64,000 bases of DNA, from assembly GCA_030431255.1 (NCBI GenBank), contig JAUIJL010000001.1:744001-808000 (forward strand), given 5' to 3'. The translations under genes were made by a program, and so were the position numbers. The notes below the pieces were generated by a model. That model saw nothing but the letters and a program-made list of their open reading frames with translations, searched no databases and was not told the DNA's origin. Of the stretch, positions 1 through 64,000 are shown one piece after another (position 1 is the first letter of the stretch; each line of letters starts with the position of its first letter). The DNA comes from Thermoanaerobaculia bacterium (GTDB lineage: Bacteria; Acidobacteriota; Thermoanaerobaculia; Multivoradales; J023).

Positions 1-228
1 CTCGAAAGCACCGACCGGACCGCGGCCCGTCGACCGGCCCAAGGACCATTCGGCCATCAACGCCGGAATGCCCAACAAGACCACCATAAGAACGTAGACC
101 AAGACGAAAGAGGCGCCACCGAATTGTCCGGTCATGTACGGAAAGCGCCAGACGTTGCCGAGACCCACGGCGACGCCGATCATGGTCACCAAGGTGCCGA
201 AGCGACTGCTGAAGACGGGGCGGCTCAT
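1..228 (-). CDS. Neurotransmitter:sodium symporter (NSS) family transporter, N-terminal part
   Basis: The gene is cut by the window edge; only the first 76 residues are visible. NSS transporters are sodium-coupled symporters of amino acids and related small solutes in the inner membrane. The start ATG reads MSRPVFSSRFGTL, and the first transmembrane helix carries the family hallmark GNVWRFPYM. This stretch contains the unwound segment that binds Na+ and substrate in LeuT-type proteins. A second hydrophobic helix (VLVYVLMVVLLGIPALMAEW) follows. The gene is divergent from the cupin gene, with about 160 bp of shared upstream DNA. The family call is firm; the substrate cannot be told from this fragment. 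Confidence 0.9.
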   Translation of the reverse strand, partial: MSRPVFSSRFGTLVTMIGVAVGLGNVWRFPYMTGQFGGASFVLVYVLMVVLLGIPALMAEWSLGRSTGRGPVGAFE

Positions 229-388
229 GCCGGCGATTGTACGTCCAGGTGCGCGGATCGCCTAGTATCGAAACGTTGATCCTCGAGGACGGGGGCGATC
301 CGAGGTCGGGGGCTTCGTCGTATGATCAAACGGTCACGAGCTCATCGGCACCCGAGAACGAATCTGAATCAATCCAAGGAATGAAGCG

Positions 389-874
389 ATGGCAAACGAG
401 AAGCTGGCCCGGCAGGACGTGGACGAGCAAGAGCTGAAAGCTGTGGTCGAGGGCGGAGACGGCATCTGGACCATCCGCGGCGGCGGAAATCTGCGGGGTT
501 GGAACGGCATCCGCTACAAGGCCGGCATGTCGGCGAAGAACGTGGGATCGACCCAGCTCTCCATGAACGTGGCGACGATCCCCCCGGGAGCCGTGGCGCG
601 CGCCCATATCCACGTCGGCTTTGACCTCATGCTCTACATCCTCAAAGGGCGAGTGCGCCACGAATACGGAGATCACCTGAAGCAGGTGATTGAAAACGAA
701 GCCGGTGATTTCATCTACATCGAGCCGGGTGTGCCCCACGAGGTCTTCAACCTGAGCGACGAGGAAGAAGTGATGGCGGTCGTCGCCCGATCCGATGCTT
801 CCGAATGGGAGAACATCGTGCCTTACGATCGGCAGACCGGCGAGGTGATCACCATCGAGGACGGCAAATCCTGA
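389..874 (+). CDS. Single-domain cupin protein
   Basis: A 161-residue soluble protein with one cupin barrel. Motif 1 is seen as HIHVGFDLMLYILKG around residues 72-86 and motif 2 as PGVPHEVFN around 115-123. The histidines of HIH and PHE would bind a metal. The usual glutamate of motif 1 is not obvious, so metal binding may differ from that of classic cupins. An AAGGA Shine-Dalgarno sequence 8 nt before the ATG supports the start. It opens a likely three-gene transcript with the phosphopantetheinyl transferase and the TonB receptor. The role is unknown; sugar-phosphate isomerase-like, dioxygenase-like or sensing functions are all possible. Confidence 0.8.
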   Translation: MANEKLARQDVDEQELKAVVEGGDGIWTIRGGGNLRGWNGIRYKAGMSAKNVGSTQLSMNVATIPPGAVARAHIHVGFDLMLYILKGRVRHEYGDHLKQVIENEAGDFIYIEPGVPHEVFNLSDEEEVMAVVARSDASEWENIVPYDRQTGEVITIEDGKS

Positions 875-918
875 AGGTGCCGGGCCCGGCCTCGGATTCG
901 ACCGATGATGCCGGCGGC

Positions 919-1698
919 ATGCCCATACCGTCGCAGCTTCCCCGGGCCGGAGAGGCTCATCTATGGCGGCTCGACTTAGAGGTCGAGCCCGAGGAGCTCG
1001 AAAGGTGCCGGGGTCTGTTGACCGACCAGGAGCTTCAACGGGCCTCACGATTTCGATTCGATCGCCACCGTCGGCGATTCACCGTCCGACGAGCCCAGCT
1101 GCGCCGGCTCTTGGCGTCGTATCTCGGTATCGAGCCGCGAGCAGTGAGCTTTCGAGCGGGGGAGCGTGAAAAGCCGTACCTGGCCGCCCACCACACCCGA
1201 GATCTACCCGAGCCTCTGCAATTCAACCTATCCGACTGCCGAGACGTGGCCTTCGTCGGGGTGAAAGTGGGCTTGGAGCTGGGGGTCGACGTAGAAATCG
1301 TGCGACCCATGCCCGACGCCTTGTCGATCTCCAGAAGCTTCTTTGCGAAGGAGGAGCAGGAAGTCCTGGCCGCGGCCTCGCCGGCGGAGACCGACGCGAC
1401 CTTTTTCCGTTGTTGGACCCGAAAAGAGGCTTACATCAAAGCCATCGGCGAAGGCCTGGCGGTGCCGTTGGATTCATTCACCGTTTCCATGGGTCGTCAC
1501 GAGCCTGCGCGATTTCTCGGCTTTCGCGGCTTGCCTGGAGAAGAGCGGCATTGGACCTTGAAACACGTGGAGCCTGAGCCCCACATCTTCGTGGCGGTGG
1601 CCGCCCGGCAACCGGACCTCGCGATTCAACGGTTCAACGCACCTCCGTTTCCTTCCGAACCTCCATCGGTTAATCTTCCGCCGATGGAGACGCGGTGA
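919..1698 (+). CDS. 4'-phosphopantetheinyl transferase, Sfp/HetI type
   Basis: Transfers the phosphopantetheine arm of CoA to carrier proteins (ACP/PCP). The 259-residue product shows the Sfp-superfamily signatures GVDVEIVR (Mg-binding Asp and Glu), FFAKEEQEVL and WTRKEAYIKAIGEGL, and its length fits the two-domain Sfp class. The ATG at 919 precedes the typical AHLWRLDL beginning. An in-frame GTG at 877, just after the cupin stop, is an alternative start that adds 14 residues. The 3' end overlaps the start of the TonB receptor by 4 nt (GTGA), which indicates translational coupling. No polyketide or nonribosomal peptide genes are visible, so it may serve the general fatty-acid ACP or a distant cluster. 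Confidence 0.9.
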   Translation: MPIPSQLPRAGEAHLWRLDLEVEPEELERCRGLLTDQELQRASRFRFDRHRRRFTVRRAQLRRLLASYLGIEPRAVSFRAGEREKPYLAAHHTRDLPEPLQFNLSDCRDVAFVGVKVGLELGVDVEIVRPMPDALSISRSFFAKEEQEVLAAASPAETDATFFRCWTRKEAYIKAIGEGLAVPLDSFTVSMGRHEPARFLGFRGLPGEERHWTLKHVEPEPHIFVAVAARQPDLAIQRFNAPPFPSEPPSVNLPPMETR

Positions 1699-4271
1699 GC
1701 ATTTGGTGCCAGCGATTGGCAGTCTGTGGGCTCGTGTGGCTGGTGTCGGCGCCCGGGATTTGGATCTCGGGGGCGACGGCCTCGGCGACGGATCGCGAGC
1801 CCCTGCGCGGGAAGTCGCTCGCTGAGGTGCTGGGCGGCCTGGCAGACCAAGGCGTGGAGGTGGTCTTCACCGAGCGCTTGGTGCGCCCCGACATGCGCGT
1901 CGAGCTGGAGCCCACGGCGACCGAGCCCCTTCCGCTGCTCAATCAGCTGCTGATGCCTCACAGCCTACGGGCAGAGCCTTCCGTGGCCGGCCGATTTCGG
2001 GTGGTGCCTGGAGATCCGCCGACCGTGGAAGTCGTCGCGGGTCGGGTGCTCTCCTCGGTGAACGACAGCGCCTTGGCCGGTGCGTTCCTTCGATCCTTGG
2101 ATTTTGGTTTCGAAATCCAGACGGATGACTCCGGCGGCTTTCACACGCAGCTCCACTCGGCGTTTTTCGACACTCGGAAGGGCACCTCCTGGTCTATTTC
2201 CGTGCCGGGTTTTGAAGAGGTGCGTCTGGATCTGGAGCCGGGCTCGGGTGAGGATCTCACCGTGCGTCTGGAGCCTGTGCAAGTGACGGGTGAAACGGTG
2301 GAGGTGCGCGGCAGCCGCCCTTGGATTTTGGGCAAGGACCTCTCGACCCTATCCCTTCGCCGAGAGGATCTGCTGGCGCTTCCCCATGTGGGCAACGACG
2401 TCTTCCGCAGCTTGACCCTGCTTCCCGGGGTCAGCTCCAACGACGCGTCGGCCCAGCTCAGCATTCGCGGTGGTCGTGAAGACGAGGTTCTGGTGCGTTT
2501 GGACGGCTTGGAGCTCCTGGAGCCGTATCACCTGAGGGACTTCAACAGTTTTTTGAGCATTCTCTCGCCACAGATCATCGACCAAGTAGAGCTTCTGACC
2601 GGCGGATTTCCCGCTGAATTCGGGGATCGCATGAGCGGTGTGCTCGAAATGACGACGGTCTCCGCGGAATCGCAGCAGCGATATTTCGGGCTCACTCCCC
2701 TCGACGCAGAGCTCGGAGGCTCGGGGCGAATTGCCGACAATCCCTGGCTGCTGGCCGTGCGCGGCGGAACCTTGGAGCTGCCTTTTCGCTTGGCCGACCA
2801 ACAGGAACGGCCGGTTTTCGGGGATGTCTTCATCAAAGTAGATCGTGGAATCAGCGATTCGCGAAGCGCCCGCGGGAGCGCTCTGCTGTCCGTGGACCGG
2901 CTGCGTTTCCTCGATCAGGAAGAAGGCGAAACCGAAGAGCTCTCCACCCGCTATCGGAGCTCGTATCTTTGGTTTTCGGATCAGAAGGTTCTGAGCCCGT
3001 CGCTCATTGTCGAGACCCGGCTCTTCGGGGTGCGAATCGACCGGGATCGGCGCGGCTTGGAGCGGGAAGGCGACCAAGGTTTCGAGCTGAGCGACGACCG
3101 GGTCTTGAATTCGGGGGGGCTTTCCCAAGATTGGCATCGCCAAATCGGTAGCAGCGGGCTGCTCAAATGGGGAGCGGACGTTCGTCAGGCCGAAGCCCAT
3201 TACAACTATGCCCGCGATCGCCAATTTGAGGATCCTCTGGCCCGGATTCGAGGCTCCGGCTCAGGGCTGACCTCCACCTTCGAGCAGACGTTTCGCGGTT
3301 GGCAATACGCCGGCTACCTGAGCGGACGCTTCGAGCTCGGCCCCCGGGTCGAGGTGGAGCTCGGCATCCGCTTCGATCGAAACACTGTGCTCGACGACAA
3401 TCACACCGAGCATCCCCGGGCCAATATTGCTTTTCAGCTCAGCCCCGAGTCGCGACTACAGGTGGCGTGGGGGCAGTACTCCCAAAGTCAGCGGCTCTAC
3501 GAGCTGCCGGTGGAAGACGGCGTTACCGAGTTTTCCGAGACGGAGCAGGCGGACTACGGCAGCGTGGGTTTTGAAACGGCCTTTGCCGATGTCGGAGCCC
3601 GGCGTCGACCGCTGACCCTGCGATTGGAGGCGTACCGGCGTACGGTGGGCAATCCCAGGGTCCGCTTCGAGAATCTCTTCGATCCGATCTCGAAGGTTCC
3701 GGAGCTGGAGGCGGATCGCTGGCTTTTTGCCCCGGAGGAAACGGTTTCCGAAGGCGTCGAGGTCTTCGTCGGCGGAGCCTTTGCCGAGAGCTGGGATTGG
3801 TTCGCCGGTTATTCCTACGCGGATGCCTACGATCTGATCGACGGTGCCGAGGTGCCGAGATCCAACGACCAAACCCACACCTTGAGGCTGGATTTCGCTT
3901 GGCACAGCCCATGGCTCTGGGACGTGCACTTTGCTTGGCGCAGCCATACGGGATGGCCGATCTCGGAGGTCTCCGCCCGCCTCGAATCACAAGGCGGCAA
4001 TCCCGTGGTGGTGCCCGAGCTGGTATCTCTGAACGGCGATCGATTGCCGGACTATCACCGGATGGATTTGCGTTTACAACGATCCTGGAAGCTGAAGAGC
4101 GGCTCGGAGCTGGAAGTCTATCTCCAGATTCAGAATCTTCTCGGGCGCAGGAACTTGCGGGGCTACGACGTCGACTTTGAAATTCGGGACGCCGGGCAAG
4201 TCGATGTGGTTTTAGATCCGGAGACTTGGGGCGGCACCATCCCTTCGTTCGGCTTCCGCTGGCGACGCTGA
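1695..4271 (+). CDS. TonB-dependent outer-membrane receptor with N-terminal STN domain
   Basis: An 858-residue outer-membrane receptor for active uptake of an unknown ligand, powered by TonB-ExbBD. A signal peptide spans roughly residues 1-32. A short secretin/TonB (STN) signalling domain follows at about 35-105, then a carboxypeptidase-regulatory-like beta domain at about 110-195. The plug begins near VEVRGSRPW and contains SIRGGREDEVLVRLDGLEL. The rest is a 22-strand-type barrel ending in an aromatic-rich C-terminus (FGFRWRR). An STN domain usually means signalling to an anti-sigma factor of FecR type, and a FecR/ECF pair lies at 14126-15900. The GTG start overlaps the preceding stop. The 3' end overlaps the convergent RND gene by 60 bp. 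Confidence 0.9.
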   Translation: MSIWCQRLAVCGLVWLVSAPGIWISGATASATDREPLRGKSLAEVLGGLADQGVEVVFTERLVRPDMRVELEPTATEPLPLLNQLLMPHSLRAEPSVAGRFRVVPGDPPTVEVVAGRVLSSVNDSALAGAFLRSLDFGFEIQTDDSGGFHTQLHSAFFDTRKGTSWSISVPGFEEVRLDLEPGSGEDLTVRLEPVQVTGETVEVRGSRPWILGKDLSTLSLRREDLLALPHVGNDVFRSLTLLPGVSSNDASAQLSIRGGREDEVLVRLDGLELLEPYHLRDFNSFLSILSPQIIDQVELLTGGFPAEFGDRMSGVLEMTTVSAESQQRYFGLTPLDAELGGSGRIADNPWLLAVRGGTLELPFRLADQQERPVFGDVFIKVDRGISDSRSARGSALLSVDRLRFLDQEEGETEELSTRYRSSYLWFSDQKVLSPSLIVETRLFGVRIDRDRRGLEREGDQGFELSDDRVLNSGGLSQDWHRQIGSSGLLKWGADVRQAEAHYNYARDRQFEDPLARIRGSGSGLTSTFEQTFRGWQYAGYLSGRFELGPRVEVELGIRFDRNTVLDDNHTEHPRANIAFQLSPESRLQVAWGQYSQSQRLYELPVEDGVTEFSETEQADYGSVGFETAFADVGARRRPLTLRLEAYRRTVGNPRVRFENLFDPISKVPELEADRWLFAPEETVSEGVEVFVGGAFAESWDWFAGYSYADAYDLIDGAEVPRSNDQTHTLRLDFAWHSPWLWDVHFAWRSHTGWPISEVSARLESQGGNPVVVPELVSLNGDRLPDYHRMDLRLQRSWKLKSGSELEVYLQIQNLLGRRNLRGYDVDFEIRDAGQVDVVLDPETWGGTIPSFGFRWRR

Positions 4272-6368
4272 GGTCTCGATCGGCGGCTCCGCTTTCAGGC
4301 AGCGCGCCTGCCGGCCGTCCAGCCACAGAATCAGCTGGGGCAGCGCTAGGGTCGAGATCAAAAGCGCCGAGGCCACCCCCAAGCAAAGGACCGTGGCGAA
4401 CGATGCCAGCCCCGGGTGGTGGGTGAGCATCAGGACGCCGAAAGCCGCCAGATTGGTCCAAGAAGTCAACACAATGCCCCGACCGGCGGAGCCGATCAGC
4501 TCTTCGGGAGATCCGCGCCGCCGCAGGCGATGGACCATGTGGACCCCGTCGTCCACGGCGATGCCCAACACCACCGGCAAAGCCATGACGTTGAGGGGAT
4601 GAAAATCCAGGCCCAAGCAGGCCATGAGGCCGGCCGTGGCGACCGCCGCGCCGATCGCCGGCGTCATGGCCAGCAGGGCCCATTTCAGGGATCGAAAATC
4701 CCACAGCATGGCCAGGAAAAGCAGCGCCGTGGCGAGCTGCGCGGTGATTTCCAAGGCCCGGCGGCTGCGATCGATCAACAATCGCCCAACAAACGGTAGG
4801 CCGGTCACGTCGGGATCGATATTTCTGAGACGGCTCAGGAATTGATCCTGGAAGTCGGCATTCCAGATATCACCGCTGGGATAAGCATAGACGGCGTAGG
4901 TGCCGTCTTCGGCCACCAAGGGACGCAGGGCTTCCTCGGGCAAATCCGGGACCAAGCCGGGCATGCCGCCGATCTCGAGGTCACGGATGGAGCGGACGGC
5001 ACCGACGGTTTCCTCGTCCGACAGCTGCCAGATGAGACCCAAGAGCTGGTCCCGGGAGTCGACGGTGAAGGCCGCGAATTGGGGGGACCATTGGGATCGC
5101 GCCACCAGCTCCCGCTCCCAATGCACCGCCTCCGAGTCGGAGGGTTGCAGCGCGAGGTAGTCGGTGTCGAAGGCCGGTCGACCGGTGGCCAAGGCCAACG
5201 CGCCGAGGACCACTACCGCCAGCGCCACCAGCCCGGCGGAATAACGTCCCTGGAGGGCCTGCAACAGCGCGACGATGCGCGAGGGTCGGGGCGCTTTGCG
5301 CGCTCGCTGAGCGGGGCGCCCGAAGAGCCGGAGCAGGGCGGGCAAGACGGTGACCGTCGCCAATAGGGCGACGAGCAAACCGACACCGGCGATCCATCCC
5401 AGCTCCGCAAAGCCCCGAAAGCCGGAGAAAGCCATGGCGAAAAAGGCGGACGCGGAGGTCACGGCGCCGGTGACCAACGGCTCGGCCAGCTCGGCCACGG
5501 CCTTGGGAACCGCTTCGGCGGTCGGCCTCCCTCGGGCGATCCAAAACTCGGCTCGATCGATCAAATGGATCGCGAAATCGATGCCGAGGCCGAAGAGAAT
5601 GGAGCCGAAAAACGCCGAAATCAAAGTCAAGTGGCCGGGCCAGATCGAAGCCACGCCGACCGTGGCGAGCACGGCGCCGACCAAAGCGACCAAAGCCGCC
5701 AGGGGGCGTCGCCATGCCGCGAAGGCGGTGACGAAGATCAGCAAGACGAGCAAGGCGCCGAAACCCGAGAGGCGTGAGATTTCCGCTTGAACCAGCTGCT
5801 GATCATCCAAGGCGTAGACCGGAATGCCGGTGAGGCCCACTTGCACATCGGTGATCGACGCCGGCCGTTGGTCGATGAGCCCGCGCACGGCCTCGACGAA
5901 GGGAGCGGCGGCTTCGGTGGAAGATGTCTTATCCCTAGGGGTGACGAAGATCACATGGAGACGACCGTCCTCGGACCGCAGGTAGGGATTTAAACCCAAC
6001 ACCTCGATGACGTCCGCGGGCTGTGGGCTGCGATCGAAGACGCTCTCCACTTCCGCGAGCTGCTTCAGCCGAGGGGACAGCCATTCCACGGCTTCGGCGG
6101 TGTGGTGCGGATCGTCACCATCGAGGGCGATCACCAGGCTGTTGGGATTACCGAATCGCTCCGAAAATTCGTGAAAGCTCTGGACCTCAGGGATGTCGGG
6201 GTCGATGAGGTCCAGGTTGGAGGTCTTGAGCCCGAGACCGCCGAAGGCCGCGGCCAGGGATCCGAGACAGATCAACAGAGAGATCCCGAGGACCCACCGA
6301 GGATGGCGGACGCTCCACGACGCCAGTCCTCGAAGCGCTCGTGTCCGAAGTCCTTCAGCTTCGGTCAT
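4212..6368 (-). CDS. RND/MMPL-family membrane exporter
   Basis: A 718-residue inner-membrane transporter with the duplicated RND layout. Each half has one TM helix, a periplasmic loop and a five-helix block. The first half contains GIDFAIHLIDRAEFW and the second half contains VVLGIAVDDGVHMVHRLRRRG, both matching the MMPL/patched-type sterol-sensing-like region (G-I-x-x-D). HpnN-type members move hopanoids and MmpL members move lipids. Last gene of the eight-gene minus operon; its ATG lies 14 nt inside the preceding metallo-hydrolase gene. With isoprenoid genes upstream, a lipid or isoprenoid substrate is plausible but inferred. Its last 60 bp overlap the 3' end of the convergent TonB receptor. 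Confidence 0.85.
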   Translation of the reverse strand: MTEAEGLRTRALRGLASWSVRHPRWVLGISLLICLGSLAAAFGGLGLKTSNLDLIDPDIPEVQSFHEFSERFGNPNSLVIALDGDDPHHTAEAVEWLSPRLKQLAEVESVFDRSPQPADVIEVLGLNPYLRSEDGRLHVIFVTPRDKTSSTEAAAPFVEAVRGLIDQRPASITDVQVGLTGIPVYALDDQQLVQAEISRLSGFGALLVLLIFVTAFAAWRRPLAALVALVGAVLATVGVASIWPGHLTLISAFFGSILFGLGIDFAIHLIDRAEFWIARGRPTAEAVPKAVAELAEPLVTGAVTSASAFFAMAFSGFRGFAELGWIAGVGLLVALLATVTVLPALLRLFGRPAQRARKAPRPSRIVALLQALQGRYSAGLVALAVVVLGALALATGRPAFDTDYLALQPSDSEAVHWERELVARSQWSPQFAAFTVDSRDQLLGLIWQLSDEETVGAVRSIRDLEIGGMPGLVPDLPEEALRPLVAEDGTYAVYAYPSGDIWNADFQDQFLSRLRNIDPDVTGLPFVGRLLIDRSRRALEITAQLATALLFLAMLWDFRSLKWALLAMTPAIGAAVATAGLMACLGLDFHPLNVMALPVVLGIAVDDGVHMVHRLRRRGSPEELIGSAGRGIVLTSWTNLAAFGVLMLTHHPGLASFATVLCLGVASALLISTLALPQLILWLDGRQARCLKAEPPIETSASPAEAERRDGAAPSLRI

Positions 6369-7392
6369 GGACGGGTGCCTCCGCGGAGTCTGACGACCCC
6401 TGCCACAGAACAGGCATTCGCCATGCCAAACCCTGGCGGCGGGCCTCGCGAGCAAAGCGGGGCAGGGCCCAGGACGGTCGATCCCACGACAGGGTGAAGG
6501 TGCCGAAGTGGGAGGGCAGGACCACCTCGGCCCCGAGGATCTTGCCGGCGCGAACCGCCTCCTCCGGGCTCAAGTGGTAGGGGTGAAGCAGCCACCGTGG
6601 AGAAAAGGCGCCGATCGGCAGGACGGCCAGCTCCGGGGCGTAAAGATCTCGGATCTGAGCGAACAGCCGACCGTCCGGCGGACCAAAACCCGTGTCGCCG
6701 GCAACGTAGAGGGCCCGTTCGGGCTCGTCGATCCGGCGGACCACATAACCCACCGCTTGTTTTTTACTACCGAATGGGTGCAGTCGATGGCCGTTGTGGG
6801 CCGCCTCGACGGCAAAGATTTCGAGGGGGCCGACCTGGGTGCGGTCGCCCACGGGCAGCTCGACCACCTCCACGGGCAAGGATTCCAAGTAGGAGCCCGC
6901 GCCGGCGGGCACCACGAGCTTTCCAAGGGTCGGCAGATTCCTCAGGGTGGGTAGGTCCAGGTGGTCGAAATGGGCGTGGCTGATCAATACGGCGTCCGGG
7001 CTACCGAGATCGCCGACCGTTTCCGGCAGCAGAAGGCGCCGGGGCACCACCGTGCAGACGCGGCTCAGATTCGGGTCGAAGAGCAGGGTTTTGCCGGCCC
7101 ATTGGATCCGAAATCCCGCATGTCCCAGCCAGTGAAGTCGAAAGTCCGGCCCCAGATCGGGCCACCCAGCAGTGGACGGTGGGCGGTCCTGGAGCGGCAG
7201 AGCGGCCCAACCCGTCGCCCGGTGCCACGGCTGCGCGCGACCGATCCATCCGATCCAGGCCGCCGAAAAAAGGAGACCGAGGCCGAAGATCGACACCGCG
7301 AGCAGGGCCCGCTGGGATCTGTGGAGCCGGGGGCGGCATCGACTCTCCGTGAAGCTCGTCCATCTCGCGGGCAGGCTTTCGATGGCGCTCAT
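6355..7392 (-). CDS. NAPE-PLD/UlaG-like metallo-beta-lactamase-fold hydrolase
   Basis: A 345-residue protein with an N-terminal membrane anchor (about residues 28-50) followed by a metallo-beta-lactamase fold. The di-metal motif SHAHFDHLD is seen near residue 140. Further metal ligands are AAHNGH, the Asp of VAGDTGFG and the His of LPSHFGTFTLSWDRP. The WLGHAGFRI opening and the last motif fit the N-acylphosphatidylethanolamine phospholipase D branch, which cleaves lipid phosphodiesters. Stop and start overlap as ATGA with the MFS-cytochrome gene upstream, so the two are translationally coupled. Lipid hydrolysis is inferred from family resemblance; the real substrate is unknown. Confidence 0.85.
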   Translation of the reverse strand: MSAIESLPARWTSFTESRCRPRLHRSQRALLAVSIFGLGLLFSAAWIGWIGRAQPWHRATGWAALPLQDRPPSTAGWPDLGPDFRLHWLGHAGFRIQWAGKTLLFDPNLSRVCTVVPRRLLLPETVGDLGSPDAVLISHAHFDHLDLPTLRNLPTLGKLVVPAGAGSYLESLPVEVVELPVGDRTQVGPLEIFAVEAAHNGHRLHPFGSKKQAVGYVVRRIDEPERALYVAGDTGFGPPDGRLFAQIRDLYAPELAVLPIGAFSPRWLLHPYHLSPEEAVRAGKILGAEVVLPSHFGTFTLSWDRPSWALPRFAREARRQGLAWRMPVLWQGSSDSAEAPVHDRS

Positions 7393-9062
7393 CGGGTCGG
7401 CCCCGTCGTGTCCTCGGATCGCCCAATTCCGTGTGATGGACCCGTCTTGCTCGCCAAGTAGGCGACGAGCAGCTCACCATCGCTCAGCCCCGGTCCGTCT
7501 TCGACGAAAAGATGAGCATAGGACGGCATCCGGCTACCGGGGCTGGTGGATTTGGGATCTATCAGATGCCGGGTCAGCCACTCGGTGTCGCGAAATCTGC
7601 CGGCCCAGGTGAGATCCGGCCCTTGGCGTCGGTTGCCGATCAACACCGGGTTGTCGGATCGGTCGATGGGTCGGTGGGGACCGTATCTGGAGAGGTCGTC
7701 GCCGGTCGGTCGGACGTATTGGGAATGGCAGTGGATACAACCCTCCCGGATGTAAATCAGACGGCCCATGGCCTCTGGGTTTTGTTCCTGGGCCGGGGAA
7801 GAGTGGGTCGCCAGGGTCGGCTCGGAAGTCGCCGAGACCGCGACCAAAAGGCCGGTGAGCAGCAGAGACGGCACAAAGTACCCGGCCCGACGTCGTAACC
7901 ATGGCGGCAGAACAGCCGTTCGACGCCAGGGGCCGGCGACCGCCGTGGCCAATATGGCCACGCCGGTGGCGATGAGAAAAAGCCCCGGGATGTGGTTCAG
8001 GTCTTGGGCCATGCCGACTCCCAGAGCCGAGCCGATCCAGCCGGCGATTCCGAAGAGCAAGGCCGCCTGCCAAACCCTCGGCAGACCTCGGCCGTGGCTC
8101 GCTGCGAGGCTCGGGAAGGTCACCAGGGCCGTGGAGTAGAAAGAGATGCCCAACACATAGATCGGTCCGGTGAGGTCTACCAGCACCTGGGTCTGCTGCA
8201 GCACGAGAAATGCGGTGACGAAAAGCGCCCATGCGGACAACAAAAGGGAGCGAAATGCCCCTCGGTCGATCCACCAGCCGGCGAAGATCGCGGCCAGGAA
8301 GTGACAAACACCGAGGACCAGCTGGCGACCCGACGTGCCCCAGGTGTGGGCCTTCCAAGCATCGGTCTCTTGAATGATCAAAAAGGCCGCGGAGTCGAGC
8401 CAGATCAAGGCAAGGAATGAGACGGTGATCGCGACGAATCCCCAGCCGGCGTGCGCGGATCCGGGCAGCGCAGGGTGGTGGTTTTGCGCTTCGGCTCGAA
8501 GGTGTTGAGCGCCCCTGGACCGGCGTACCAAGCTCGTAGCGAGCCAACCAACCCCGCAGGCGGCGATGACCGCGATGACTTTGATTTCCGGGGAGCCGGC
8601 GAAGAGGAACGGCAGATTGCAGACGCCATAGGCGATTCCGGTGCCGAAGCCGACGGTGAGCCCGAGCCGGCCCAGGGGAACGAATCGACGCAGGCCGGCG
8701 GCAAGGGTCACGGTGAGGACGGCGATGGAGGCGCCGACCGCGGCCGCCACCGTGACGAAGCCCTGGGTTGAGGTACAGAAGAGGCCGCCGGCCGCCGACA
8801 GGGCACAGGCCGAGAAGGCCCAGCGGAGCCACGATTCAGAGGTCAGCCGTTTGTAGAGCAGAGCGGTCACGAAGCCGGCGGCTAAACCGAATAGACCCAT
8901 GGCTGCCATCGCGGGACGCCAAGCGTCCGCCGACAGCCTTTGCTCCATGAGATGGAGGAAGCCGAATTGAGCGAAGAGCAGGAAATAGATGTAGGTGGCG
9001 GCCACCAGAAGGGCACCGGCCACGCAGTCGATGGCACGATCCGTGTGAATTCTTCGCATCAC
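7389..9062 (-). CDS. MFS-like membrane domain fused to a CcoO-like cytochrome c
   Basis: A 557-residue protein joining two modules not normally found together. Residues 1 to about 400 form roughly 12 hydrophobic helices arranged like a major facilitator. The last 140 residues are a mono-haem cytochrome c closely resembling CcoO of cbb3 oxidase: YIREGCIHCHSQYVRP (haem-binding CIHCH at residues 442-446), then RYGPHRP, RRQGPDL, HLIDPKSTSPGSRMPSY. The Met of MPSY is the likely second axial ligand. The cytochrome would face the periplasm. The gene overlaps both neighbours by 4 nt and sits two genes after the CcoN-like subunit, so it probably replaces the membrane-anchored CcoO in a complex with it. 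What the MFS part does (transport, quinone binding or plain anchoring) cannot be read from sequence. Confidence 0.85.
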   Translation of the reverse strand: MMRRIHTDRAIDCVAGALLVAATYIYFLLFAQFGFLHLMEQRLSADAWRPAMAAMGLFGLAAGFVTALLYKRLTSESWLRWAFSACALSAAGGLFCTSTQGFVTVAAAVGASIAVLTVTLAAGLRRFVPLGRLGLTVGFGTGIAYGVCNLPFLFAGSPEIKVIAVIAACGVGWLATSLVRRSRGAQHLRAEAQNHHPALPGSAHAGWGFVAITVSFLALIWLDSAAFLIIQETDAWKAHTWGTSGRQLVLGVCHFLAAIFAGWWIDRGAFRSLLLSAWALFVTAFLVLQQTQVLVDLTGPIYVLGISFYSTALVTFPSLAASHGRGLPRVWQAALLFGIAGWIGSALGVGMAQDLNHIPGLFLIATGVAILATAVAGPWRRTAVLPPWLRRRAGYFVPSLLLTGLLVAVSATSEPTLATHSSPAQEQNPEAMGRLIYIREGCIHCHSQYVRPTGDDLSRYGPHRPIDRSDNPVLIGNRRQGPDLTWAGRFRDTEWLTRHLIDPKSTSPGSRMPSYAHLFVEDGPGLSDGELLVAYLASKTGPSHGIGRSEDTTGPTR

Positions 9063-9523
9063 AGCTCACCTCGTTTCAGAGCGATGTCTGCCAAAGACCC
9101 CGTGGGCAGATGGGGTTGCCCCGGCACCAAGCGCAACAGGCCGATCTGCGCGCCGGCCAGAGTCCAATCGGTGGCGGTCACCAGGCTCCAAGAGGCATCG
9201 AGCTTGCCCGAGAGCACGGCGATGGCCACGAAGAGCCCGACCCCCAGCCGACACAGGGCGGTCAGCTCGAGCAAGGACCGGAGATCGTGGGTGGACGCCT
9301 TACCGCCCAGCGCTCCGGCCCACCAGGGATGCCAATAGAGAAAACCGATGCAGCCGACGAACGCGCCGATGAAGGCCGTGAACACGGGCTCGGCCACCGG
9401 GGGCACCCCCATTCCGGAAAGGGTTCTCTCGGGCACCGTGACCAAGAGGATTCCTGTGGTGACGTCGCAAAGGCCGGCCACCAAGCAGAGGCGGAGCGCC
9501 CAACGCTCAAAGCGTGTGCTCAT
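9059..9523 (-). CDS. Small four-helix membrane protein of unknown function
   Basis: A 154-residue protein with about four hydrophobic segments (ALRLCLVAGLCDVTTGILLV, FTAFIGAFVGCIGFLYW, LCRLGVGLFVAIAVLSG and a last one near WTLAGAQIGLL). No cofactor motif is evident; single histidines and an HPWW stretch lie in a loop. The ATG overlaps the stop of the CcoN-like gene, and its own stop overlaps the start of the MFS-cytochrome gene (both ATGA). It is therefore locked between the two putative redox subunits and is probably a third subunit or assembly factor of the same complex. I do not recognise the family. Confidence 0.8.
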   Translation of the reverse strand: MSTRFERWALRLCLVAGLCDVTTGILLVTVPERTLSGMGVPPVAEPVFTAFIGAFVGCIGFLYWHPWWAGALGGKASTHDLRSLLELTALCRLGVGLFVAIAVLSGKLDASWSLVTATDWTLAGAQIGLLRLVPGQPHLPTGSLADIALKRGEL

Positions 9524-10911
9524 GACACCTCCCAGGTCGGCTCGACGGTCACTGGTACCCCATCCGGACCGCTGGTCTGCTGCGGCATGGGATTCTGTGA
9601 CGGGGCTCTCGCCTCCGCGGCGAGCCCGAGGGCGTGTCGGAGCCAGGAGATGGAGGCGAGGAGCATCAGGAAGCCGGCCACCCATCGCACGCCATAGGCG
9701 ATCTGCGCCGCGGTGCTGGGCCCGAATAAGACGTCGGGGTGCGTGGCTTCGACAGCGCCGAGGGCGACCAGGGCGGTGATGTGCAGGGCCAGACCGCCGT
9801 GCCAAAGGTGGAAGGGAAGAGCGGCTGAAAGCAGGCGGTCCAAGGGGCCACCTTTTACCAGCTCTCGCAATATCAATCCGCACAGGCTGGTCAGGAGCCC
9901 GGCCATGGCCATGTGAGCGTGGGCCACCAGAGCGTTGGTGAACTTCCAGCCGCCGAAGTTGCCGGGCAAGAAGGCCACCAGCCCGCTGAGCACCAGGATC
10001 GACGCCCAGGCCCCGGCGGCTTTCAGCCAGCTCTTGCCGGCGGCCGACCACGAGAATCGATTCAGGTGGATCGTCAAGAGCGGTGGCCAGATCAATACGC
10101 CGGCCACCGCCAGAGCCTGGGCCGGCTCGAAGTGGGCTGCGTCTCGGCCTCCGGTCCAAAGGAAGAAAAGCCCGTGGGCGACCAAAATTCCGCCGATGTA
10201 TTTGGAGCCGAACCATCGAGATGCCCCGGAGCCGCCCTTCGATTTGAGGCCGAGGACCCATGGCAAGAAGAAAAAAAGCACCACGGTCCCGAGGGCGCTT
10301 CCCAAAACGTTGGCACCCGTCGTACCCCCGGACTCCGGGTTGATGTTTTGGTATCCGGCGGGATCCGTAGCCCGCCACATCACCCAAGGGACCGTGGATA
10401 GGCCCGCCAAGAGCAGGCCTTTCACCCAGACAACACCGTTCGAAGCACCTCGGCGAGAGACCTCCTCCCGGCAGCGATCGCGAAACGCGACCCACAGGGT
10501 GATCGCCAAGAAGACGAAGTTGAAGGTCAGGAGCGTTCTGGCCGGACCCGACCAATCCAGGAAGAGCTTGCCGGTCACTCGGCCGTTCATCCAGGTCCAG
10601 CAGCCGAATGCCAGGGCCGTCGACCAGACGGTGATCGCCAAAACAGGACCGGCTCCTTCATATGCTTCTCGCTCAGGCAGGTAGAGCCGAAAGAGAAGGC
10701 CGACGAGGGGCAACGCGCACCAGCCGTAGAGCTGGATATTTAGGTGCAAAGGCATCCACCGGCCGTAGGTCAGGGCTCCCAAGCTTTGGCCGAGCTCCGG
10801 TTTCAGCAACAGAGTGGCGAGCCAGAGGCCGACCAAGTTGCCGAGCACGAGCCAAGCGAGGCTGTGGATCGCCAGGTATTCCAGGGCTCTCGAACGACCG
10901 CTGTGCTTCAT
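9520..10911 (-). CDS. CcoN-like haem-copper oxidase subunit I homologue lacking the CuB ligands
   Basis: A 463-residue, roughly 12-helix protein resembling CcoN of cbb3 oxidase. The haem ligands appear intact: H56 in MPLHLNIQLYGW and the HxH pair H331/H333 in VAHAHMAMAG. In CcoN these bind the low-spin haem b and the active-site haem. The copper site is gone. The position of the helix VI histidine (YGHN in CcoN) is A200 (TGAN), and the helix VII pair (GPHHLHY) is R256-D257 in WTGGRDAAHF. Oxygen reduction by the usual CuB chemistry is therefore unlikely. It may be a quinol- or cytochrome-linked electron-transfer protein. It follows the prenyl synthase gene by 15 nt and overlaps the 4-TM gene. 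The ligand comparison is by eye against remembered CcoN sequence. Confidence 0.8.
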   Translation of the reverse strand: MKHSGRSRALEYLAIHSLAWLVLGNLVGLWLATLLLKPELGQSLGALTYGRWMPLHLNIQLYGWCALPLVGLLFRLYLPEREAYEGAGPVLAITVWSTALAFGCWTWMNGRVTGKLFLDWSGPARTLLTFNFVFLAITLWVAFRDRCREEVSRRGASNGVVWVKGLLLAGLSTVPWVMWRATDPAGYQNINPESGGTTGANVLGSALGTVVLFFFLPWVLGLKSKGGSGASRWFGSKYIGGILVAHGLFFLWTGGRDAAHFEPAQALAVAGVLIWPPLLTIHLNRFSWSAAGKSWLKAAGAWASILVLSGLVAFLPGNFGGWKFTNALVAHAHMAMAGLLTSLCGLILRELVKGGPLDRLLSAALPFHLWHGGLALHITALVALGAVEATHPDVLFGPSTAAQIAYGVRWVAGFLMLLASISWLRHALGLAAEARAPSQNPMPQQTSGPDGVPVTVEPTWEVS

Positions 10912-10926
10912 CGTCGTTCCTCTCCG

Positions 10927-11916
10927 TCAAGCAGCTTCGACCGACAGTCGACGCAGCTCTCGATAGTCTTCTTCAAGAAGGGCTTGAACCGGAGCCAACG
11001 GTTGCCATTCGGGGCCCGTCAACACCGAGTCCGCCAGCAAGCCGGCACTGGAATCGAGCAAGATCCGCAGATGATTCCAGGCCCGCAACGGACCAGCTGC
11101 GAGGGGAAAGCTGGGGCGTCCTAGGTAGGCATCGCGGTGGTTGGACTTTCCGCTCTGCGCTTCGGTCATCAGTTGGTCCTTGAAGTCGTCGAGGATCTGA
11201 TAGGCCAAACCCCAAACTCGCGACAGCTCCGACAATGCCTGGAGCTGCGGCTCGTCCACGCCGGCCGCCAAGGCCGGCAGCACGAGGGTCAGGCGGATGA
11301 GGGAAACAGTTTTGCCTTCAGCAATCTCCAAGACCTCCCGGCTGTCCCGGGGGCCTTGGGCAAAAAAGAGGTCCCGAGCTTGGCCGTTGAGCACACCGTC
11401 GATGCCCAAGCAGGCTTCCACCAGCTCGGCCGCTCGCCGCCTGTGGTCCGTCGGCAGATCGGCGATCACCCGCCAGATGAGGGCATATCCGCGGTTGATC
11501 AGTGCCAAAGCGGCGAGCATGGTGGCTGCTTCTCCGTAGACCACATGCGGGCATGGACGTCCGCGGCGCTCCCGGGCATCGTCCATGGCCGGCAAATCGT
11601 CGAAGAGCAGCGAGGCCGTGTGGAAATATTCGAGGCCAATGGCCAGATCCAATCCGAGCTCGGGCGCTACCTGCTGCCGTTGCAGCAGGGCGAAGGCCAA
11701 CCGGGCTCGAACCAGGCTGCCCGGATTCTCGAGGGAATCGACCAGGGCCCCGCGAAGCTGCGGCTGAAGGCTCGGTGCTGTGGAGATGGATTGCTCGAAG
11801 GCTTCGCGCAGGCGGCGATCCTCCTCCTCGGTCAAGAGCGCGGCCCGAGGGAGTGGCCGGCCCGCCGGCTCGTCGGCGATCGGATCGAAGGGACGGAGGG
11901 TGGGGCGCAAGCTCAT
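10927..11916 (-). CDS. Polyprenyl (farnesyl/geranylgeranyl-type) diphosphate synthase
   Basis: Condenses IPP with allylic diphosphates into a longer all-trans prenyl diphosphate. The 329-residue protein has the first Asp-rich motif as DDLPAMDDARERRGRP and the second as ILDDFKDQLM, both needed for Mg-diphosphate binding. The two residues between the aspartates of the first motif (DDxxxxD form) are typical of bacterial short-chain FPP/GGPP synthases. Product length cannot be fixed by eye. The start overlaps the stop of the isochorismate synthase gene (ATGA). The pairing suggests supply of a menaquinone or other isoprenoid tail, using precursors from the mevalonate cluster at 25778-31323. Confidence 0.9.
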   Translation of the reverse strand: MSLRPTLRPFDPIADEPAGRPLPRAALLTEEEDRRLREAFEQSISTAPSLQPQLRGALVDSLENPGSLVRARLAFALLQRQQVAPELGLDLAIGLEYFHTASLLFDDLPAMDDARERRGRPCPHVVYGEAATMLAALALINRGYALIWRVIADLPTDHRRRAAELVEACLGIDGVLNGQARDLFFAQGPRDSREVLEIAEGKTVSLIRLTLVLPALAAGVDEPQLQALSELSRVWGLAYQILDDFKDQLMTEAQSGKSNHRDAYLGRPSFPLAAGPLRAWNHLRILLDSSAGLLADSVLTGPEWQPLAPVQALLEEDYRELRRLSVEAA

Positions 11917-13397
11917 GTCGTTTCCTCGTCGAGCCCAAAGGTTCTGAGAAAGCTCTTTTCCTTGAGCTCGGTTTCTTCGAGCTCCCGCTGTGGGTCGGAG
12001 CCGTGGACGATGCCGGCACCGGCGAAGGTTCGAAGCTCGCCGTCGGAACGGTTCAGAAGGCCGCAGCGCAGAGCGACCGCCAGGTCGCCGTCACCTCGGG
12101 TGTCGATCCATCCGATCGGCGAGGCGTACCAGCCTCGATCTCCTTCCCAGTCTTGGATCCAGCGCAGGGCCGCGGCGCTGGGCAAGCCGCCCACCGCGGG
12201 GGTCGGGTGCAGCACCGCCCCTAAGGACAGAGCTGAGATCGCATGCTTCAGACGGCCGTGCAGCGGGGTTCGGAGATGGCAAACTCCGTTGGTCCAGCGA
12301 GTCTCCGGCGCGGCGGACGACACCAGGGAATCGCAGAACGGTCTGAGCCGGAGCCGCAGCGTGTCGGCGACCAGCTGATGCTCGCGACGATCCTTGGAGC
12401 TGGTGAGCAGCCGTGCCTTGGCGTCGCTGGACGAGCCTGCGGCGGTGCCCGCCAGGGCTTCCGTGCGGATTTGAAGCCCCCGACGCTGGATCAATCGCTC
12501 CGGGGTCCACCCGAAAAACAGGCGAGATTCCCGGGCGAAAGCGAATCGAAAGCCCGCGTCGCTGCGCTCTGGGTCTGATCCGGCTTCCGAAGCGAAACGG
12601 GTCGCGGACAGGAGCTGATCCCATGGCGGGGTTTCGGAAAGGTGGCGCCGACGAGTCCGGGCCGTCACCACTTTGTGGAGGTCCTCGACCTGAAGCCGGC
12701 GACAAAGATGCTCGACCCCAGTCTTCCAGTCACGGGACTCCACGTCGTCACGGGCAGGGTCGATCAGACGAGCGTGGCTCGGGCTAGGGTCGCTCGACCA
12801 CCGGCGGGGCCGGTTCAGGCGATCGAAGGTCTCGAAGATCCGCTCGATGGCTCGGTGCGCGGACTCTTTGTCGGAAAGCTCTTCGGCGCTCCAAGCAAAA
12901 CGCAGATAAGCAGTGTCGCCGGCTCCGTGCCCGTAGAGGATCTCGGGCAAGGTGAAGTCCGCGTCCTCAAAACCGAGCCAGGCATCGTCGAGGGATCTGG
13001 CGCGTCCGAGGGGCGAGAAAGACATGCCGCCGAAGAATCGAGGCGGCGGCGCGTCGACCGAGGCATGGTGAATCTGGACCAGCGAGCAGTTGATGGATCG
13101 GAGCTGGTCGTGGATCCGCAGGGCTCGGCGGCCACCGAATCCACGAACCGTGAGGGCTCGACCGAGGCCTGCGCAGGTCACGTGGTGGCCGTCGTCCCAA
13201 AGGAATCCGTGCTCGGGCGCGTCGGCCAGCAGCCGTTCCACGGGCAGGCGAGGAGCGGGCACGGTCAGCAATAAAGTCTGCCCCGACCGCAGGGGTACGG
13301 TGAAGGCAAGCTCCAGCCATCCGAGCAGCTCGGCGGGTGCAACGGGGTGGACTCCGGCCGAGCCGATGGGGTAGTGGGGGTTGGGTGAAAAAAGCAT
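11913..13397 (-). CDS. menF: Isochorismate synthase (MenF/EntC family)
   Basis: Converts chorismate to isochorismate, the entry step to menaquinone (or to catechol siderophores). The 494-residue product carries the chorismate-binding-enzyme core at its C-terminal half: GTAAG, SSKDRREHQLV, VLHPTPAVGGLPS, GWYASPIGWIDTRGDGDLAVALR and FAGAGIVHGSDPQRELEETELK. The N-terminal half is divergent, as usual for MenF. It begins 10 nt after the YceI gene and overlaps the prenyl diphosphate synthase gene. No other men or ent genes are in the window, so choosing menaquinone over a siderophore rests on the neighbouring prenyl synthase and respiratory-type proteins. Confidence 0.85.
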   Translation of the reverse strand: MLFSPNPHYPIGSAGVHPVAPAELLGWLELAFTVPLRSGQTLLLTVPAPRLPVERLLADAPEHGFLWDDGHHVTCAGLGRALTVRGFGGRRALRIHDQLRSINCSLVQIHHASVDAPPPRFFGGMSFSPLGRARSLDDAWLGFEDADFTLPEILYGHGAGDTAYLRFAWSAEELSDKESAHRAIERIFETFDRLNRPRRWSSDPSPSHARLIDPARDDVESRDWKTGVEHLCRRLQVEDLHKVVTARTRRRHLSETPPWDQLLSATRFASEAGSDPERSDAGFRFAFARESRLFFGWTPERLIQRRGLQIRTEALAGTAAGSSSDAKARLLTSSKDRREHQLVADTLRLRLRPFCDSLVSSAAPETRWTNGVCHLRTPLHGRLKHAISALSLGAVLHPTPAVGGLPSAAALRWIQDWEGDRGWYASPIGWIDTRGDGDLAVALRCGLLNRSDGELRTFAGAGIVHGSDPQRELEETELKEKSFLRTFGLDEETT

Positions 13398-13406
13398 TGT
13401 TCGGTC

Positions 13407-14039
13407 TCAGGGATTCGCCTGGGCTGAGGACGGGATTTCTTCTCCAGAAGGCGCCGACGCGGGGTCCCACGGACCGCTGGTCTCGATGTGGATATCGACC
13501 GTCTTATGCACCCGAAGGAAAAGCAGGCTGGGGTCGTGTAAACCCCAATCGATGAAAGGCACCTCGATGTCGGTGGAGCCCGTGAAGCGGTCACCCTCGA
13601 CGGTCCAATGGATCGGCAGCTCGAACGGATGGGATTGTCCCAGGAGGATGATGGAGCCGACCAAGCTCAGTGAGCCCTCGCCGGATGTTGGAAAAGAGCC
13701 CTTGAAAGACTCGGCTTCGAATCGGATGGTGGGGAAGTGGGAGCTTTCCAGCACTTTATTGTGCATGGTTTTATCCCGACGTTTGTTGTGGGTGCTGGTC
13801 CGGAGGGCGTCGAGCTCGAAGTAGCCGCTGGCCCCGCCGTTTTGGGTCAGATGGAGCTCACCACCTCTGGCATAGAGGTCGCCTTGGACGGTGTGGCCGG
13901 TGGCGCCGAGCTCGAAGGTCACTTTGGTGGCCTCGGGATCGAGGGATAGGTTGAATGCTTCGGGTGGCCCTTCAGCAGCGATGGAGCCCACGGCAGCGAG
14001 CAAGCAGACGGCGAACATGGACAAGGGACGTCTGGGCAT
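13407..14039 (-). CDS. YceI-family periplasmic protein
   Basis: A 210-residue secreted protein with a signal peptide (about residues 1-22) and a YceI lipocalin-like barrel. The fold signatures are visible as SLDPEATKVTFELGATGHTVQG, TMHNKVLESSHFPTIRFEAE and WGLHDPSLLFLRVHKTVDIHIE. Family members bind polyisoprenoids or related amphiphiles, and in E. coli yceI sits next to a cytochrome b561. It is the first gene of the eight-gene operon, 9 nt before isochorismate synthase. This fits a role in holding a quinone or isoprenoid intermediate, although that is inference. An AGGAG Shine-Dalgarno 6 nt before the ATG fixes the start. Confidence 0.9.
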   Translation of the reverse strand: MPRRPLSMFAVCLLAAVGSIAAEGPPEAFNLSLDPEATKVTFELGATGHTVQGDLYARGGELHLTQNGGASGYFELDALRTSTHNKRRDKTMHNKVLESSHFPTIRFEAESFKGSFPTSGEGSLSLVGSIILLGQSHPFELPIHWTVEGDRFTGSTDIEVPFIDWGLHDPSLLFLRVHKTVDIHIETSGPWDPASAPSGEEIPSSAQANP

Positions 14040-14092
14040 AGGAAGCTCCTATGTGTAGTTATGGCAATTTATGTATTGGTGGCAATCTGGAA

Positions 14093-14120
14093 CCGCCGCC
14101 CGGGCCCGGCCCGGCGGCGG
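14093..14120. terminator. GC-rich hairpin between fecR-like gene and YceI operon
   Basis: A perfect 8-bp inverted repeat (CCGCCGCC at 14093-14100, GGCGGCGG at 14113-14120) encloses a 12-nt GC loop just after the stop of the fecR-like gene on the minus strand. There is no T-run, so it may be a weak or factor-assisted terminator separating the sigma/anti-sigma operon from the YceI operon. Between it and the YceI start, the minus strand carries ATTGCCA twice, which could include promoter or operator elements. Confidence 0.4.
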
Positions 14121-14125
14121 GAGAT

Positions 14126-15259
14126 TTAATTGGGAGCGGGTGTGCTGCTTCGCATGATGGTCAGGGTCTGCCCATCCAAGGAGTAGCTGAGGCCGGCGGT
14201 GGGCACGATCAGCTCCGGCGCTTGATCAGGGGTCAGCCCGTCCAGGGAGCCTCGAGTGACGATGCGGCGAGCTTCCGCTTCGAGGTCCTCGTCCTCAAAT
14301 CGGACGGTCCAACCGGTCTCCCTGGCGACCCAATCCAGGGCCTGGCCCAAGGTGCTGCCGTCCAGCTGGAAGATAGGTGCGGTCGCCAAGATCCAAGACC
14401 AATCCTGCTGTTGGGGCAACCTGGCTTTGGCCACGTGACCGGCCGAATCGACCGTGAGCTCGACACCGGCTTCGGCCCGGTGGCTCTCGTCACCGACCGC
14501 TACCAGCACCGCGCCTTCCCGCACTTGGATGCGCAGGGAGTCGGCGTCGACGCGGGTCTCGAATTGAGTGCCGATATCGGAAGCGGTGCCGAAACGAGTA
14601 TGGATCTCGATCTCGGCGAGCTGGGTCGGGATTCGGGAATTGGAAGATGGAGAGTCTGAAGGAGTCGCCGCTCGAGCCGCATCGGAAGCACCTGAGTCGA
14701 AGTAGACCGTGCCGCCGAGCAGCTCCACGGAGTGCCGAGAAAGCAGTCGCAAACGGGTGTCTTCCTGAAGCCGCAGGGAGAGATGGTCATCGAGGCGCAG
14801 GGCGACCCGCTGGTGCCCGTCGGTGATGATCTCCGTGCCGGCGGTCAAGATTTGCCCGGGTGCAAGAGCGGGGCTCTCGCCGAACAGCGCCTCGACCGTG
14901 GCAACGGTCTCCGTGGCGATGGGTCTCGTCGATGACGGATTCCAGGTGCCCAGAGCCCACCAAGCTAGGCCGATCGAGCAGATCAGTCCGGCTGCCGCGG
15001 CCCAGATCGTCCGGCGCCGACGGACCGCCCGTCTCTCGGTATTTTCCTGCCAGGTTTGTTCGACGATTTCAAAAACGCTGTTTTTGAGCTCCCGAGGAGC
15101 GTCGAGGCGAGGGCCGACGTGTTCGAAGAGGGTTGCCATGGCTTCCTCGGTGAAAAGATCTTTTTCTCGGCTGGGGCTGGGCTCCCCGTCAGGGCGGGAT
15201 GCCGTGCTCGGAGAATTGTGATCGGAGCCGGCGGGGAAACGGGTATCTTGGTCGCTCAT
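14126..15259 (-). CDS. FecR-type anti-sigma regulator with C-terminal STN-like domain
   Basis: A 377-residue membrane regulator. The cytoplasmic N-terminus (about 1-95) would bind the ECF sigma factor encoded next to it. One TM helix lies near TIWAAAAGLICSIGLAWWAL. A periplasmic FecR domain follows with VALRLDDHLSLRLQEDTRLRLLS and VYFDSGA, and the last 80 residues (LDGSTLGQALDWVARETGWTV) look like an STN domain. The same domain type occurs at the start of the TonB receptor at 1695, so a receptor-to-sigma signalling chain is plausible. The ATG at 15259 overlaps the sigma factor stop (ATGA); longer open reading upstream is not needed. Ends just before a GC hairpin. Confidence 0.85.
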   Translation of the reverse strand: MSDQDTRFPAGSDHNSPSTASRPDGEPSPSREKDLFTEEAMATLFEHVGPRLDAPRELKNSVFEIVEQTWQENTERRAVRRRRTIWAAAAGLICSIGLAWWALGTWNPSSTRPIATETVATVEALFGESPALAPGQILTAGTEIITDGHQRVALRLDDHLSLRLQEDTRLRLLSRHSVELLGGTVYFDSGASDAARAATPSDSPSSNSRIPTQLAEIEIHTRFGTASDIGTQFETRVDADSLRIQVREGAVLVAVGDESHRAEAGVELTVDSAGHVAKARLPQQQDWSWILATAPIFQLDGSTLGQALDWVARETGWTVRFEDEDLEAEARRIVTRGSLDGLTPDQAPELIVPTAGLSYSLDGQTLTIMRSSTPAPN

Positions 15260-15900
15260 TGTGAGCCCCCTGTCTGCACAAGGCGGAGCTGAGATCGCCC
15301 GGGTGCGGCGATGTCTCGGGAAACCGTTTGGAAAGCTCGGCGGAAGGCGTCGCGAGCTCGGGTCAGCAAGGATTCGGCGGCTTTGGGCCCGACCTCCAGC
15401 CTGGAAGCAATTTCGGTGACCGGCAGGCCTTCGAAATACTTCCACTCCAGGGCGCGGCCATAATGTTTGGGAAGGTGGTCCAGGGTCAGGTGGACCAAAC
15501 GGCGCAGCTCCGACAGCAAGACCTCGTCTTCCACGGATTGCCGGCCTTGGGCCAGACTCTCGAGCACCGCTTGGACCTCGGGGGAATCCTCCACCAAGTC
15601 CATGGCGGGCTCGCGCTGTTGCTTTTTGAAATGGGCGCTGATCTCGAACCGACAGATGCTGCACATCCAACTGAGGAGAGCCGCTTCTCCTCGGTAGGAA
15701 TCGAGCTTCTCGATGGCCAGGCAGAAGGTGGATTGCACCATGTCCTTGGCCAGCGCCTCATCGCCGACTCGGCTTAGGGCAAATCGAAAGAGGGGATCGA
15801 AATAGTCTTCGAAGAACTCCTCGAAAGCCCGACGATCACCGGCGAGAATGCGCTTGGTGCGGTCGAGATCTTCATGCATCAGATAGGGATTCTTGCTCAT
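15256..15900 (-). CDS. ECF-subfamily RNA polymerase sigma factor
   Basis: A 214-residue sigma-70 family protein of the extracytoplasmic function group. Region 2 is seen around FEDYFDPLFRFALSRVGDEALAKDMVQSTFCLAIEKLDSY. Region 4 is seen around LDHLPKHYGRALEWKYFEGLPVTEIASRLEVGPKAAESLLTRARDAFRRAF, with its helix-turn-helix. Translationally coupled to the FecR-like gene, which is the standard arrangement for an anti-sigma/sigma pair. The regulon is unknown; candidates are the YceI operon directly downstream and the TonB receptor operon. No clear ribosome-binding site precedes the ATG. Confidence 0.93.
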   Translation of the reverse strand: MSKNPYLMHEDLDRTKRILAGDRRAFEEFFEDYFDPLFRFALSRVGDEALAKDMVQSTFCLAIEKLDSYRGEAALLSWMCSICRFEISAHFKKQQREPAMDLVEDSPEVQAVLESLAQGRQSVEDEVLLSELRRLVHLTLDHLPKHYGRALEWKYFEGLPVTEIASRLEVGPKAAESLLTRARDAFRRAFQTVSRDIAAPGRSQLRLVQTGGSQ

Positions 15901-15970
15901 CCCCTATAAGAGAAGCGAGCCCACAAAATCCTTCGGAATTTTTTTTCGAGAATCTTGGGGCGGTCGAGGC

Positions 15971-16540
15971 TCAGCTGTCTTCGGCCACTCGTTGGGCGTG
16001 ATGCAGGTTGTGGTAGTGGGTGAAGAAGAGCATCTCTCGTACTGAGAGCATTCCCAGGAGCGGGTGAGGAAATTGCAGCTTGTCCAAGCTCTTCTCCGAC
16101 CACGAATCCAAATTCTCGACCAGCTCGGACACCGCTCTTTGCCATTTGCTGAGGATTGCGTCGCGAGCGGCTTGGGGATCTGACGGGGAGGGGGAGACCT
16201 CCGGCACATAGCGCCCGGAGGCTCGACCGCCTTGGGCGAGCTTCGATTGGTAGAAAGCCACCAGCTCGTCATAGGTGCGGGACGACTTTGCCTTGCCGAA
16301 GCGCAGACGCACCAGCCATTTCGGATAGCTCAAACCCTTGGCCACCGCCTTGACGGATTTGATGAGATGCACCGTATGCTCGGCACCGGACCACGTTTCG
16401 GGATCCGAGCGACGAAAGAAAGCTGCGGCATCGGCTGAATCGGCAGCTTCTTTCATGGCATCGCCCGTCTCGGCCAGGGCGCGGGAAAGGCCTTCTTTCG
16501 AAGGGGCTGGAGCTTGAGTTTTGGGCCATTCTTTTGACAT
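15971..16540 (-). CDS. DinB-like (DUF1569-type) metalloprotein
   Basis: A 189-residue predicted four-helix bundle of the DinB/YfiT superfamily. Histidines that would form the metal site are seen in HTVHLIKSV (about residue 60) and near the C-terminus in FFTHYHNLHHAQRV. Superfamily members act as thiol-dependent transferases or have unknown roles. It is separated from the downstream sigma factor by about 70 bp and diverges from the FAD oxidase gene. The specific reaction cannot be assigned. Confidence 0.7.
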   Translation of the reverse strand: MSKEWPKTQAPAPSKEGLSRALAETGDAMKEAADSADAAAFFRRSDPETWSGAEHTVHLIKSVKAVAKGLSYPKWLVRLRFGKAKSSRTYDELVAFYQSKLAQGGRASGRYVPEVSPSPSDPQAARDAILSKWQRAVSELVENLDSWSEKSLDKLQFPHPLLGMLSVREMLFFTHYHNLHHAQRVAEDS

Positions 16541-16682
16541 GGGCCAAGTCTAACGCGTCGTGCGTCTTTCGCCGGCTGTCTGATCTGACTGCTTTCGGGC
16601 GATTTCGGACATGGGCAAGCGTTGAAGAATGTCGATTCCAGGCGTTGGGGTAGGATCCTCAGATTCGACCAAGGAGAAGAGA

Positions 16683-18314
16683 ATGGCGCGCGCGCTGAGT
16701 TTTTGGGGCTGGGGCTACGCCGATAAATTTCCCGGACGGGCTCAAAGACTTGCTTTGGGCGGCCGGTTGCGTTTGGGCCTGGGCATACGCTCGGGATTGC
16801 CGCGCCGTCCGCCCCGCCTCGACCAGATTGAGCTGCGGACCCCGAGGATTGAGGTGCCGTCGCAGCTGGCGGACTTTTGCACGACCCGTAAAGAGGCACG
16901 CATCCGACACACCTACGGTCGGGCGTATCGCGACATCGTGAGGGGCTTTCGGGGAGACTTTGGGTCGGCTCCCGACATGGTGGCCCTGCCTAGAAAAGAA
17001 GAGCAGGTCCAGGCAGTGTTGGAATGGGCGGATCAGCATGGGGTGGCTGTGGTGCCGTTCGGCGGCGGCACCAGCGTCGTCGGTGGGGTGGAATCGGACG
17101 GAGCCGGTTTCCGAGGGGTGGTTTCCCTCGACCTCAAGGGTTTGGATCAGGTGCTGGAAGTGGATCCCATCTCCCGCGCCGCCCGCATCCAAGCCGGCGC
17201 CACCGGGCCGGTGTTGGAGGCCCAGCTGGCGATCGATGGCTTTACTCTTCGGCACTTTCCCCAATCTTTCGAGTTTTCAACCCTCGGGGGATGGCTCGCG
17301 ACCCGAGCCGGCGGCCACTTCGCCACGGTCTACACCCACATCGACGATTTTGTGGAGTCGATCCGCATGATCGCCCCCAACGGACTTATCGAGAGTCGTC
17401 GCCTACCTGCGTCCGGCGCGGGTCCCAGCCCGGATCGGTTGGCGCTGGGCTCGGAAGGTGCTCTGGGCGTGATCACCGAAGCGTGGATGCGTGTGCTGCC
17501 ACGGCCGAGATATCGAGCCAAAGCAAGCGTGCGTTTCAAGGATTTCGAACGCGCGGTAGAGGCCGTCAGGGCGATCGCTCAATCCGGTCTGAATCCAGCG
17601 AATTGCCGCTTGCTCGATGCCCACGAGGCTCGCCTAAACCAAGTGGTAACGGACGGTAGCTCCGTGTTGATCCTGGGCTTCGAATCGGCCGATCTGGAGC
17701 TGAAGGATCGCCTGGAGCAAGCGTTGGCAATCGCCTTGGAGCTGGATGGGCAGTGCCCGGAAGGTCCCGTCCATCGGGGACCGCAGGACGAGGTGGGATC
17801 CGCCGGTGCGGCCGGGGCTTGGCGCAGCGCATTTTTCGACGGCCCCTACCTGCAATCGAGTTTGGTGAGCCTAGGGGTGATGGCCGACACTTTTGAAACC
17901 GCCTGCACCTGGGATCGTTTCCCCGCCCTGCACGAAGCTCTGACTCAACGGATCGGTGAGGTTCTGAGACGTGTCTGCGGTGCCGGCTTTCTGTCGTGCC
18001 GCTTCACCCATGTCTATCCCGATGGGCCGGCGCCCTATTACACCTTCTTGGCACCGGCGAAGTGGGGTGGCGAGCTGCAGCAGTGGGCGGAGATCAAAGC
18101 AGTGGCGTCGAATACTCTGCAAGAGCACGGCGCGACCATCACCCATCACCACGCCGTCGGACGGATCCACCGGCCTTGGTACGAGCAACAAGCACCGGCC
18201 CCCTTTCTGGACGTGCTAAAGGCCGCCAAGAAGTCTTTGGATCCCAACGGTATCTTGAACCCGGGGGCCTTGATACCAGAATCGGCCGGCGGCCGGCCTG
18301 GTCCGACAGGTTGA
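16683..18314 (+). CDS. FAD-binding oxidase/dehydrogenase, AGPS/D-lactate dehydrogenase-like
   Basis: A 543-residue flavoprotein of the vanillyl-alcohol oxidase/PCMH superfamily. The FAD-binding region is visible as ALPRKEEQVQAVLEWADQHGVAVVPFGGGTSVVGG, followed by STLGGWLATRAGGHFATVYTHIDDFV and DRLALGSEGALGVITEA. A cap domain and a C-terminal segment with THHHAVGRIHRPWY follow. This layout and the N-terminal SFWGWGYADKFP are characteristic of alkyldihydroxyacetonephosphate-synthase-like proteins, which are common in bacteria outside ether-lipid synthesis. An AAGGAGA ribosome-binding site 5 nt before the ATG at 16683 supports the start. Monocistronic; substrate unknown. Confidence 0.85.
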   Translation: MARALSFWGWGYADKFPGRAQRLALGGRLRLGLGIRSGLPRRPPRLDQIELRTPRIEVPSQLADFCTTRKEARIRHTYGRAYRDIVRGFRGDFGSAPDMVALPRKEEQVQAVLEWADQHGVAVVPFGGGTSVVGGVESDGAGFRGVVSLDLKGLDQVLEVDPISRAARIQAGATGPVLEAQLAIDGFTLRHFPQSFEFSTLGGWLATRAGGHFATVYTHIDDFVESIRMIAPNGLIESRRLPASGAGPSPDRLALGSEGALGVITEAWMRVLPRPRYRAKASVRFKDFERAVEAVRAIAQSGLNPANCRLLDAHEARLNQVVTDGSSVLILGFESADLELKDRLEQALAIALELDGQCPEGPVHRGPQDEVGSAGAAGAWRSAFFDGPYLQSSLVSLGVMADTFETACTWDRFPALHEALTQRIGEVLRRVCGAGFLSCRFTHVYPDGPAPYYTFLAPAKWGGELQQWAEIKAVASNTLQEHGATITHHHAVGRIHRPWYEQQAPAPFLDVLKAAKKSLDPNGILNPGALIPESAGGRPGPTG

Positions 18315-18404
18315 GGCGGTCAGGGAATTCGATCCGCCGCTGGGCTTGGGACGGCGGCAGGGTTTAGAGCTGGACTTACGCCGCGCCGTTCCGCCTTCGG
18401 CAGT

Positions 18405-19358
18405 TTAGGGCGCAAAGACCTCGTCGAGGCATTGGGCGGTAAGGATTCGTTCGGCCCACAGCTCGATGTCGTCAGTGCTCGCTGCCTCTAATTTTTCTTC
18501 CAGATGTTTGGGTAGTGTGCCGAAGGCAGTGACAAGCTGGCGTTTCAAGACCCTAGACTCGCCTTGTTGCAACCCTTGTTGAAGTCCCCGCTGAATTCCT
18601 TCCTCAGTGGCAAGCCTTTCGATGCTGCTGACGTATTGCACGTTATTCTCCGTTTCGATTTCGTGGACGGCTTCCTTGACTCGACGGCTCAGCTCTTCGG
18701 GCAAGGTCATGATCCAATCGATGAATCTAAAGAGGCTGACGACGTCGTTTTTCGCGTAACCCTTGTCGTAGAGGCCTCGAATCAGACGTATTTTCCATTG
18801 AAACCGCTCGTCGGGTCGAGAGCGTGTCACTTGGGTCTTGAGATGGGCCATGGTGACAACGGCGAACGGGTTGCTGGTCGATTCCAACTCGTCCCAACGA
18901 CCATTGTACTCCAGCAACTTGACGGTCGGAAAATCCAAGCGGTGCCGACAACCCCAAAGGTTGCAGGCGGAGAATCCTGTCGGTCGAAAGCTGGGATCTT
19001 CGTCGCAAAGGAGCGCGACGGAAACCACCGGGCGCCTGAATCGATCGAAAGTTCGGTAGTTGTAGATGAAAACCCGCTCGGCGAAAGCCCGGTCGTTGTG
19101 GGCTTGGATCTCGACGTTGACCATGACGTCGAAGGGCTCACCTTCGAGGGTCCAAACCTGAAACAGCTTGTCAGCCAACCTGTTGGAGGTCTCTGATTCG
19201 GGAAAGATCTTGAGTAGCTCTTTGTCCTGGCTCAGAGGAGGTTGATTCCAGTCGATACCGCAGTGGATGTCCGGGAAATAGAATCGAAAGAAGTCTTCGA
19301 GATAGAGCTCGAGGATGTCCTTCCACGGGCTGTCATAGTCGTCTCTTTTGATGATCAA
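18405..19358 (-). CDS. Rpn-family recombination-promoting nuclease/putative transposase
   Basis: A 317-residue protein of the Rpn/PD-(D/E)XK nuclease superfamily. The catalytic core is suggested by FDVMVNVEIQAH (ED/E-x-Q pattern) around residue 75. The Gln-rich linker GIQRGLQQGLQQGESRVLKRQL and the C-terminal segment ending in IELWAERILTAQCLDEVF are typical of the DUF4351-containing members. In E. coli, Rpn proteins promote RecA-independent recombination and some act in phage defence. The start appears to be TTG. Base composition looks lower in GC than its neighbours, and it stands alone between unrelated genes, which suggests horizontal gain. Confidence 0.8.
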   Translation of the reverse strand: MIIKRDDYDSPWKDILELYLEDFFRFYFPDIHCGIDWNQPPLSQDKELLKIFPESETSNRLADKLFQVWTLEGEPFDVMVNVEIQAHNDRAFAERVFIYNYRTFDRFRRPVVSVALLCDEDPSFRPTGFSACNLWGCRHRLDFPTVKLLEYNGRWDELESTSNPFAVVTMAHLKTQVTRSRPDERFQWKIRLIRGLYDKGYAKNDVVSLFRFIDWIMTLPEELSRRVKEAVHEIETENNVQYVSSIERLATEEGIQRGLQQGLQQGESRVLKRQLVTAFGTLPKHLEEKLEAASTDDIELWAERILTAQCLDEVFAP

Positions 19359-19503
19359 CGCCCCTACTGAAGCCGTAAATAAGGCGTAAGTTTACAGAGA
19401 AGGGATATTCGCTGTCAAGGAAGGAGCTGCTCAGGAAGCAGAAACCGCTCTCCTGAATCTATGGAGTCACGAGCTTTCCGCTCAAGAGTTAAATCGCGCG
19501 ACT

Positions 19504-20457
19504 TCAATCCATGCGGTTGTGAAGCCCAGTCCGCGGGGGTCTGGGGCGGATGATCAACCCAAAGCCGGTGTCGTCGAGGAGCGGTGGTTGGTTGTTGAGA
19601 TTTCCCGGGGAAGCGATGCTCTGGCGCAGGGAGCGGATTCGCTCGGTGAGGTTGTCGGAGGTGTAGATGGGCACGGTGCCGTTTTGTTGATCGGCATGTA
19701 GAGACTCGTAGAGCTCGAGCCCTTGGCGCGGGTCGTAGCCTCGGCTTCTGAGCAGGCGGACCGCGCTTTCGTCGGCTTCCCGATCGAGCTTGCGGCCATA
19801 ACCGTTGGCGGTAACCCGCCTTGCCAGCTCGTAGCCGGCGAACAGCACGTCTTCCGAGGCATGGGCCAGGAGCTCAGCCTCGTCCCAGTCGCCGTCTTCC
19901 CATTCTTCGGCCTCTTCGATATCGAGCAGGACCGCGGCGGTGAAGGCGGCGACGCCGATTCCCACCTGCCGATTCCAAACCGCTCGCTGGTGGCGGGCCA
20001 TATGCCGTCCCTCCACGTGCGCGATTTCCCGCGCCAGAACCGCCGCCAACTGATCTTCGTTGGTGGTGCGATGAAGCAGGCCGGTGTGGAGCAGGATCGT
20101 GCCGTGGGGGAACGCGAAGGCGAGGGGGGCGGGATCGTCGAGCAGTATGACTTGCAGGTCGATTTCGGGATTTGCCAGCAATCCGGCGGGTGCCAGACGT
20201 GCCAGGAGCTGCTGGAGATAGTCGTCGAGAATGGGGTCGTAGACGACGGGGAAATCGTTCAGGATCTCATCTTCTTCAGCCCGCGTTTCCGCCCAAAGCT
20301 CGACCTCGTCCGATTGGGGACGGAAATCAGCGCCCTCAACCGAGATTGGGGGCAAGTGGGTGCTCGCGCAGCCGCTCGACAAGACGACAAGGATCGATCC
20401 GAGAAAGAGAGGCAGATAGCGACGTGGTGGGGAGGGTAAGAGGGCCGCAGGTCTCAT
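19504..20457 (-). CDS. M48-like lipoprotein with altered HExxH motif
   Basis: A 317-residue lipoprotein of the M48 (BepA/LoiP/Oma1-like) metalloprotease family. The signal peptide ends in a lipobox, LSSGCAS. The family core is seen as FAFPHGTILLHTGLLHRTTNEDQLAAVLAREIAHVEGRH, and the third zinc ligand region as DREADESAVRLLRSRGYDP. The expected HExxH reads REIAH: residue 143 is Arg (codon CGG), not His. Loss of a zinc ligand should abolish normal proteolysis, leaving a scaffold role or an unusual metal site. GAGGAAA precedes the ATG at 20457 by about 6 nt; an upstream in-frame extension would place residues before the signal peptide and is rejected. Confidence 0.85.
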   Translation of the reverse strand: MRPAALLPSPPRRYLPLFLGSILVVLSSGCASTHLPPISVEGADFRPQSDEVELWAETRAEEDEILNDFPVVYDPILDDYLQQLLARLAPAGLLANPEIDLQVILLDDPAPLAFAFPHGTILLHTGLLHRTTNEDQLAAVLAREIAHVEGRHMARHQRAVWNRQVGIGVAAFTAAVLLDIEEAEEWEDGDWDEAELLAHASEDVLFAGYELARRVTANGYGRKLDREADESAVRLLRSRGYDPRQGLELYESLHADQQNGTVPIYTSDNLTERIRSLRQSIASPGNLNNQPPLLDDTGFGLIIRPRPPRTGLHNRMD

Positions 20458-20683
20458 ATCTAATTTCCTCGGGAATGATCCTCGGGAATTGAAGTCAGAC
20501 TTTGAAAGACGCTTTGGATATCGTCCTTCGACCCAATTTGGCCTTTCAACTTTCGTGCCTGCCCGATTCACTGCAGTTTATGGCCTACGAAGGCCTCCCA
20601 GAGCCCCTTGCCGGCGAATTCTGAGATCTGGATGCGAACGGGTGTCTACTATTGTGGACAGCTGGAGCCCGGCGTGGCGATAG

Positions 20684-21937
20684 CTACTGAGGCTCGGCCT
20701 CGGGGCTCTCCCCACCATCGGAGCTTCCAGCGCTTTCGAAGGTCGGAATCTCCGCCAGCAAGCGGCCGAGCTCGGCGTTGTCGAGCACGCCGGTGAAGGC
20801 TTCAGATCCCGGGCCGTAGGCGAGCACGGGTACGGGCTCGGCGGAGTGGCTGCCCGTCGCCCACCGGACTCGTTGACTCTCGCCGTGCTCTCCCCCCAGG
20901 ATGGCGAGGCCTCCGGTCTCGTGATCGGCGGTGGCGACGATCAGGGTGTCGCGATTGGAATCCGCGAATTCCACAGCAATCTCGGCCACCCTATCCAAAG
21001 CGCGAATGCCCTCCACCATGCGATCGAAATCTCCACGATGGGAGCCGGTATCGGTTTCCTCGGTTTCCACCATCAGCATGAATCCGTTGGGATTCCGGCT
21101 CAGGAGCTCCAGAACCCGCATAGTCAGATGCTCCAGATTGGGTTGGGTCTTCGGATCCGCGATGGAGCCTTCTGGAAAGAGGCCCAGCAGCGGTCCTTCG
21201 TCCGGAGCGGCATCGAGGGATTCCAGTTGGTCGAGCCGGGAGTAGCCGGCTGCTTCAAATCGTTGGAAGCGGGCCTGCCAATCGGCGTTCTCATCGAGGC
21301 TTCGGCGGGACTCACCGACGAGAGCTTCCGGTTTGAGCTCGAGCAGGTGATCGGCGATCTCGGCGTAGTCCCGGCGGGACTCCCGGTGAGCGCCGAAGGC
21401 CGAAGGGGTGGCGTCAAAGACCATGGAGTCAGTGATCAGCCCCACAGATTTGCCGGCGGCCCGAGCTTTCTCGAAAAGGGTCTCGACCGGCTCTCCGTCA
21501 GACGTCACGGAAATGTGAGACGGGTCGGTCTTGACTCCGCCCGCCAGGGCGGTGGCGCCGGCGGCGGAGTCGGTGTAGACCTCGGTGGCGGAGTGGGTGG
21601 AGCTCCAGCCGGTAACCGGGAAACGCTCCAGGGTGAGGCGACCATTCGGGCCTTTGAGCGCCATGCGAGCCCCGGTGAGCTGGGAGAATCCCATGCCGTC
21701 GCCGATCAACAGGATGAGATTCTTGGGCCGGTCCGCCGTCTGGAATCGGGGCAGACGATCCGGGGTCGGGGTAGAGAAGTCGAGAACATAACCGGTGGGG
21801 GCCCCAAGAGATTCCTCCACCTTGGTCACGTAACCGGCGGACGGCAGCCAAAGATAAAAGGTGCCGGCTGCGGCTACGAGCAAAACGAGGGTGGCGATGA
21901 AGGCTCCGAATGCGAAGGAGCTACGGGGAGTCGGCAT
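20684..21937 (-). CDS. Alkaline phosphatase, PhoA superfamily
   Basis: A 417-residue secreted or membrane-anchored phosphomonoesterase with one N-terminal hydrophobic helix (FGAFIATLVLLVAAAGTFYLWL). Catalytic motifs of the family are present: NLILLIGDGMGFSQ (metal-binding Asp), TDSAAGATALAGGVKT (nucleophile Ser), VETEETDTGSHRGD, ATADHETGG and TGSHSAEPVPVLAYGPGS. These supply the two-zinc/one-magnesium site. The product releases phosphate from organic monoesters in the periplasm. AAGGA 8 nt before the ATG supports the start. The TSUP transporter gene lies 44 bp upstream on the same strand. No Pho box was looked for reliably. Confidence 0.92.
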   Translation of the reverse strand: MPTPRSSFAFGAFIATLVLLVAAAGTFYLWLPSAGYVTKVEESLGAPTGYVLDFSTPTPDRLPRFQTADRPKNLILLIGDGMGFSQLTGARMALKGPNGRLTLERFPVTGWSSTHSATEVYTDSAAGATALAGGVKTDPSHISVTSDGEPVETLFEKARAAGKSVGLITDSMVFDATPSAFGAHRESRRDYAEIADHLLELKPEALVGESRRSLDENADWQARFQRFEAAGYSRLDQLESLDAAPDEGPLLGLFPEGSIADPKTQPNLEHLTMRVLELLSRNPNGFMLMVETEETDTGSHRGDFDRMVEGIRALDRVAEIAVEFADSNRDTLIVATADHETGGLAILGGEHGESQRVRWATGSHSAEPVPVLAYGPGSEAFTGVLDNAELGRLLAEIPTFESAGSSDGGESPEAEPQ

Positions 21938-21981
21938 ATGAAAAGTCCTTGATCAGAGCTAGGTCAGGAACCTGGACATAT

Positions 21982-22755
21982 CTAGGCTAAGGCGCGGAGC
22001 GCGACGAGTGATCCCACTCCGATCAGCAGCAGCGCCACGTAGCGGCGAAGCCAAGCTCGGGGCAGGTGCTTTGCGATGATCGGCCCCAATTGACCGCCGA
22101 CGATCACACCCGGGGCGGCAAAGACGATCATCGAGCCCACCAGCTCTCGATTTTTCCACAGGGCGCCGATCAGCTCGGCGTCGAGCCTGAAAGATACCGA
22201 TAACACACTGCAAAGGAAAGCCAGCGACACGGTTGTGCCGACGGCCGTGGCGTGGTGGGGCAATCGACGGTGGTTGAGCAGACACGGCAGCATCAGGGTC
22301 CCGGAGCCCGTGGCGATGCTGCCGTGGAGGAAACCACCGGTGGCGGCGACCCAGACGAACGTCTTTTCATGGGGAGCCGGTTGGGGGCGTCCGGGTCTGG
22401 AGTCCCAGAGCACGAAGAGGGCGAACGCGATGACGAAGATTGCGAACGAGAGCAGCAGGGCAACCGTTGGAAGACGGGGAGAAATCAATGCCCCGACCAA
22501 GGTTGCCGGCGCCATGATCTTGGCGTATCGAGCGAAAAGGACCTTGTCGATGGTGCCGGCCCAAAGATTTCTCGCCACCCCGGAGCCGAAACCGAAGAGC
22601 ATGGTCAAGAGAGAGGTCCAAAATGCGACCCGGGGCTCCAGCTGCATCCAGAGAAGATAGACCGGTATCCAGAAATTGGAGCCCGACACCCCGCTCGACA
22701 TGCCGAGGGCCGCGATCAAGATGCCGGTGGGCAAGAGATACCAGAATTCCATCAT
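21982..22755 (-). CDS. TSUP (TauE/SafE) family membrane transporter
   Basis: A 257-residue inner-membrane protein with about eight helices in the two-repeat TSUP pattern: GMSSGVSGSNFWIPVYLLW in the first repeat and TGGFLHGSIATGSGTLMLPCLLNHRRLPHHATAVGTTVS in the second. Relatives export sulfite, sulfoacetate or other organosulfur anions. It lies between the two-component response regulator gene and alkaline phosphatase gene on the same strand, so it could be regulated with them. The substrate is not deducible. Confidence 0.88.
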   Translation of the reverse strand: MMEFWYLLPTGILIAALGMSSGVSGSNFWIPVYLLWMQLEPRVAFWTSLLTMLFGFGSGVARNLWAGTIDKVLFARYAKIMAPATLVGALISPRLPTVALLLSFAIFVIAFALFVLWDSRPGRPQPAPHEKTFVWVAATGGFLHGSIATGSGTLMLPCLLNHRRLPHHATAVGTTVSLAFLCSVLSVSFRLDAELIGALWKNRELVGSMIVFAAPGVIVGGQLGPIIAKHLPRAWLRRYVALLLIGVGSLVALRALA

Positions 22756-22835
22756 CGAGCCTGCGGGTCGCGGAACTCAGCGGAATTCAACGGAATTTAA
22801 GAGTGGGGCTGATCGGTGGATCCGGTGACCGCGGC

Positions 22836-23636
22836 TCAGGGCACGAATCGATAGCCGACGCCCCGCACACTATGAATGTGTCGTGGACGCCAAGAGCTTT
22901 CCTCGAACGACTTACGCAGGGCCACGATGACGTTGTCTACCACCCGGGTATTGGGGTGATTGGGAAGCTCCCAAACCCGCTCCAGGAGCTCGCGGCGGGT
23001 GACCACTTGATTGGGCTTCTCCGTGAAGACCTTGAGCACCGCCAGCTCCTTGCGGGAAAGCTCGACCACACCGCTGCGGGTTTTGGCTTGCCAGGTCTTG
23101 AAATCCACCCAGAAGTCGCCGAACTCGAAGCGAGCGTCCGAGGTGTCTGTAGGATCGGCGGCGGTGCTGCTTTCGGGAGCGTGGGTACGAGACCATTCCG
23201 CCCGTCGCAACAGCCCCTCGACCCTGGCCAAAAGCTCCGCCAAATCAAAGGGTTTGACCATGTAATCGTCGGCGCCGTTCTTCAGACCGTAGACGATATC
23301 GTCGGGTTGATCGCGGGCGGTGAGCACCAAGATGGCGGTGAAAATTCCATCGATCCTCAGCTGCTGACAGATCTGAAATCCGTCGATCTTCGGTAACTGG
23401 ACGTCGAGCACGATCAGGTCCCACGGCTGATTGCGGGCGGTCTCCAGGGCTTTCGCGCCGTCGATCTCGAGCTCGACCTCATAACCCTTGCGCCGCAAAT
23501 TGAAGACCAATCCTTGGGCGATCGCTTCCTCGTCCTCGACCACCAAGATCCTGGAGGATCGGTTTTCCTTGGATCCGTGGTTGGGGCCTTGGGAGCCTGC
23601 TCCCGTGTTGCTGCTCAATCCCAGGGCGTCGCTCAT
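22836..23636 (-). CDS. OmpR/PhoB-type response regulator
   Basis: A 266-residue two-component regulator. The receiver domain (about residues 29-145) has the acidic pair in VVEDEEAIAQG, the phosphoacceptor Asp in LIVLDVQLPKIDGFQI and the Lys in DDYMVKPFDLAEL. A winged-helix DNA-binding domain occupies about residues 170-265 (LSRKELAVLKVFTEKPNQVVTRRELLERVWEL, ending RPRHIHSVRGVGYRFVP). The start overlaps the stop of the following upstream kinase gene (ATGA), so the pair is cognate. Likely targets are local (TSUP, phosphatase), but no binding site was identified. Confidence 0.95.
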   Translation of the reverse strand: MSDALGLSSNTGAGSQGPNHGSKENRSSRILVVEDEEAIAQGLVFNLRRKGYEVELEIDGAKALETARNQPWDLIVLDVQLPKIDGFQICQQLRIDGIFTAILVLTARDQPDDIVYGLKNGADDYMVKPFDLAELLARVEGLLRRAEWSRTHAPESSTAADPTDTSDARFEFGDFWVDFKTWQAKTRSGVVELSRKELAVLKVFTEKPNQVVTRRELLERVWELPNHPNTRVVDNVIVALRKSFEESSWRPRHIHSVRGVGYRFVP

Positions 23637-24628
23637 GACGGCACCGCTCCTTCTTCGTCTCGAAGCTCTCGGTTCTCAATCTCTCGTTGCTCGACAGCCG
23701 GCAGCTGAATCTCGATTCGGGTCCCGGGCTGTCCCTCGCCTGAAATGGCTCGGATCCGACCTTGCATTTCTTCTACCAATCCTCGGACGATCGCCAAGCC
23801 CAGGCCACTGCCTTTGCGCTGCTCCTCGACTTCCCGTTGCAATCGATGAAAGCGCTCGAAGACCTTGGTCAGCTCGGTTTTGGGAATCCCGATACCGGTG
23901 TCGGCCACGACGATCTCGGCGTTGTCCATGGAGTCGTGCACTGAGCACCGAATCTTACCTCCGGACTTGGTGAACCGAAGGGCGTTGTCGATGAGGTTGT
24001 CCATGATCCGCTGCAAGGTCTCGTGGGTCGCCATCACCACCGATCGGGTATGTACCTCGAAATTGAGGTCGATCTGGCGCAAGTCGAATCGGGCCGGCAC
24101 ACCCTGCTGGTATTCCTGGAAGAATTGTCGCAAATCGATCTCATGCAGCTCTCCAGCGGCCTTGCCCGAGGCCAAACGGCCGCTCTCCAGGAGATTTTCC
24201 ACCAGCTTTCCCACCCGCTCCGATTCCTTGACGATATGTCCCGAGAAGAGAGCCACTTCCTCGGGCGTGAGATCCCCTTGCTCCAAAGTTTGGGCGTGCA
24301 GCTTGATCGCCGCGAGGGGCGACTTGAGCTCGTGGGTCATATTCGACAAGAAGTGTTCTTGCTTCACACGATAACGGCGCTCGGACAATGTGATCGCCAA
24401 CAAATAAGTGAGCGCAATGCTGACCAAGAAGAAGAGCCCAGCCCCGGTGGAGCCGATAAACCAGTGGAAATAATTCCACTCCACCCCGACCTTGGAGACC
24501 AGCTCATTGATCTCAACCGTAAACCTCTGCACCACGAGCACCCAGAACACCAGCAGGGCCGTGGTCATGGCAAGGGCAGCCATGTAGATGAGGTAGATGA
24601 TGAGAATCGGTGTGTTTCGCTGGCGCAT
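23633..24628 (-). CDS. Membrane sensor histidine kinase
   Basis: A 331-residue kinase with two N-terminal TM helices (LIIYLIYMAALAMTTALLVFWVLV and the helix after WFIGSTGAGLFFLVSIALTYLLAI) enclosing a short periplasmic loop. The dimerisation box is FLSNMTHELKSPLAAIK with the phospho-His. The ATPase domain has N (NLIDNALRF), G1 (VADTGIGIP), F and G2 (KGSGLGLAIVRGLVEEMQG) boxes. The cognate regulator is encoded by the overlapping next gene. The loop between helices is only about 25 residues, so the signal may be sensed within the membrane. Divergent from the LytTR regulator across a 361-bp region. Confidence 0.95.
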   Translation of the reverse strand: MRQRNTPILIIYLIYMAALAMTTALLVFWVLVVQRFTVEINELVSKVGVEWNYFHWFIGSTGAGLFFLVSIALTYLLAITLSERRYRVKQEHFLSNMTHELKSPLAAIKLHAQTLEQGDLTPEEVALFSGHIVKESERVGKLVENLLESGRLASGKAAGELHEIDLRQFFQEYQQGVPARFDLRQIDLNFEVHTRSVVMATHETLQRIMDNLIDNALRFTKSGGKIRCSVHDSMDNAEIVVADTGIGIPKTELTKVFERFHRLQREVEEQRKGSGLGLAIVRGLVEEMQGRIRAISGEGQPGTRIEIQLPAVEQREIENRELRDEEGAVPS

Positions 24629-24989
24629 GGTCTGCTGATCTCGCTTCAGGGTCGAGCAGGTCTCGAAAAGTCCCGTCTCTCCTGGCTCCTGTGTGGCGTC
24701 AGTCTATAGCACCGATGGCTCAGAAGGGTCAGAAGTATGGTGTTTCGAGCCCCCGCTTCGAGCTCGTTTTGAGGGGTTTTGCCTGATGATCGAGCCGGCT
24801 TTGACGGTGTCGCCTGAGGGGCTGTGACAGATCTGTGACATTGAATTTCTTTCCTGACAGTTCAATCCGAGTTCCTGACATCGGATGCCGCGGACGGACG
24901 AAATAATAGAAATCCGGAAAGGTTCCGTCGGCCAAATAGTCGGCAACCACCCCCGACCAGAGCACCGTCCTTCAATCACCCTGGAGAAG
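24629..24989. other. 361-bp divergent intergenic region upstream of the mevalonate operon
   Basis: No credible gene is seen here. It separates the histidine kinase gene (minus) from the LytTR regulator gene (plus) and must hold promoters for both. Notable elements are a 10-bp palindrome ACAGATCTGT at 24827-24836 flanked by TGTGACA repeats, and the 9-bp direct repeat TTCCTGACA at 24851 and 24872. A GGAG lies only 3 nt before the ATG at 24990; a TTG at 24993 is an alternative start with better spacing. Confidence 0.6.
24851..24880 (+). promoter_or_regulatory. Candidate LytTR-regulator binding site: 9-bp direct repeat
   Basis: TTCCTGACA occurs twice, at 24851-24859 and 24872-24880, with exactly 12 nt between copies (21 bp period, two helical turns). 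LytTR-domain regulators such as AgrA bind pairs of 9-bp direct repeats about 12-13 bp apart. The next gene downstream encodes a LytTR response regulator. Further TGACA copies occur at 24825 and 24836. Autoregulation, and through it control of the mevalonate operon, is inferred. Confidence 0.4.
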
Positions 24990-25763
24990 ATGTTGGCGAT
25001 AAGAGCAATCCTCGTAGACGACGAGCCCCTTGCACGCGAGAAAGTTAGAACTTTTTTGGAAGACGAGCTCGACATCGAGGTGATCGCCGAATGTCGCGAC
25101 GGTCGCGAGGCGGTGGAGAAGATTGACAGCGAGAAGCCCGATCTCGTTTTTCTCGATGTCCAGATGCCCGAGATGGACGGTTTCGAGGTGCTGGAAAATC
25201 TCGAAGAAGAGGCCATGCCCACCGTGGTGTTCACCACGGCTTTCGACCAATACGCCCTCAAGGCTTTCGATGTCCACGCGGTGGACTATCTGCTCAAGCC
25301 GTTCGACCGAGAGCGGTTCAGAGAAGCGGTAGATCGAGCTCGGCAATCGATTCAACGCCGGCAAGGCGGCGATGTGCGCGAGCAATTGATGGCCTTGCTC
25401 AAGGATGTGGGCAAAGAGCGTTCGACCTATCCGGAGCGTCTGGTGATCAAGTCCTCCGGACGTGTGGTGTTCCTGAAGGCCGAGGAGATCGATTGGGTGG
25501 ACGCAGCCGGCAATTACGTCCGACTCCACGCCGGCAAAGAAAGCCACATGTTGCGGGAAACCATGGGGCGCCTCGAGGAACGGCTCGACCCGGAGCTTTT
25601 CATCCGTATCCACCGTTCCACGATCGTCAATGTGGAGCGCATCAAGGAGCTCCAGCAACAATTCCATGGCGACTATTTGGTGGTGTTGCACAACGGCCAA
25701 CGGTTGACCCTGAGCCGTAGCTACCGAGACAAAATCCAGAGCCTTCTGGATCGTTCCATCTGA
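24990..25763 (+). CDS. LytTR-type response regulator (LytR/AlgR family)
   Basis: A 257-residue regulator. The N-terminal receiver (about 1-120) has ILVDDEPLAREK, the phospho-Asp in LVFLDVQMPEMDGFEV and the Lys in HAVDYLLKPFDRERF. The C-terminal LytTR domain (about 150-255) has VFLKAEEIDWVDAAGNYVRLHAG and FIRIHRSTIVNVERIKEL. Only 14 nt separate it from the IPP isomerase gene, so it probably heads the mevalonate operon transcript. No partner kinase of the LytS type is next to it; the nearby kinase has its own OmpR-type partner. The upstream region carries a candidate LytTR direct repeat. Confidence 0.93.
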   Translation: MLAIRAILVDDEPLAREKVRTFLEDELDIEVIAECRDGREAVEKIDSEKPDLVFLDVQMPEMDGFEVLENLEEEAMPTVVFTTAFDQYALKAFDVHAVDYLLKPFDRERFREAVDRARQSIQRRQGGDVREQLMALLKDVGKERSTYPERLVIKSSGRVVFLKAEEIDWVDAAGNYVRLHAGKESHMLRETMGRLEERLDPELFIRIHRSTIVNVERIKELQQQFHGDYLVVLHNGQRLTLSRSYRDKIQSLLDRSI

Positions 25764-25777
25764 AGATATTTGACGCG

Positions 25778-26836
25778 ATGACCATGACTCTCGAATCCTC
25801 GATGGACCTTCAGCGCGCGGCTGCCGATTCCGACGATCGCGACCGCAAGCTGGAGCATATCGAGCTGTCGATGGACCGCCGCATCCAATTGAACGGCGGC
25901 TATTTTTCCGGCCTGGCCTTGGAGCACGAGGCGCTGCCCGACCTGGACATGGCGGCGATCGATACCCGGGTGGAATTTCTCGGCAAGACCCTGAACGCGC
26001 CGCTCCTGGTGTCGTGCATGACCGGTGGCACCGGAGACGCGGTGCGGATCAACCGCAACCTGGCGGAGGCGGCGGAGCGGGCCGGAATCGCGTTGGGGGT
26101 CGGCTCCCAACGCAAGGCCATCGAGCGTCCTGAGACCGCTCTCAGCTTCGAGGTGAGGGACGCCGCTCCCACCGTGCCGGTGCTGGGAAACCTCGGAGCC
26201 GTACAGCTCAATTACGGATTCGGTCTCGAAGAATGCCGCAAGGCCGTGGAGATGATCGATGCCGACGCCTTGGCGTTGCACCTGAACCCGCTGCAAGAGG
26301 CTTTGCAACCCGAAGGCCAATGCAATTTCGCCGGTCTGGTGCCGAAGGTGGGATTCGTGGTGGAGAACCTGGAAGTGCCGGTGATCATCAAGGAAATCGG
26401 CTGCGGCTTGTCCGCGTCGACCGGACGGGATCTCTACCAGGTGGGCGCTAGATATTTCGATGCCGCCGGTTTGGGGGGAACCAGCTGGGCGCGCATCGAA
26501 GCGGCTCGGGCGGACGACGTTCCCCTGGGCGAGCTATTCGCCGATTGGGGAGTGCCGACGCCGGACTCTATCCGCCACTTGGCCGGCCTCGGCGACGACG
26601 TCTTCGTCATCGGATCCGGTGGCATCCGCAGCGGGGTCGACGCCGCCAAGGCGATCGCCCTGGGAGCCGGTTTGGTGGGTTTGGCCCAGCCCTTCCTCGC
26701 CGCCGCCTTGGAATCCGCGGACGCGGTGTACGACAAGATTCAAAAAACCATTCAAGAGCTTCGGATCGCTATGTTTTGCACGGCCAGCCCGAATGTCGCG
26801 GCCCTGCAAACGAAGCCTCTGATTCGACGCTTTTGA
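25778..26836 (+). CDS. fni: Isopentenyl-diphosphate delta-isomerase, type 2
   Basis: Interconverts IPP and DMAPP using FMN and NAD(P)H. The 352-residue product shows type 2 IDI signatures: LVSCMTGGTGDAVRINRNLA, ALGVGSQRKAIE, LHLNPLQEALQPEGQCNF (catalytic Gln and Mg-binding Glu region), VIIKEIGCGLS, FDAAGLGGTSWARIE and VIGSGGIRSGVDAAKAIALGA for FMN phosphate binding. It is the first enzyme gene of the cluster. Type 2 isomerase commonly accompanies mevalonate pathways in bacteria and archaea. HMG-CoA reductase follows after 35 nt. Confidence 0.95.
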   Translation: MTMTLESSMDLQRAAADSDDRDRKLEHIELSMDRRIQLNGGYFSGLALEHEALPDLDMAAIDTRVEFLGKTLNAPLLVSCMTGGTGDAVRINRNLAEAAERAGIALGVGSQRKAIERPETALSFEVRDAAPTVPVLGNLGAVQLNYGFGLEECRKAVEMIDADALALHLNPLQEALQPEGQCNFAGLVPKVGFVVENLEVPVIIKEIGCGLSASTGRDLYQVGARYFDAAGLGGTSWARIEAARADDVPLGELFADWGVPTPDSIRHLAGLGDDVFVIGSGGIRSGVDAAKAIALGAGLVGLAQPFLAAALESADAVYDKIQKTIQELRIAMFCTASPNVAALQTKPLIRRF

Positions 26837-26871
26837 TTCGACAAATTTGATACGCGGTATTTGACTTAAGC

Positions 26872-28233
26872 GTGTTTGACGACTCGGGATCCGATCGAAA
26901 CCCACGACTGGACGATCGGCCGCAAGATAGAGAACGGGAGAGTGTTTTGAGCCATCTACAAAGTGCAGCGGTTGCTGAGATCAACAATCCGGACGTGGAT
27001 GAGAAAGAGCGTTTGGTGGAGGATCTGGCCGAAGGCCGAGTCCGTTTCCACCAACTACCCGCGGAGCTGTCCGGCAGGGAGCAAGCGGAGCTGCGGCGCA
27101 AGGCCGTCGAGCGAAAAACCGGCGCTCGGCTGGACCATATGGGGCGGTACTCCCTAGACGCGGACAAAGCCGGGACCCAGAACTGCGAAAATATGATCGG
27201 TGTCGCTCAGATTCCCATGGGGGTGATCGGTCCTCTGCGGATCCGCGGCCTGCACGTGCTCGACGAAGAGCTGCTGGTGCCTCTGGCGACCAGCGAGGGC
27301 GCGCTGATCGCTTCCACCAATCGCGGTTGCCGAGCGCTTCGAGAAGCCGGCGGCGCCGTGGTCCGGGTCGAGAATGTCGGCATTACCCGTGCCCCGGTGT
27401 TCCGGACCTCGGGCATTGTGCAGACCACCGAGTTTCTCGAGTGGATTCAAGAGCACGAAGGCGAGATCCGCAATCGTCTCCAGGAAGATAGCCGATTCCT
27501 GCGCCTCATCGATATTCGCACCCAGGCCATGGGCACCACCGTCTATTTGCGTTTTCGCTTCGATTCCGGAGACGCCATGGGCATGAATATGGCCACTATC
27601 GCCTGTGATCGGGTGATCCAAGACTTCATCGAGCCACAGACCGGCGTGGAGTGCGTCTCCCTTTCCGGCAACTATTGCGTCGACAAAAAGCCGTCGTACG
27701 TCAACTTCCAAGAAGGCCGCGGTAAGAAAGTATTCGCCGAGGTTTCCCTGGACAAACACGTGCTGGAGAAGGTGTTGAAAACCAACGCCCGGGCGCTGGT
27801 CGAGGTGCAATACCGCAAGAACCTGCTCGGCTCCATCGCCGCGGGCTCCATGGGTTTCAATGCCCACTACGCCAACATTCTGGCGGCCTTTTTCCTGGCC
27901 ACCGGCCAAGACCCCGCCCAAGTGGGCGAAGCGGCCGTGGGCGTGACCTGCATTGAGCAGCGGGGACCGGAAGGGGTCGTGGCATCCGTCTACTTGCCCG
28001 ACGTGCCCCTGGCGGCCGTGGGCGGTGGCACCGGCTTGGCCACCCAACGGGAAGCCCTCGACATGCTCGGCGTGCAAGCCGATAGCGAGCGACCCGGCTA
28101 CGCGGTAATGCGCCTTGCTGAGATTCTGGGCGCTTCGGTGCTGGCCGGTGAGCTGTCGCTGATGGCGGCTTTGACCTCGCGAGATTTGGCGCGAGCCCAC
28201 GAGCGGCTCGGCCGCAGCGGTGCTCGCACCTGA
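26872..28233 (+). CDS. hmgA: Hydroxymethylglutaryl-CoA reductase (class I-like)
   Basis: Reduces HMG-CoA to mevalonate with NAD(P)H. The protein, 453 residues from the GTG at 26872, has ENMIGVAQIPMGVIGPL (catalytic Glu), LATSEGALIASTNRGCRAL, FRFDSGDAMGMNMATI (catalytic Asp), LSGNYCVDKKPSYVNF (catalytic Lys) and GSIAAGSMGFNAHYANILAA. The C-terminal catalytic His is likely in ARAHERLGR. These features fit the class I, archaeal/eukaryal-type enzyme rather than class II. A TTG at 26947 preceded by GGGAG is an alternative, better-supported start that removes 25 residues. HMG-CoA synthase is not in the window. Confidence 0.93.
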   Translation: MFDDSGSDRNPRLDDRPQDRERESVLSHLQSAAVAEINNPDVDEKERLVEDLAEGRVRFHQLPAELSGREQAELRRKAVERKTGARLDHMGRYSLDADKAGTQNCENMIGVAQIPMGVIGPLRIRGLHVLDEELLVPLATSEGALIASTNRGCRALREAGGAVVRVENVGITRAPVFRTSGIVQTTEFLEWIQEHEGEIRNRLQEDSRFLRLIDIRTQAMGTTVYLRFRFDSGDAMGMNMATIACDRVIQDFIEPQTGVECVSLSGNYCVDKKPSYVNFQEGRGKKVFAEVSLDKHVLEKVLKTNARALVEVQYRKNLLGSIAAGSMGFNAHYANILAAFFLATGQDPAQVGEAAVGVTCIEQRGPEGVVASVYLPDVPLAAVGGGTGLATQREALDMLGVQADSERPGYAVMRLAEILGASVLAGELSLMAALTSRDLARAHERLGRSGART

Positions 28234-28239
28234 ACGATC

Positions 28240-29415
28240 GTGCCTGCTTCGAACGGCTCTGAGGACGGGCCGCCCTCGTCTAGGGTGATCCGCGTCAGCG
28301 CCCCCGGCAAAGCCATCCTGATGGGGGAGCACGCCGCGGTCTACGGCCGACCGGCTTTGGTCGCGGCCATCGATCGCCGAATGCACCTTGAGTTGGAAGT
28401 CCTGGACAAGGCGGCCGACGGCCCATCCGTCGAGGGCTCGGAGCCGGGCCTCACCTTTTCTTTGCCCCAAGTCGTTGTCGAGGATACTTGGACCTGGCGG
28501 CGGGTGGTGGATTACGCCGAAGGCCGTCGCCAAGCCTGGCGGCGTTGGTCCGAAGATCCCGAGTCGTTCCCATTTCAGCGGGTGCTCGGCACTGATCCCG
28601 CGCATTTGGTGCGGGTTGCGGTCGGCGAAACCCTCTTGCACCTGGGCGAGCTGCCGCATCAGAGCGCTCGTCTGACGATGCATTCCGAGATCCCCCTGGG
28701 ATCCGGTTTCGGCAGCTCGGCCGCCGCGTCGTCGGTGGCGGTTCAAGCGGTGCTCGAAATGATGGGCGTTGGGGGTGACGGCGGGCCGGATAGAGACCTG
28801 GTGGGCCGTTTGGCCTTGGAGGCGGAGCGACGGCAGCACGGGGCGCCTTCGGGAGTCGACACCGCGACCGTGATCCACGGCGGTGCGTTGTGGGTTGAGA
28901 AGTTGGACGGCCGGCTTCTGACGATACCGGTCGAGCTGATGAACGCCGAGGTCATGGACCGGTTTCGGGTCTTCCACTCCGGGGCTCCGGACCAAGCAAC
29001 CGGCGAGGTGGTGGCGGCGGTGAGAGCTTTGCGGGATCGAGATCCGACGTCATTCGACGCCGCCCTCGATCAGGCGTCGACTTTGACCGTCCGCTTGCGC
29101 GAGTTGCTGGAAAAGCCGTGCAGCTCGGCGATGGGGCGAGCGCAATCCTTGGTCCGCAGCTTTGGAGCTTGGCTCGAATCCATCGGAGTGGTTCCCGACG
29201 AGATGACCCGTGTTTTTCGAGCGGTAGAGCGCGCGGGCGGGGCAGCCAAGGTCTCCGGCGCGGGAGCCCTCGAAGGGCCCGGTGCCGGCTCGGTGTTGAT
29301 TTTTCACCCCGAGCCGGAGAAGCTCGACAGACTTGCTGAATTAGAGAGCCTAGAGCGCCTCGACCTCAAGCTCGGAGCTCCCGGGCTGCGGGTTGAATCG
29401 CGCCTCAGACCATAA
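28240..29415 (+). CDS. mvk: Mevalonate kinase (GHMP family)
   Basis: Phosphorylates mevalonate to mevalonate 5-phosphate with ATP. The 391-residue product has the GHMP motifs: VSAPGKAILMGEHAAVYGRPALVAAI at the start, the ATP-binding PLGSGFGSSAAASSVA, GAPSGVDTATVIHGG, and the C-terminal KVSGAGALEGPGAGSVLIF. The Mg-binding Glu and catalytic Asp/Lys are in place by eye. The GTG at 28240 begins 6 nt after the HMG-CoA reductase stop and 11 nt separate its stop from the decarboxylase gene. The family also includes phosphomevalonate kinase, but GEHAAVYG and overall fit favour mevalonate kinase. Confidence 0.9.
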   Translation: MPASNGSEDGPPSSRVIRVSAPGKAILMGEHAAVYGRPALVAAIDRRMHLELEVLDKAADGPSVEGSEPGLTFSLPQVVVEDTWTWRRVVDYAEGRRQAWRRWSEDPESFPFQRVLGTDPAHLVRVAVGETLLHLGELPHQSARLTMHSEIPLGSGFGSSAAASSVAVQAVLEMMGVGGDGGPDRDLVGRLALEAERRQHGAPSGVDTATVIHGGALWVEKLDGRLLTIPVELMNAEVMDRFRVFHSGAPDQATGEVVAAVRALRDRDPTSFDAALDQASTLTVRLRELLEKPCSSAMGRAQSLVRSFGAWLESIGVVPDEMTRVFRAVERAGGAAKVSGAGALEGPGAGSVLIFHPEPEKLDRLAELESLERLDLKLGAPGLRVESRLRP

Positions 29416-29426
29416 GGATCGATCCA

Positions 29427-30455
29427 TTGTCCGAGAATCACGACTTGAAAAACAGCGAAGGCAGGCGATTGGCGACCGTGGTCTCACCGTCGAATATCGC
29501 CTTCATCAAATATTGGGGCGCCCGTGATTTGGATCATGTGGTGCCCGAGAACCCGTCCATCTCCATGACCCTGCGCACCTGCCACAGCCGATGCTCCGTG
29601 GAGCACCTGCCCGTGGGTGATACCCATGAGGTTCGCTGGCGTGAAGGCAGCGGTGGATTCAAGGTAGCGCCTCCGTCCTTCGCCGACCGGGTGGTCGCCC
29701 ACCTGGACCGCCTGCGGGATCATTTCGGCTGTGGTGGTGCGTTTCGAGTCGCGACGGAGAATAGCTTTCCGTCCGCTGCCGGTTTGGCCTCGTCGGCCTC
29801 GGGTTTTTCGGCCTTGACCCTGGCGGTGCTCGGGGCCTTGGGAGAAGACTCCGACGATGCCACGCGCTCTGAGCTGGCGCGGCGCAGCGGCTCGGGCTCG
29901 GCGTCGAGGTCCGTGCTCGGTGGCTACGTCCAATGGCCGGCCGAGCAAGGGAACTATGCCGAGCAATTGTGGGATCACGACCATTGGGATCTGCGCGACG
30001 TCATCGCGGTGGTGGAAAGTGGCCATAAGGAAGTCTCTTCCCTGGACGGGCACCGCCGAGCCCGCACCAGCCCCTATTTCGAAACCCGCTTGCGGGAGCT
30101 GCCGGGCCGATTGGAAGCCGTTCGCCGGGCCCTCTCCGAGCGGGATTTCAGTGCCCTGGGACCGGTGATCGAAGCGGAAGCCATCGATCTCCACTGCGTG
30201 GCCATGACCTCCGAGCCGGCCATCCACTATTGGAAACCCGCTACCCTGACCGTGCTCGAAGCGGTGCGCGGGCTGCGGCGGGACGGAGTCGAGGCGTGGA
30301 TCACCATGGACGCGGGCGCCAACGTGCACGTCATCTGTGAGCCCCACTCGGAAGCGGATGTGGTGGCACGGCTCCAGGGACTGAACGGAGTGCTCGAGAT
30401 CATCCGTGATGGGGTGGGTGCCGGGCCGTTTACGGAGTCCGAGCCACTCCTATGA
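29427..30455 (+). CDS. Phosphomevalonate or diphosphomevalonate decarboxylase
   Basis: A 342-residue GHMP-family ATP-dependent decarboxylase. Classical MDD motifs are seen as PSNIAFIKYWGARD (Lys28), SFPSAAGLASSASGFSALT, GSGSASRSVLGGYVQW (Arg161) and MDAGANVHV (catalytic Asp295), so the decarboxylase triad is intact. The second Lys of KYWGK in yeast MDD, which as I recall helps bind the diphosphate, is Ala32 here. With an isopentenyl phosphate kinase gene directly downstream and no phosphomevalonate kinase, the likely substrate is mevalonate 5-phosphate, giving isopentenyl phosphate. A classical diphosphate substrate remains possible. TTG start with AAGGA upstream. Confidence 0.9.
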   Translation: MSENHDLKNSEGRRLATVVSPSNIAFIKYWGARDLDHVVPENPSISMTLRTCHSRCSVEHLPVGDTHEVRWREGSGGFKVAPPSFADRVVAHLDRLRDHFGCGGAFRVATENSFPSAAGLASSASGFSALTLAVLGALGEDSDDATRSELARRSGSGSASRSVLGGYVQWPAEQGNYAEQLWDHDHWDLRDVIAVVESGHKEVSSLDGHRRARTSPYFETRLRELPGRLEAVRRALSERDFSALGPVIEAEAIDLHCVAMTSEPAIHYWKPATLTVLEAVRGLRRDGVEAWITMDAGANVHVICEPHSEADVVARLQGLNGVLEIIRDGVGAGPFTESEPLL

Positions 30456-30477
30456 GGGGAAAAGGAGGCCATCCACT

Positions 30478-31323
30478 GTGGAGCTGATCTTGGTCAAGTG
30501 GGGCGGTAGCCTGATCACCGACAAACGTCGGCCCGGACACGCTCGGCAGGAGGTGATCGATCGCCTGAGCCGAGAGCTGCGGGAGGGGCAGCTGGGGCTC
30601 TCCGGCGAGAGCACCAAGATTGTGCTCGGCCACGGCAGTGGCTCCTTCGGCCACGCCGCCGCCCATCGCGTGGGACTGACGGGTCGACCCGACCTCAGGG
30701 GCGATGCCGAAGGCCTTCAATCGGCCATGGAGGTGCGGGTAGAGGCTGCCCGGCTGCATGCCCTGGTCACCCAATCCCTGATCCAGGCCGGCAATCCGGC
30801 CTGGACCCTCAGCCCGTCCGCCACTTTAATCGCCAAAGCGGGCCGTCCCAACCGCGGGGATCTGACCCCATTTTTCGCCGCCTTGGGTCACGGTTTGTTG
30901 CCCGTAACCTATGGAGACGTGTTGGTGGATTCCAGCTTGGGGGCCTCGATCGCCTCCACGGAATCCTTGATGCGCTTCTTGGTGAGTCGGCTGAAGCGTC
31001 GGGGCGTGGTGATTCGAAGCTTGTTGTGGATGGGGGAGACTGCGGGCATCTACGACCGGGAGGGCAGAACCATTCCTCGCATCGGAAGGGGAAATTTGCG
31101 CCGGGCCCAAAAGATGATCGAAGCCCCCGCCGGGATCGACGTCACCGGTGGTATGCTTTTGAGGCTCCGGACGGCGTGGGAGCTGGCCCGTTTGGGGATC
31201 GATTCCTGGATTCTCGACGGCACCGTGCCGGGCCTTTTCACCGCTGCGTTGCGCGGTGAGCTGAAAGGTGAGACATTTCAAGGCAAACAGGTGCCCGGCA
31301 CACGGGTGATCGCTCATGGCTGA
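30478..31323 (+). CDS. ipk: Isopentenyl phosphate kinase
   Basis: Phosphorylates isopentenyl phosphate to IPP. The 281-residue product belongs to the amino-acid kinase superfamily and starts ELILVKWGGSLITDK, the IPK/fosfomycin-kinase type P-loop substitute. The motif LGHGSGSFGHAAAHRVG contains His59, which matches the phosphate-binding catalytic His of archaeal IPKs (about His60). Further family regions are PVTYGDVLVD and DVTGGMLLRL. AAAGGAGG 9 nt before the GTG at 30478 fixes the start; an upstream in-frame ATG would overlap the decarboxylase gene. Typical of archaea, plants and Chloroflexi, it marks the alternative mevalonate pathway when paired with a monophosphate decarboxylase. Confidence 0.88.
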   Translation: MELILVKWGGSLITDKRRPGHARQEVIDRLSRELREGQLGLSGESTKIVLGHGSGSFGHAAAHRVGLTGRPDLRGDAEGLQSAMEVRVEAARLHALVTQSLIQAGNPAWTLSPSATLIAKAGRPNRGDLTPFFAALGHGLLPVTYGDVLVDSSLGASIASTESLMRFLVSRLKRRGVVIRSLLWMGETAGIYDREGRTIPRIGRGNLRRAQKMIEAPAGIDVTGGMLLRLRTAWELARLGIDSWILDGTVPGLFTAALRGELKGETFQGKQVPGTRVIAHG

Positions 31324-31394
31324 GCCTGGAACCTTGCTCCTTTTCGACATCTTCAACACTTTCGCCGCAAGCAACCCCGGACATTCTCTGGCCC

Positions 31395-32327
31395 ATGGCT
31401 GATCTCGACGACCTGCTGACGAAAACCAGTCGGACCTTCGCGCTGTCCATACCCCTGCTGCCCGAGCCGACTCGGCGTCAGGTGACCCTCGGCTATTTGC
31501 TTTTCCGCATTGCCGACACGTTCGAAGACGCAGCTGAGTGGCCGAATGAGCAGAGAATTGAGGCGCTGAGCGCCTTTAGCAGCTTGCTGGAAGAAGACGC
31601 GGAAAACCCGATGATCTCCGAGCTGGCCCGCAAGTGGTCCAAGGAAACCCCCATCGACCACGACGGCTACCAAGAGCTGTTGGAAGAGATCCCGGCGGTG
31701 CTGCAGGCGTTTTTCGATCTCGAGCCGAGGGCACGAAGCCTGGTGCGCGACCATGTAACTCGCACCGCCAAGGGCATGATCGAATACGTGGAACGCACGG
31801 ACGAACAAGGTGAGCTGCAGCTCGAAGATATCGACGATCTCCGGGAATACTGCTACGTGGTGGCGGGCATCGTCGGCGAAATGCTGACCGAGCTGTTCAT
31901 TCTCGACCGCCCCGAGCTGGAGCCGGTGGCCGATGACTTGCGAATTCGTGCCCGGCGTTGTGGCGAGGCCCAACAGCTGGTGAATATTCTCAAGGATTCC
32001 GCCTTCGACGCGACCGAAGGCAGATCCTATTTGGCGGGCGCAAAGCGCTCGGAAGTCTTTGACCTGGCGCGAGCCGATCTGCGTACCGCGGCGGAGTACA
32101 TTCTGTTGCTCCAAGGCTCGGAGGCGGAGCGGGGGCTCGTGGCCTTCAACGCGCTGCCGGTGCTATTGGCCTTCGCCGCCCTCGATCGGGTGGAGACCGC
32201 CGGGCCGGGCTCCAAAGTGACCCGGGAGCAGCTGTACGAGATCATGGAGCGGCTGGAGCGGGACCTCGATGCGGGTCGGCCTGTAGTATCCTTGGACCAC
32301 GCTGCTAGTCCAGAATCCGTCTCGTGA
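31395..32327 (+). CDS. Squalene/phytoene synthase-family enzyme
   Basis: A 310-residue head-to-head prenyl transferase. The first Mg-binding motif is seen as LFRIADTFEDA (DxxxD form), the reductive-site region as YCYVVAGIVGEMLTELF and the second Asp-rich motif as QLVNILKDSAFDATEGRSYL. The opening TSRTFALSIPLLP is typical of the family. It may make squalene, presqualene diphosphate or phytoene; the YCYVVAGIVGEM stretch leans toward squalene synthase. Last recognisable isoprenoid gene of the + cluster, 71 nt after IPK. No hopene cyclase or carotene desaturase gene is in the window. Confidence 0.85.
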   Translation: MADLDDLLTKTSRTFALSIPLLPEPTRRQVTLGYLLFRIADTFEDAAEWPNEQRIEALSAFSSLLEEDAENPMISELARKWSKETPIDHDGYQELLEEIPAVLQAFFDLEPRARSLVRDHVTRTAKGMIEYVERTDEQGELQLEDIDDLREYCYVVAGIVGEMLTELFILDRPELEPVADDLRIRARRCGEAQQLVNILKDSAFDATEGRSYLAGAKRSEVFDLARADLRTAAEYILLLQGSEAERGLVAFNALPVLLAFAALDRVETAGPGSKVTREQLYEIMERLERDLDAGRPVVSLDHAASPESVS

Positions 32328-32397
32328 GGCGTGCCTTCCGCACCGGCGGCACGGACGCTTTCACGGAATCCGAGAGCTGTTCCGTTTGGGGGAATCC

Positions 32398-33132
32398 ATG
32401 AATCGTTCCGACCGTCCGACGATGACGTTCCTCGGCCATTCCACGATCCGCTGCGACCTGCCTTCCGGTGAGGTCATTCTGATCGAGCCTTGGGTCGACC
32501 AAAATCCCGCCTGTCCCGACGAGCTCAAGTCTTTCGAGCGCATCGACGCGATGTTGATCACCCACGGCCATCCCGACCACATGGCGGATGCCGTGGAGCT
32601 GGCCAAGCGCCATCGGCCGAAGGTGGTGATCGCCACCTACGAAATCTGTGCCTGGTTGACCTCGAAAGGGGTCGAAAATTGCTCGGGCATGAATCTCGGC
32701 GGCAGCCAGCAAATCCTCGACGGCGCCGCCACCGTAACCCAGGTCCAGGCGCTTCACACCTCGGCCATCTTCGATGGCGATGAGGTGATCAACGGCGGGG
32801 TGGCCACCGGTTTTATCGTGCGCTTGGCGAACGGATTTACCTTCTACCATGCCGGCGACACGGCGCTGTTCTCAGACATGCAGCTGTTGGCGGACCTCTA
32901 CCGTCCGGCCCTGGCCTTTTTGCCGATCGGTGACCACTTCACGATGAATCCCCATCAAGCGGCCATCGCTTGTCGTTTTCTCGAGGTGCGGGAGGTGGTG
33001 CCGATCCATTGGGGAACCTTTCCCGTGTTGACTGGCCAGCCGCAGCATCTTCAGGACGAGCTGGCCAGCTTGGGCGTCAACTGTCAGGTCAAGGCTCTCC
33101 AGCCCGGAGAGTCGATGACCCCGGACTCCTGA
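32398..33132 (+). CDS. UPF0173-type metallo-beta-lactamase-fold hydrolase
   Basis: A 244-residue soluble metal-dependent hydrolase. The metal motif is THGHPDHMAD, with further ligands at QALHTSAIF, the Asp of YHAGDTALFSDM and the final His of VVPIHWGTFPVL. FLGHSTIR at the start and LPIGDHFTMNPHQAAIA are hallmarks of the UPF0173/YtkL group. The ATG at 32398 is chosen because GGGGGA lies just upstream. Reaction unknown. It follows the squalene-synthase-like gene by 70 nt and may be co-transcribed. Confidence 0.88.
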   Translation: MNRSDRPTMTFLGHSTIRCDLPSGEVILIEPWVDQNPACPDELKSFERIDAMLITHGHPDHMADAVELAKRHRPKVVIATYEICAWLTSKGVENCSGMNLGGSQQILDGAATVTQVQALHTSAIFDGDEVINGGVATGFIVRLANGFTFYHAGDTALFSDMQLLADLYRPALAFLPIGDHFTMNPHQAAIACRFLEVREVVPIHWGTFPVLTGQPQHLQDELASLGVNCQVKALQPGESMTPDS

Positions 33133-33196
33133 CACCGAGCTCCTGACTTCGGACATCCGTGAACGAACCCTTGAATTCTTCATCGAGCGAGCCCTG

Positions 33197-33883
33197 ATGC
33201 CCACCAGCACCGTCGAGGATTACCTGAAAGCCATTCTGCTCGAAGAGCAGGTCTTGTCGTCTGGCCAACTGGTGACCATGGGGCAAATCGCGACGTCCTT
33301 GGAAGTCGCCCCAGGCACCGTGACCGCCATGGTCAAAACCCTGGAAAAGCTGGGTTTGGTCGCCTACGAGCCGTATAGCGGAGTCCGCCTGACGGAAGAA
33401 GGGCGTCTCGAGGCGATTCGGGTCCTTCGTCGCCATCGGTTGATCGAGCTGTTTCTGGTCGAGGTCCTGGGGCTGGATTGGTCCGAGGTCCACGATGAAG
33501 CGGAACGCTTGGAGCACGCCATTTCCGAGAAGCTGATCGACCGCATCGACGTGTTGCTCGGCCATCCCAAGGTGGACCCCCATGGAGATCCGATTCCCAA
33601 CGTGGCAGGGGAGCTCCAGGAAAAAGAATTGGTGGCGTTGGAAGAAGCGCCACCAGGCGAGATCGTCACCATCGCCCGAGTGAGTGACCAAGAAGAAGCC
33701 TTTTTGCGATTTGTGGAGAAACACGGCCTGCGCCCGGGCGCTCGGGTCGTGCTGACCTCCCGCGATTCCATTGCCGATGCCGTGACCGTGGAGCCTTTGG
33801 GCCGTCCGCCGGTCACCCTCGGTGGCGAGGCGGCAGCCAAGCTCTGGATTGAGCAGCCCGCCCCCCTCCGCCTGAACCCGTGA
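33197..33883 (+). CDS. DtxR/MntR-family metal-dependent transcriptional regulator
   Basis: A 228-residue regulator. The N-terminal winged helix is seen as TVEDYLKAILLEEQVLSSGQLVTMGQIATSLEVAPGTVTAMVKTLEKLGLV. The dimerisation and metal-binding region follows with RRHRLIELFLVEVLGLDWSEVHDEAERLEHAIS. A C-terminal FeoA/SH3-like domain occupies the last 75 residues (GEIVTIARVSD, GLRPGARVVL). Proteins of this type repress iron or manganese uptake genes when metal is bound. No metal transporter is adjacent, so targets lie elsewhere or include the TPR protein gene 44 nt downstream. Confidence 0.92.
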   Translation: MPTSTVEDYLKAILLEEQVLSSGQLVTMGQIATSLEVAPGTVTAMVKTLEKLGLVAYEPYSGVRLTEEGRLEAIRVLRRHRLIELFLVEVLGLDWSEVHDEAERLEHAISEKLIDRIDVLLGHPKVDPHGDPIPNVAGELQEKELVALEEAPPGEIVTIARVSDQEEAFLRFVEKHGLRPGARVVLTSRDSIADAVTVEPLGRPPVTLGGEAAAKLWIEQPAPLRLNP

Positions 33884-33927
33884 ATGATGCCGCCTGTGCA
33901 CAGGCTTGACCCAAGGAGAGCTCAACC

Positions 33928-35235
33928 ATGCTCGAACGTTTCCCGATGAATACTGCCCGCCTGCATTCCGGCCTCCGGTTGCGGCCCTCCACCCCTTGGC
34001 GAGTCCTCTTGCCGACTCTGCTGATGTTGCTCGGCGGCCTGCTCACTCAGGATCCCGCCATGGCCAAGAAGGATAAGAAAAAAGACACCGTGGCGAAGAT
34101 CAGCGGTGTGGTGTCCGACATGGAGGGCAAAAAGCAGCGGGATATTCAGGTCGAGGTGGTGAGCCTCGAAGGCGGGGAAACGGTGGGGCAGGACACCACC
34201 ACCAAAAAAGGCGAATTCGAGATTGAGGTCGATGGAGCCGGTGGCAAATACGCGGTGAAATTCTCCGGTGAGGGCTTCGCCGACTTCACCGGCGAGGTGG
34301 AGCTGATCGCCGGTGAGGAGCAGAGCCTCGACGTCAAGCTGTTGAGCGCCGAAGAAGGGGTCAAGAACCAAGCCATCGCCCTCTACAACGCGGCGGCGGA
34401 AGCCCATCGCGCGAAGGATCTGGACGCGGCTTTGGCGAAATTTCAGGAGGCCGTGGCCCTCGATCCCAGCTTAGCGCCCAGCCATCTCGGGATCGCCGAC
34501 ATCCACTTGCAACAAGGCAATGTGGAAGCGGCAATCGTGGCTGCGGAGCGTTTCGTGGAAATGAAGCCGGACGACGAGCAGGGTAAGAAGGTCCTTTTCG
34601 AGGCTTATCGTCGCGGCGGTCAGCTGGATAAGGCCAAAGCCATTGCCGGTGATGTGGACGAAGCGGCGTTGAACCAAGACATGGCCATCGGCATTTATAA
34701 CGAAGGCGCCTTGGCCTCCCAACAAGGGGATTACGAAACCGCGTTGGCCAAATTCCAAGAGGCCGCCGAGCTCAATCCCGACATGGCTCAAGCCCACGCC
34801 GGAGTGGCGTCGATCCTTTACAACCAAGAGAATCTGGACGGCGCCGTTGCCGCCGCGGAGAAGGCACTGGCCATCGAGCCCGATAATCGTCAGGGTATGC
34901 GGATCAAATATCTGGTCCTCGACGCCAAAGGCCAAGTGGCCGAAGCCTTGAAGGTTTGGGATTCCTACCAAGCCCTCGATGCCGACGGCGCCATCGATCT
35001 GCTCTATCGTCGCGCGGACATGGACTTCCAAGCCGGTGATACCGCTCGGGCCCAAACCGCCCTCAAAAAGGTGATCGAGGTCAAACCCGACTTCGCTCGA
35101 GCCCACTACACCTTGGGTCTGACCTACACCGCCACCGACACGGCGAAGGCCAAAGAGCATCTGCAGAAATTCATCGAGCTCGCGCCGGACGATCCCGAGG
35201 TGCCGGCGGCGAAAGAGATCCTCGCCTACTTCTGA
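33928..35235 (+). CDS. Secreted TPR protein with regulatory-like beta domain
   Basis: A 435-residue exported protein. The signal peptide (about residues 1-46) ends at DPAMA, followed by a Lys-rich stretch KKDKKKD. A carboxypeptidase-regulatory-like beta domain (about 55-125, ISGVVSDMEGKKQRDIQVEVV) comes next. The rest is tetratricopeptide repeats, for example AEAHRAKDLDAALAKFQEAVALDPSLA and GALASQQGDYETALAKFQEAAELNPDMA. This is a protein-protein scaffold in the periplasm. AAGGAGA precedes the ATG. Its stop overlaps the start of the BtuF-like gene (TGATG). Confidence 0.85.
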   Translation: MLERFPMNTARLHSGLRLRPSTPWRVLLPTLLMLLGGLLTQDPAMAKKDKKKDTVAKISGVVSDMEGKKQRDIQVEVVSLEGGETVGQDTTTKKGEFEIEVDGAGGKYAVKFSGEGFADFTGEVELIAGEEQSLDVKLLSAEEGVKNQAIALYNAAAEAHRAKDLDAALAKFQEAVALDPSLAPSHLGIADIHLQQGNVEAAIVAAERFVEMKPDDEQGKKVLFEAYRRGGQLDKAKAIAGDVDEAALNQDMAIGIYNEGALASQQGDYETALAKFQEAAELNPDMAQAHAGVASILYNQENLDGAVAAAEKALAIEPDNRQGMRIKYLVLDAKGQVAEALKVWDSYQALDADGAIDLLYRRADMDFQAGDTARAQTALKKVIEVKPDFARAHYTLGLTYTATDTAKAKEHLQKFIELAPDDPEVPAAKEILAYF

Positions 35236-36074
35236 TGTCGGCATCCGAGCAAGGCGCCCGGCGGGTGGTGGCGCTGACCTGCTCCAACACCGAGATCGTT
35301 TGTGCATTGGGCTGTGCAGATCGGCTCGTGGGGGTCGACGATCACAGTGATTTTCCGCCGGAGGTGGTCGATCCCTTGCCCCGGGTCGGTCCCGATCTCG
35401 GGATCGACGTCGATCGAGTGGCGGCTTTGGAGCCCGATTTGGTGCTGGCGTCCTTGACCGTGCCGGGTCATGAAAAGGTGATCGAGCGACTGGAAGCGGC
35501 CGGCTTGCCCTTCATCGCTCCGCGGCCTCAATGCTTGACGGATGTCTATCGAGACATCGGGGAAATCGCGGGCTTGCTCGGGGTAGAAGCCGCGGGCCGA
35601 GATCTCGTGGCGGACATGCGGTCGCGGTTTCAAGGGCCGTCTGCCCAAGACTCCGCCGAGTCGCCGACGGAGCGACCCAAGATCGCGGTGCAGTGGTGGC
35701 CCAAGCCGGTGATCCTCCCGGGCAAGCTGAGCTGGGTGCACGATCTCATCGAGCTGGCGGGGGGCGAAAACCCGATCGGCGACGAGGCGGTGGAAAGTCG
35801 ACCGGTGACCGACGAGGAGATGCAATCCTTGGCGCCGGATGTGATCGTGCTTTCGTGGTGCGGGGTCGAGGAGCGCAAATACCGACCGGATGTGATCTAC
35901 AACAACCCGCTGTGGCAGGACGTGCCGGCGGTGCGCCATCGCCGGGTGGTATCGATCACCGAGGCCTACCTCGGCCGACCCTCGCCGCGCCTGGTGAACG
36001 GCTTCGAAGCCTTGCGTCATGTGGTGAGAGGGGCGAGAGAGGTTCCTTCTTCAGGCGCACAGTCCAGGCAGTAA
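35235..36074 (+). CDS. BtuF-like cobalamin/iron-siderophore-type substrate-binding protein without signal peptide
   Basis: A 279-residue protein of the class III periplasmic-binding fold. VVALTCSNTEIVCALGCADRLVGVDDHSDFPPEV and DRVAALEPDLVLASLTVPGHEKVIERLEAAGLP match the BtuF/FhuD layout. The C-terminal half has LAPDVIVLSWCGVEE and VPAVRHRRVVSI. No secretion signal is seen: the reading frame begins MSASEQGARRVVALT directly at the first strand, overlapping the TPR stop. Signal-less BtuF homologues are widespread and of uncertain role. No permease or ATPase gene is adjacent. The 3' end overlaps the convergent globin gene by 58 bp. Confidence 0.85.
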   Translation: MSASEQGARRVVALTCSNTEIVCALGCADRLVGVDDHSDFPPEVVDPLPRVGPDLGIDVDRVAALEPDLVLASLTVPGHEKVIERLEAAGLPFIAPRPQCLTDVYRDIGEIAGLLGVEAAGRDLVADMRSRFQGPSAQDSAESPTERPKIAVQWWPKPVILPGKLSWVHDLIELAGGENPIGDEAVESRPVTDEEMQSLAPDVIVLSWCGVEERKYRPDVIYNNPLWQDVPAVRHRRVVSITEAYLGRPSPRLVNGFEALRHVVRGAREVPSSGAQSRQ

Positions 36075-36643
36075 GTCTTTCCTGTGCGAACATGGTAGAT
36101 GACTCGGTCGCCGGCCGACACCTCACCCTGGCAGCCGTCGCAGAGGGCTCCCACCGCGATCTCAATGCTTTCGTATCCTTCTGTGGGAATGGTACGGCCA
36201 TTTACGATTCTTTTTAGGGGCTCGTCTTTGACGATGGCACCACGAAAAATCTCGTTGAGGGAGCGAATTCGGGAGGCCAGGTGAGCTGACAGACCTCGCC
36301 TCAGTAAGGTCTGTTCCAGAAGATCTTCTCGGTGCTCGAAAAGCTCATCGGAGATCACCATCCAGGCATGTGCTCGCCGCGGGTGATTGCCGAAGTAGTT
36401 GCGTTCTCCGGTCAAAATGGATCGAAGGAAGCTAAATTGCTTGTCGACGACGAATTCTTTCCGCACTCCTTCAAAGAAAGGAGCCAAGCGGTCGTCTTGA
36501 AATACCTGTGCATAGAAATCTTCAAGGGATGCCCGAAGCCCATCGCCGCGTCCAATGGCTTCCCATAGCTCGGGATCTGGTGCCAGCTTTCCACCCCGAG
36601 GGGTTGGTCGACGCTTATCTATTTTTACGTTATTGCTGGGCAT
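36017..36643 (-). CDS. Truncated-haemoglobin-like protein with C-terminal zinc-ribbon-like tail
   Basis: A 208-residue protein. Residues about 30-135 resemble a truncated globin: SLEDFYAQVFQDDRLAPFFEGV, then FLRSILTGERNYFGNHPRRAHAWMVISDELFEHREDLL with the likely proximal His in RRAHAWM. The last 45 residues add two Cys pairs, LCDGCQGEV and YCLDCAPEEG, suggesting a bound zinc or other metal. The ATG at 36643 (MPSNNVKIDKRRP) is preferred over a longer upstream reading. Globins of this type bind O2 or NO; the Cys tail may make it a redox or gas sensor. Convergent overlap of 58 bp with the BtuF-like gene. Confidence 0.75.
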   Translation of the reverse strand: MPSNNVKIDKRRPTPRGGKLAPDPELWEAIGRGDGLRASLEDFYAQVFQDDRLAPFFEGVRKEFVVDKQFSFLRSILTGERNYFGNHPRRAHAWMVISDELFEHREDLLEQTLLRRGLSAHLASRIRSLNEIFRGAIVKDEPLKRIVNGRTIPTEGYESIEIAVGALCDGCQGEVSAGDRVIYHVRTGKTYCLDCAPEEGTSLAPLTT

Positions 36644-36924
36644 TATGCATTTCTGGGGTACGTTGGCTCGGTCGATCCTGTGCGAGGCGCAAAGCCCGAT
36701 CATACTGATTCTGAGCCCAATCTGCTAAACTATGGTCCCCTTTTGGAGAGATCTCGACCAGAAATCGAGCTTCTTCACTCTGAAGTGATCGGTCTGACCG
36801 CCCCCCGTTTTGAGACCGAGGAATTCAGAGAAGCGCGGAGAGGTGCGTAGCCCTTGCGGTCGGCACGTCCTCGTCATCCGCGAAAACGGTGAGTGATCGC
36901 AGCATTTACACCAAGGAGCCTTGA

Positions 36925-37329
36925 ATGAGTCTTAATGATGCTATCCGAGATGTCGTCAACTCTGTGCCCGAATGCGTAGCCGCAGGCTTCATCGACATGA
37001 GCACAGGCATGCTGCTCGGTTATAAGACCGTAGATTCCCACCCCCAAGAAGTCATCGAGCTGCTGGCTGCCACGACTAGCGACGTCTTTCAAGGCCCGAA
37101 CATCGTCACCATCGAGAATATTTTCAAGAAGATCCGCGGCATGGAGGGCGATCCGGAGCACTACATTCGCGAGATCGTCATGTCGTCCAAAAACCTGATT
37201 CACGTGTTCATTCGCTGCAAGAATCAAGAGGATCAGGTCTTGGTGGTCGTCACCAGAATTTCCGCCAACCTCGGAATGGTGCTGACCAAATCGAGACAGC
37301 ACGTCGCGTTGGTCGAGGCTGCAGCCTAA
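36925..37329 (+). CDS. Roadblock/LC7-like small protein
   Basis: A 134-residue protein with the beta-alpha pattern of Roadblock/LC7 domains: ECVAAGFIDMSTGMLLGYKTVD, then a helix with VIELLAATTSDVFQG, and the closing strands HVFIRCKNQEDQVLVVVTRISANLGMVLTKSRQHVALVEAA. Bacterial Roadblock proteins (MglB-like) bind and regulate small Ras-like GTPases. An AAGGAG ribosome-binding site precedes the ATG. It heads a block with an ABC-phosphatase fusion and a REC-PATAN protein. No intact MglA-type GTPase gene is in the window. Confidence 0.75.
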   Translation: MSLNDAIRDVVNSVPECVAAGFIDMSTGMLLGYKTVDSHPQEVIELLAATTSDVFQGPNIVTIENIFKKIRGMEGDPEHYIREIVMSSKNLIHVFIRCKNQEDQVLVVVTRISANLGMVLTKSRQHVALVEAAA

Positions 37330-37458
37330 AACGCATCTCCTCGCCGACTCCGCGGAGCAGATCTCGGGGTCGGCGTTCGCCTTGCCGCCTACCGCCCGTC
37401 TTAAGCCTTCCTTCACTTCCATCCCATGGCCGCCACGCCTATTCCTGTTGAGGGTTTC

Positions 37459-38775
37459 ATGTCGAATTCGATCAGTGTGCGGCATCTCAGCGCCGGTTTC
37501 TCGGACAGGGTGATTCTTCGCGATGTGAGCCTGGAGGCCAAACGCGGGGAGATCGTCGGAATTCTTGGGCCTGCCGGAGTCGGGAAAAGCACGTTTCTGC
37601 GCACGCTCAGCGGTTGGAATGATCTCCTTCCGAGCTTTTGGAGCAAAGGGCAGGCGCTGCTCGACGGCGAGAACTTGCTCGATACCTCGGCGCGAGACTC
37701 GCTCCACCGGAAAGTGCCACTCCTGGCCCAGAAAAAACGGCTTTACACAGCCTCGGTGCTCGACAATTTGCTTGCTGATCTACCCGCCGACGAGGCCGTG
37801 CACCAACGGTCCGAGCAACTGGCCAAAGCGAAGAAGCTGCTACAGGAATTCGACCTTTGGACCGAAATGGAGCCCTTGCTCGATGAGGCCGTCGTATCTC
37901 TGCCGATCGGCACCCAGCGATGCATCGCCATCGCTCGTATGGTGGCGGGAGGGGCCCATTTTCTGCTCGCCGATGAGCCGCTGCGAGATATCTCAGAGCC
38001 TGAGGTTGAGCAGGTCAAAAACCTTCTGAAGAAAGCTCGTTCCCATTGCGGTGTGGTGCTCGTCACCCACAATCTCGCGATCGCCCGTTCCATTTGTGAT
38101 CGTGCTGCCCTTCTGGTGGCTGGAAAAATTGTCGAGAGTGGGCCGGCTTCTGAATTTTTCCAGAGGCCTGAGGCAGATCTCACACGTCAATTTCTCGCGA
38201 CCGGAAATTGCTGGCCGTCGGAGGTCCAGATGAGCAGCCCGGAGTGGCGAGATCCCGTCGTCGAGCCGCCGCAGGCTCAGCCCGAGCAACCAAGAAGTCT
38301 GAAGTGGATTCTGAAAGGACGCCTGGGTGGTATGCGGATGCCCGGGCTATTGGGCCCGTTGGATGCAGACCTTGCAAGCCTTCAAAGATTGGGCTGCAGG
38401 GCTTTGATCAGCCTCCGCTCCGAAGAGCGGGTCGAGCAAAGCACGTTGTCGGCATACGGTATCGAAGGGCTCCATTTTCCGATCGTCGACATGGGCACCC
38501 CGAGCCCTGAGCTCGCACTAGAGATTTGCCGAACCATCGAGCGCTTTCTTCAAAGGGATAGGCCTACGGTCATCCACTGCAAAGCCGGCCTCGGCAGAAC
38601 CGGCACGATGCTCGCTTGCTTCTTGGTGTACCGGAAGTCGACAGCCGTCGCGGCCGTCGAGTCTGTGCGCGCCGTCAATCCGCACTACATTCAGAATCAG
38701 GAACAGGTGGAGTTTGTCGGCGTATTCGAACGCTTCTTGGAGGGCTATGGCCTATCGGCCGATGGAATTGCCTGA
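37459..38775 (+). CDS. ABC ATPase fused to dual-specificity protein phosphatase
   Basis: A 438-residue fusion. Residues 5 to about 250 are an ABC ATPase resembling PstB: Walker A GPAGVGKST (about 37-45), Q-loop LLAQKKRLYTASVLDNL, Walker B FLLADEP and switch His VLVTHNLA. The signature LSGGQ is degenerate (SLPIGTQRCIAIARM). Residues about 285-430 are a protein tyrosine/dual-specificity phosphatase with the P-loop HCKAGLGRTG (nucleophile C374, R380) and a general-acid Asp candidate in IVDMGTPSPE. No permease gene is adjacent. The start at 37459 has GAGGG upstream; an ATG at 37426 is an alternative. Base composition looks lower in GC than the bulk. The 3' end overlaps the next gene by 24 bp. Confidence 0.85.
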   Translation: MSNSISVRHLSAGFSDRVILRDVSLEAKRGEIVGILGPAGVGKSTFLRTLSGWNDLLPSFWSKGQALLDGENLLDTSARDSLHRKVPLLAQKKRLYTASVLDNLLADLPADEAVHQRSEQLAKAKKLLQEFDLWTEMEPLLDEAVVSLPIGTQRCIAIARMVAGGAHFLLADEPLRDISEPEVEQVKNLLKKARSHCGVVLVTHNLAIARSICDRAALLVAGKIVESGPASEFFQRPEADLTRQFLATGNCWPSEVQMSSPEWRDPVVEPPQAQPEQPRSLKWILKGRLGGMRMPGLLGPLDADLASLQRLGCRALISLRSEERVEQSTLSAYGIEGLHFPIVDMGTPSPELALEICRTIERFLQRDRPTVIHCKAGLGRTGTMLACFLVYRKSTAVAAVESVRAVNPHYIQNQEQVEFVGVFERFLEGYGLSADGIA

Positions 38776-40269
38776 AAGCAGGTCGGTCAGCTCTTGCAAG
38801 TCCGTGGGCGGGGATTGGGCAAGAGCCCATTTGTCATCGCTGGAGGCCACGGCATTCGTCAAGAGATCCTGTTGTGTGGTTCCGGGCACAACCACCACGC
38901 CTCTAGTAAGAACCGGGGCCTCGTCGAAGCGCTCGACCAAATTGGCTATCTCGGCGCCAAATTGGCGGTCGGTCAAGAAAACCAAGATGCCCGAGGCGAG
39001 GTTTATCAGCGCTTGCCCCTGATTGCCCCGTCGGCGCTCGTCGAGGGGCTGCAAATTGAGCAGGATTTCGGACTCACGATGGCGCAATCGTACCGTTCCC
39101 CTTTGCAAGGATTCCAGCTGTGGGAATAGCCTGTCGCGACTAGCGGTCAAGTAGGGGTCCGGGATCTCCATCAATAATTTGAGCAAGCTCTCCCAGGCAC
39201 CATTTTGGTAGAGGATCAGCAGGTGAATGGAAGACCTGGAGCCGCCGCTGGACATTGATTGGAAGAGGTTTGAGATGGGATCCGAAGGATTCTTCGTTGT
39301 TGAAGACGAATCTGCAGATTCGTCCTGGGCTTCTTCCACTTTGGCAGCCGCCAACCCGAGAGCTTCACCTTCCAGCAAGATGACGACTGTCAACGAGATC
39401 CGAATCGGGGCGGCAAGACCTTGAGATATCATTTGCCGCAGAGTGGTCGCCTGCAGTTTCGAGACGGCTGAATGGACTTGCCTGAGTGGTAAGGAGCTGT
39501 GGGACTGGGCCAGCTCTTCATTCAGCGCCCCCTTGGTTTCCAGGGGTTGATCGAGACTGGGTAGCAGGGTCTGCCGTCGCGCCAGCTCATCTTCAAAGTA
39601 TGCGAGGTCTAATAGGGATGTCTGTAGGCTGATGGCCGTTTCCAGGGGGTTGGTAGGTTCAGGCAGCTCTGACTCATTGAAATGAAACCGACCTTCCTCT
39701 AGCCCCAATAAGTGATAGACCGCATCCCAGCTTCGAAGTTTCCCCGCCTGAGCTGCGACGACTGCCCCTTGGTCGAAGAAGATCTTCGATTCGCTCTCTT
39801 CCTCCATCACCACAAGCATGCCGGTCTTCTGAGAGTCGGAGAGGTTTTGCAGAACCTGCGGCAGGGAAAGGCTGCTTAAGTCACCCTCGATCTGCGCCCG
39901 CCTCTTCCGCAACATCAAGCGCCCGACTCGAGCGGCCAGCTCGTCATGATCCGCGGGTTTGACCAGATAATCGTCGGCGCCTTCTCGAATGGCAAGGACT
40001 CGGTCTTTCGTCTCGTCCATCGCAGAGAGCACAAGGACCGGTAAGTCCGCCAAGGTTGCCGTCGCCCTTACCTTTCTTAGAAGCTCCAAGCCACTGACAT
40101 TGGGCATCATCACATCCACGACCATGGCATCGATGGTTCGGCTCTTGAGCGTTTCAAGGGCTTGAGCTGCCCCGGAGCTACAAATGACCTCGTATCCTGC
40201 TGCCTCTAAGGCCGTACCGACGACGACACGAACATCGTCGCTGTCGTCAACTAAAAGAACAGTGTTCAC
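38752..40269 (-). CDS. Response regulator with PATAN (DUF4388) domain and GTPase-like C-terminus
   Basis: A 505-residue protein. Residues 1-125 form a receiver with VLLVDDSDDVRVVV, the phospho-Asp in AMVVDVMMPNVSGLELL and the Lys in DDYLVKPADHDEL. A PATAN/DUF4388 domain follows (about 135-260: QIEGDLSSLSLPQVLQNLSDSQKTGMLVV, IFFDQGAVVAAQAGKL). The C-terminal third (about 360-505) has alternating strands such as SEILLNLQPLDERR and GILVFLTDRQFGAEIANLVERF. It is faintly like a Ras-type GTPase that has lost its nucleotide motifs; that reading is tentative. GTG start. PATAN proteins often act with Roadblock proteins and kinases in surface behaviour, which fits the neighbours. Confidence 0.8.
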   Translation of the reverse strand: MNTVLLVDDSDDVRVVVGTALEAAGYEVICSSGAAQALETLKSRTIDAMVVDVMMPNVSGLELLRKVRATATLADLPVLVLSAMDETKDRVLAIREGADDYLVKPADHDELAARVGRLMLRKRRAQIEGDLSSLSLPQVLQNLSDSQKTGMLVVMEEESESKIFFDQGAVVAAQAGKLRSWDAVYHLLGLEEGRFHFNESELPEPTNPLETAISLQTSLLDLAYFEDELARRQTLLPSLDQPLETKGALNEELAQSHSSLPLRQVHSAVSKLQATTLRQMISQGLAAPIRISLTVVILLEGEALGLAAAKVEEAQDESADSSSTTKNPSDPISNLFQSMSSGGSRSSIHLLILYQNGAWESLLKLLMEIPDPYLTASRDRLFPQLESLQRGTVRLRHRESEILLNLQPLDERRRGNQGQALINLASGILVFLTDRQFGAEIANLVERFDEAPVLTRGVVVVPGTTQQDLLTNAVASSDDKWALAQSPPTDLQELTDLLSGNSIGR

Positions 40270-40613
40270 AATGATGTTTGGATCCTGGCGCGCCGTGGGA
40301 AGAGGTCAGTGTCGATTCACCGAGATTTGAGCTAAGGGGACCGATTATAAGGAAGACCGCATTCACTTCGCCAGACCCACCCCTCTTTGGAACGGTGGTG
40401 CCGAGGCTGAGCGCGTTTGGCGCCGGCGGACGCGGAGGTAGAGAATGATAGTTTTTGCGGAGATCGGTGGCCAAGCGAAGACGAAGCGCCGGATTTGTCT
40501 CCCAAGGGCCTTCTTGACAGCGGAATCCTCGACCCATACCGTGAGGTGAGCCCCCGGGGCGTCCGCCGCGGGACGTCTCTCCCGGGGCCCTTCAAGTTGG
40601 GAAATGGGGATTC
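40270..40613. other. 344-bp divergent intergenic region
   Basis: No convincing gene is seen; the open readings across it have no recognisable features. It separates the REC-PATAN gene (minus) from the pseudokinase gene (plus). On the minus strand a perfect TATAAT lies at 40344-40349, about 75 nt before the GTG start, with no good -35. GC-rich partial inverted repeats (CCCGGGGC and CCCGGGGCCC) lie at about 40552-40590 close to the pseudokinase start. Confidence 0.5.
40344..40349 (-). promoter_or_regulatory. Possible -10 element of the REC-PATAN gene
   Basis: The minus strand reads TATAAT here, about 75 nt upstream of the GTG start at 40269. No convincing -35 hexamer is seen at 16-18 nt, so the promoter is only a candidate. 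Confidence 0.3.
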
Positions 40614-42812
40614 ATGCACAGCCGCCTCTTAGAATCGCGATACGAAATTCTGCAACCCCTACACGATGACGGTTTCGAGGCGGATTTTTTGGTCCGCCAC
40701 CGGCAGCTGGGTGAGACCTGCCGGGTCAAAATCCGGCCCCACGGTTTGGAAGATCCGACTCGTCGAGCCTTCTACGATCGACATCTACCTTGGTTCACCC
40801 GGCTGAAACATCCGGGCATCCTGCCGGTCTACGACGTGCATGTGGATGACCCCACGTGGGCCGTCTTGGAAATGAAAGGTGCCAAAGGGCCGACCCTCGA
40901 TACCTTGATGGTGGATGCCAGCTTCCAACGCACCGGCGCGGCCCTGCCGGTGCCGACCGCGCTCCAGCTGGCGGACCAAGCCCTCGAAGCGGTGGCCTAC
41001 CTGCACGGCGAAGGTTGGGCCCACGGCTCGCTGGCGCCGGATCGATTCCTGCTCACCCGTGACGGCGCCGAGGCGGAGCCGCGTCTACAGCTGGCGGATC
41101 CGGGATTTGCGCGATTGGTGGGCGCGTCGGAGCGCACCACCGCCGGCGGGCTGCTGATGCATAAGTTGCGCTATTCGCCGCCGGAGCAATTTCTCGGTGA
41201 GGCGACGGACGCGACGGTCGGCGGCGACATCTACATCTTGGGGCTCTTGCTTTATGAGCTGCTGACCGGCCGGTATCCCGTGGCCGGCGACCACCCGACC
41301 TCGCTCGCCGCGGGGCATCTCCTGCGTCCGATCTTGCCGTTCAACGAAAGCGATGCCGAGGGACGGGTGCCGGCCGGAGTGCGCCGGGCGGTCGAGCGTT
41401 GTTTGGCGAAGAAACCGGAAGAACGTTTTGCCGACGTCGTCGGATTGAGAAAGGCTCTGAGTGAGGCCCGTCCGCCTTCACCGGCGACGGAAAAGCAGGT
41501 GATCGATCTTTGGCTGGAAGACGAGCCGCCGGGCCCGCAATCGGCCGCGACCGCCGACTTCAGCACCCGCGATCTTACGGAGCTGGAGCGGCGGGCCAAG
41601 TCTCGACATCTATTGGATCAAGCCAAGCTGGCGCTGGCGAGTGAGGACCACGCCGGAGCGCGTCGGCTGTTGCGGGAAGCCCAGAGCATCGCGCCCGACG
41701 ATCCCCAGGTGGCTCGGCTGCTGCGGGAGGTGGAGAAGGCTACCCGGGAGCGTCAGCTGCAGGAAGAGCGCAATCGGCAGGTTTTGAAGGTGAAGGCCGA
41801 GGTCGAGGATCTGTTGGCCGCCGGCGACTGGCGCTCGGCTCGCGGCATGGTGGTTTCGGCCGTGGAGCGGTTGGGGGGAGGCCCACGGCTGCGAGAGCTC
41901 CGTCAAAAAATTGACGAAGCCGAGAAGCGGGATCTCGAAACCCAACCCCAAACGTCTTTGGGCACAAGCTCCGCTCTCCACGTCAATGATTTGGTGGAGC
42001 GGGCCCGTCAGCTCTCCCAAACCGAGGATTTGGAGCGCGCTCAAGAGGCCCTCGGTCAAGCCTTGGAGCTGGACCCCACCCACGCCGCGGCGCGCACCCT
42101 CTCCGAGTCGGTGAAGGCGCTAGTGGAGCTGCGTCAAGGGGAAAATCAACGGCAAGAGAACCTTTTGCAAACCACCCAATCGATTCGCCGTTTGTTGGAG
42201 AAGAACGATCCCGGCGGTGCCATGGCCCAGCTACAAAAGGCCGTGGCACGACACGGCGACCGTCGAGACTTGCAGGAGCTGAGGTACCAAATCGCCGAGG
42301 CATTCCTCAACGCCGATCTGGGACGCGAGCCTCTGCCACCATCTCCTTCACTGCCACCGTCTCCTTCTTTGCCACCGTCCCCTTCATTGCCGCCTTCGCC
42401 GGATCTTCCGGTATCGGCATCGCCGAGGTCCACGTCAGAGGTCGAGCCGCAGGGGGCTGCGCCGCCTCCGTCGGGCAGAGCCTCGGACGGCTCGTCGGAA
42501 GGTTCCTACGACTCCCAGGGTATGTCGGTCGACGAGCTGCCTCTGGTGGGATCCGGACCGATGAGCCCCCCCGAGAACCTCGTCCCTCAGCCCTCGGTGG
42601 TCCTCACCCGGGAACCGGCATTGCCGCACTGGCGCTGGTGGTTGTTGATCGCTCTGCTCATGGTTTTGGTGGCTATGTTGGGGAATTGGCTGGCGTCCAG
42701 GGGCTCCCAGCGGCAGGGGGAAGAGCCCGCTCAGCCGGTGGCCACCGAGGATGTCCGTTTTACCGCCGAGGCGGTAGCAGCCGGAGCTCCGACTTTCCGG
42801 TACAATCGATAA
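40614..42812 (+). CDS. Membrane-anchored Ser/Thr pseudokinase with TPR-like repeats
   Basis: A 732-residue protein. Residues 8 to about 285 have a protein-kinase fold (YLHGEGWAHGSLAPDRFLL, HKLRYSPPEQFLG, DIYILGLLLYELLTGRYPV). The catalytic loop HRDLKPxN reads HGSLAPDR (H137, S139), so the catalytic Asp is lost. DFG is DPG (D162), the glycine loop is absent (LHDDGFEADFLV), while Lys39 is kept. Helical TPR-like repeats follow (about 320-560), then a Pro-rich linker encoded by an 18-bp tandem repeat, and a single TM helix near the C-terminus (WRWWLLIALLMVLVAMLGNWL). It is probably a scaffold rather than an active kinase. Monocistronic or with the following hydrolase-OsmC gene 63 nt downstream. 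Confidence 0.85.
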   Translation: MHSRLLESRYEILQPLHDDGFEADFLVRHRQLGETCRVKIRPHGLEDPTRRAFYDRHLPWFTRLKHPGILPVYDVHVDDPTWAVLEMKGAKGPTLDTLMVDASFQRTGAALPVPTALQLADQALEAVAYLHGEGWAHGSLAPDRFLLTRDGAEAEPRLQLADPGFARLVGASERTTAGGLLMHKLRYSPPEQFLGEATDATVGGDIYILGLLLYELLTGRYPVAGDHPTSLAAGHLLRPILPFNESDAEGRVPAGVRRAVERCLAKKPEERFADVVGLRKALSEARPPSPATEKQVIDLWLEDEPPGPQSAATADFSTRDLTELERRAKSRHLLDQAKLALASEDHAGARRLLREAQSIAPDDPQVARLLREVEKATRERQLQEERNRQVLKVKAEVEDLLAAGDWRSARGMVVSAVERLGGGPRLRELRQKIDEAEKRDLETQPQTSLGTSSALHVNDLVERARQLSQTEDLERAQEALGQALELDPTHAAARTLSESVKALVELRQGENQRQENLLQTTQSIRRLLEKNDPGGAMAQLQKAVARHGDRRDLQELRYQIAEAFLNADLGREPLPPSPSLPPSPSLPPSPSLPPSPDLPVSASPRSTSEVEPQGAAPPPSGRASDGSSEGSYDSQGMSVDELPLVGSGPMSPPENLVPQPSVVLTREPALPHWRWWLLIALLMVLVAMLGNWLASRGSQRQGEEPAQPVATEDVRFTAEAVAAGAPTFRYNR
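42333..42404 (+). repeat. 18-bp tandem repeat, four units, coding for LPPSPS linker
   Basis: Four consecutive 18-bp units encode LPPSPS three times and LPPSPD once. They differ mainly at third positions (CCA/CCG, TCT/TCC), so this is an ageing in-frame minisatellite forming an extended Pro/Ser linker between the TPR-like region and the membrane helix of the pseudokinase. Confidence 0.85.
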
Positions 42813-42875
42813 ACCACGAGACGTCGTGCCGGGCCGTTACAGCGCGCCGGCCGCTGGTGTCTCGCCATATGGAAT

Positions 42876-44120
42876 ATGATCACTGAAAAACTCTCTTTTC
42901 CCGGCGCTCTCGGCCACGACCTTTCAGCCCGGCTAGACCGTCCCGAAGACTCCGTTCGAGCCTTTGCGCTTTTTGCCCACTGCTTTACCTGCTCGAAAGA
43001 CCTGAAAGCGGCGACTCGCATCAGTCGATCCTTGGTCGAGCGGGGAATCGCCGTTCTGCGATTCGACTTCACGGGTTTGGGTCAGTCCAAGGGTGAATTT
43101 GCGGAGACCAACTTCACCTCGAACCTTGGCGATCTGGAAGCGGCCGTGGACTACTTGCGCTTGGCCCATCAAGCCCCCCAGCTGTTGATCGGCCACAGCC
43201 TCGGCGGTGCAGCGGTGTTGACCATGGCCTCGAAGGTTCCGGAATGCCGAGGCGTGGTGACGTTGGGGGCGCCGTCCGACACCCGTCATCTTCGAGAAAC
43301 GCTGCTCGTCGCGGCTCCGGAGCTGGGGGACGATCGCGAAGAGGTGGAGGTGACCCTGGCAGGGCGACCGTTCCAAATTCAACGCCAATTCCTCGACGAT
43401 CTCGAAGATCAAAAAGTCCTCAAAGCCGTCCAATCCCTGGGGCGACCGATTCTGGTGATGCATTCGCCCATCGACGATGTAGTCGATATCGATCACGCGA
43501 GGCGAATCTACGAGGCCGCCAAACATCCCCGCAGCTTCATTTCGTTGGACGACGCCGATCACCTTCTGATCGCCAAACCCGCCGATGCCGAATACGCGGC
43601 TGGAGTCATCGCCGCTTGGGCCGGACGCTATATCGAGCCCGACGAGCAGAGCACCGCCGATGAGGATCGCGTGGAAAAAGCCGTGGCTTTGGCGCTGGAA
43701 GAGGGAGAGGTCAGCGTTTCCGGGCAAGCAGGCCTACGTCAGTCCATTCGAGCCGGTGGGCATGTGCTCGTGGCCGACGAGCCGGAGCGTTTGGGAGGAG
43801 GAGACGAGGGACCGAATCCCTACGATTTGCTGTTGGCAGCCTTGGGAGCCTGCACAAATATGACCCTCCGGATGTACGCCAACCGCAAGAATTGGCCACT
43901 GGCGGGTGTCGACTCCATTCTGAGGCATCGCAAAATTCACGCCCAGGATTGCGCGGAATGTGAAACGGAAGACGGGCGGGTCGACGTGATCGAGAGGGAG
44001 CTGACCCTGTCGGGAGATCTGTCGGAATCACAGATCGAGCGTCTGATGGAAATCGCAGACCGTTGTCCCGTGCACCGGACGCTGACCTCCGAGACCGTGA
44101 TCCGGAGCCGGCGCTCATGA
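42876..44120 (+). CDS. Alpha/beta hydrolase-OsmC fusion protein
   Basis: A 414-residue two-domain protein. The N-terminal alpha/beta hydrolase (about 1-250) has the nucleophile elbow LLIGHSLGGAAVL, the Asp region VMHSPIDDVVDIDHARRI and the His of LDDADHLL. The C-terminal OsmC/Ohr-like domain (about 265-410) has NPYDLLLAALGACTNMTLRMYANRKNWPL with one redox Cys and IADRCPVHRTLTSE with the second. OsmC proteins reduce organic hydroperoxides through these two cysteines. This fusion is a known family. The stop overlaps the start of the poly(A) polymerase gene (ATGA). Confidence 0.92.
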   Translation: MITEKLSFPGALGHDLSARLDRPEDSVRAFALFAHCFTCSKDLKAATRISRSLVERGIAVLRFDFTGLGQSKGEFAETNFTSNLGDLEAAVDYLRLAHQAPQLLIGHSLGGAAVLTMASKVPECRGVVTLGAPSDTRHLRETLLVAAPELGDDREEVEVTLAGRPFQIQRQFLDDLEDQKVLKAVQSLGRPILVMHSPIDDVVDIDHARRIYEAAKHPRSFISLDDADHLLIAKPADAEYAAGVIAAWAGRYIEPDEQSTADEDRVEKAVALALEEGEVSVSGQAGLRQSIRAGGHVLVADEPERLGGGDEGPNPYDLLLAALGACTNMTLRMYANRKNWPLAGVDSILRHRKIHAQDCAECETEDGRVDVIERELTLSGDLSESQIERLMEIADRCPVHRTLTSETVIRSRRS

Positions 44121-45646
44121 GTCCGAGAATTTGGGATAGCGAGGGACAGAAGAACAGCCCCCGTCGTTCGTCGGAGGCCTCCGACGAAAAAGCATCGAAA
44201 CGGCCTTCCAAGCCGCGCAAGGTGAGGAAGGGCTCCCGCAAGCGCCGTCGATCTCGGGAGGTCGAGCGACCCGTTTATCGGGAGCCGGACGTCTTCGAGG
44301 ACGACAGCTCTCTCGCCTGGGATGCCGATGAGCCGAGCGACGTCGCCGAAGACGATCTGAGTGCATTCGACGACGAGGATGAGTCCGAGCCCTTTGTGCT
44401 CGACCGGCCCGAGCATTCGGTGTCCCGCAAGCACATCTCACCGGGAGCGCTGAAGGTCCTCTATCGATTGAAGAAGCTCGGCTATCGCTCCTATCTTTGC
44501 GGCGGTGCGGTGAGGGATTTGATGTTGGGACGGCGACCGAAAGACTTTGACGTCGCCACGGAGGCCCGCCCCCACGAAATCAAGCAAGCCTTTCGCAACG
44601 CGCGGATCATCGGACGACGGTTTCGGCTGGCGCACATCATTTTTCACGACGAAATCGTCGAGGTATCGACCTTTCGTCGCACCCCGGATCCCGACGAGCA
44701 GGCTGGGGGGCCCGAAGATCTGTTGATCACCAACGACAATACCTACGGCACGCCCCTCGAGGATGCCTTTCGGCGCGATTTCACCATCAACGCCCTTTAC
44801 TACAACATCGAGGATTTTTCGGTGGTGGACTATTGCGGCGGTATCGACGATTTGGAAGATGGTCTGATTCGGGTCATCGGGGATCCGCAGGTCCGTTTTT
44901 GCGAGGATCCCGTGCGCATGATGCGCGCCTGCGAGTTCGCGGGGCGATTGGGATTCAGTGTTGAGGAAGAGACCCAAAGAGGCATTCGGGAGAACCGCCG
45001 GGAGCTGATGAAAGCAGCACCCGCCCGCATGACCGAAGAGCTGCTTCAGCTGCTCAAATCCGGCCATGTCAACGCTTCGATGCAGTGGATGCTGGATCTC
45101 GGCGTGCTCAAGGTGGTGTTGCCCGAGGCCCTTTCGATGATCGAAGCCCACGAGCGTGGGGCCGGTAGCTTTACCGGAATCTTGCCGGTGCTCGACGAGA
45201 TGGTGGAAGAAGACCGCCATTTGAGCGATCCCGTCTTGCTCGGAGCCCTATTGCTGCCCGACATCATGCTGCGGCGCTTCGACTACGAGGAGCGCGAGCG
45301 CAAGAAAATGGCGTCGACCCAATTCCGCAAGGCGGTCGAGAACACGCTGAAGCCTTTTTCCGACCGCTATTCGATTGCCAAGCACAAACGCGCCATGTTG
45401 TCCCATGCTCTCGACGGATTCCATCGAATGTGCAGCCAAGAATGGACCCAAGGGCAGAGAATTCGATTTACCTCCAAGAGCTACTTTGAAGACGCCCTGG
45501 TGCTTTTCGAGATCCTTGTGCGTGCCACGGGCGAAGGAGAAGACGCGTTGGAGCTTTGGAACGGCGCGCGCAAACAGCGACGGGGCCGACCGAAGCCCCA
45601 TGTGGAGAGGAAAGGTCGTTCGAGGCGCCGGAGGGGCCGCCGCTGA
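44117..45646 (+). CDS. pcnB: Poly(A) polymerase I-like nucleotidyltransferase
   Basis: A 509-residue RNA nucleotidyltransferase of the class II poly(A) polymerase/CCA-adding superfamily. The N-terminal 100 residues are basic and acidic low-complexity sequence. The catalytic head is seen as YLCGGAVRDLMLGRRPKDFDVATEARP (GG-x-x-R-D and DxD) and TYGTPLEDAFRRDFTINALYYNI. The neck has GDPQVRFCEDPVRMMRACEFAGRLGF. The C-terminus is strongly basic (KQRRGRPKPHVERKGRSRRRRGRR), as in E. coli PcnB. KDFDVATEARP fits PcnB rather than a CCA enzyme. It adds poly(A) tails that promote RNA decay. The ATG at 44117 overlaps the previous stop. Confidence 0.92.
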   Translation: MSPRIWDSEGQKNSPRRSSEASDEKASKRPSKPRKVRKGSRKRRRSREVERPVYREPDVFEDDSSLAWDADEPSDVAEDDLSAFDDEDESEPFVLDRPEHSVSRKHISPGALKVLYRLKKLGYRSYLCGGAVRDLMLGRRPKDFDVATEARPHEIKQAFRNARIIGRRFRLAHIIFHDEIVEVSTFRRTPDPDEQAGGPEDLLITNDNTYGTPLEDAFRRDFTINALYYNIEDFSVVDYCGGIDDLEDGLIRVIGDPQVRFCEDPVRMMRACEFAGRLGFSVEEETQRGIRENRRELMKAAPARMTEELLQLLKSGHVNASMQWMLDLGVLKVVLPEALSMIEAHERGAGSFTGILPVLDEMVEEDRHLSDPVLLGALLLPDIMLRRFDYEERERKKMASTQFRKAVENTLKPFSDRYSIAKHKRAMLSHALDGFHRMCSQEWTQGQRIRFTSKSYFEDALVLFEILVRATGEGEDALELWNGARKQRRGRPKPHVERKGRSRRRRGRR

Positions 45647-45773
45647 AGGAAAGACTTGGGTTAACATCATGAACACCGGAGCGGGCCCACACGGCGCCGC
45701 TCGTCCGAGATCGGTGGTGTCGGCCGCCCGCCAACCGCGCTCAGTCATCACCCATCCGGTTTTGTCACTAGAA

Positions 45774-45816
45774 TTCAAAGCGAAAAAGATTTCAAAGCGA
45801 ACACTTGATTTCAAAG
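45774..45816 (+). repeat. Three TTCAAAG repeats in the sdhCAB leader
   Basis: TTCAAAG occurs at 45774-45780, 45791-45797 and 45810-45816, the last ending 14 nt before the sdhC start. The spacing is 17 and 19 bp. The copies could be operator half-sites or a chance A-rich leader. A GAGG ribosome-binding site follows at 45821. Confidence 0.3.
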
Positions 45817-45829
45817 AGAAGAGGTAAGC

Positions 45830-46507
45830 ATGGGCTGGATCATCGACCTGTACCGTTCCCCCATGGCCAAGAAAGCGGTGATGGCGGTTACGGGACTGAT
45901 GCTGTTCGGCTTCGTCGTGACCCATATGCTCGGCAATCTGAAGCTGTACCTAGGACCGGAAAAGCTCAACGCGTACGCCCACGGGCTGCGAGAAATCGGT
46001 GAGCCGTTCTTTGGTCACGGGCAGTTTTTGTGGGTCGCGCGAACCGGTCTCTTGGTGGCTGTGGGTCTGCATATTCTGAGCGCTTGGCAGCTCACCCAAA
46101 TTAATCGTCGGGCGCGACCGGAGGGGTACCGAAAGGAAACCCACGAGAAGTCCACCTACGCGTCACGGACCATGCGGTGGGGCGGAGTGATCATCCTTCT
46201 TTTCGTCGTCTACCACCTGCTGCACCTGACCACCGGCGATGTCCACTCTGATTTCAAGGCGGGCGACGTCTACCACAACGTGGTCTCCGGTTTCTCCAAC
46301 CCGTTGACCTCCGCCTTTTATATCTTGGCGAATATCGCCTTGGGCTTTCACCTTTTCCATGGGCTGTGGAGCATGTTCCAGTCCTTGGGTCTGAACGGTG
46401 GGCGATTCAATCATCTGCGCAAACAATTCGCGGTCGCCTTTGCCGTAGTCATTTCAGCCGCCAACATCTCATTTCCGCTCGCCGTCCTCACCGGACTCGT
46501 GCAGTAG
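45830..46507 (+). CDS. sdhC: Succinate dehydrogenase cytochrome b subunit
   Basis: A 225-residue inner-membrane anchor with five helices, of the single-subunit di-haem type found in Bacillus, actinobacteria and epsilon-proteobacteria. Candidate haem ligands are His in FVVTHMLGNLKLY, VGLHILSAWQL, VYHLLHLTTG and GFHLFHGLWSMF. It carries electrons between the iron-sulfur subunit and the quinone pool, here probably menaquinone. First gene of sdhCAB; the SdhA gene follows after 12 nt. GAGG 4-5 nt before the ATG supports the start. Confidence 0.93.
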   Translation: MGWIIDLYRSPMAKKAVMAVTGLMLFGFVVTHMLGNLKLYLGPEKLNAYAHGLREIGEPFFGHGQFLWVARTGLLVAVGLHILSAWQLTQINRRARPEGYRKETHEKSTYASRTMRWGGVIILLFVVYHLLHLTTGDVHSDFKAGDVYHNVVSGFSNPLTSAFYILANIALGFHLFHGLWSMFQSLGLNGGRFNHLRKQFAVAFAVVISAANISFPLAVLTGLVQ

Positions 46508-46519
46508 GAGCCCACCAGC

Positions 46520-48430
46520 ATGAAGCTCGACGCAAAGATACCCGAGGGTCCTATTGAGAAGAAATGGGACGAGCATCGTTTTCACATGAAGTTGGTGAAT
46601 CCCGCCAACAAGAGGAAATTCAACGTGATCGTGGTCGGTACCGGCTTGGCCGGTGCTTCGGCGGCGGCGACCATGGCCGAGCTGGGCTACAACGTCAAAG
46701 CGTTTTGCTACCAAGACAGCGCTCGGCGTGCCCACTCCATCGCCGCCCAAGGCGGCATCAATGCCGCCAAGAACTACCAGAACGACGGTGACAGCGTGTA
46801 TCGGCTGTTTTACGACACCGTCAAAGGCGGCGATTACCGCTCTCGCGAGGCCAACGTTTACCGCCTGGCCCAAGTGTCGGTGAACATCATCGATCAATGC
46901 GCTGCCCAGGGCGTGCCGTTCGCCCGCGAATACGGCGGCATGTTGGACAATCGATCCTTTGGCGGTGCCCAGGTCTCCCGCACCTTCTACGCCCGTGGTC
47001 AGACCGGCCAACAGCTACTGCTCGGCGCCTATCAGGCCCTGTCGCGGCAGATCCACACCGGCAAGGTGAAGATGTATCCGCGCACGGAAATGCTCGATGT
47101 GGTGTTGGTGGACGGACACGCCAAGGGCGTGGTGGTTCGCGATTTGGTGACGGGTGAGGTCTCCAGCCACGCGGGCGACGCGGTGGTGCTCGCCACCGGT
47201 GGATACGGCAACGTCTTCTTCCTTTCCACCAACGCCAAGGGCTGTAACGTCACCGCGGCTTGGCGTGCCCATCGACGGGGCGCGCTCTTCGCCAACCCCT
47301 GCTACACCCAAATTCACCCCACTTGTATTCCGGTCTCCGGCGACCACCAAAGCAAGCTGACCCTGATGTCGGAGAGCTTGCGCAACGACGGTCGAATTTG
47401 GGTGCCGAAAAAAGGTGGCGACAACCGACCGCCGGGACAGATTCCCGAGCAGGATCGCGACTACTACCTCGAGCGCCGGTATCCCAGCTTCGGCAACCTG
47501 GTGCCCCGTGACGTCGCATCCCGCAACGCCAAAGCCGTCTGTGACGAGGGCCGCGGAGTGGGACCCGGTGGATTGGGGGTCTACCTCGACTTCGCCGACG
47601 CCATCGGCCGCCTCGGGCAGGATACGGTATCCGCCAAATACGGCAATCTTTTCCACATGTACGAGAAGATCACCGGCGAAAATCCCTATCAGGTGCCCAT
47701 GCGCATCTACCCGGCCGTGCACTACACCATGGGTGGTTTGTGGGTGGACTACAACCTGATGACCAACATTCCGGGCCTTTACGCCATCGGCGAAGCGAAT
47801 TTCTCGGACCACGGTGCTAATCGGCTGGGGGCTTCGGCCCTGATGCAAGGGCTCGCGGACGGCTATTTCGTCCTGCCGTACACCATCGGCAACTACCTGG
47901 CTCAACACATGGGTGAGGACGTCACCACCGACGACCAAGCGTTCAAGAATGTCGAGGCCGAGGTCGCGGGTCGGGTGGATCGTCTGATGTCGATCAACGG
48001 AAGTCGCAGCGTCGATTCCTTCCATCGCGAGCTCGGAAAGCTGATCTGGGATTATTGCGGCATGGCCCGCAACGCCGAAGGCCTCAACACGGCCCTTGAA
48101 AAAGTGCCCGCCTTGCGTGAGGAGTTCTGGAACGACGTGCGGGTGCTGGGCTCGGCGGAGAACGTCAACCAGAGCTTGGAGAAGGCGGGTCGAGTCGCCG
48201 ATTTCTTCGAGCTCGGTGAGCTGATGTGCCGGGATGCCCTCGACCGTGACGAGTCTTGCGGCGGGCACTTCCGGGAAGAGCATCAAACCGAGGAAGGTGA
48301 GGCCTTGCGAGACGACGAGTCGTTCTCTTTCGTTTCAGCATGGGAAAAGAAAGAAGGCACCGACTGGCAGCTGCATAAAGAGCATTTGGAATTCGAATAC
48401 GTCAAGCTCACCCAGAGGAGTTATAAATAA
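46520..48430 (+). CDS. sdhA: Succinate dehydrogenase/fumarate reductase flavoprotein subunit
   Basis: A 636-residue subunit that oxidises succinate to fumarate with covalently bound FAD. The FAD-binding region is [21 protein letters not shown], and the covalent His is in [18 protein letters not shown]. Substrate-binding and catalytic residues lie in [23 protein letters not shown] and [15 protein letters not shown]-like sequence ([18 protein letters not shown]). Length and motifs fit the type B SdhA partnered with single-subunit SdhC. The stop overlaps the SdhB ATG by 1 nt. Confidence 0.95.
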
Positions 48431-49194
48431 TGGACCTCACTCTTCATGTTTGGCGCCAATCGGGCTCCAATGCCGACGGCCGCTTGGTGACCTACGAAGC
48501 CAAGGACATCAGCCCCGACATGTCTTTTCTCGAGATGCTCGACGTGGTCAACGAGGGTTTGATCGAGAAGGGCGAAGAGCCGATCACTTTTGATCACGAT
48601 TGTCGCGAGGGCATCTGCGGTGCCTGCGGCATGATGATCAACGGCAACGCCCACGGGCCCCAAGGCGGCACGACCGCTTGTCAGCTGCACATGCGCAGCT
48701 TCAAAGACGGCGATTCGATCACCATCGAGCCCTGGCGCGCGGCCGCGTTCCCGGTGTTGAAGGATCTGATGGTGGATCGCAGCGCGTTCGATCGCATCAT
48801 TCAGGCCGGAGGTTACGTCTCTGTGAACACCGGCTCGGCACCGGACGCCAACGAAATTCCGGTCCCCAAAGCCGACGCCGACGTCGCGTTTGAAGCCGCG
48901 GCTTGCATCGGCTGCGGAGCCTGCGTGGCCCAATGCCCGAACAGCGCCGCCCAGCTCTTCACTTCCGCCAAGGTGTCGCATTTGGGTCTCCTGCCCCAAG
49001 GCCAGCCCGAGCGCTATCAGCGTGTGGTGGAGATGGTGGCGCAGATGGAGTCGGAGAGCTTCGGCAGCTGCACTAACCACCGGGAATGTGAAGCCGCGTG
49101 TCCGAAAGAGATCTCCACGGACTTCATCGCGCGCATGAACCGCGACTATTTCGCGGCCTTGTTCAAGGGTAAACGTCCCGCTTCCGCGGGCTGA
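48430..49194 (+). CDS. sdhB: Succinate dehydrogenase iron-sulfur subunit
   Basis: A 254-residue subunit carrying three clusters. The [2Fe-2S] ligands are in [16 protein letters not shown] and the following TTACQLHM. The [4Fe-4S] site is [16 protein letters not shown], and the last cluster is near [16 protein letters not shown]. It wires electrons from SdhA to SdhC. Last gene of the operon; a GC-rich hairpin lies 16 nt after the stop. Confidence 0.95.
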
Positions 49195-49209
49195 TCAAAT
49201 CCCGGGTAC

Positions 49210-49243
49210 GGCGCGGCTGCTTTCGCGGACAAGGCACCGCGCC
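49210..49243. terminator. Convergent hairpin after sdhB
   Basis: A perfect 7-bp inverted repeat (GGCGCGG at 49210-49216, CCGCGCC at 49237-49243) with a 20-nt loop sits in the 70-bp gap between the convergent sdhB and histidine kinase genes. CCCGG and CCGGG flank it. No T-run is present, so any terminator activity would be bidirectional and imperfect. Confidence 0.4.
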
Positions 49244-49263
49244 GACTCACCGGGAGCATCCGC

Positions 49264-52200
49264 TCAGTCCGGCTGAGGCTCGCTATGGGTTGCCAGGGTG
49301 AAGTAGAAGGTCGAGCCCATGCCCTCGCCTTCGGACTCGATCCACAGCTGACCGCCGTGCACGTCGATGATGCGGCGCACAAGGGCGAGGCCGACTCCCG
49401 TGCCCTCTTTCTTCTGATCCAGCTGCTCAAAAAGACCGAAAATTACTTTTTGGTGCCCGGTATCGATGCCGATGCCGTTGTCGCGGACGAAGAAAACGGG
49501 CTCAGGCTCCGGTAAGCAGCCGATTTCCACCCGTGGCTCGGGCTGATCCCCCATGAATTTGATCGCGTTCTCCACCAGATTCTGGATCACCTCGCCGAGC
49601 CGGAGCCGATCCCCGACCACACGGGGTAGATTTTGGGAAACGATGACTTCTACGCCGGCCTGGTGGATGGGGCCGGCCAGCAGGTCGACCGTTTCCTGGG
49701 CGAGCTCGCGCAGGCAGAATTCCACCGGCGGATTCACCAATCGACCGACCCGAGAAAGCTCCAGGAGATCGCTGAGCAGATCATGCATGCGATCCGCCGC
49801 GTCACCAATACGCTGGATGTCGGAGCTCATGGCCTCGCGATTGCCTTCCTCGGCGTCCTCCCGCAGCAAACCCAGGAAGCCCTTGATCGTGACCAGCGGG
49901 CTCTTCAGATCGTGGGATACCGTATAGCTGAAGCGCTCCAACTCCGCGTTTTTGGACTCGAGCTCGTTGGTATAGCTCTTCAGGCGGTCCTCGGTTTGAG
50001 ATCGCTCGCTGATTTCCCGAGTCAGGTTTTCGTAAAGATTGGCGTTTTCGAGGGAAATCGCGGATTGACCCAAAAGGATTCTCAGGGCGGACAGGCGGTC
50101 CTCGGTAAACGCATGGGCTGTGGTCGTGTTTTCCAGGTATAGGACACCTCGGGTCTCGCCATGGCTGGTCATGGGAAGACAGAGCAAGGATCTCAGCTTG
50201 CCTTCCAGGATGCGCGGATCGGTCGCAAATTGCTCTCCGGTGGTCGCATCACCCAACACCACGTCGTCACCCGTGCGGAATACATAGAGGGCTGCCGATC
50301 GGCAGATCTCATGGTAATGCTCGAGGGGAATCGGCTCGCTGACATTGGGCAAAGCCTCGGCCGAGCTGACCTCGGCTTCAATGACCAATCGTCCCTCTCG
50401 GGCCGTCAGCAGCACTCCGCGGTCGGCGCCGGCCTGCTCGAGGGCTACGGCGAGCAGAGTCTGCAGCAGCCGTTCCAGGCGCACCTCCTTGGAGATCGCT
50501 TGGCAAGCTTTGAGGATCTCATCCAGATCCAAACCATCGGGTTGTGAGCCCTTTTCGGTTGAAATCGGGACAGCTAGATCCGGGTAGCGACGCTGAAACT
50601 CATCTACCTTGGCGTCGGCGCCCCATTGGTTGTAGAGGTCTTGGGCGGAGTAGAGATAGATATTGGCGGCGCGAGGATCCCCCACTTCGATCCAGAAGCG
50701 GCCGTAGTGCTCCAAGGCTAGGGCTTGGTATTGCAGAAGGCCGTGCTGCTCCGTGGCTTTGGCGGCCTTCTGGTAGAGCTGGATCGCGTCTCGAAGCTGC
50801 CCTTGAAGGCGAGCCTGCTCGGCTTCGACCAGCCACTGCATATGGGAGAAGTTGGCGCTACAGGCTTCGGCCCAATGACAGAGCAACGAGTGGTTCTGAT
50901 CCAAGATCCTGGCCCATTCCCTTTGCTCAGATTCCTTGCCGTGGGCCCAGTGGCGGGTGATCACCAAAGACGAGAATAAGACGGTGTCGGCCAATAGGGG
51001 TTGGGTAGGAATGGCGCGCCGAATCTCCGGCAGGCGAGAGAGCAGCTGGATGGCTTCGGCGGTGGCGTCGAATAGGTAAAGCTGTCTGATTTTCGAGGCG
51101 TAGAAAATAGCCGTGGCGTATTTCGAATCCCGAACAGAATCGAGGTAAGCCTGCTCGTCGAAATCGGCGGCATTGAAGGACTCGGGACTTTCGGTTCTCC
51201 CCGTCAGGGCAGCCATGGGCTGGAGCAGACCGGCGCGGATTTGGTCTCGCAGGCGCGTCGCATAGGAGCGCTCTAGGTATCCCAACTGTGTTTCGGTCTC
51301 GGCGGCTAGCTGGTCCAAGGGCTCGCCGGCGAAAAAGCGGCTGCTGAGCATGAACCAGAGGGCGTAGTTGGAGAATGCGAGATCACCGCAGTCCAAGCAG
51401 ATCCCCAGGGCCTCGTGCAGCGGCTCGACACTGTGTTTCAGCGGACGATGCCATGGCAGGATGCCCCCGGCGTAGAGGGTGAGGGCACGGGCTCTCGACC
51501 AATCGTTCAGGCTCTGGGCCCCTAGCAGCCGCATGGCCAAGCTGCCGAAGGCTAGGGCAGTCTGGTAGTCCCGCTGCATGGGGATGGCGGTCGCGACGGC
51601 AAATCGGGCGTAGCCCATAGCCGCCATTTGGTTGTGGCCGCATCTGATCGACAAGTTGACTTGTCTGGTAGCGGACCAAGCTAAGAGATCCGCTCGTCCA
51701 CGGCCATATGCGGCAGACGAGATATTGGACAGCACGCGCATCAACAGCATCAGCTCGGGGTCATGGCTCCTAGGTATGGAGACCAGCTCCTCGATCTGGC
51801 GGTCGCCGATCAGCTCCTCCATGGTGGCCAATTCCTCGTCCAGCGCTTGATTGCAGCTGTCCGGAGTCGGCATGTTGTGGCCCAACAAGACCAATGTGCG
51901 CTCGGCAGCTTCGATGGCCTCCACGTTTCGCCCTTGAACCAGCAGCCCGTCCATGTGCAATAAGTAGAGATCCACCTGCTCATCCAGATGGCGACAGCGG
52001 GGGAGGAGCGCGGTGAAATGCTGGTCGGCTTCGTCGAAGCGGGTGGAAAGGACCAAGCTTTCCAAGATTTCACGGTGAAAGTCGAAGGTCAGCCGGGCTT
52101 GGTCCTGCCAGTGATCCGGGCCGAAAAGCTCTAAACCGGAGCGTAAGAAGCGAATGGAGTCGGGATAGGCCGCGGAAGACTTGGCCTGCCGCCCGGCTTG

Positions 52201-54477
52201 GAGATAGATCTCGGCTACCTTGACCCGTTCTTCGGCTCGGCGAAGCAGGGATTTGCCGTGCTCGAAATGCTCGACCACCTCGAAGAGCAGGTCCTCGGGC
52301 GCCCTGGAGGAGCGGGTGAAATATCTGGCGATTCGCAGATGGAGAGCCGCTCTTGCTAAGACCGGTAGGGAGAAATAAGCAGCTTGTTGGATGCGGTCGT
52401 GGGCGAATCGCAGCTGGCAGGTGGACGGCACGTCGTCGCAGGTGGCGGCGCTCGAGAGGGCGAGGTAGTGCTCGTCCAAGGGCAGAACCAGTCCTTCCTC
52501 AATCGCGGGCCATAGAGCTGCTGCGGCGGAGGGGCCGTTCGGGCGTTCGTAGACCGAGGCCAGGGTGGCAAAGCGAAACGTGCCTCCCAGACAAGCAGCC
52601 CACCGCAGAACACCCCGGGTTTCTCTGGGCAGGGTCTGGATCTTTTGGCTGACCAGCTCGACCACATTGTGGGTGATCTCCTGCTCCCGGATTCCCTTCA
52701 TATCCCACTGCCAACCCTTGGGTTGACGGAATCGAATCAAACCCTGGTCGTAGAGGGATTGAACGAATTCCCGGGCGAAAAGCGGATTGCCGGCGGTTTT
52801 TAGGTGCACTAGCTCAGCCAGCGGGCGAGTCGCGGAAAGGGGGCTCGAGAGGGTGTCGGAGAGCAGGCGATTCAGGTCCGCGGGCTCCAAGTTTTCGAGC
52901 TGCAAATTATTGACCGACCCCACCTTGGTCTCGATACGGCTCAGGGTTGTGGTCAGTGAGTGCTCTCGATGGACCTCGTTGCTGCGAAAAGCGCCGAGAA
53001 TGAAAAGGTGTGGAACCGCTTCCCGGGTCGCCATGGCCTCGAGCAATCTCAGGCAGGCTTGGTCGGCCCATTGGAGGTTGTCGAGAAAGATCACCAATGG
53101 GTGCTCTGGGCGACTGACGGCTCTCAGAAATTTGATCAAGGCCCGGTGCAGGCGGGATTCCGTCTCCCTCGGGGCGAGGGGGCGAGAAGGGCGGGGGCCC
53201 AAGACGAATTCCAGGCTCGGGATGAGATCCAGCAGCACTTGGTCCCGAGGACCGATCACGTGATCGATGCGCCGTCGCCACTCCGCCAGCACAGAGGCGC
53301 TCTCGGTGAGGAGGTGGCCGCAAAAGGCCTCCAGGGCTTGGGCCAAGGCCGAGTAGGGGCGGCCGCGCAGATATTGGCCGCATTTTCCCACGACGAAATA
53401 ACCGCGATGCCCGGTCAGCTCCCGCTGAAGCTCGTGGACCAAGGCCGACTTGCCGATGCCCGGGGCTCCCGACACCAAGAGCATGACGGTGCGCTTGGAG
53501 GGGCTCGAGGGCAAGAATGCGGCTTGGCGGAACGTGGAGAGGATGGCGCTGGTCTGAGGACGGCGACCGTAGATGCGTTCCGGCAAGTGAAATTTGGCCG
53601 GTAGGTCGGCTTCTCCGAGCTGAAAGTCCGAGACGTGGCCGGCCCACCGCAGCTCGCGCAGAAACCTTTCGATATCCCGCCTCAGGCCCCTGGCGCTGAA
53701 GTACCTTTCCTCGGCGCTCTTGGCCATGAGCTTTTCGACCATGCGCACCACCGGGGGTGGAAGGTCCGGGCGCAGCTCGCGGAGGGGCGTCGGAGTGGTG
53801 GAAAGGTGGCTGTGGATGAGCTCCGCCGGCTCGGTGGCCTCGAAGGGCAGGCGCCCGGTCAGCATTAGATAAGCGGAGATGCCTAGGGAATAGAAATCGC
53901 TGCGGTGATCCAAGGATCGATTCATGCGTCCGCTCTGCTCGGGGGACATGAATTCGATTCGCCCGGAGCCTCGGCGGGGTAGGACCGCCCCGGGGTTCTC
54001 TCGACGCACCCGGGTCGCTTGACCGAAATCGATGATCTTGGCGGACCCGGTTTCCGCGTGGTAGACCAAATTTCGGGGATGGATGCCTTTGTGAATGACC
54101 CCTGATCGATGGATGGCGGCCAGGCCTTTGACCACCTGGAGCAGAATTCGGAGGAACGAGCGGGTTTCGAAGCCCTTTTCCGGAATCTGATCTTCCAAAC
54201 AGCTTCCTTCGAGCATCTCCTGCACCAGCACCCAATGATTCATCAGAGGAACCACGTCGTGGTAGCGAACGACTTGGGGGTGCACGACCAGACTGCCCAC
54301 CTCGTACTCCAACCGATAGCGGGTGCGGAACGCGATCGATTGGGGGCGCACGGGCATCTTCAAGACAAACGCCTGACCGTCCGATTCGCGCGTGGCTCGC
54401 AACACGCGGGATCGGTCACCTTCGTAGATGGTCTCGTTGGCGGTAAACCCCGGAGGGACCATGGGTGAAACAGGCAT
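49264..54477 (-). CDS. Giant protein kinase-like/AAA ATPase/GAF/sensor histidine kinase
   Basis: A 1737-residue cytoplasmic signalling protein. Residues about 10-275 form a protein kinase fold whose catalytic loop reads HKGIHPRN (H129, G131), so the usual catalytic Asp is missing, while D150 of DFG is kept. An AAA_16-type ATPase follows with Walker A GAPGIGKS near residue 335 and ILFLDNLQWAD-like Walker B (VIFLDNLQWAD). A long helical TPR-like region spans about 650-1230, then a GAF domain (about 1300-1460). The histidine kinase core has SHDLKSPLVTIKG (His about 1521), NLVENAIKF, VRDNGIGID and GTGVGLALVRRIID. Proteins with this architecture are known in cyanobacteria and other lineages. Divergent from the formate dehydrogenase operon, which it may control. 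Confidence 0.9.
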   Translation of the reverse strand: MPVSPMVPPGFTANETIYEGDRSRVLRATRESDGQAFVLKMPVRPQSIAFRTRYRLEYEVGSLVVHPQVVRYHDVVPLMNHWVLVQEMLEGSCLEDQIPEKGFETRSFLRILLQVVKGLAAIHRSGVIHKGIHPRNLVYHAETGSAKIIDFGQATRVRRENPGAVLPRRGSGRIEFMSPEQSGRMNRSLDHRSDFYSLGISAYLMLTGRLPFEATEPAELIHSHLSTTPTPLRELRPDLPPPVVRMVEKLMAKSAEERYFSARGLRRDIERFLRELRWAGHVSDFQLGEADLPAKFHLPERIYGRRPQTSAILSTFRQAAFLPSSPSKRTVMLLVSGAPGIGKSALVHELQRELTGHRGYFVVGKCGQYLRGRPYSALAQALEAFCGHLLTESASVLAEWRRRIDHVIGPRDQVLLDLIPSLEFVLGPRPSRPLAPRETESRLHRALIKFLRAVSRPEHPLVIFLDNLQWADQACLRLLEAMATREAVPHLFILGAFRSNEVHREHSLTTTLSRIETKVGSVNNLQLENLEPADLNRLLSDTLSSPLSATRPLAELVHLKTAGNPLFAREFVQSLYDQGLIRFRQPKGWQWDMKGIREQEITHNVVELVSQKIQTLPRETRGVLRWAACLGGTFRFATLASVYERPNGPSAAAALWPAIEEGLVLPLDEHYLALSSAATCDDVPSTCQLRFAHDRIQQAAYFSLPVLARAALHLRIARYFTRSSRAPEDLLFEVVEHFEHGKSLLRRAEERVKVAEIYLQAGRQAKSSAAYPDSIRFLRSGLELFGPDHWQDQARLTFDFHREILESLVLSTRFDEADQHFTALLPRCRHLDEQVDLYLLHMDGLLVQGRNVEAIEAAERTLVLLGHNMPTPDSCNQALDEELATMEELIGDRQIEELVSIPRSHDPELMLLMRVLSNISSAAYGRGRADLLAWSATRQVNLSIRCGHNQMAAMGYARFAVATAIPMQRDYQTALAFGSLAMRLLGAQSLNDWSRARALTLYAGGILPWHRPLKHSVEPLHEALGICLDCGDLAFSNYALWFMLSSRFFAGEPLDQLAAETETQLGYLERSYATRLRDQIRAGLLQPMAALTGRTESPESFNAADFDEQAYLDSVRDSKYATAIFYASKIRQLYLFDATAEAIQLLSRLPEIRRAIPTQPLLADTVLFSSLVITRHWAHGKESEQREWARILDQNHSLLCHWAEACSANFSHMQWLVEAEQARLQGQLRDAIQLYQKAAKATEQHGLLQYQALALEHYGRFWIEVGDPRAANIYLYSAQDLYNQWGADAKVDEFQRRYPDLAVPISTEKGSQPDGLDLDEILKACQAISKEVRLERLLQTLLAVALEQAGADRGVLLTAREGRLVIEAEVSSAEALPNVSEPIPLEHYHEICRSAALYVFRTGDDVVLGDATTGEQFATDPRILEGKLRSLLCLPMTSHGETRGVLYLENTTTAHAFTEDRLSALRILLGQSAISLENANLYENLTREISERSQTEDRLKSYTNELESKNAELERFSYTVSHDLKSPLVTIKGFLGLLREDAEEGNREAMSSDIQRIGDAADRMHDLLSDLLELSRVGRLVNPPVEFCLRELAQETVDLLAGPIHQAGVEVIVSQNLPRVVGDRLRLGEVIQNLVENAIKFMGDQPEPRVEIGCLPEPEPVFFVRDNGIGIDTGHQKVIFGLFEQLDQKKEGTGVGLALVRRIIDVHGGQLWIESEGEGMGSTFYFTLATHSEPQPD

Positions 54478-54594
54478 TCTAGCTAAGATGATATGGCATC
54501 CCAGAGGGTTCAGGCATTAGCAATATGCCTTTGAAGGCGGAAGCCTCTCATCATGTGGCTTGGTGGACCCATATGGACGCGATAGGATTGTCGC

Positions 54595-56124
54595 ATGCTG
54601 CCGAAAAACGCGAGACGAGAAGAAGTCCTGGACCGGCTCGAGGAGCAAGGCGGGTTGAAACCCGGCGTGGTTCAGCGGGTCCATCAAGAGACCGGGGTAC
54701 CGGAAGCCGATATCTATGGTGTCGCCACCTTCTACCACCTCTTGGCTGAGCCGGACGTCGAGGTCCGCGTTTGCCAAGGTCTGACCTGCAAGGTGTTGGG
54801 CAGCGAAGCCCTCATGCGGGACGTTCAGTCGACCGGCACTTCCGCGTGTTACGCCTCCTGCCTCGGGCGTTGTGATCAGGCGCCGGCGCTTTGGCGGGCC
54901 CACCACCAAGAGCCGCCCCTGCACACGGGCCTGACCGAATCCCATTCGGGGCTGGCCATCGATTTGGAAAACCACAAGAAATACAAGCTGAAGGCGTTAC
55001 AGAAGCTCTTGGCCCAAGGCCCGGATTGGGTGCTCGGCCAGCTGGAGACCTCGGAGCTCACCGGTCGCGGCGGGGCCGGCTTTCCGGCCCACATCAAATG
55101 GCGAGCAATCCGAGGGCAGGCCGAGACAGAGCGCTACATCGTGCTCAACGCCGACGAGGGTGAGCCCGGTACGTTCAAAGATCGCGAGGTGATGCTGCGT
55201 CGCCCGGATCTCGTGCTCGAGGGCCTGGCGATCGCCGCCAAATGCCTGGAGGCCGCGGATATTTATCTCTATATCCGGGGGGAGTTCCAGGGGCCCAAGC
55301 AAGCCATGCGAGACGCCTTGACCCGACTTCAGGAGACCGGCTTGTTGGACGGTCTCAATTGGCATTTCGTGGACGGCCACGGCGCTTATATTTGTGGTGA
55401 GGAGACGGCCCTTTTAGAGGCTCTCGAAGGCAAGCGTGGCATGCCGAGAATGAAACCTCCATACCCGGTGGAGAAAGGTTTCCGAGGCAAGCCGACCCTG
55501 ATCCAAAACGTCGAGACCATCGCCTGCTTGCCCGCGATTCTCCGCCAGGGCGGTGAGTGGTTTCGAGACCTGGGCAAGACCGAAGCGGGCACCAAGCTCT
55601 ACTGTCTCTCCGGGCACGTCCGCAGACCCGGCGTTTACGAGGTCCCGATGGGGTCGACCATGGCGGAGCTCCTCGATCAAGCCGGTGGAGTCGACGGCAA
55701 CCTCAAGGCGTTTTCGCCCGGAGGTGCCTCGTCCGGCTTCTTGCCGGCATCCGAGGTCGACATCCCCATGGATTTCAAATCCTTGCGCGACGCGGGCAGC
55801 ATGCTCGGCTCCGCCGGGGTGGTGGTGCTCAACGACACCGTGGACATGGTGGAGGCGTCCCTGATGCAGGCGGTCTTTTTCGAAGACGAGTCCTGTGGTC
55901 AATGCGCGCCCTGCCGAATCGGGACCCAAGTGATTCGGCAAACTCTCGAACGGTATCTAGAATCCAAAGACGTCGCGGTGCTCGCGCATCTGAATGAAGT
56001 GATGTGGGGCATGGGCGAGGCGTCGATTTGTGGCTTGGGTCAGGCCGCTTACTGGCCTTTGCAGTCGGCGATGAAGTATTTTCCGCAAGAATTCGGCCTT
56101 GAAGCGGATTCCGCCAACGATTGA
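54595..56124 (+). CDS. NAD-linked formate dehydrogenase NuoE-NuoF fusion subunit
   Basis: A 509-residue diaphorase subunit. Residues 1 to about 110 are a thioredoxin-like NuoE/FdsG domain with [2Fe-2S] cysteines in VRVCQGLTCKVLG and ACYASCLGRCDQAPA. The remainder is NuoF/FdsB: TGRGGAGFPAHIKW and NADEGEPGTFKDR for FMN and NAD(H), GAYICGEETALLEALEGKRGMPRMKPPYP, and the [4Fe-4S] ligands ESCGQCAPCRIGT with a later Cys in SICGLGQ. It passes electrons from the selenoprotein catalytic subunit to NAD+, or back. The stop overlaps the TTG start of the next gene. Divergent from the giant kinase with 117 bp between. Confidence 0.92.
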   Translation: MLPKNARREEVLDRLEEQGGLKPGVVQRVHQETGVPEADIYGVATFYHLLAEPDVEVRVCQGLTCKVLGSEALMRDVQSTGTSACYASCLGRCDQAPALWRAHHQEPPLHTGLTESHSGLAIDLENHKKYKLKALQKLLAQGPDWVLGQLETSELTGRGGAGFPAHIKWRAIRGQAETERYIVLNADEGEPGTFKDREVMLRRPDLVLEGLAIAAKCLEAADIYLYIRGEFQGPKQAMRDALTRLQETGLLDGLNWHFVDGHGAYICGEETALLEALEGKRGMPRMKPPYPVEKGFRGKPTLIQNVETIACLPAILRQGGEWFRDLGKTEAGTKLYCLSGHVRRPGVYEVPMGSTMAELLDQAGGVDGNLKAFSPGGASSGFLPASEVDIPMDFKSLRDAGSMLGSAGVVVLNDTVDMVEASLMQAVFFEDESCGQCAPCRIGTQVIRQTLERYLESKDVAVLAHLNEVMWGMGEASICGLGQAAYWPLQSAMKYFPQEFGLEADSAND

Positions 56125-58910
56125 GCAACGACATCGAGGAACTGATGGCAGACGGACAATTCGTGATCATCGACGGCAATGAGCTCTCCTTCGAGGAGGG
56201 CGAGACTCTGTTGCAAGTGGCGGCGAGGGCGGACATCGAGATTCCCACCCTGTGCTACGACGAGCGCTTATCACCCGCGGGAGCTTGCCGAATGTGCTTG
56301 GTGGAGGTGGAGGGCTCGCGCTTGATGCAACCCGCTTGCTCCTTCAAGGCCACGGGGGGAATGGTGGTCAGGACCCAGACCCCGAAGGTGGAACGTAATC
56401 GACGCTTCCTGCTTTCGCTGCACATGGCGGACACGGAGCAGGATCGAGAGCGCGCCGAGGACGCCAACCCTTCGCGCATCTTCGACCTGGCGGATGTGCA
56501 CGGCACCGCGGGCTGCTTTCCCAAGGTGGAGCAGAAACGGTCGGGACGCCCCCAAGACGTCAACAAATTCATCGAGTTTCGGCCGGAGCGGTGCATCAAC
56601 TGCAGCCTGTGCACCCGCTATTGCGAGCAAATCGAGGCGGTTTCGGCGATCACTCTCGCCGGGAGAGGGGCCGAGACCACGATTTCAACGGCCGATGCGA
56701 AGTCCCTCACCGACACTACCTGCGAGCTGTGCGGTGGTTGTGTGGCCGTTTGTCCCACCGGTGCGATGACCGAAAAACCGGCGCTGGCGTACGGCAAGCC
56801 GGAGAAAGAGCTGGAGAAGATTCGAACCACCTGCAATTTCTGTGGTGTGGGTTGCCAGCTGGATCTCAACGTCGACCGCGAGGCGAATCGGATCGTCAAG
56901 GCCACCAGCCCGCCGCCGGGAACCACCGTCAATGACGGGAGCTTGTGCGTGAAGGGACGATTCGCCAACGATTTCGTGCACCACGAGGAGCGGCTGACGT
57001 CGCCGCTGATTCGCCAAGAGGACGGCTCGTTCAGGGAAGCGAGCTGGGACGAGGCCCTCGATCGTGTGGTCAGCGGTTTGCAAGGCATCGCCGATCGCCA
57101 CGGTGAAGACGCGTTGGCGTTCATCAGCTCCAGCCGATGCACCGGCGAGGAGAATTACCTCTTTCAAAAGCTGTCGAGGGCCGCATTTCGAACACACAAT
57201 GTTCATCAATGCGCGGCCACGTGACACGCCCCCACGGTTGCCGGTCTGGTAACCACGTACGGCGCAGGAGCGATGACCAACTCGATCCCGGAGATACGGG
57301 ATGCGGACTTCTTGTTCGTCACCGGTTCGAATACCACCGAAGCCCATCCGATTATCGCCATGGAGATGAAGCGGGCCGTGGCCCGCGGAGCCAAGCTGGC
57401 GGTCTCTGACCCTCGGGCCATTTGGCTGACGGAAATCGCCGATTGGCATATGCAGCTCAAGCCCGGGTCGGACGTCTGGCTGCTCAACGCCATGGCCCAC
57501 GTGATCGTGACCGAAGGGCTGGAAGATCGCGAGTTCATCGAGCGGGCCACCGAGAATTTCGATTCGGTCCGCGAGACCGTGCTTCGCTACCCGCCGGAGG
57601 AAGCGGAGAAGCACACCGGGGTTCCGGCGGAGATGATCCGTGAGGTGGCCAGGGCGTATGCCGGCACCAAAAAAGCCGGCATCTACTACACCCTGGGAAT
57701 TACCGAGCACACCACGGGCACGGACAACGTCTATGCCCTTTCGAATCTGGTGTTGATGACCGGGCACCTCGGGGTACGCTCCGCGGGCATGAATCCGTTG
57801 CGGGGACAGAACAATGTCCAGGGTGCCAACGACGCCGGCGCCACGCCGGTCTTTTACCCGGGATATCAATCGGCATCGGATCCGGACGTTCGAGATAAAT
57901 TCTCGAAGGCCTGGGGGGTGGAGCAGAGCTCGAATCCCGGTTTGAACCTGAACCAGATGATGAAAGTCCTGGGCACCGATCTCAAAGGCCTCTACCTGAT
58001 GGGTGAGGACATCGTGATCTCTGAGCCCAATGTCGGCCGGGTGGAGGAAGCCCTGAACCACATGGAGCTGGTGGTCGTTCAAGACATCTTCTTCAACGAA
58101 AGCTGTCGATTCGCCGATGTGATTCTTCCTGCCGCCTGCTACGCCGAGAAGGATGGAGTGTTCACCAATTCCGATCGACGAGTTCAGCGGGTGAGGAAGG
58201 CGGTCGATCCGCCGGGCAACGCCAGAGCCGATTGGCAGATCCTAAAAGAGATCATGGATCGCTCGGGGCTCGAGCAACCGGACTATCAACATCCGGCGGA
58301 GATTTACGCGGAAATGGCGTCGCTGGCGCCGAAATTCTCCGGCATCTCCCATGAGCGGCTAAACGCGGATCCGAAGGGTTTGCAATGGCCGGTGGAAACC
58401 CCGGACGCTCCCTCCACGGAGTACCTACACAAGAACGGAGTCGCTCGGGGGAAAGGGCTGTTCCAAGCAGTGGATTATCGTCCGCCCTTTGAATCGGCGG
58501 ATCCGGAATACCCGCTGGTGCTCTCCACGGGGCGCACGCTCTACCACTACAATGCCGCCACCCAAACCCGCCGCTCAGAAGGCCTGAGCGGCAAGCAGCC
58601 CGAATGCTTTGTGGAGGTGCATCCGCGGGACGCCCGACGGCTGGGCATTGAAGACGGTCAGATGGCGGACGTGGTCACGCGCCGAGGGCGGGTGCGAAGC
58701 CGGGTGATGGTCAGCCGTCAGGTGCGTCGTGGCGCCATTTGGATGCCGTTCCACTTCCCGGACACCAAAACCAATGCCCTGACCACCGACGCTGGAGACG
58801 CGGTGACGGGCACGGGCGAGTACAAGGTGTGCGCCGCCAGATTGGAGCCGAGAACCGAGGAACAGCCGGAACAGGTCTTCCCCGGAGCCTACGCCGCGAT
58901 CCGGGTCTAG
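56121..58910 (+). CDS. fdhA: Selenocysteine-containing formate dehydrogenase catalytic subunit
   Basis: Oxidises formate to CO2 at a Mo/W-bis-MGD site. The frame is open from 56121 to 58910 except for one in-frame TGA at 57222-57224 (residue 368 of 929). It reads HQCAATUHAPTVAGL, exactly where FDHs carry catalytic Cys or Sec followed by His. Downstream sequence continues in frame with FDH motifs (MTNSIPEIRDADFLFVTGSNTTEAHP, GMNPLRGQNNVQGAND). N-terminal clusters are [2Fe-2S] (LCYDERLSPAGACRMC), CINCSLCTRYCEQ, CELCGGCVAVCPTGAM and the cofactor-proximal CNFCGVGCQLDLNV. A hairpin matching a bacterial SECIS follows the TGA. TTG at 56121 overlaps the NuoEF stop; an ATG at 56145 with GAGGA is an alternative start. 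Confidence 0.93.
57222..57254 (+). promoter_or_regulatory. UGA-selenocysteine codon and SECIS hairpin
   Basis: After the UGA at 57222-57224 come 11 nt, then a 7-bp stem: GGUUGCC (57236-57242) pairs with GGUAACC (57248-57254), with one G-U pair. The 5-nt loop is GGUCU. As I recall, the E. coli fdhF SECIS has the same 11-nt spacing, a GGUUGC stem strand and a GGUCU loop bound by SelB. This supports recoding of UGA to selenocysteine. Confidence 0.9.
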
Positions 58911-59138
58911 CTACCTAGATCTCATCCAGAAATGGAACTTTCGAGCCAACGTGAGGCTGGGTGGACCGAGGACGGAAATGAAGCTTGTCTGAGCGGCACA
59001 GCCTATGAATCGGCTTAAGCTCCAACACATCAGCAATTTATGGCGGTTCCTCAGCGGCGGCGCGAGCTCGTAGGGAGCCGGGGCCGCCCAGGCCGCAGGC
59101 CACCCAGCCGACCCTGCGAGACCATTTTTGGACGGAAA

Positions 59139-60284
59139 CTACCTAAGTTCTTCTTGGGGTGGCGGCGCCTGGGGGGACTTGGCCACTAGGTAGACGTGGA
59201 AGCAAGTGCCCTCGCCGTGGCGGGAGTCGACGGACAGCTCGCCGCCGTGGTTTTTGACGATCGTCAGGCTGGAGGCCAACCCCAACCCGTTGCCGTCGGC
59301 CTTGGTGGTGAAATAGGGGTCGAAGACCCGCTCCACCAGCTCGGGAGGGATGCCGTCGCCAAAGTCTTGGATGTCGATCCGGATATAGGACCCCGGCTCT
59401 AATGAGCCGTGCCGGGCCTTTAGCTCCACGTTTTGTGCCGCGACCTCGATGGTGCCTCCGTCCGGCATGGCCTGGGCGGCATTGATGAAGAGGTTTTCGA
59501 AGACTCTAGCAATGAGCGGGGAGTCGACTCGTCCCGGCCATAGATCCTCGGGGAATGAAAAGGCGCATTCGGCTCGGTAGCTGCTCAAGGACACCTTGGC
59601 GCAGCGCTCGAGCAGCTCCGGGAGTGAGGTGCTGCGGCGGTTCGGCGTGTCGCTGCGCGAGAAATTGAGCAGCTGTCGGGTCAGGGCCTGGGCTCTGGAG
59701 CAGGCCGCATCGGCCTCTTTCAATAGGGCCAGCTCTTCACCCTGTAGGGAATCTTGGAGCAAGTCCAGGTTGCCGAAAATGCTGGTCAGCAGGTTGTTGA
59801 AATCGTGGGCGATGCCCCCGGCCAACAGAATCAAAGCGTCGTGTTTTCGGGCTTTCAGGCGTTGTTGCTCCGACTTCAGGCGAGCGGTCACATCGCGGAT
59901 GACCGCGAATCCACCCACGATCTCTCCCTCGCCGTCGTAGAGGGGTGAGTAACGCCCTTCGAAATAGCCGTCGATCCCGTTGTGGGGAACCTGGATCAGC
60001 TGCTCTGGGGAGAAGACGGTCTTGCCGGCCAAGGCGTCGAAGAAATAACGGTCCTCGCCGATTTCCGAGAGAAAAGGAAAGACTTCGAAGGCGATTCGAC
60101 CGACTACGCGATCTCGGGGTATGCCCGAGATACGTTCCATGATGGGATTCCAGAGGGTGTAGCGGCAATCACAATCAAAAGCCAGCAAGCCGTCGATATT
60201 GCTTTCGATCAGATATTCGTAGATTTGGGGGTTCGAATCCAAGACAGAGCGGGATCCAGAGGCCGATGTTTTATCGTTTCCCAT
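59139..60284 (-). CDS. PAS-domain sensor histidine kinase, soluble
   Basis: A 381-residue kinase with no TM helix. A PAS domain (about residues 20-135) has GLLAFDCDCRYTLWNPIMERISGIPRDRVVG and FEGRYSPLYDGEGEIVGGFAVIRDVT. The phospho-His is in LAGGIAHDFNNLLTSIFGNLDLL, the HDFNNLL-type box of the orphan-like kinase group. The ATPase domain has FENLFINAAQAMPDGG, IQDFGDGIPPELVERVF and FTTKADGNGLGLASSLTIVKNHGG. No response regulator gene is adjacent. The ATG at 60284 with GGAA upstream is chosen over a TTG at 60296. The 228 bp between its stop and fdhA hold nothing I recognise. Confidence 0.93.
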   Translation of the reverse strand: MGNDKTSASGSRSVLDSNPQIYEYLIESNIDGLLAFDCDCRYTLWNPIMERISGIPRDRVVGRIAFEVFPFLSEIGEDRYFFDALAGKTVFSPEQLIQVPHNGIDGYFEGRYSPLYDGEGEIVGGFAVIRDVTARLKSEQQRLKARKHDALILLAGGIAHDFNNLLTSIFGNLDLLQDSLQGEELALLKEADAACSRAQALTRQLLNFSRSDTPNRRSTSLPELLERCAKVSLSSYRAECAFSFPEDLWPGRVDSPLIARVFENLFINAAQAMPDGGTIEVAAQNVELKARHGSLEPGSYIRIDIQDFGDGIPPELVERVFDPYFTTKADGNGLGLASSLTIVKNHGGELSVDSRHGEGTCFHVYLVAKSPQAPPPQEELR

Positions 60285-60474
60285 GCTACGTTCCAATGAT
60301 TGCGCGAACGACGAGAGGCGTTTTTCAGCCGATCAAAGTGGAGAATCTCCGCAGGGCTCTCAGAAATGAATTGCCCACAAGTATACACCCCTTCAGGCAA
60401 GGAGTCTTCTATCCGGTCGGCGCTCGAGCCGGATCGTCCGATCTTTCGGGGGGCGAGGCTCGGCTGAAAGGCCG

Positions 60475-60834
60475 TCAGCCGGCCGGAGGATGGAAGACTC
60501 CGAGGTAGGCCGCGATCGCTCCGATCAAGGGGATGATCCACCAAAGGATGGTTCGACCGTCTGCCCAGCGCTTGATCAGCACGACGATTCCGCCGAGCAC
60601 CAGCCACACCACGAGCTTGATCCAAACCCAGCTGGGAATGCCATGGATGCCGAGCTTGGCCATCAGACCGAATCCGGAGACCAGCAACACCACTAAGGAA
60701 AGGCCGTGCATGATGGACCCCAGCTTTCGCGCTTGGGCGTCACTGTGCTTGGCCGCGATGATCAGCCCGGCCAGAGCCGAAAAGAGGAAGAAGGCACCGA
60801 CGAGGTGAAGCACTTTATAAGTCAGATAGTCCAT
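60475..60834 (-). CDS. Small four-helix membrane protein
   Basis: A 119-residue protein with four predicted TM helices: YKVLHLVGAFFLFSALAGLIIAA, SIMHGLSLVVLLVSGFGLMA, WVWIKLVVWLVLGGIVVLI and ILWWIIPLIGAIAAYLGVF. Conserved-looking His in KVLHLVGAF and SIMHGLSLV could bind a cofactor. The pattern is common for small uncharacterised inner-membrane proteins; no function is assigned. It starts 15 nt after the stop of the CHAT protein gene and may be co-transcribed. Confidence 0.7.
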   Translation of the reverse strand: MDYLTYKVLHLVGAFFLFSALAGLIIAAKHSDAQARKLGSIMHGLSLVVLLVSGFGLMAKLGIHGIPSWVWIKLVVWLVLGGIVVLIKRWADGRTILWWIIPLIGAIAAYLGVFHPPAG

Positions 60835-60849
60835 GGCGCAGAGCTTATC

Positions 60850-63800
60850 TCAGGGTGAATCTTGTGTCGCCGGCGACGGCACGATTTTTTCCGGCGAATC
60901 CTGCTCGGCCGCGCTGAGGTGCCATCGCTGTTGGTAGAAGGCGCGATTGGCCGCGGGCTCGAGCAAGGTCGACGGCAAGCCCGAGTCCGACATGGCGAGG
61001 CCCTGAACCACCGGACCGAACGGGGTCTGCTGGCTGCCGGCGACGCCGAATTGATAGCCGACTTCCGTATCCCAAGCAGTGAGAACCGCATAGTAGGCGC
61101 CGGCGCTCAGCTCCACGTCGAGCACCGGGGTGGCATACCAATCGGATCCGATCCCGGGCGGCGACCAGACTTGCTCGTGAAGAATTTCGAAGGGACCGGC
61201 TCGATGCTCAGAACGGTAAATACCGACTTCGAGCTGGGTGGGAGCCGGCAGATCGAGCCACAGGCTGAGCTTGTTGAGCCGTAGATCCTGATCGAGATAA
61301 ACCACGTTTCCTCGGGAAGAGCCTCCGAAAGCCGCGGAGCCGGGCTTCGGGCCGCCACCCCGCAGGTCGTTCGCACCGAGCTCGAGCAAGGAGATCTGAT
61401 GCTCCGTCTCGCGATCCTCGTCCCATTGGGCATTTAGATCCGCGGAGACCGCTTCGATCCACGACGGCTCCGTAGTCGGCAAAGGAGCGCCGTCGATCAT
61501 GATGTCGTGGGAGGTGATCAAGCGCTGGCGATAGATGGCCAGGTCAGAGACCTCGCTCTCGACATCGGGCAGGATCGGATCGAAATCCACGTGACCATGG
61601 GTCAGCTCGGCGAAGAGGGTCTCCTGCTGCCCGAGCCCGTAGCCGTAGGTCAGCTCTCCGTTCCAAGAGACGGCGACCAAATAATGCCGGCCCGACTCCA
61701 GGGAGAGGGCCAGCTCGCCGGAGCTGTACCAATCGGCGCCGCGACCTTGAACCGTGATGCTCCGCGCGAAAACGGAGGAGTAGCTACCGAGCTCGGCGTC
61801 GGCCACGTGCACCGAGAAGGTGAGATCTTGTTGATCGACGAAGTCGAGCCAAACGTCCCATTCCAGCAGCTCGGCATCCTCGAAGATCCGATAGACGTTG
61901 CCCCGTGCTTGCCCCGCGAGAGCGCGACGGCTGGAGATACCACCCACCTCATAGATCCACGTTTCGCCGTCGCCGGTACGATCCGCCAAGGTTCGGAGAT
62001 CGGGCTCCGGACGCTCGACGAACTTACCGTCGACGAAGACCTTGAGCCTAGAGGCTTCTCGGGCGACCGGCTCGGCGCCGGAAGCTGACGAAGCCGCTGG
62101 GTCGACACCGACCTTGGCGGCTTCAGTGGGATCGGCGGCGCTTGAGGGCTGGGCGGAAGCGGGCCTGGTGTCGATGTTTTCCGACCGCCGATCATCGGGT
62201 GCCCGGGAAAGCTCATCCACCGGCCGTGTCCCGGCCCCGACAGCGGCGGTCGCCACGGCCTCCCCGCCAAGCTGGGTCTCCCCAGATACGGCTGGGGCTT
62301 GTTCTTGGGCGAGCAAAACGGTCAAGCGCCGACAGGCGCGGAGCTCGTTGCCGGAGCACGCCCGCTCGTAGGCCAAACGCGCCTCGGATCGATCGACCTT
62401 GCTGCCGTGGGAGGGGGATTCCAAGAGGTGGCCCAAGTGGTAACAGGACGACCAATCACCGCCGGTGCAGGCCTGCCGGTAATAGGTTTCCGCTTTGACG
62501 GTGTCCTTTTGAACCCCTCGTCCGAGCTCGTAAATGGTGGCCAGCCGGACGCAAGCCAAATTGTGGCCGGCGTCACAGGCCGAGGCGTATCGGGGTAGCG
62601 CCCGGCGTGTGGCTTCTGGATCGATGCTCTCGCTGGGTCGGCTGTCCACGGTTGCGGCGAGGTCGGACGCCTGCTCCGGAGGTGACAACCATGGGGCCAG
62701 CGGGCCCATTCCCAAGGCGCCCGCCAAGCCTAGGCTGAGACCCATCACCACGACCGCCAGGGCGGCGGCGATTTGTCGCCAGTGAAAGTCGGATTTCGGA
62801 GGTGGTGGGGGCTCCACCCAGGCCGCGAGTTGGTCGCGACGCTCTTGCTCAAGGCGAAATTGCGCCATTTCAAGACTTTGGGTGTCTTCTTCCACCTGTT
62901 GTCGACGCGCCTCTTCAGAATGCCACAAATAGGCGTCGCGGCCGCCGAGATATGCGGTCGGGGAGGCCCAGGCAAAGCGCTCGGGCCGACTGTGGAAAAG
63001 GCGCTCGCGAGCTTCGTTGATCGCTTCGTCGATACGTCCGCTGAGGGCCAGCCCACGGTAGAGGTGGGTCGTGACTTTGGTCGCTTGGCTGACGGTCAAG
63101 GCGCGGCGGGTCACCACCACGGCCGGCAGACCCCTGGCGACCAATGCCGTCCCCAAACCGTGGAAGGGGTCCGCGCGGGTTTCGATGCCGTCGTGGCAGG
63201 CCATCAGGGTCATGAGATGGAGATGTGGATCCGCCCCGAGCAAATCCACCAGGGCCTGGCAGTCGGTCCACACGCCGCGCCCGGCGTCGTCTTCCAAGAG
63301 GATGCGAGCGGTATCCTCGTGGGCGAGCTTGCGGCCGTGTGCCACCAAATGCAGGGTGTGGAATGAGCCCTCCGCCAGGCGCTTCCTCAACCGTTCAGCA
63401 GTGATCGGTGCCTCGACCATCTCGCAATGGACCAAGTCCTGGAGGCGACGGAGCGCGCCGACCAGCGTCCGCTCCTCGAAACGACGGTCCAAGGCCGGCA
63501 GATTGTGATGCAAGACATCGTTGGGCGCCGACACCGCCAACAGTAGACGCATCCGACCTTCGATCGGTTGAGGAAACGGGTGGTCCGTATCCAGAGAACG
63601 CAGGAAGCTGACCTCTTGAGAATTTCCGAGGCCGACTCGGCGCCGAGGGTCGAAGAGCAGCTCCCAGGGTAGCTCATGGACCCACTCCGGGTTCGTTGCA
63701 TCGAGCAATAAGCGTACGCTTTGGCGCGCGCCCGTCTGCCGAAACTCGGTGGAAATCTTGCGATAGGCCTCGAGGGTAGCTTGGCCTTCGGGCAGGAGGG

Positions 63801-63972
63801 CGTCGAAGAGCAAAGAACCGGCCTTAATGGGGTCTTTGGCCTGTTGAATCTCATCGGCGAGGGAAGCGTCGACGGCGCAATCTCCCTCGATGATCAAACC
63901 GTCCAGCTCCAGCCGCGCTCGACCGGTTTCCAGAAGTCGGATCTCGCAGATCAGGTCGTTGGGCTCGGCCAC
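60850..63972 (-). CDS. CHAT-domain protein with TM helix, Sel1-like repeats and duplicated beta domain
   Basis: A 1040-residue protein. The N-terminal 350 residues include a CHAT caspase-like protease domain with the His of HLVAHGRK (H212) and the Cys of TLMACHDG (C259). A basic/acidic linker is followed by one TM helix (about 395-420). Sel1-like repeats (about 460-560, with paired Cys as in HNLACVRLATIYELGRGVQKD) come next, then an Ala/Ser/Thr-rich spacer. Two similar beta-sandwich-like domains end the protein (VYRIFEDAELLEWDVWLDF...GADWYSSGELAL and VVYLDQDLRLNKLSLWLDL...GSDWYATPVLDV). Start GTG directly follows a TAA, perhaps the stop of an upstream gene outside the window. Protease target unknown. 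Confidence 0.85.
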   Translation of the reverse strand: MAEPNDLICEIRLLETGRARLELDGLIIEGDCAVDASLADEIQQAKDPIKAGSLLFDALLPEGQATLEAYRKISTEFRQTGARQSVRLLLDATNPEWVHELPWELLFDPRRRVGLGNSQEVSFLRSLDTDHPFPQPIEGRMRLLLAVSAPNDVLHHNLPALDRRFEERTLVGALRRLQDLVHCEMVEAPITAERLRKRLAEGSFHTLHLVAHGRKLAHEDTARILLEDDAGRGVWTDCQALVDLLGADPHLHLMTLMACHDGIETRADPFHGLGTALVARGLPAVVVTRRALTVSQATKVTTHLYRGLALSGRIDEAINEARERLFHSRPERFAWASPTAYLGGRDAYLWHSEEARRQQVEEDTQSLEMAQFRLEQERRDQLAAWVEPPPPPKSDFHWRQIAAALAVVVMGLSLGLAGALGMGPLAPWLSPPEQASDLAATVDSRPSESIDPEATRRALPRYASACDAGHNLACVRLATIYELGRGVQKDTVKAETYYRQACTGGDWSSCYHLGHLLESPSHGSKVDRSEARLAYERACSGNELRACRRLTVLLAQEQAPAVSGETQLGGEAVATAAVGAGTRPVDELSRAPDDRRSENIDTRPASAQPSSAADPTEAAKVGVDPAASSASGAEPVAREASRLKVFVDGKFVERPEPDLRTLADRTGDGETWIYEVGGISSRRALAGQARGNVYRIFEDAELLEWDVWLDFVDQQDLTFSVHVADAELGSYSSVFARSITVQGRGADWYSSGELALSLESGRHYLVAVSWNGELTYGYGLGQQETLFAELTHGHVDFDPILPDVESEVSDLAIYRQRLITSHDIMIDGAPLPTTEPSWIEAVSADLNAQWDEDRETEHQISLLELGANDLRGGGPKPGSAAFGGSSRGNVVYLDQDLRLNKLSLWLDLPAPTQLEVGIYRSEHRAGPFEILHEQVWSPPGIGSDWYATPVLDVELSAGAYYAVLTAWDTEVGYQFGVAGSQQTPFGPVVQGLAMSDSGLPSTLLEPAANRAFYQQRWHLSAAEQDSPEKIVPSPATQDSP

Positions 63973-64000
63973 TTAACCCCCCGTCGTCGGCTGCCGTTTT

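Follow-up and report, generated by a model that had tools for sequence, protein, structure and literature searches.

The window, by which we mean the whole 64,000-nucleotide stretch of Thermoanaerobaculia DNA that was analysed, carries an open reading frame that joins an ABC ATPase to a dual-specificity phosphatase (DSP). Directly upstream lies a small gene that we call rb, and the pair is flanked by a globin gene and a response regulator gene. The genes, domains and motifs are as follows.

36017..36703, minus strand: globin, truncated-haemoglobin type, divergent, its C-terminal tail reading CxxC...CxxC (Bac_globin, 2e-8)
36925..37329, plus strand: rb, predicted Roadblock/LC7-fold (MglB-like) protein of 134 aa, directly upstream of the fusion
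37459..38775, plus strand: ABC ATPase-DSP fusion, a single uninterrupted reading frame of 438 aa
37459..38244, plus strand: PstB-like ABC ATPase domain, residues 1-262 (Pfam ABC_tran, TIGR00972 and fold match)
37567..37593, plus strand: Walker A, GPAGVGKST, residues 37-45
37900..37920, plus strand: degenerate ABC signature, LPIGTQR in place of LSGGQ, residues 148-154
37957..37983, plus strand: Walker B, HFLLADEPL, with catalytic Glu173 (sequence and alignment)
38068..38070, plus strand: switch His204, in VTHN (sequence and alignment)
38296..38757, plus strand: DSP domain, DUSP23-like, residues 280-433 (Pfam and solved-chain matches)
38488..38490, plus strand: Asp344, in PIVDMG, likely general acid, invariant in two alignments
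38575..38604, plus strand: phosphatase P-loop, HCKAGLGRTG, residues 373-382
38752..40269, minus strand: response regulator with DUF4388, convergent, overlapping the fusion end by 24 bases

The ABC ATPase-phosphatase fusion and its relatives

The fusion starts at the ATG at 37459, with GAGGG four bases upstream of it, and an alternative in-frame ATG lies at 37426. Pfam models recognise both halves, with ABC_tran at 1.7e-20 over residues 20-175, Tc-R-P DSP-PTPase at 1.2e-23 over residues 291-391 and DSPc at 2.1e-9 over residues 306-418. The closest ABC family model is that of PstB (TIGR00972, 3e-45), although the score of 154.5 bits lies below the model cut-off of 343.2. A structure predicted from an alignment of the window protein with 33 of 38 non-redundant fusions of up to 480 aa reached a mean pLDDT of 91.9 and a pTM of 0.82, values that speak for the domain folds and not for the relative placement of the domains. 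Its best fold match was Escherichia coli PstB (9k3x_C; Z 28.3, rmsd 2.0, 245 residues aligned, 28% identity); the list of matches was filled by ABC chains and hence bears on the ABC half, not on the DSP half. Among solved chains the phosphatase domain matched the DUSP23-type structures 4erc and 2img with E values of about 3e-26, and its top match, 25xa (1.7e-42), is labelled merely as a dual specificity phosphatase family protein. The role of Asp344 as general acid is one that we assume from DSP chemistry. The motifs, Pfam matches, TIGR00972 and the fold comparison thus confirm the two domains that an earlier sequence-only reading had described, namely a PstB-like ATPase with intact Walker motifs and a degenerate signature, and a fused phosphatase with an intact HCKAGLGRTG.

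That reading did not know the domain pair and had named a sequencing error joining two genes as one way in which it could fail. A protein search of 59 genomes, the window's own and related ones, found full-length fusions in three (G000, which is the window's, G002 and G027), the two homologues sharing 57% and 45% identity with the window protein. In G003, G006, G026, G018 and G031 (two copies) the two domains come from neighbouring genes of their own, the ABC gene preceding the DSP gene. When public genomes were scanned with the phosphatase domain, 218 relatives were confirmed, and the counts given from here on use the best 80 of these 218. ABC and DSP were fused in 65 of these 80 loci, where fused means that an ABC profile matches over more than 40 residues in the reading frame that encodes the DSP; they were split and adjacent in 11, and four loci lacked an ABC gene. 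Three of the four (L067, L112 and L115) start at contig ends, which leaves L102 as the sole clear lone DSP. The 80 loci are not all from separate assemblies (L056 and L057, for example, share one, as do L104 and L108), and the set partly repeats records of genomes G002, G003, G006, G026, G027 and G031. Because full-length homologues occur in other genomes and most of the 65 fused loci come from separate assemblies, a joining error is ruled out, and the unfamiliar pair turns out to be a recurrent one.

The loci fall into seven named phyla, with Pseudomonadota contributing 48, Myxococcota 14, Acidobacteriota 8, Planctomycetota 4, Nitrospirota 3, and Gemmatimonadota and Bacteroidota one each; one locus is unassigned. 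In a tree built on few columns (148), which we used only to ask how split and fused rows cluster, 10 of the 11 split rows formed one cross-phylum group with an SH-aLRT of 99. The gene set is patchy among bacteria yet conserved and tight. One acidobacterial genome (G031) holds two tandem rb-ABC-DSP sets on a single contig (L036 and L096).

Non-coding DNA around the fusion was also inspected. A GC-rich hairpin that has no T run, between rb and the fusion (37342-37375), was rejected as a regulatory element, its folding z-score being just -1.02. The promoter and terminator scan stayed at chance level, and a DNA alignment of upstream regions was uninformative.

rb and the recurrent neighbours of the fusion

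The rb protein has no Pfam or NCBIfam match at E <= 0.01, Robl_LC7 included, and a sequence search of the PDB with rb returned a best E value of 0.28. A model predicted from a 57-row alignment (the window and 56 of 67 sequences) reached a pLDDT of 92.9 and shows the roadblock order of secondary structure, alpha-beta-beta-alpha-beta-beta-beta-alpha. Its best fold match was MglB (6hjm_D; Z 16.1, rmsd 2.1, 117 of 134 residues aligned), followed by other Roadblock/LC7 chains. A profile comparison with one classical roadblock was weak, aligning just 32 columns with a probability of 16%. Since Robl_LC7 does not match and the profile comparison is weak, we speak of a predicted roadblock-fold protein and not of a Robl_LC7 member, an assignment carried by the fold comparison.

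A relative of rb, about 135 aa long, lies near the DSP in 73 of the 80 loci, on the same strand in all 73 and within 300 nt, domain to domain, in 57. The seven loci that lack a nearby rb include some on short contigs. For a reverse test, an even draw of genomes was searched with rb alone, which was found in 5 of 229 genomes of the class of Marinobacter guineae (G072 itself counted) and in 3 of 297 genomes of the window's phylum (its own genome counted). Six of the rb loci were new. All five with strong matches (4e-63 to 4e-66) have ABC and DSP in one reading frame, and the sixth, holding a weaker relative (5e-31), has no ABC-DSP on the fetched stretch. At L155 the single-frame ABC-DSP is 2.7 kb from rb. 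None of the stretches examined around weaker rb relatives (L143-L146, L148 and L156, in G006, G026, G027, G005, G000 and G367) held an ABC-DSP. In G010 (L142) rb is one gene away from an ABC gene, with helical and PAS proteins alongside and no DSP, and in Candidatus Uabimicrobium the DSP is itself fused to an rb domain (L092, 7983-8894); taken together, these two cases connect rb to both halves of the fusion. Distant rb relatives occur on five Ruegeria plasmids, and in both examined (L158 and L159) they sit beside genes of the dynamin family, another P-loop NTPase family, in gene rows that also hold a Ser/Thr protein kinase gene.

Other neighbours recur as well. They were counted within 5 kb with profiles built from the same 80 loci, many of them short contigs, so that the following counts are lower bounds and are not independent. 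A globin domain is present in 42 of the 80 loci, about half (L089 not counted), and also in the window. Thirty-five loci have classical roadblocks and 32 have Ras-like GTPases; a family of 212-217 aa proteins that lacks a Pfam match was seen at 31 (for example L070 5964-6617, 217 aa) and a helical protein at seven. This last protein, 350-393 aa long, helical-looking and devoid of a significant Pfam match, accompanies mainly the split version of the pair (examples are L033 7033-8214, L035 6295-7458, L036 2822-3967 and L037 119-1171). In both L063 and L070 a member of the 212-217 aa family is encoded upstream of the small GTPase gene. In L063, from Marinobacter guineae, the order is 212-aa protein, GTPase, ABC-DSP, rb, roadblock, ferredoxin-globin and roadblock.

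The window globin belongs to the family that recurs beside the fusion, as judged by profile matches of 9.4e-81 and, for the globin domain alone, 7.2e-52. It aligns with HbN (1idr) at 5.3e-7 over residues 45-123, His to His, and on this alignment of the proximal His we classify it as a group 1 truncated haemoglobin. The aligned His is presumably the haem ligand. The DUF4388 response regulator is likely part of the module as well, because it is convergent in the window and also in G002, where it nearly abuts the fusion end, and because response regulator-DUF4388 proteins ending in an rb domain occur on the module loci L044, L068, L084 and L155. PAS proteins with the sequence NCRFLQG, which we take to be the LOV photoreceptor motif, were seen after the DSP gene in G003 (L033 9479-10282) and after the ABC gene in G010 (L142 10184-11038), hinting that blue light may take over the input role of the globin. 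The window also has, at 40614-42812 and 1.8 kb from the fusion, a protein kinase-like gene whose product carries TPR repeats, and kinase-like genes were recognised by eye on L092 and L142.

The conserved association with rb, the predicted roadblock fold and the recurrence of globins, GTPases and classical roadblocks are new here; the sequence-only reading had mentioned neither rb nor the globin as partners of the fusion in the window. The reading that we prefer, and to which we give about an even chance, is that the fusion is the output part of a cytoplasmic signalling module and not a transporter subunit: a roadblock protein would control the ABC ATPase, which would gate the phosphatase through its nucleotide state. 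The main alternative follows the example of MglA/MglB: Ras-like GTPases would be the targets of rb and of the classical roadblocks, and ABC-DSP would be a downstream effector under its own control. MglB is the nearest fold to rb, and the frequency of GTPases and classical roadblocks at the loci agrees with such an account. So does the window's genome, which contains the usual GTPase and roadblock pair separately from the fusion: far away, on contig C3, an MglA-like GTPase gene adjoins a Robl_LC7 gene (L147, 6363-6947 and 6960-7511), and on contig C29 a second rb domain, on a response regulator-DUF4388 protein, is found near an Arf-like GTPase (L148, 7724-8944 and 11877-12563). The window rb could therefore serve a GTPase in trans. 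However, if rb were the partner of a GTPase, its closer tie to ABC-DSP would be less well explained. Every one of the 32 GTPase loci holds a classical roadblock together with rb, whereas such a GTPase is missing within 5 kb at 41 of the 73 rb loci. These counts suggest that the GTPase has the classical roadblock as its partner, and that rb serves something else and goes with ABC-DSP. Neighbour profiles detect no small GTPase close to the window fusion. Searching the genome of the window with one GTPase from a Pseudomonadota locus gave no match either, but this search is weak, given that a GTPase profile does find the L147 GTPase at 5e-8. We consider control of GTPases by rb possible but rather unlikely.

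Motif conservation and transport context

In ABC dimers each ATP site is completed by the LSGGQ motif of the opposite subunit. In the window the corresponding stretch reads SLPIGTQ, and we examined the relatives in a conservation alignment of 77 rows, four of them without a readable signature and six without an aligned Walker A. LSGGQ is found in none of the 73 readable rows of the family, whereas every aligned row keeps the Walker A Lys (71 rows), the Walker B Asp-Glu (76 rows) and the switch His (76 rows). Among the six rows that lack an aligned Walker A, the motif is present by pattern in L047, L068 and L084 and lies in a separate upstream reading frame in L086, while L048 and L051 begin near contig starts. 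On the phosphatase side, the P-loop pattern HCx5R[TS] occurs in all 80 loci, and the upstream Asp was located by pattern in 59 rows and by eye in 20 of the 21 others, L106 being the row that lacks it. As a control we inspected 24 other ABC ATPases of the relatives on both strands, and 19 carry SGG at the signature position. The five exceptions (LSVGQ, LSLEE and three LSLEQ) indicate that signature loss is not peculiar to the ABC-DSP family. Changed signatures of the LSLEE or LSLEQ type were also seen in other ABC ATPases of relatives L022, L025, L026 and L028.

Across the aligned rows, loss of LSGGQ with retention of the hydrolysis residues is a family-wide trait. The pattern fits an ATPase that still binds ATP, and perhaps hydrolyses it, without the standard symmetric closure. 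Were the ABC domain instead a passive scaffold or dimerisation unit, with a phosphatase that is constitutive or regulated by partners only, the lost signature would be readily understood. A mere scaffold would not need hydrolysis residues, however, and the invariance of the Walker A Lys, the Walker B Asp-Glu and the switch His wherever they are aligned makes a purely passive role improbable in our view.

The sequence-only reading had further noted that no permease gene is adjacent, and had named a transport role in many annotated examples as grounds for abandoning its proposal. A simple hydrophobicity scan of reading frames of at least 100 aa starting between 27 and 48 kb of the window found no permease-like frame near the fusion; the sole frame with at least three hydrophobic stretches encodes a succinate dehydrogenase cytochrome subunit. 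The same kind of scan, combined with inspection by eye, revealed no ABC permease within 2 kb of any of the 80 loci. Six loci have a reading frame with at least four hydrophobic segments in that range, and by eye these appear to encode respiratory-complex, prepilin-peptidase, P-type ATPase and other membrane proteins. The genome context of the homologues is therefore in keeping with that observation, and it offers no transport-linked example. A Peripla_BP_2 protein encoded at 35235-36074 was considered as a transport partner and rejected, as no such gene was spotted by eye in the G002 region or appeared among the recurrent neighbour clusters listed. By eye, the N-terminus of this reading frame seems to be devoid of a signal peptide.

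These observations bear on whether the fusion could be an orphan PstB-like transporter ATPase, with its permease elsewhere and the phosphatase as an accessory. The resemblance to PstB, closest in both sequence and fold, is what commends such a role, but the score far under the PstB cut-off, the family-wide absence of LSGGQ, the lack of a permease beside the loci and recurrent partners of signalling type together make it very improbable. A toxin, anti-phage or conflict system, brought to mind by the best Pfam model (Tc-R-P), which is named for polymorphic toxin systems, is hardly credible. Where PADLOC models match, their best stretches fall within the ABC domain, and none matches rb, the globin, the GTPase or the 212-aa neighbour. 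Searches of phages with the A. junii rb and of PHROGs with the window rb gave no match, and no toxin- or immunity-like gene appears among the Pfam-scanned recurrent neighbour clusters, several of which have no Pfam match.

A proposed roadblock-regulated switch

For the ABC-DSP fusion, a role as a signalling switch is more probable than one in transport. The sequence-only reading had supposed a switch that gates the phosphatase and does not drive transport; the neighbourhoods of the 80 loci support signalling without a permease, and the gating itself we still infer. In our preferred mechanism, that of the roadblock-controlled ATPase, an rb dimer would bind the PstB-like ABC domain and determine which nucleotide state it adopts. 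Given that Lys, Glu and His are kept but no LSGGQ remains to act in trans, we propose that the ATPase would deliver no power stroke and would instead work as a slow ATP switch or a one-sided dimer. Its nucleotide state would then expose or position the fused phosphatase, which may dephosphorylate Ser/Thr/Tyr or other phospho-ester targets. The sensor that supplies the input would be exchangeable. In the window and in many Pseudomonadota this would be the globin, often with a 2Fe-2S ferredoxin and presumably sensing a ligand of its haem, and it may be a PAS/LOV-like protein in some relatives and response regulators in others. Small GTPases and classical roadblocks would form an added layer in Pseudomonadota.

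Several known systems resemble parts of this arrangement. The fusion has the ABC fold in common with PstB, the ATPase of the PstSCAB phosphate importer, but differs from it in the missing LSGGQ, the attached phosphatase, the sub-cut-off score and the absence of a permease seen nearby. DUSP23/VHZ-like phosphatases are the nearest specifically named solved relatives of the other half; they are stand-alone proteins, whereas the window phosphatase is fused to an ABC domain. As in MglA/MglB, a (predicted) roadblock-fold protein stands beside a P-loop NTPase, in the window also with a response regulator, yet the constant NTPase here is an ABC ATPase with a phosphatase and not a Ras-like GTPase, and rb has no Robl_LC7 match. 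To our knowledge, the characterised bacterial roadblock cases concern small GTPases. The conservons of Streptomyces (CvnA-D) are likewise compact sensor-roadblock-NTPase gene sets, but they employ a histidine kinase and a small GTPase, and the word phosphatase is absent from the main text of the article concerned (PMC4316618). HGbRL of Methylacidiphilum joins a haem globin to Roadblock/LC7 in one sensor; in contrast to the module it is a single fused protein, reported from that genus alone, and the parts of the article consulted describe no ABC or phosphatase partner (PMC4476040). We recognised no account of ABC-DSP fusions, or of the whole combination, in the open-licence literature searched; an earlier mention elsewhere is possible.

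It is conceivable, at somewhat less than an even chance, that these genes represent a separate signal-transduction class in which an ABC ATPase that has lost its transport signature serves as a roadblock-regulated switch for a covalently attached phosphatase. The sensors, for gas, redox, light or phosphorelay signals, would be interchangeable. Taken singly, ABC ATPases, DSPs, roadblocks and globins are familiar proteins, and there is a fair chance that the module merits a class of its own. With members in seven phyla, it suggests a route from haem-based sensing to dephosphorylation, and with rb it adds a protein family that has no Pfam match. Roadblock proteins were long ago proposed as general regulators of NTPases (Koonin and Aravind 2000, as cited in PMC4316618), and the module is a compact and recurrent case in which roadblock regulation of NTPases beyond GTPases can be tested directly. 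If the genes do form such a separate class, roadblock regulation would extend from GTPases to ABC ATPases.
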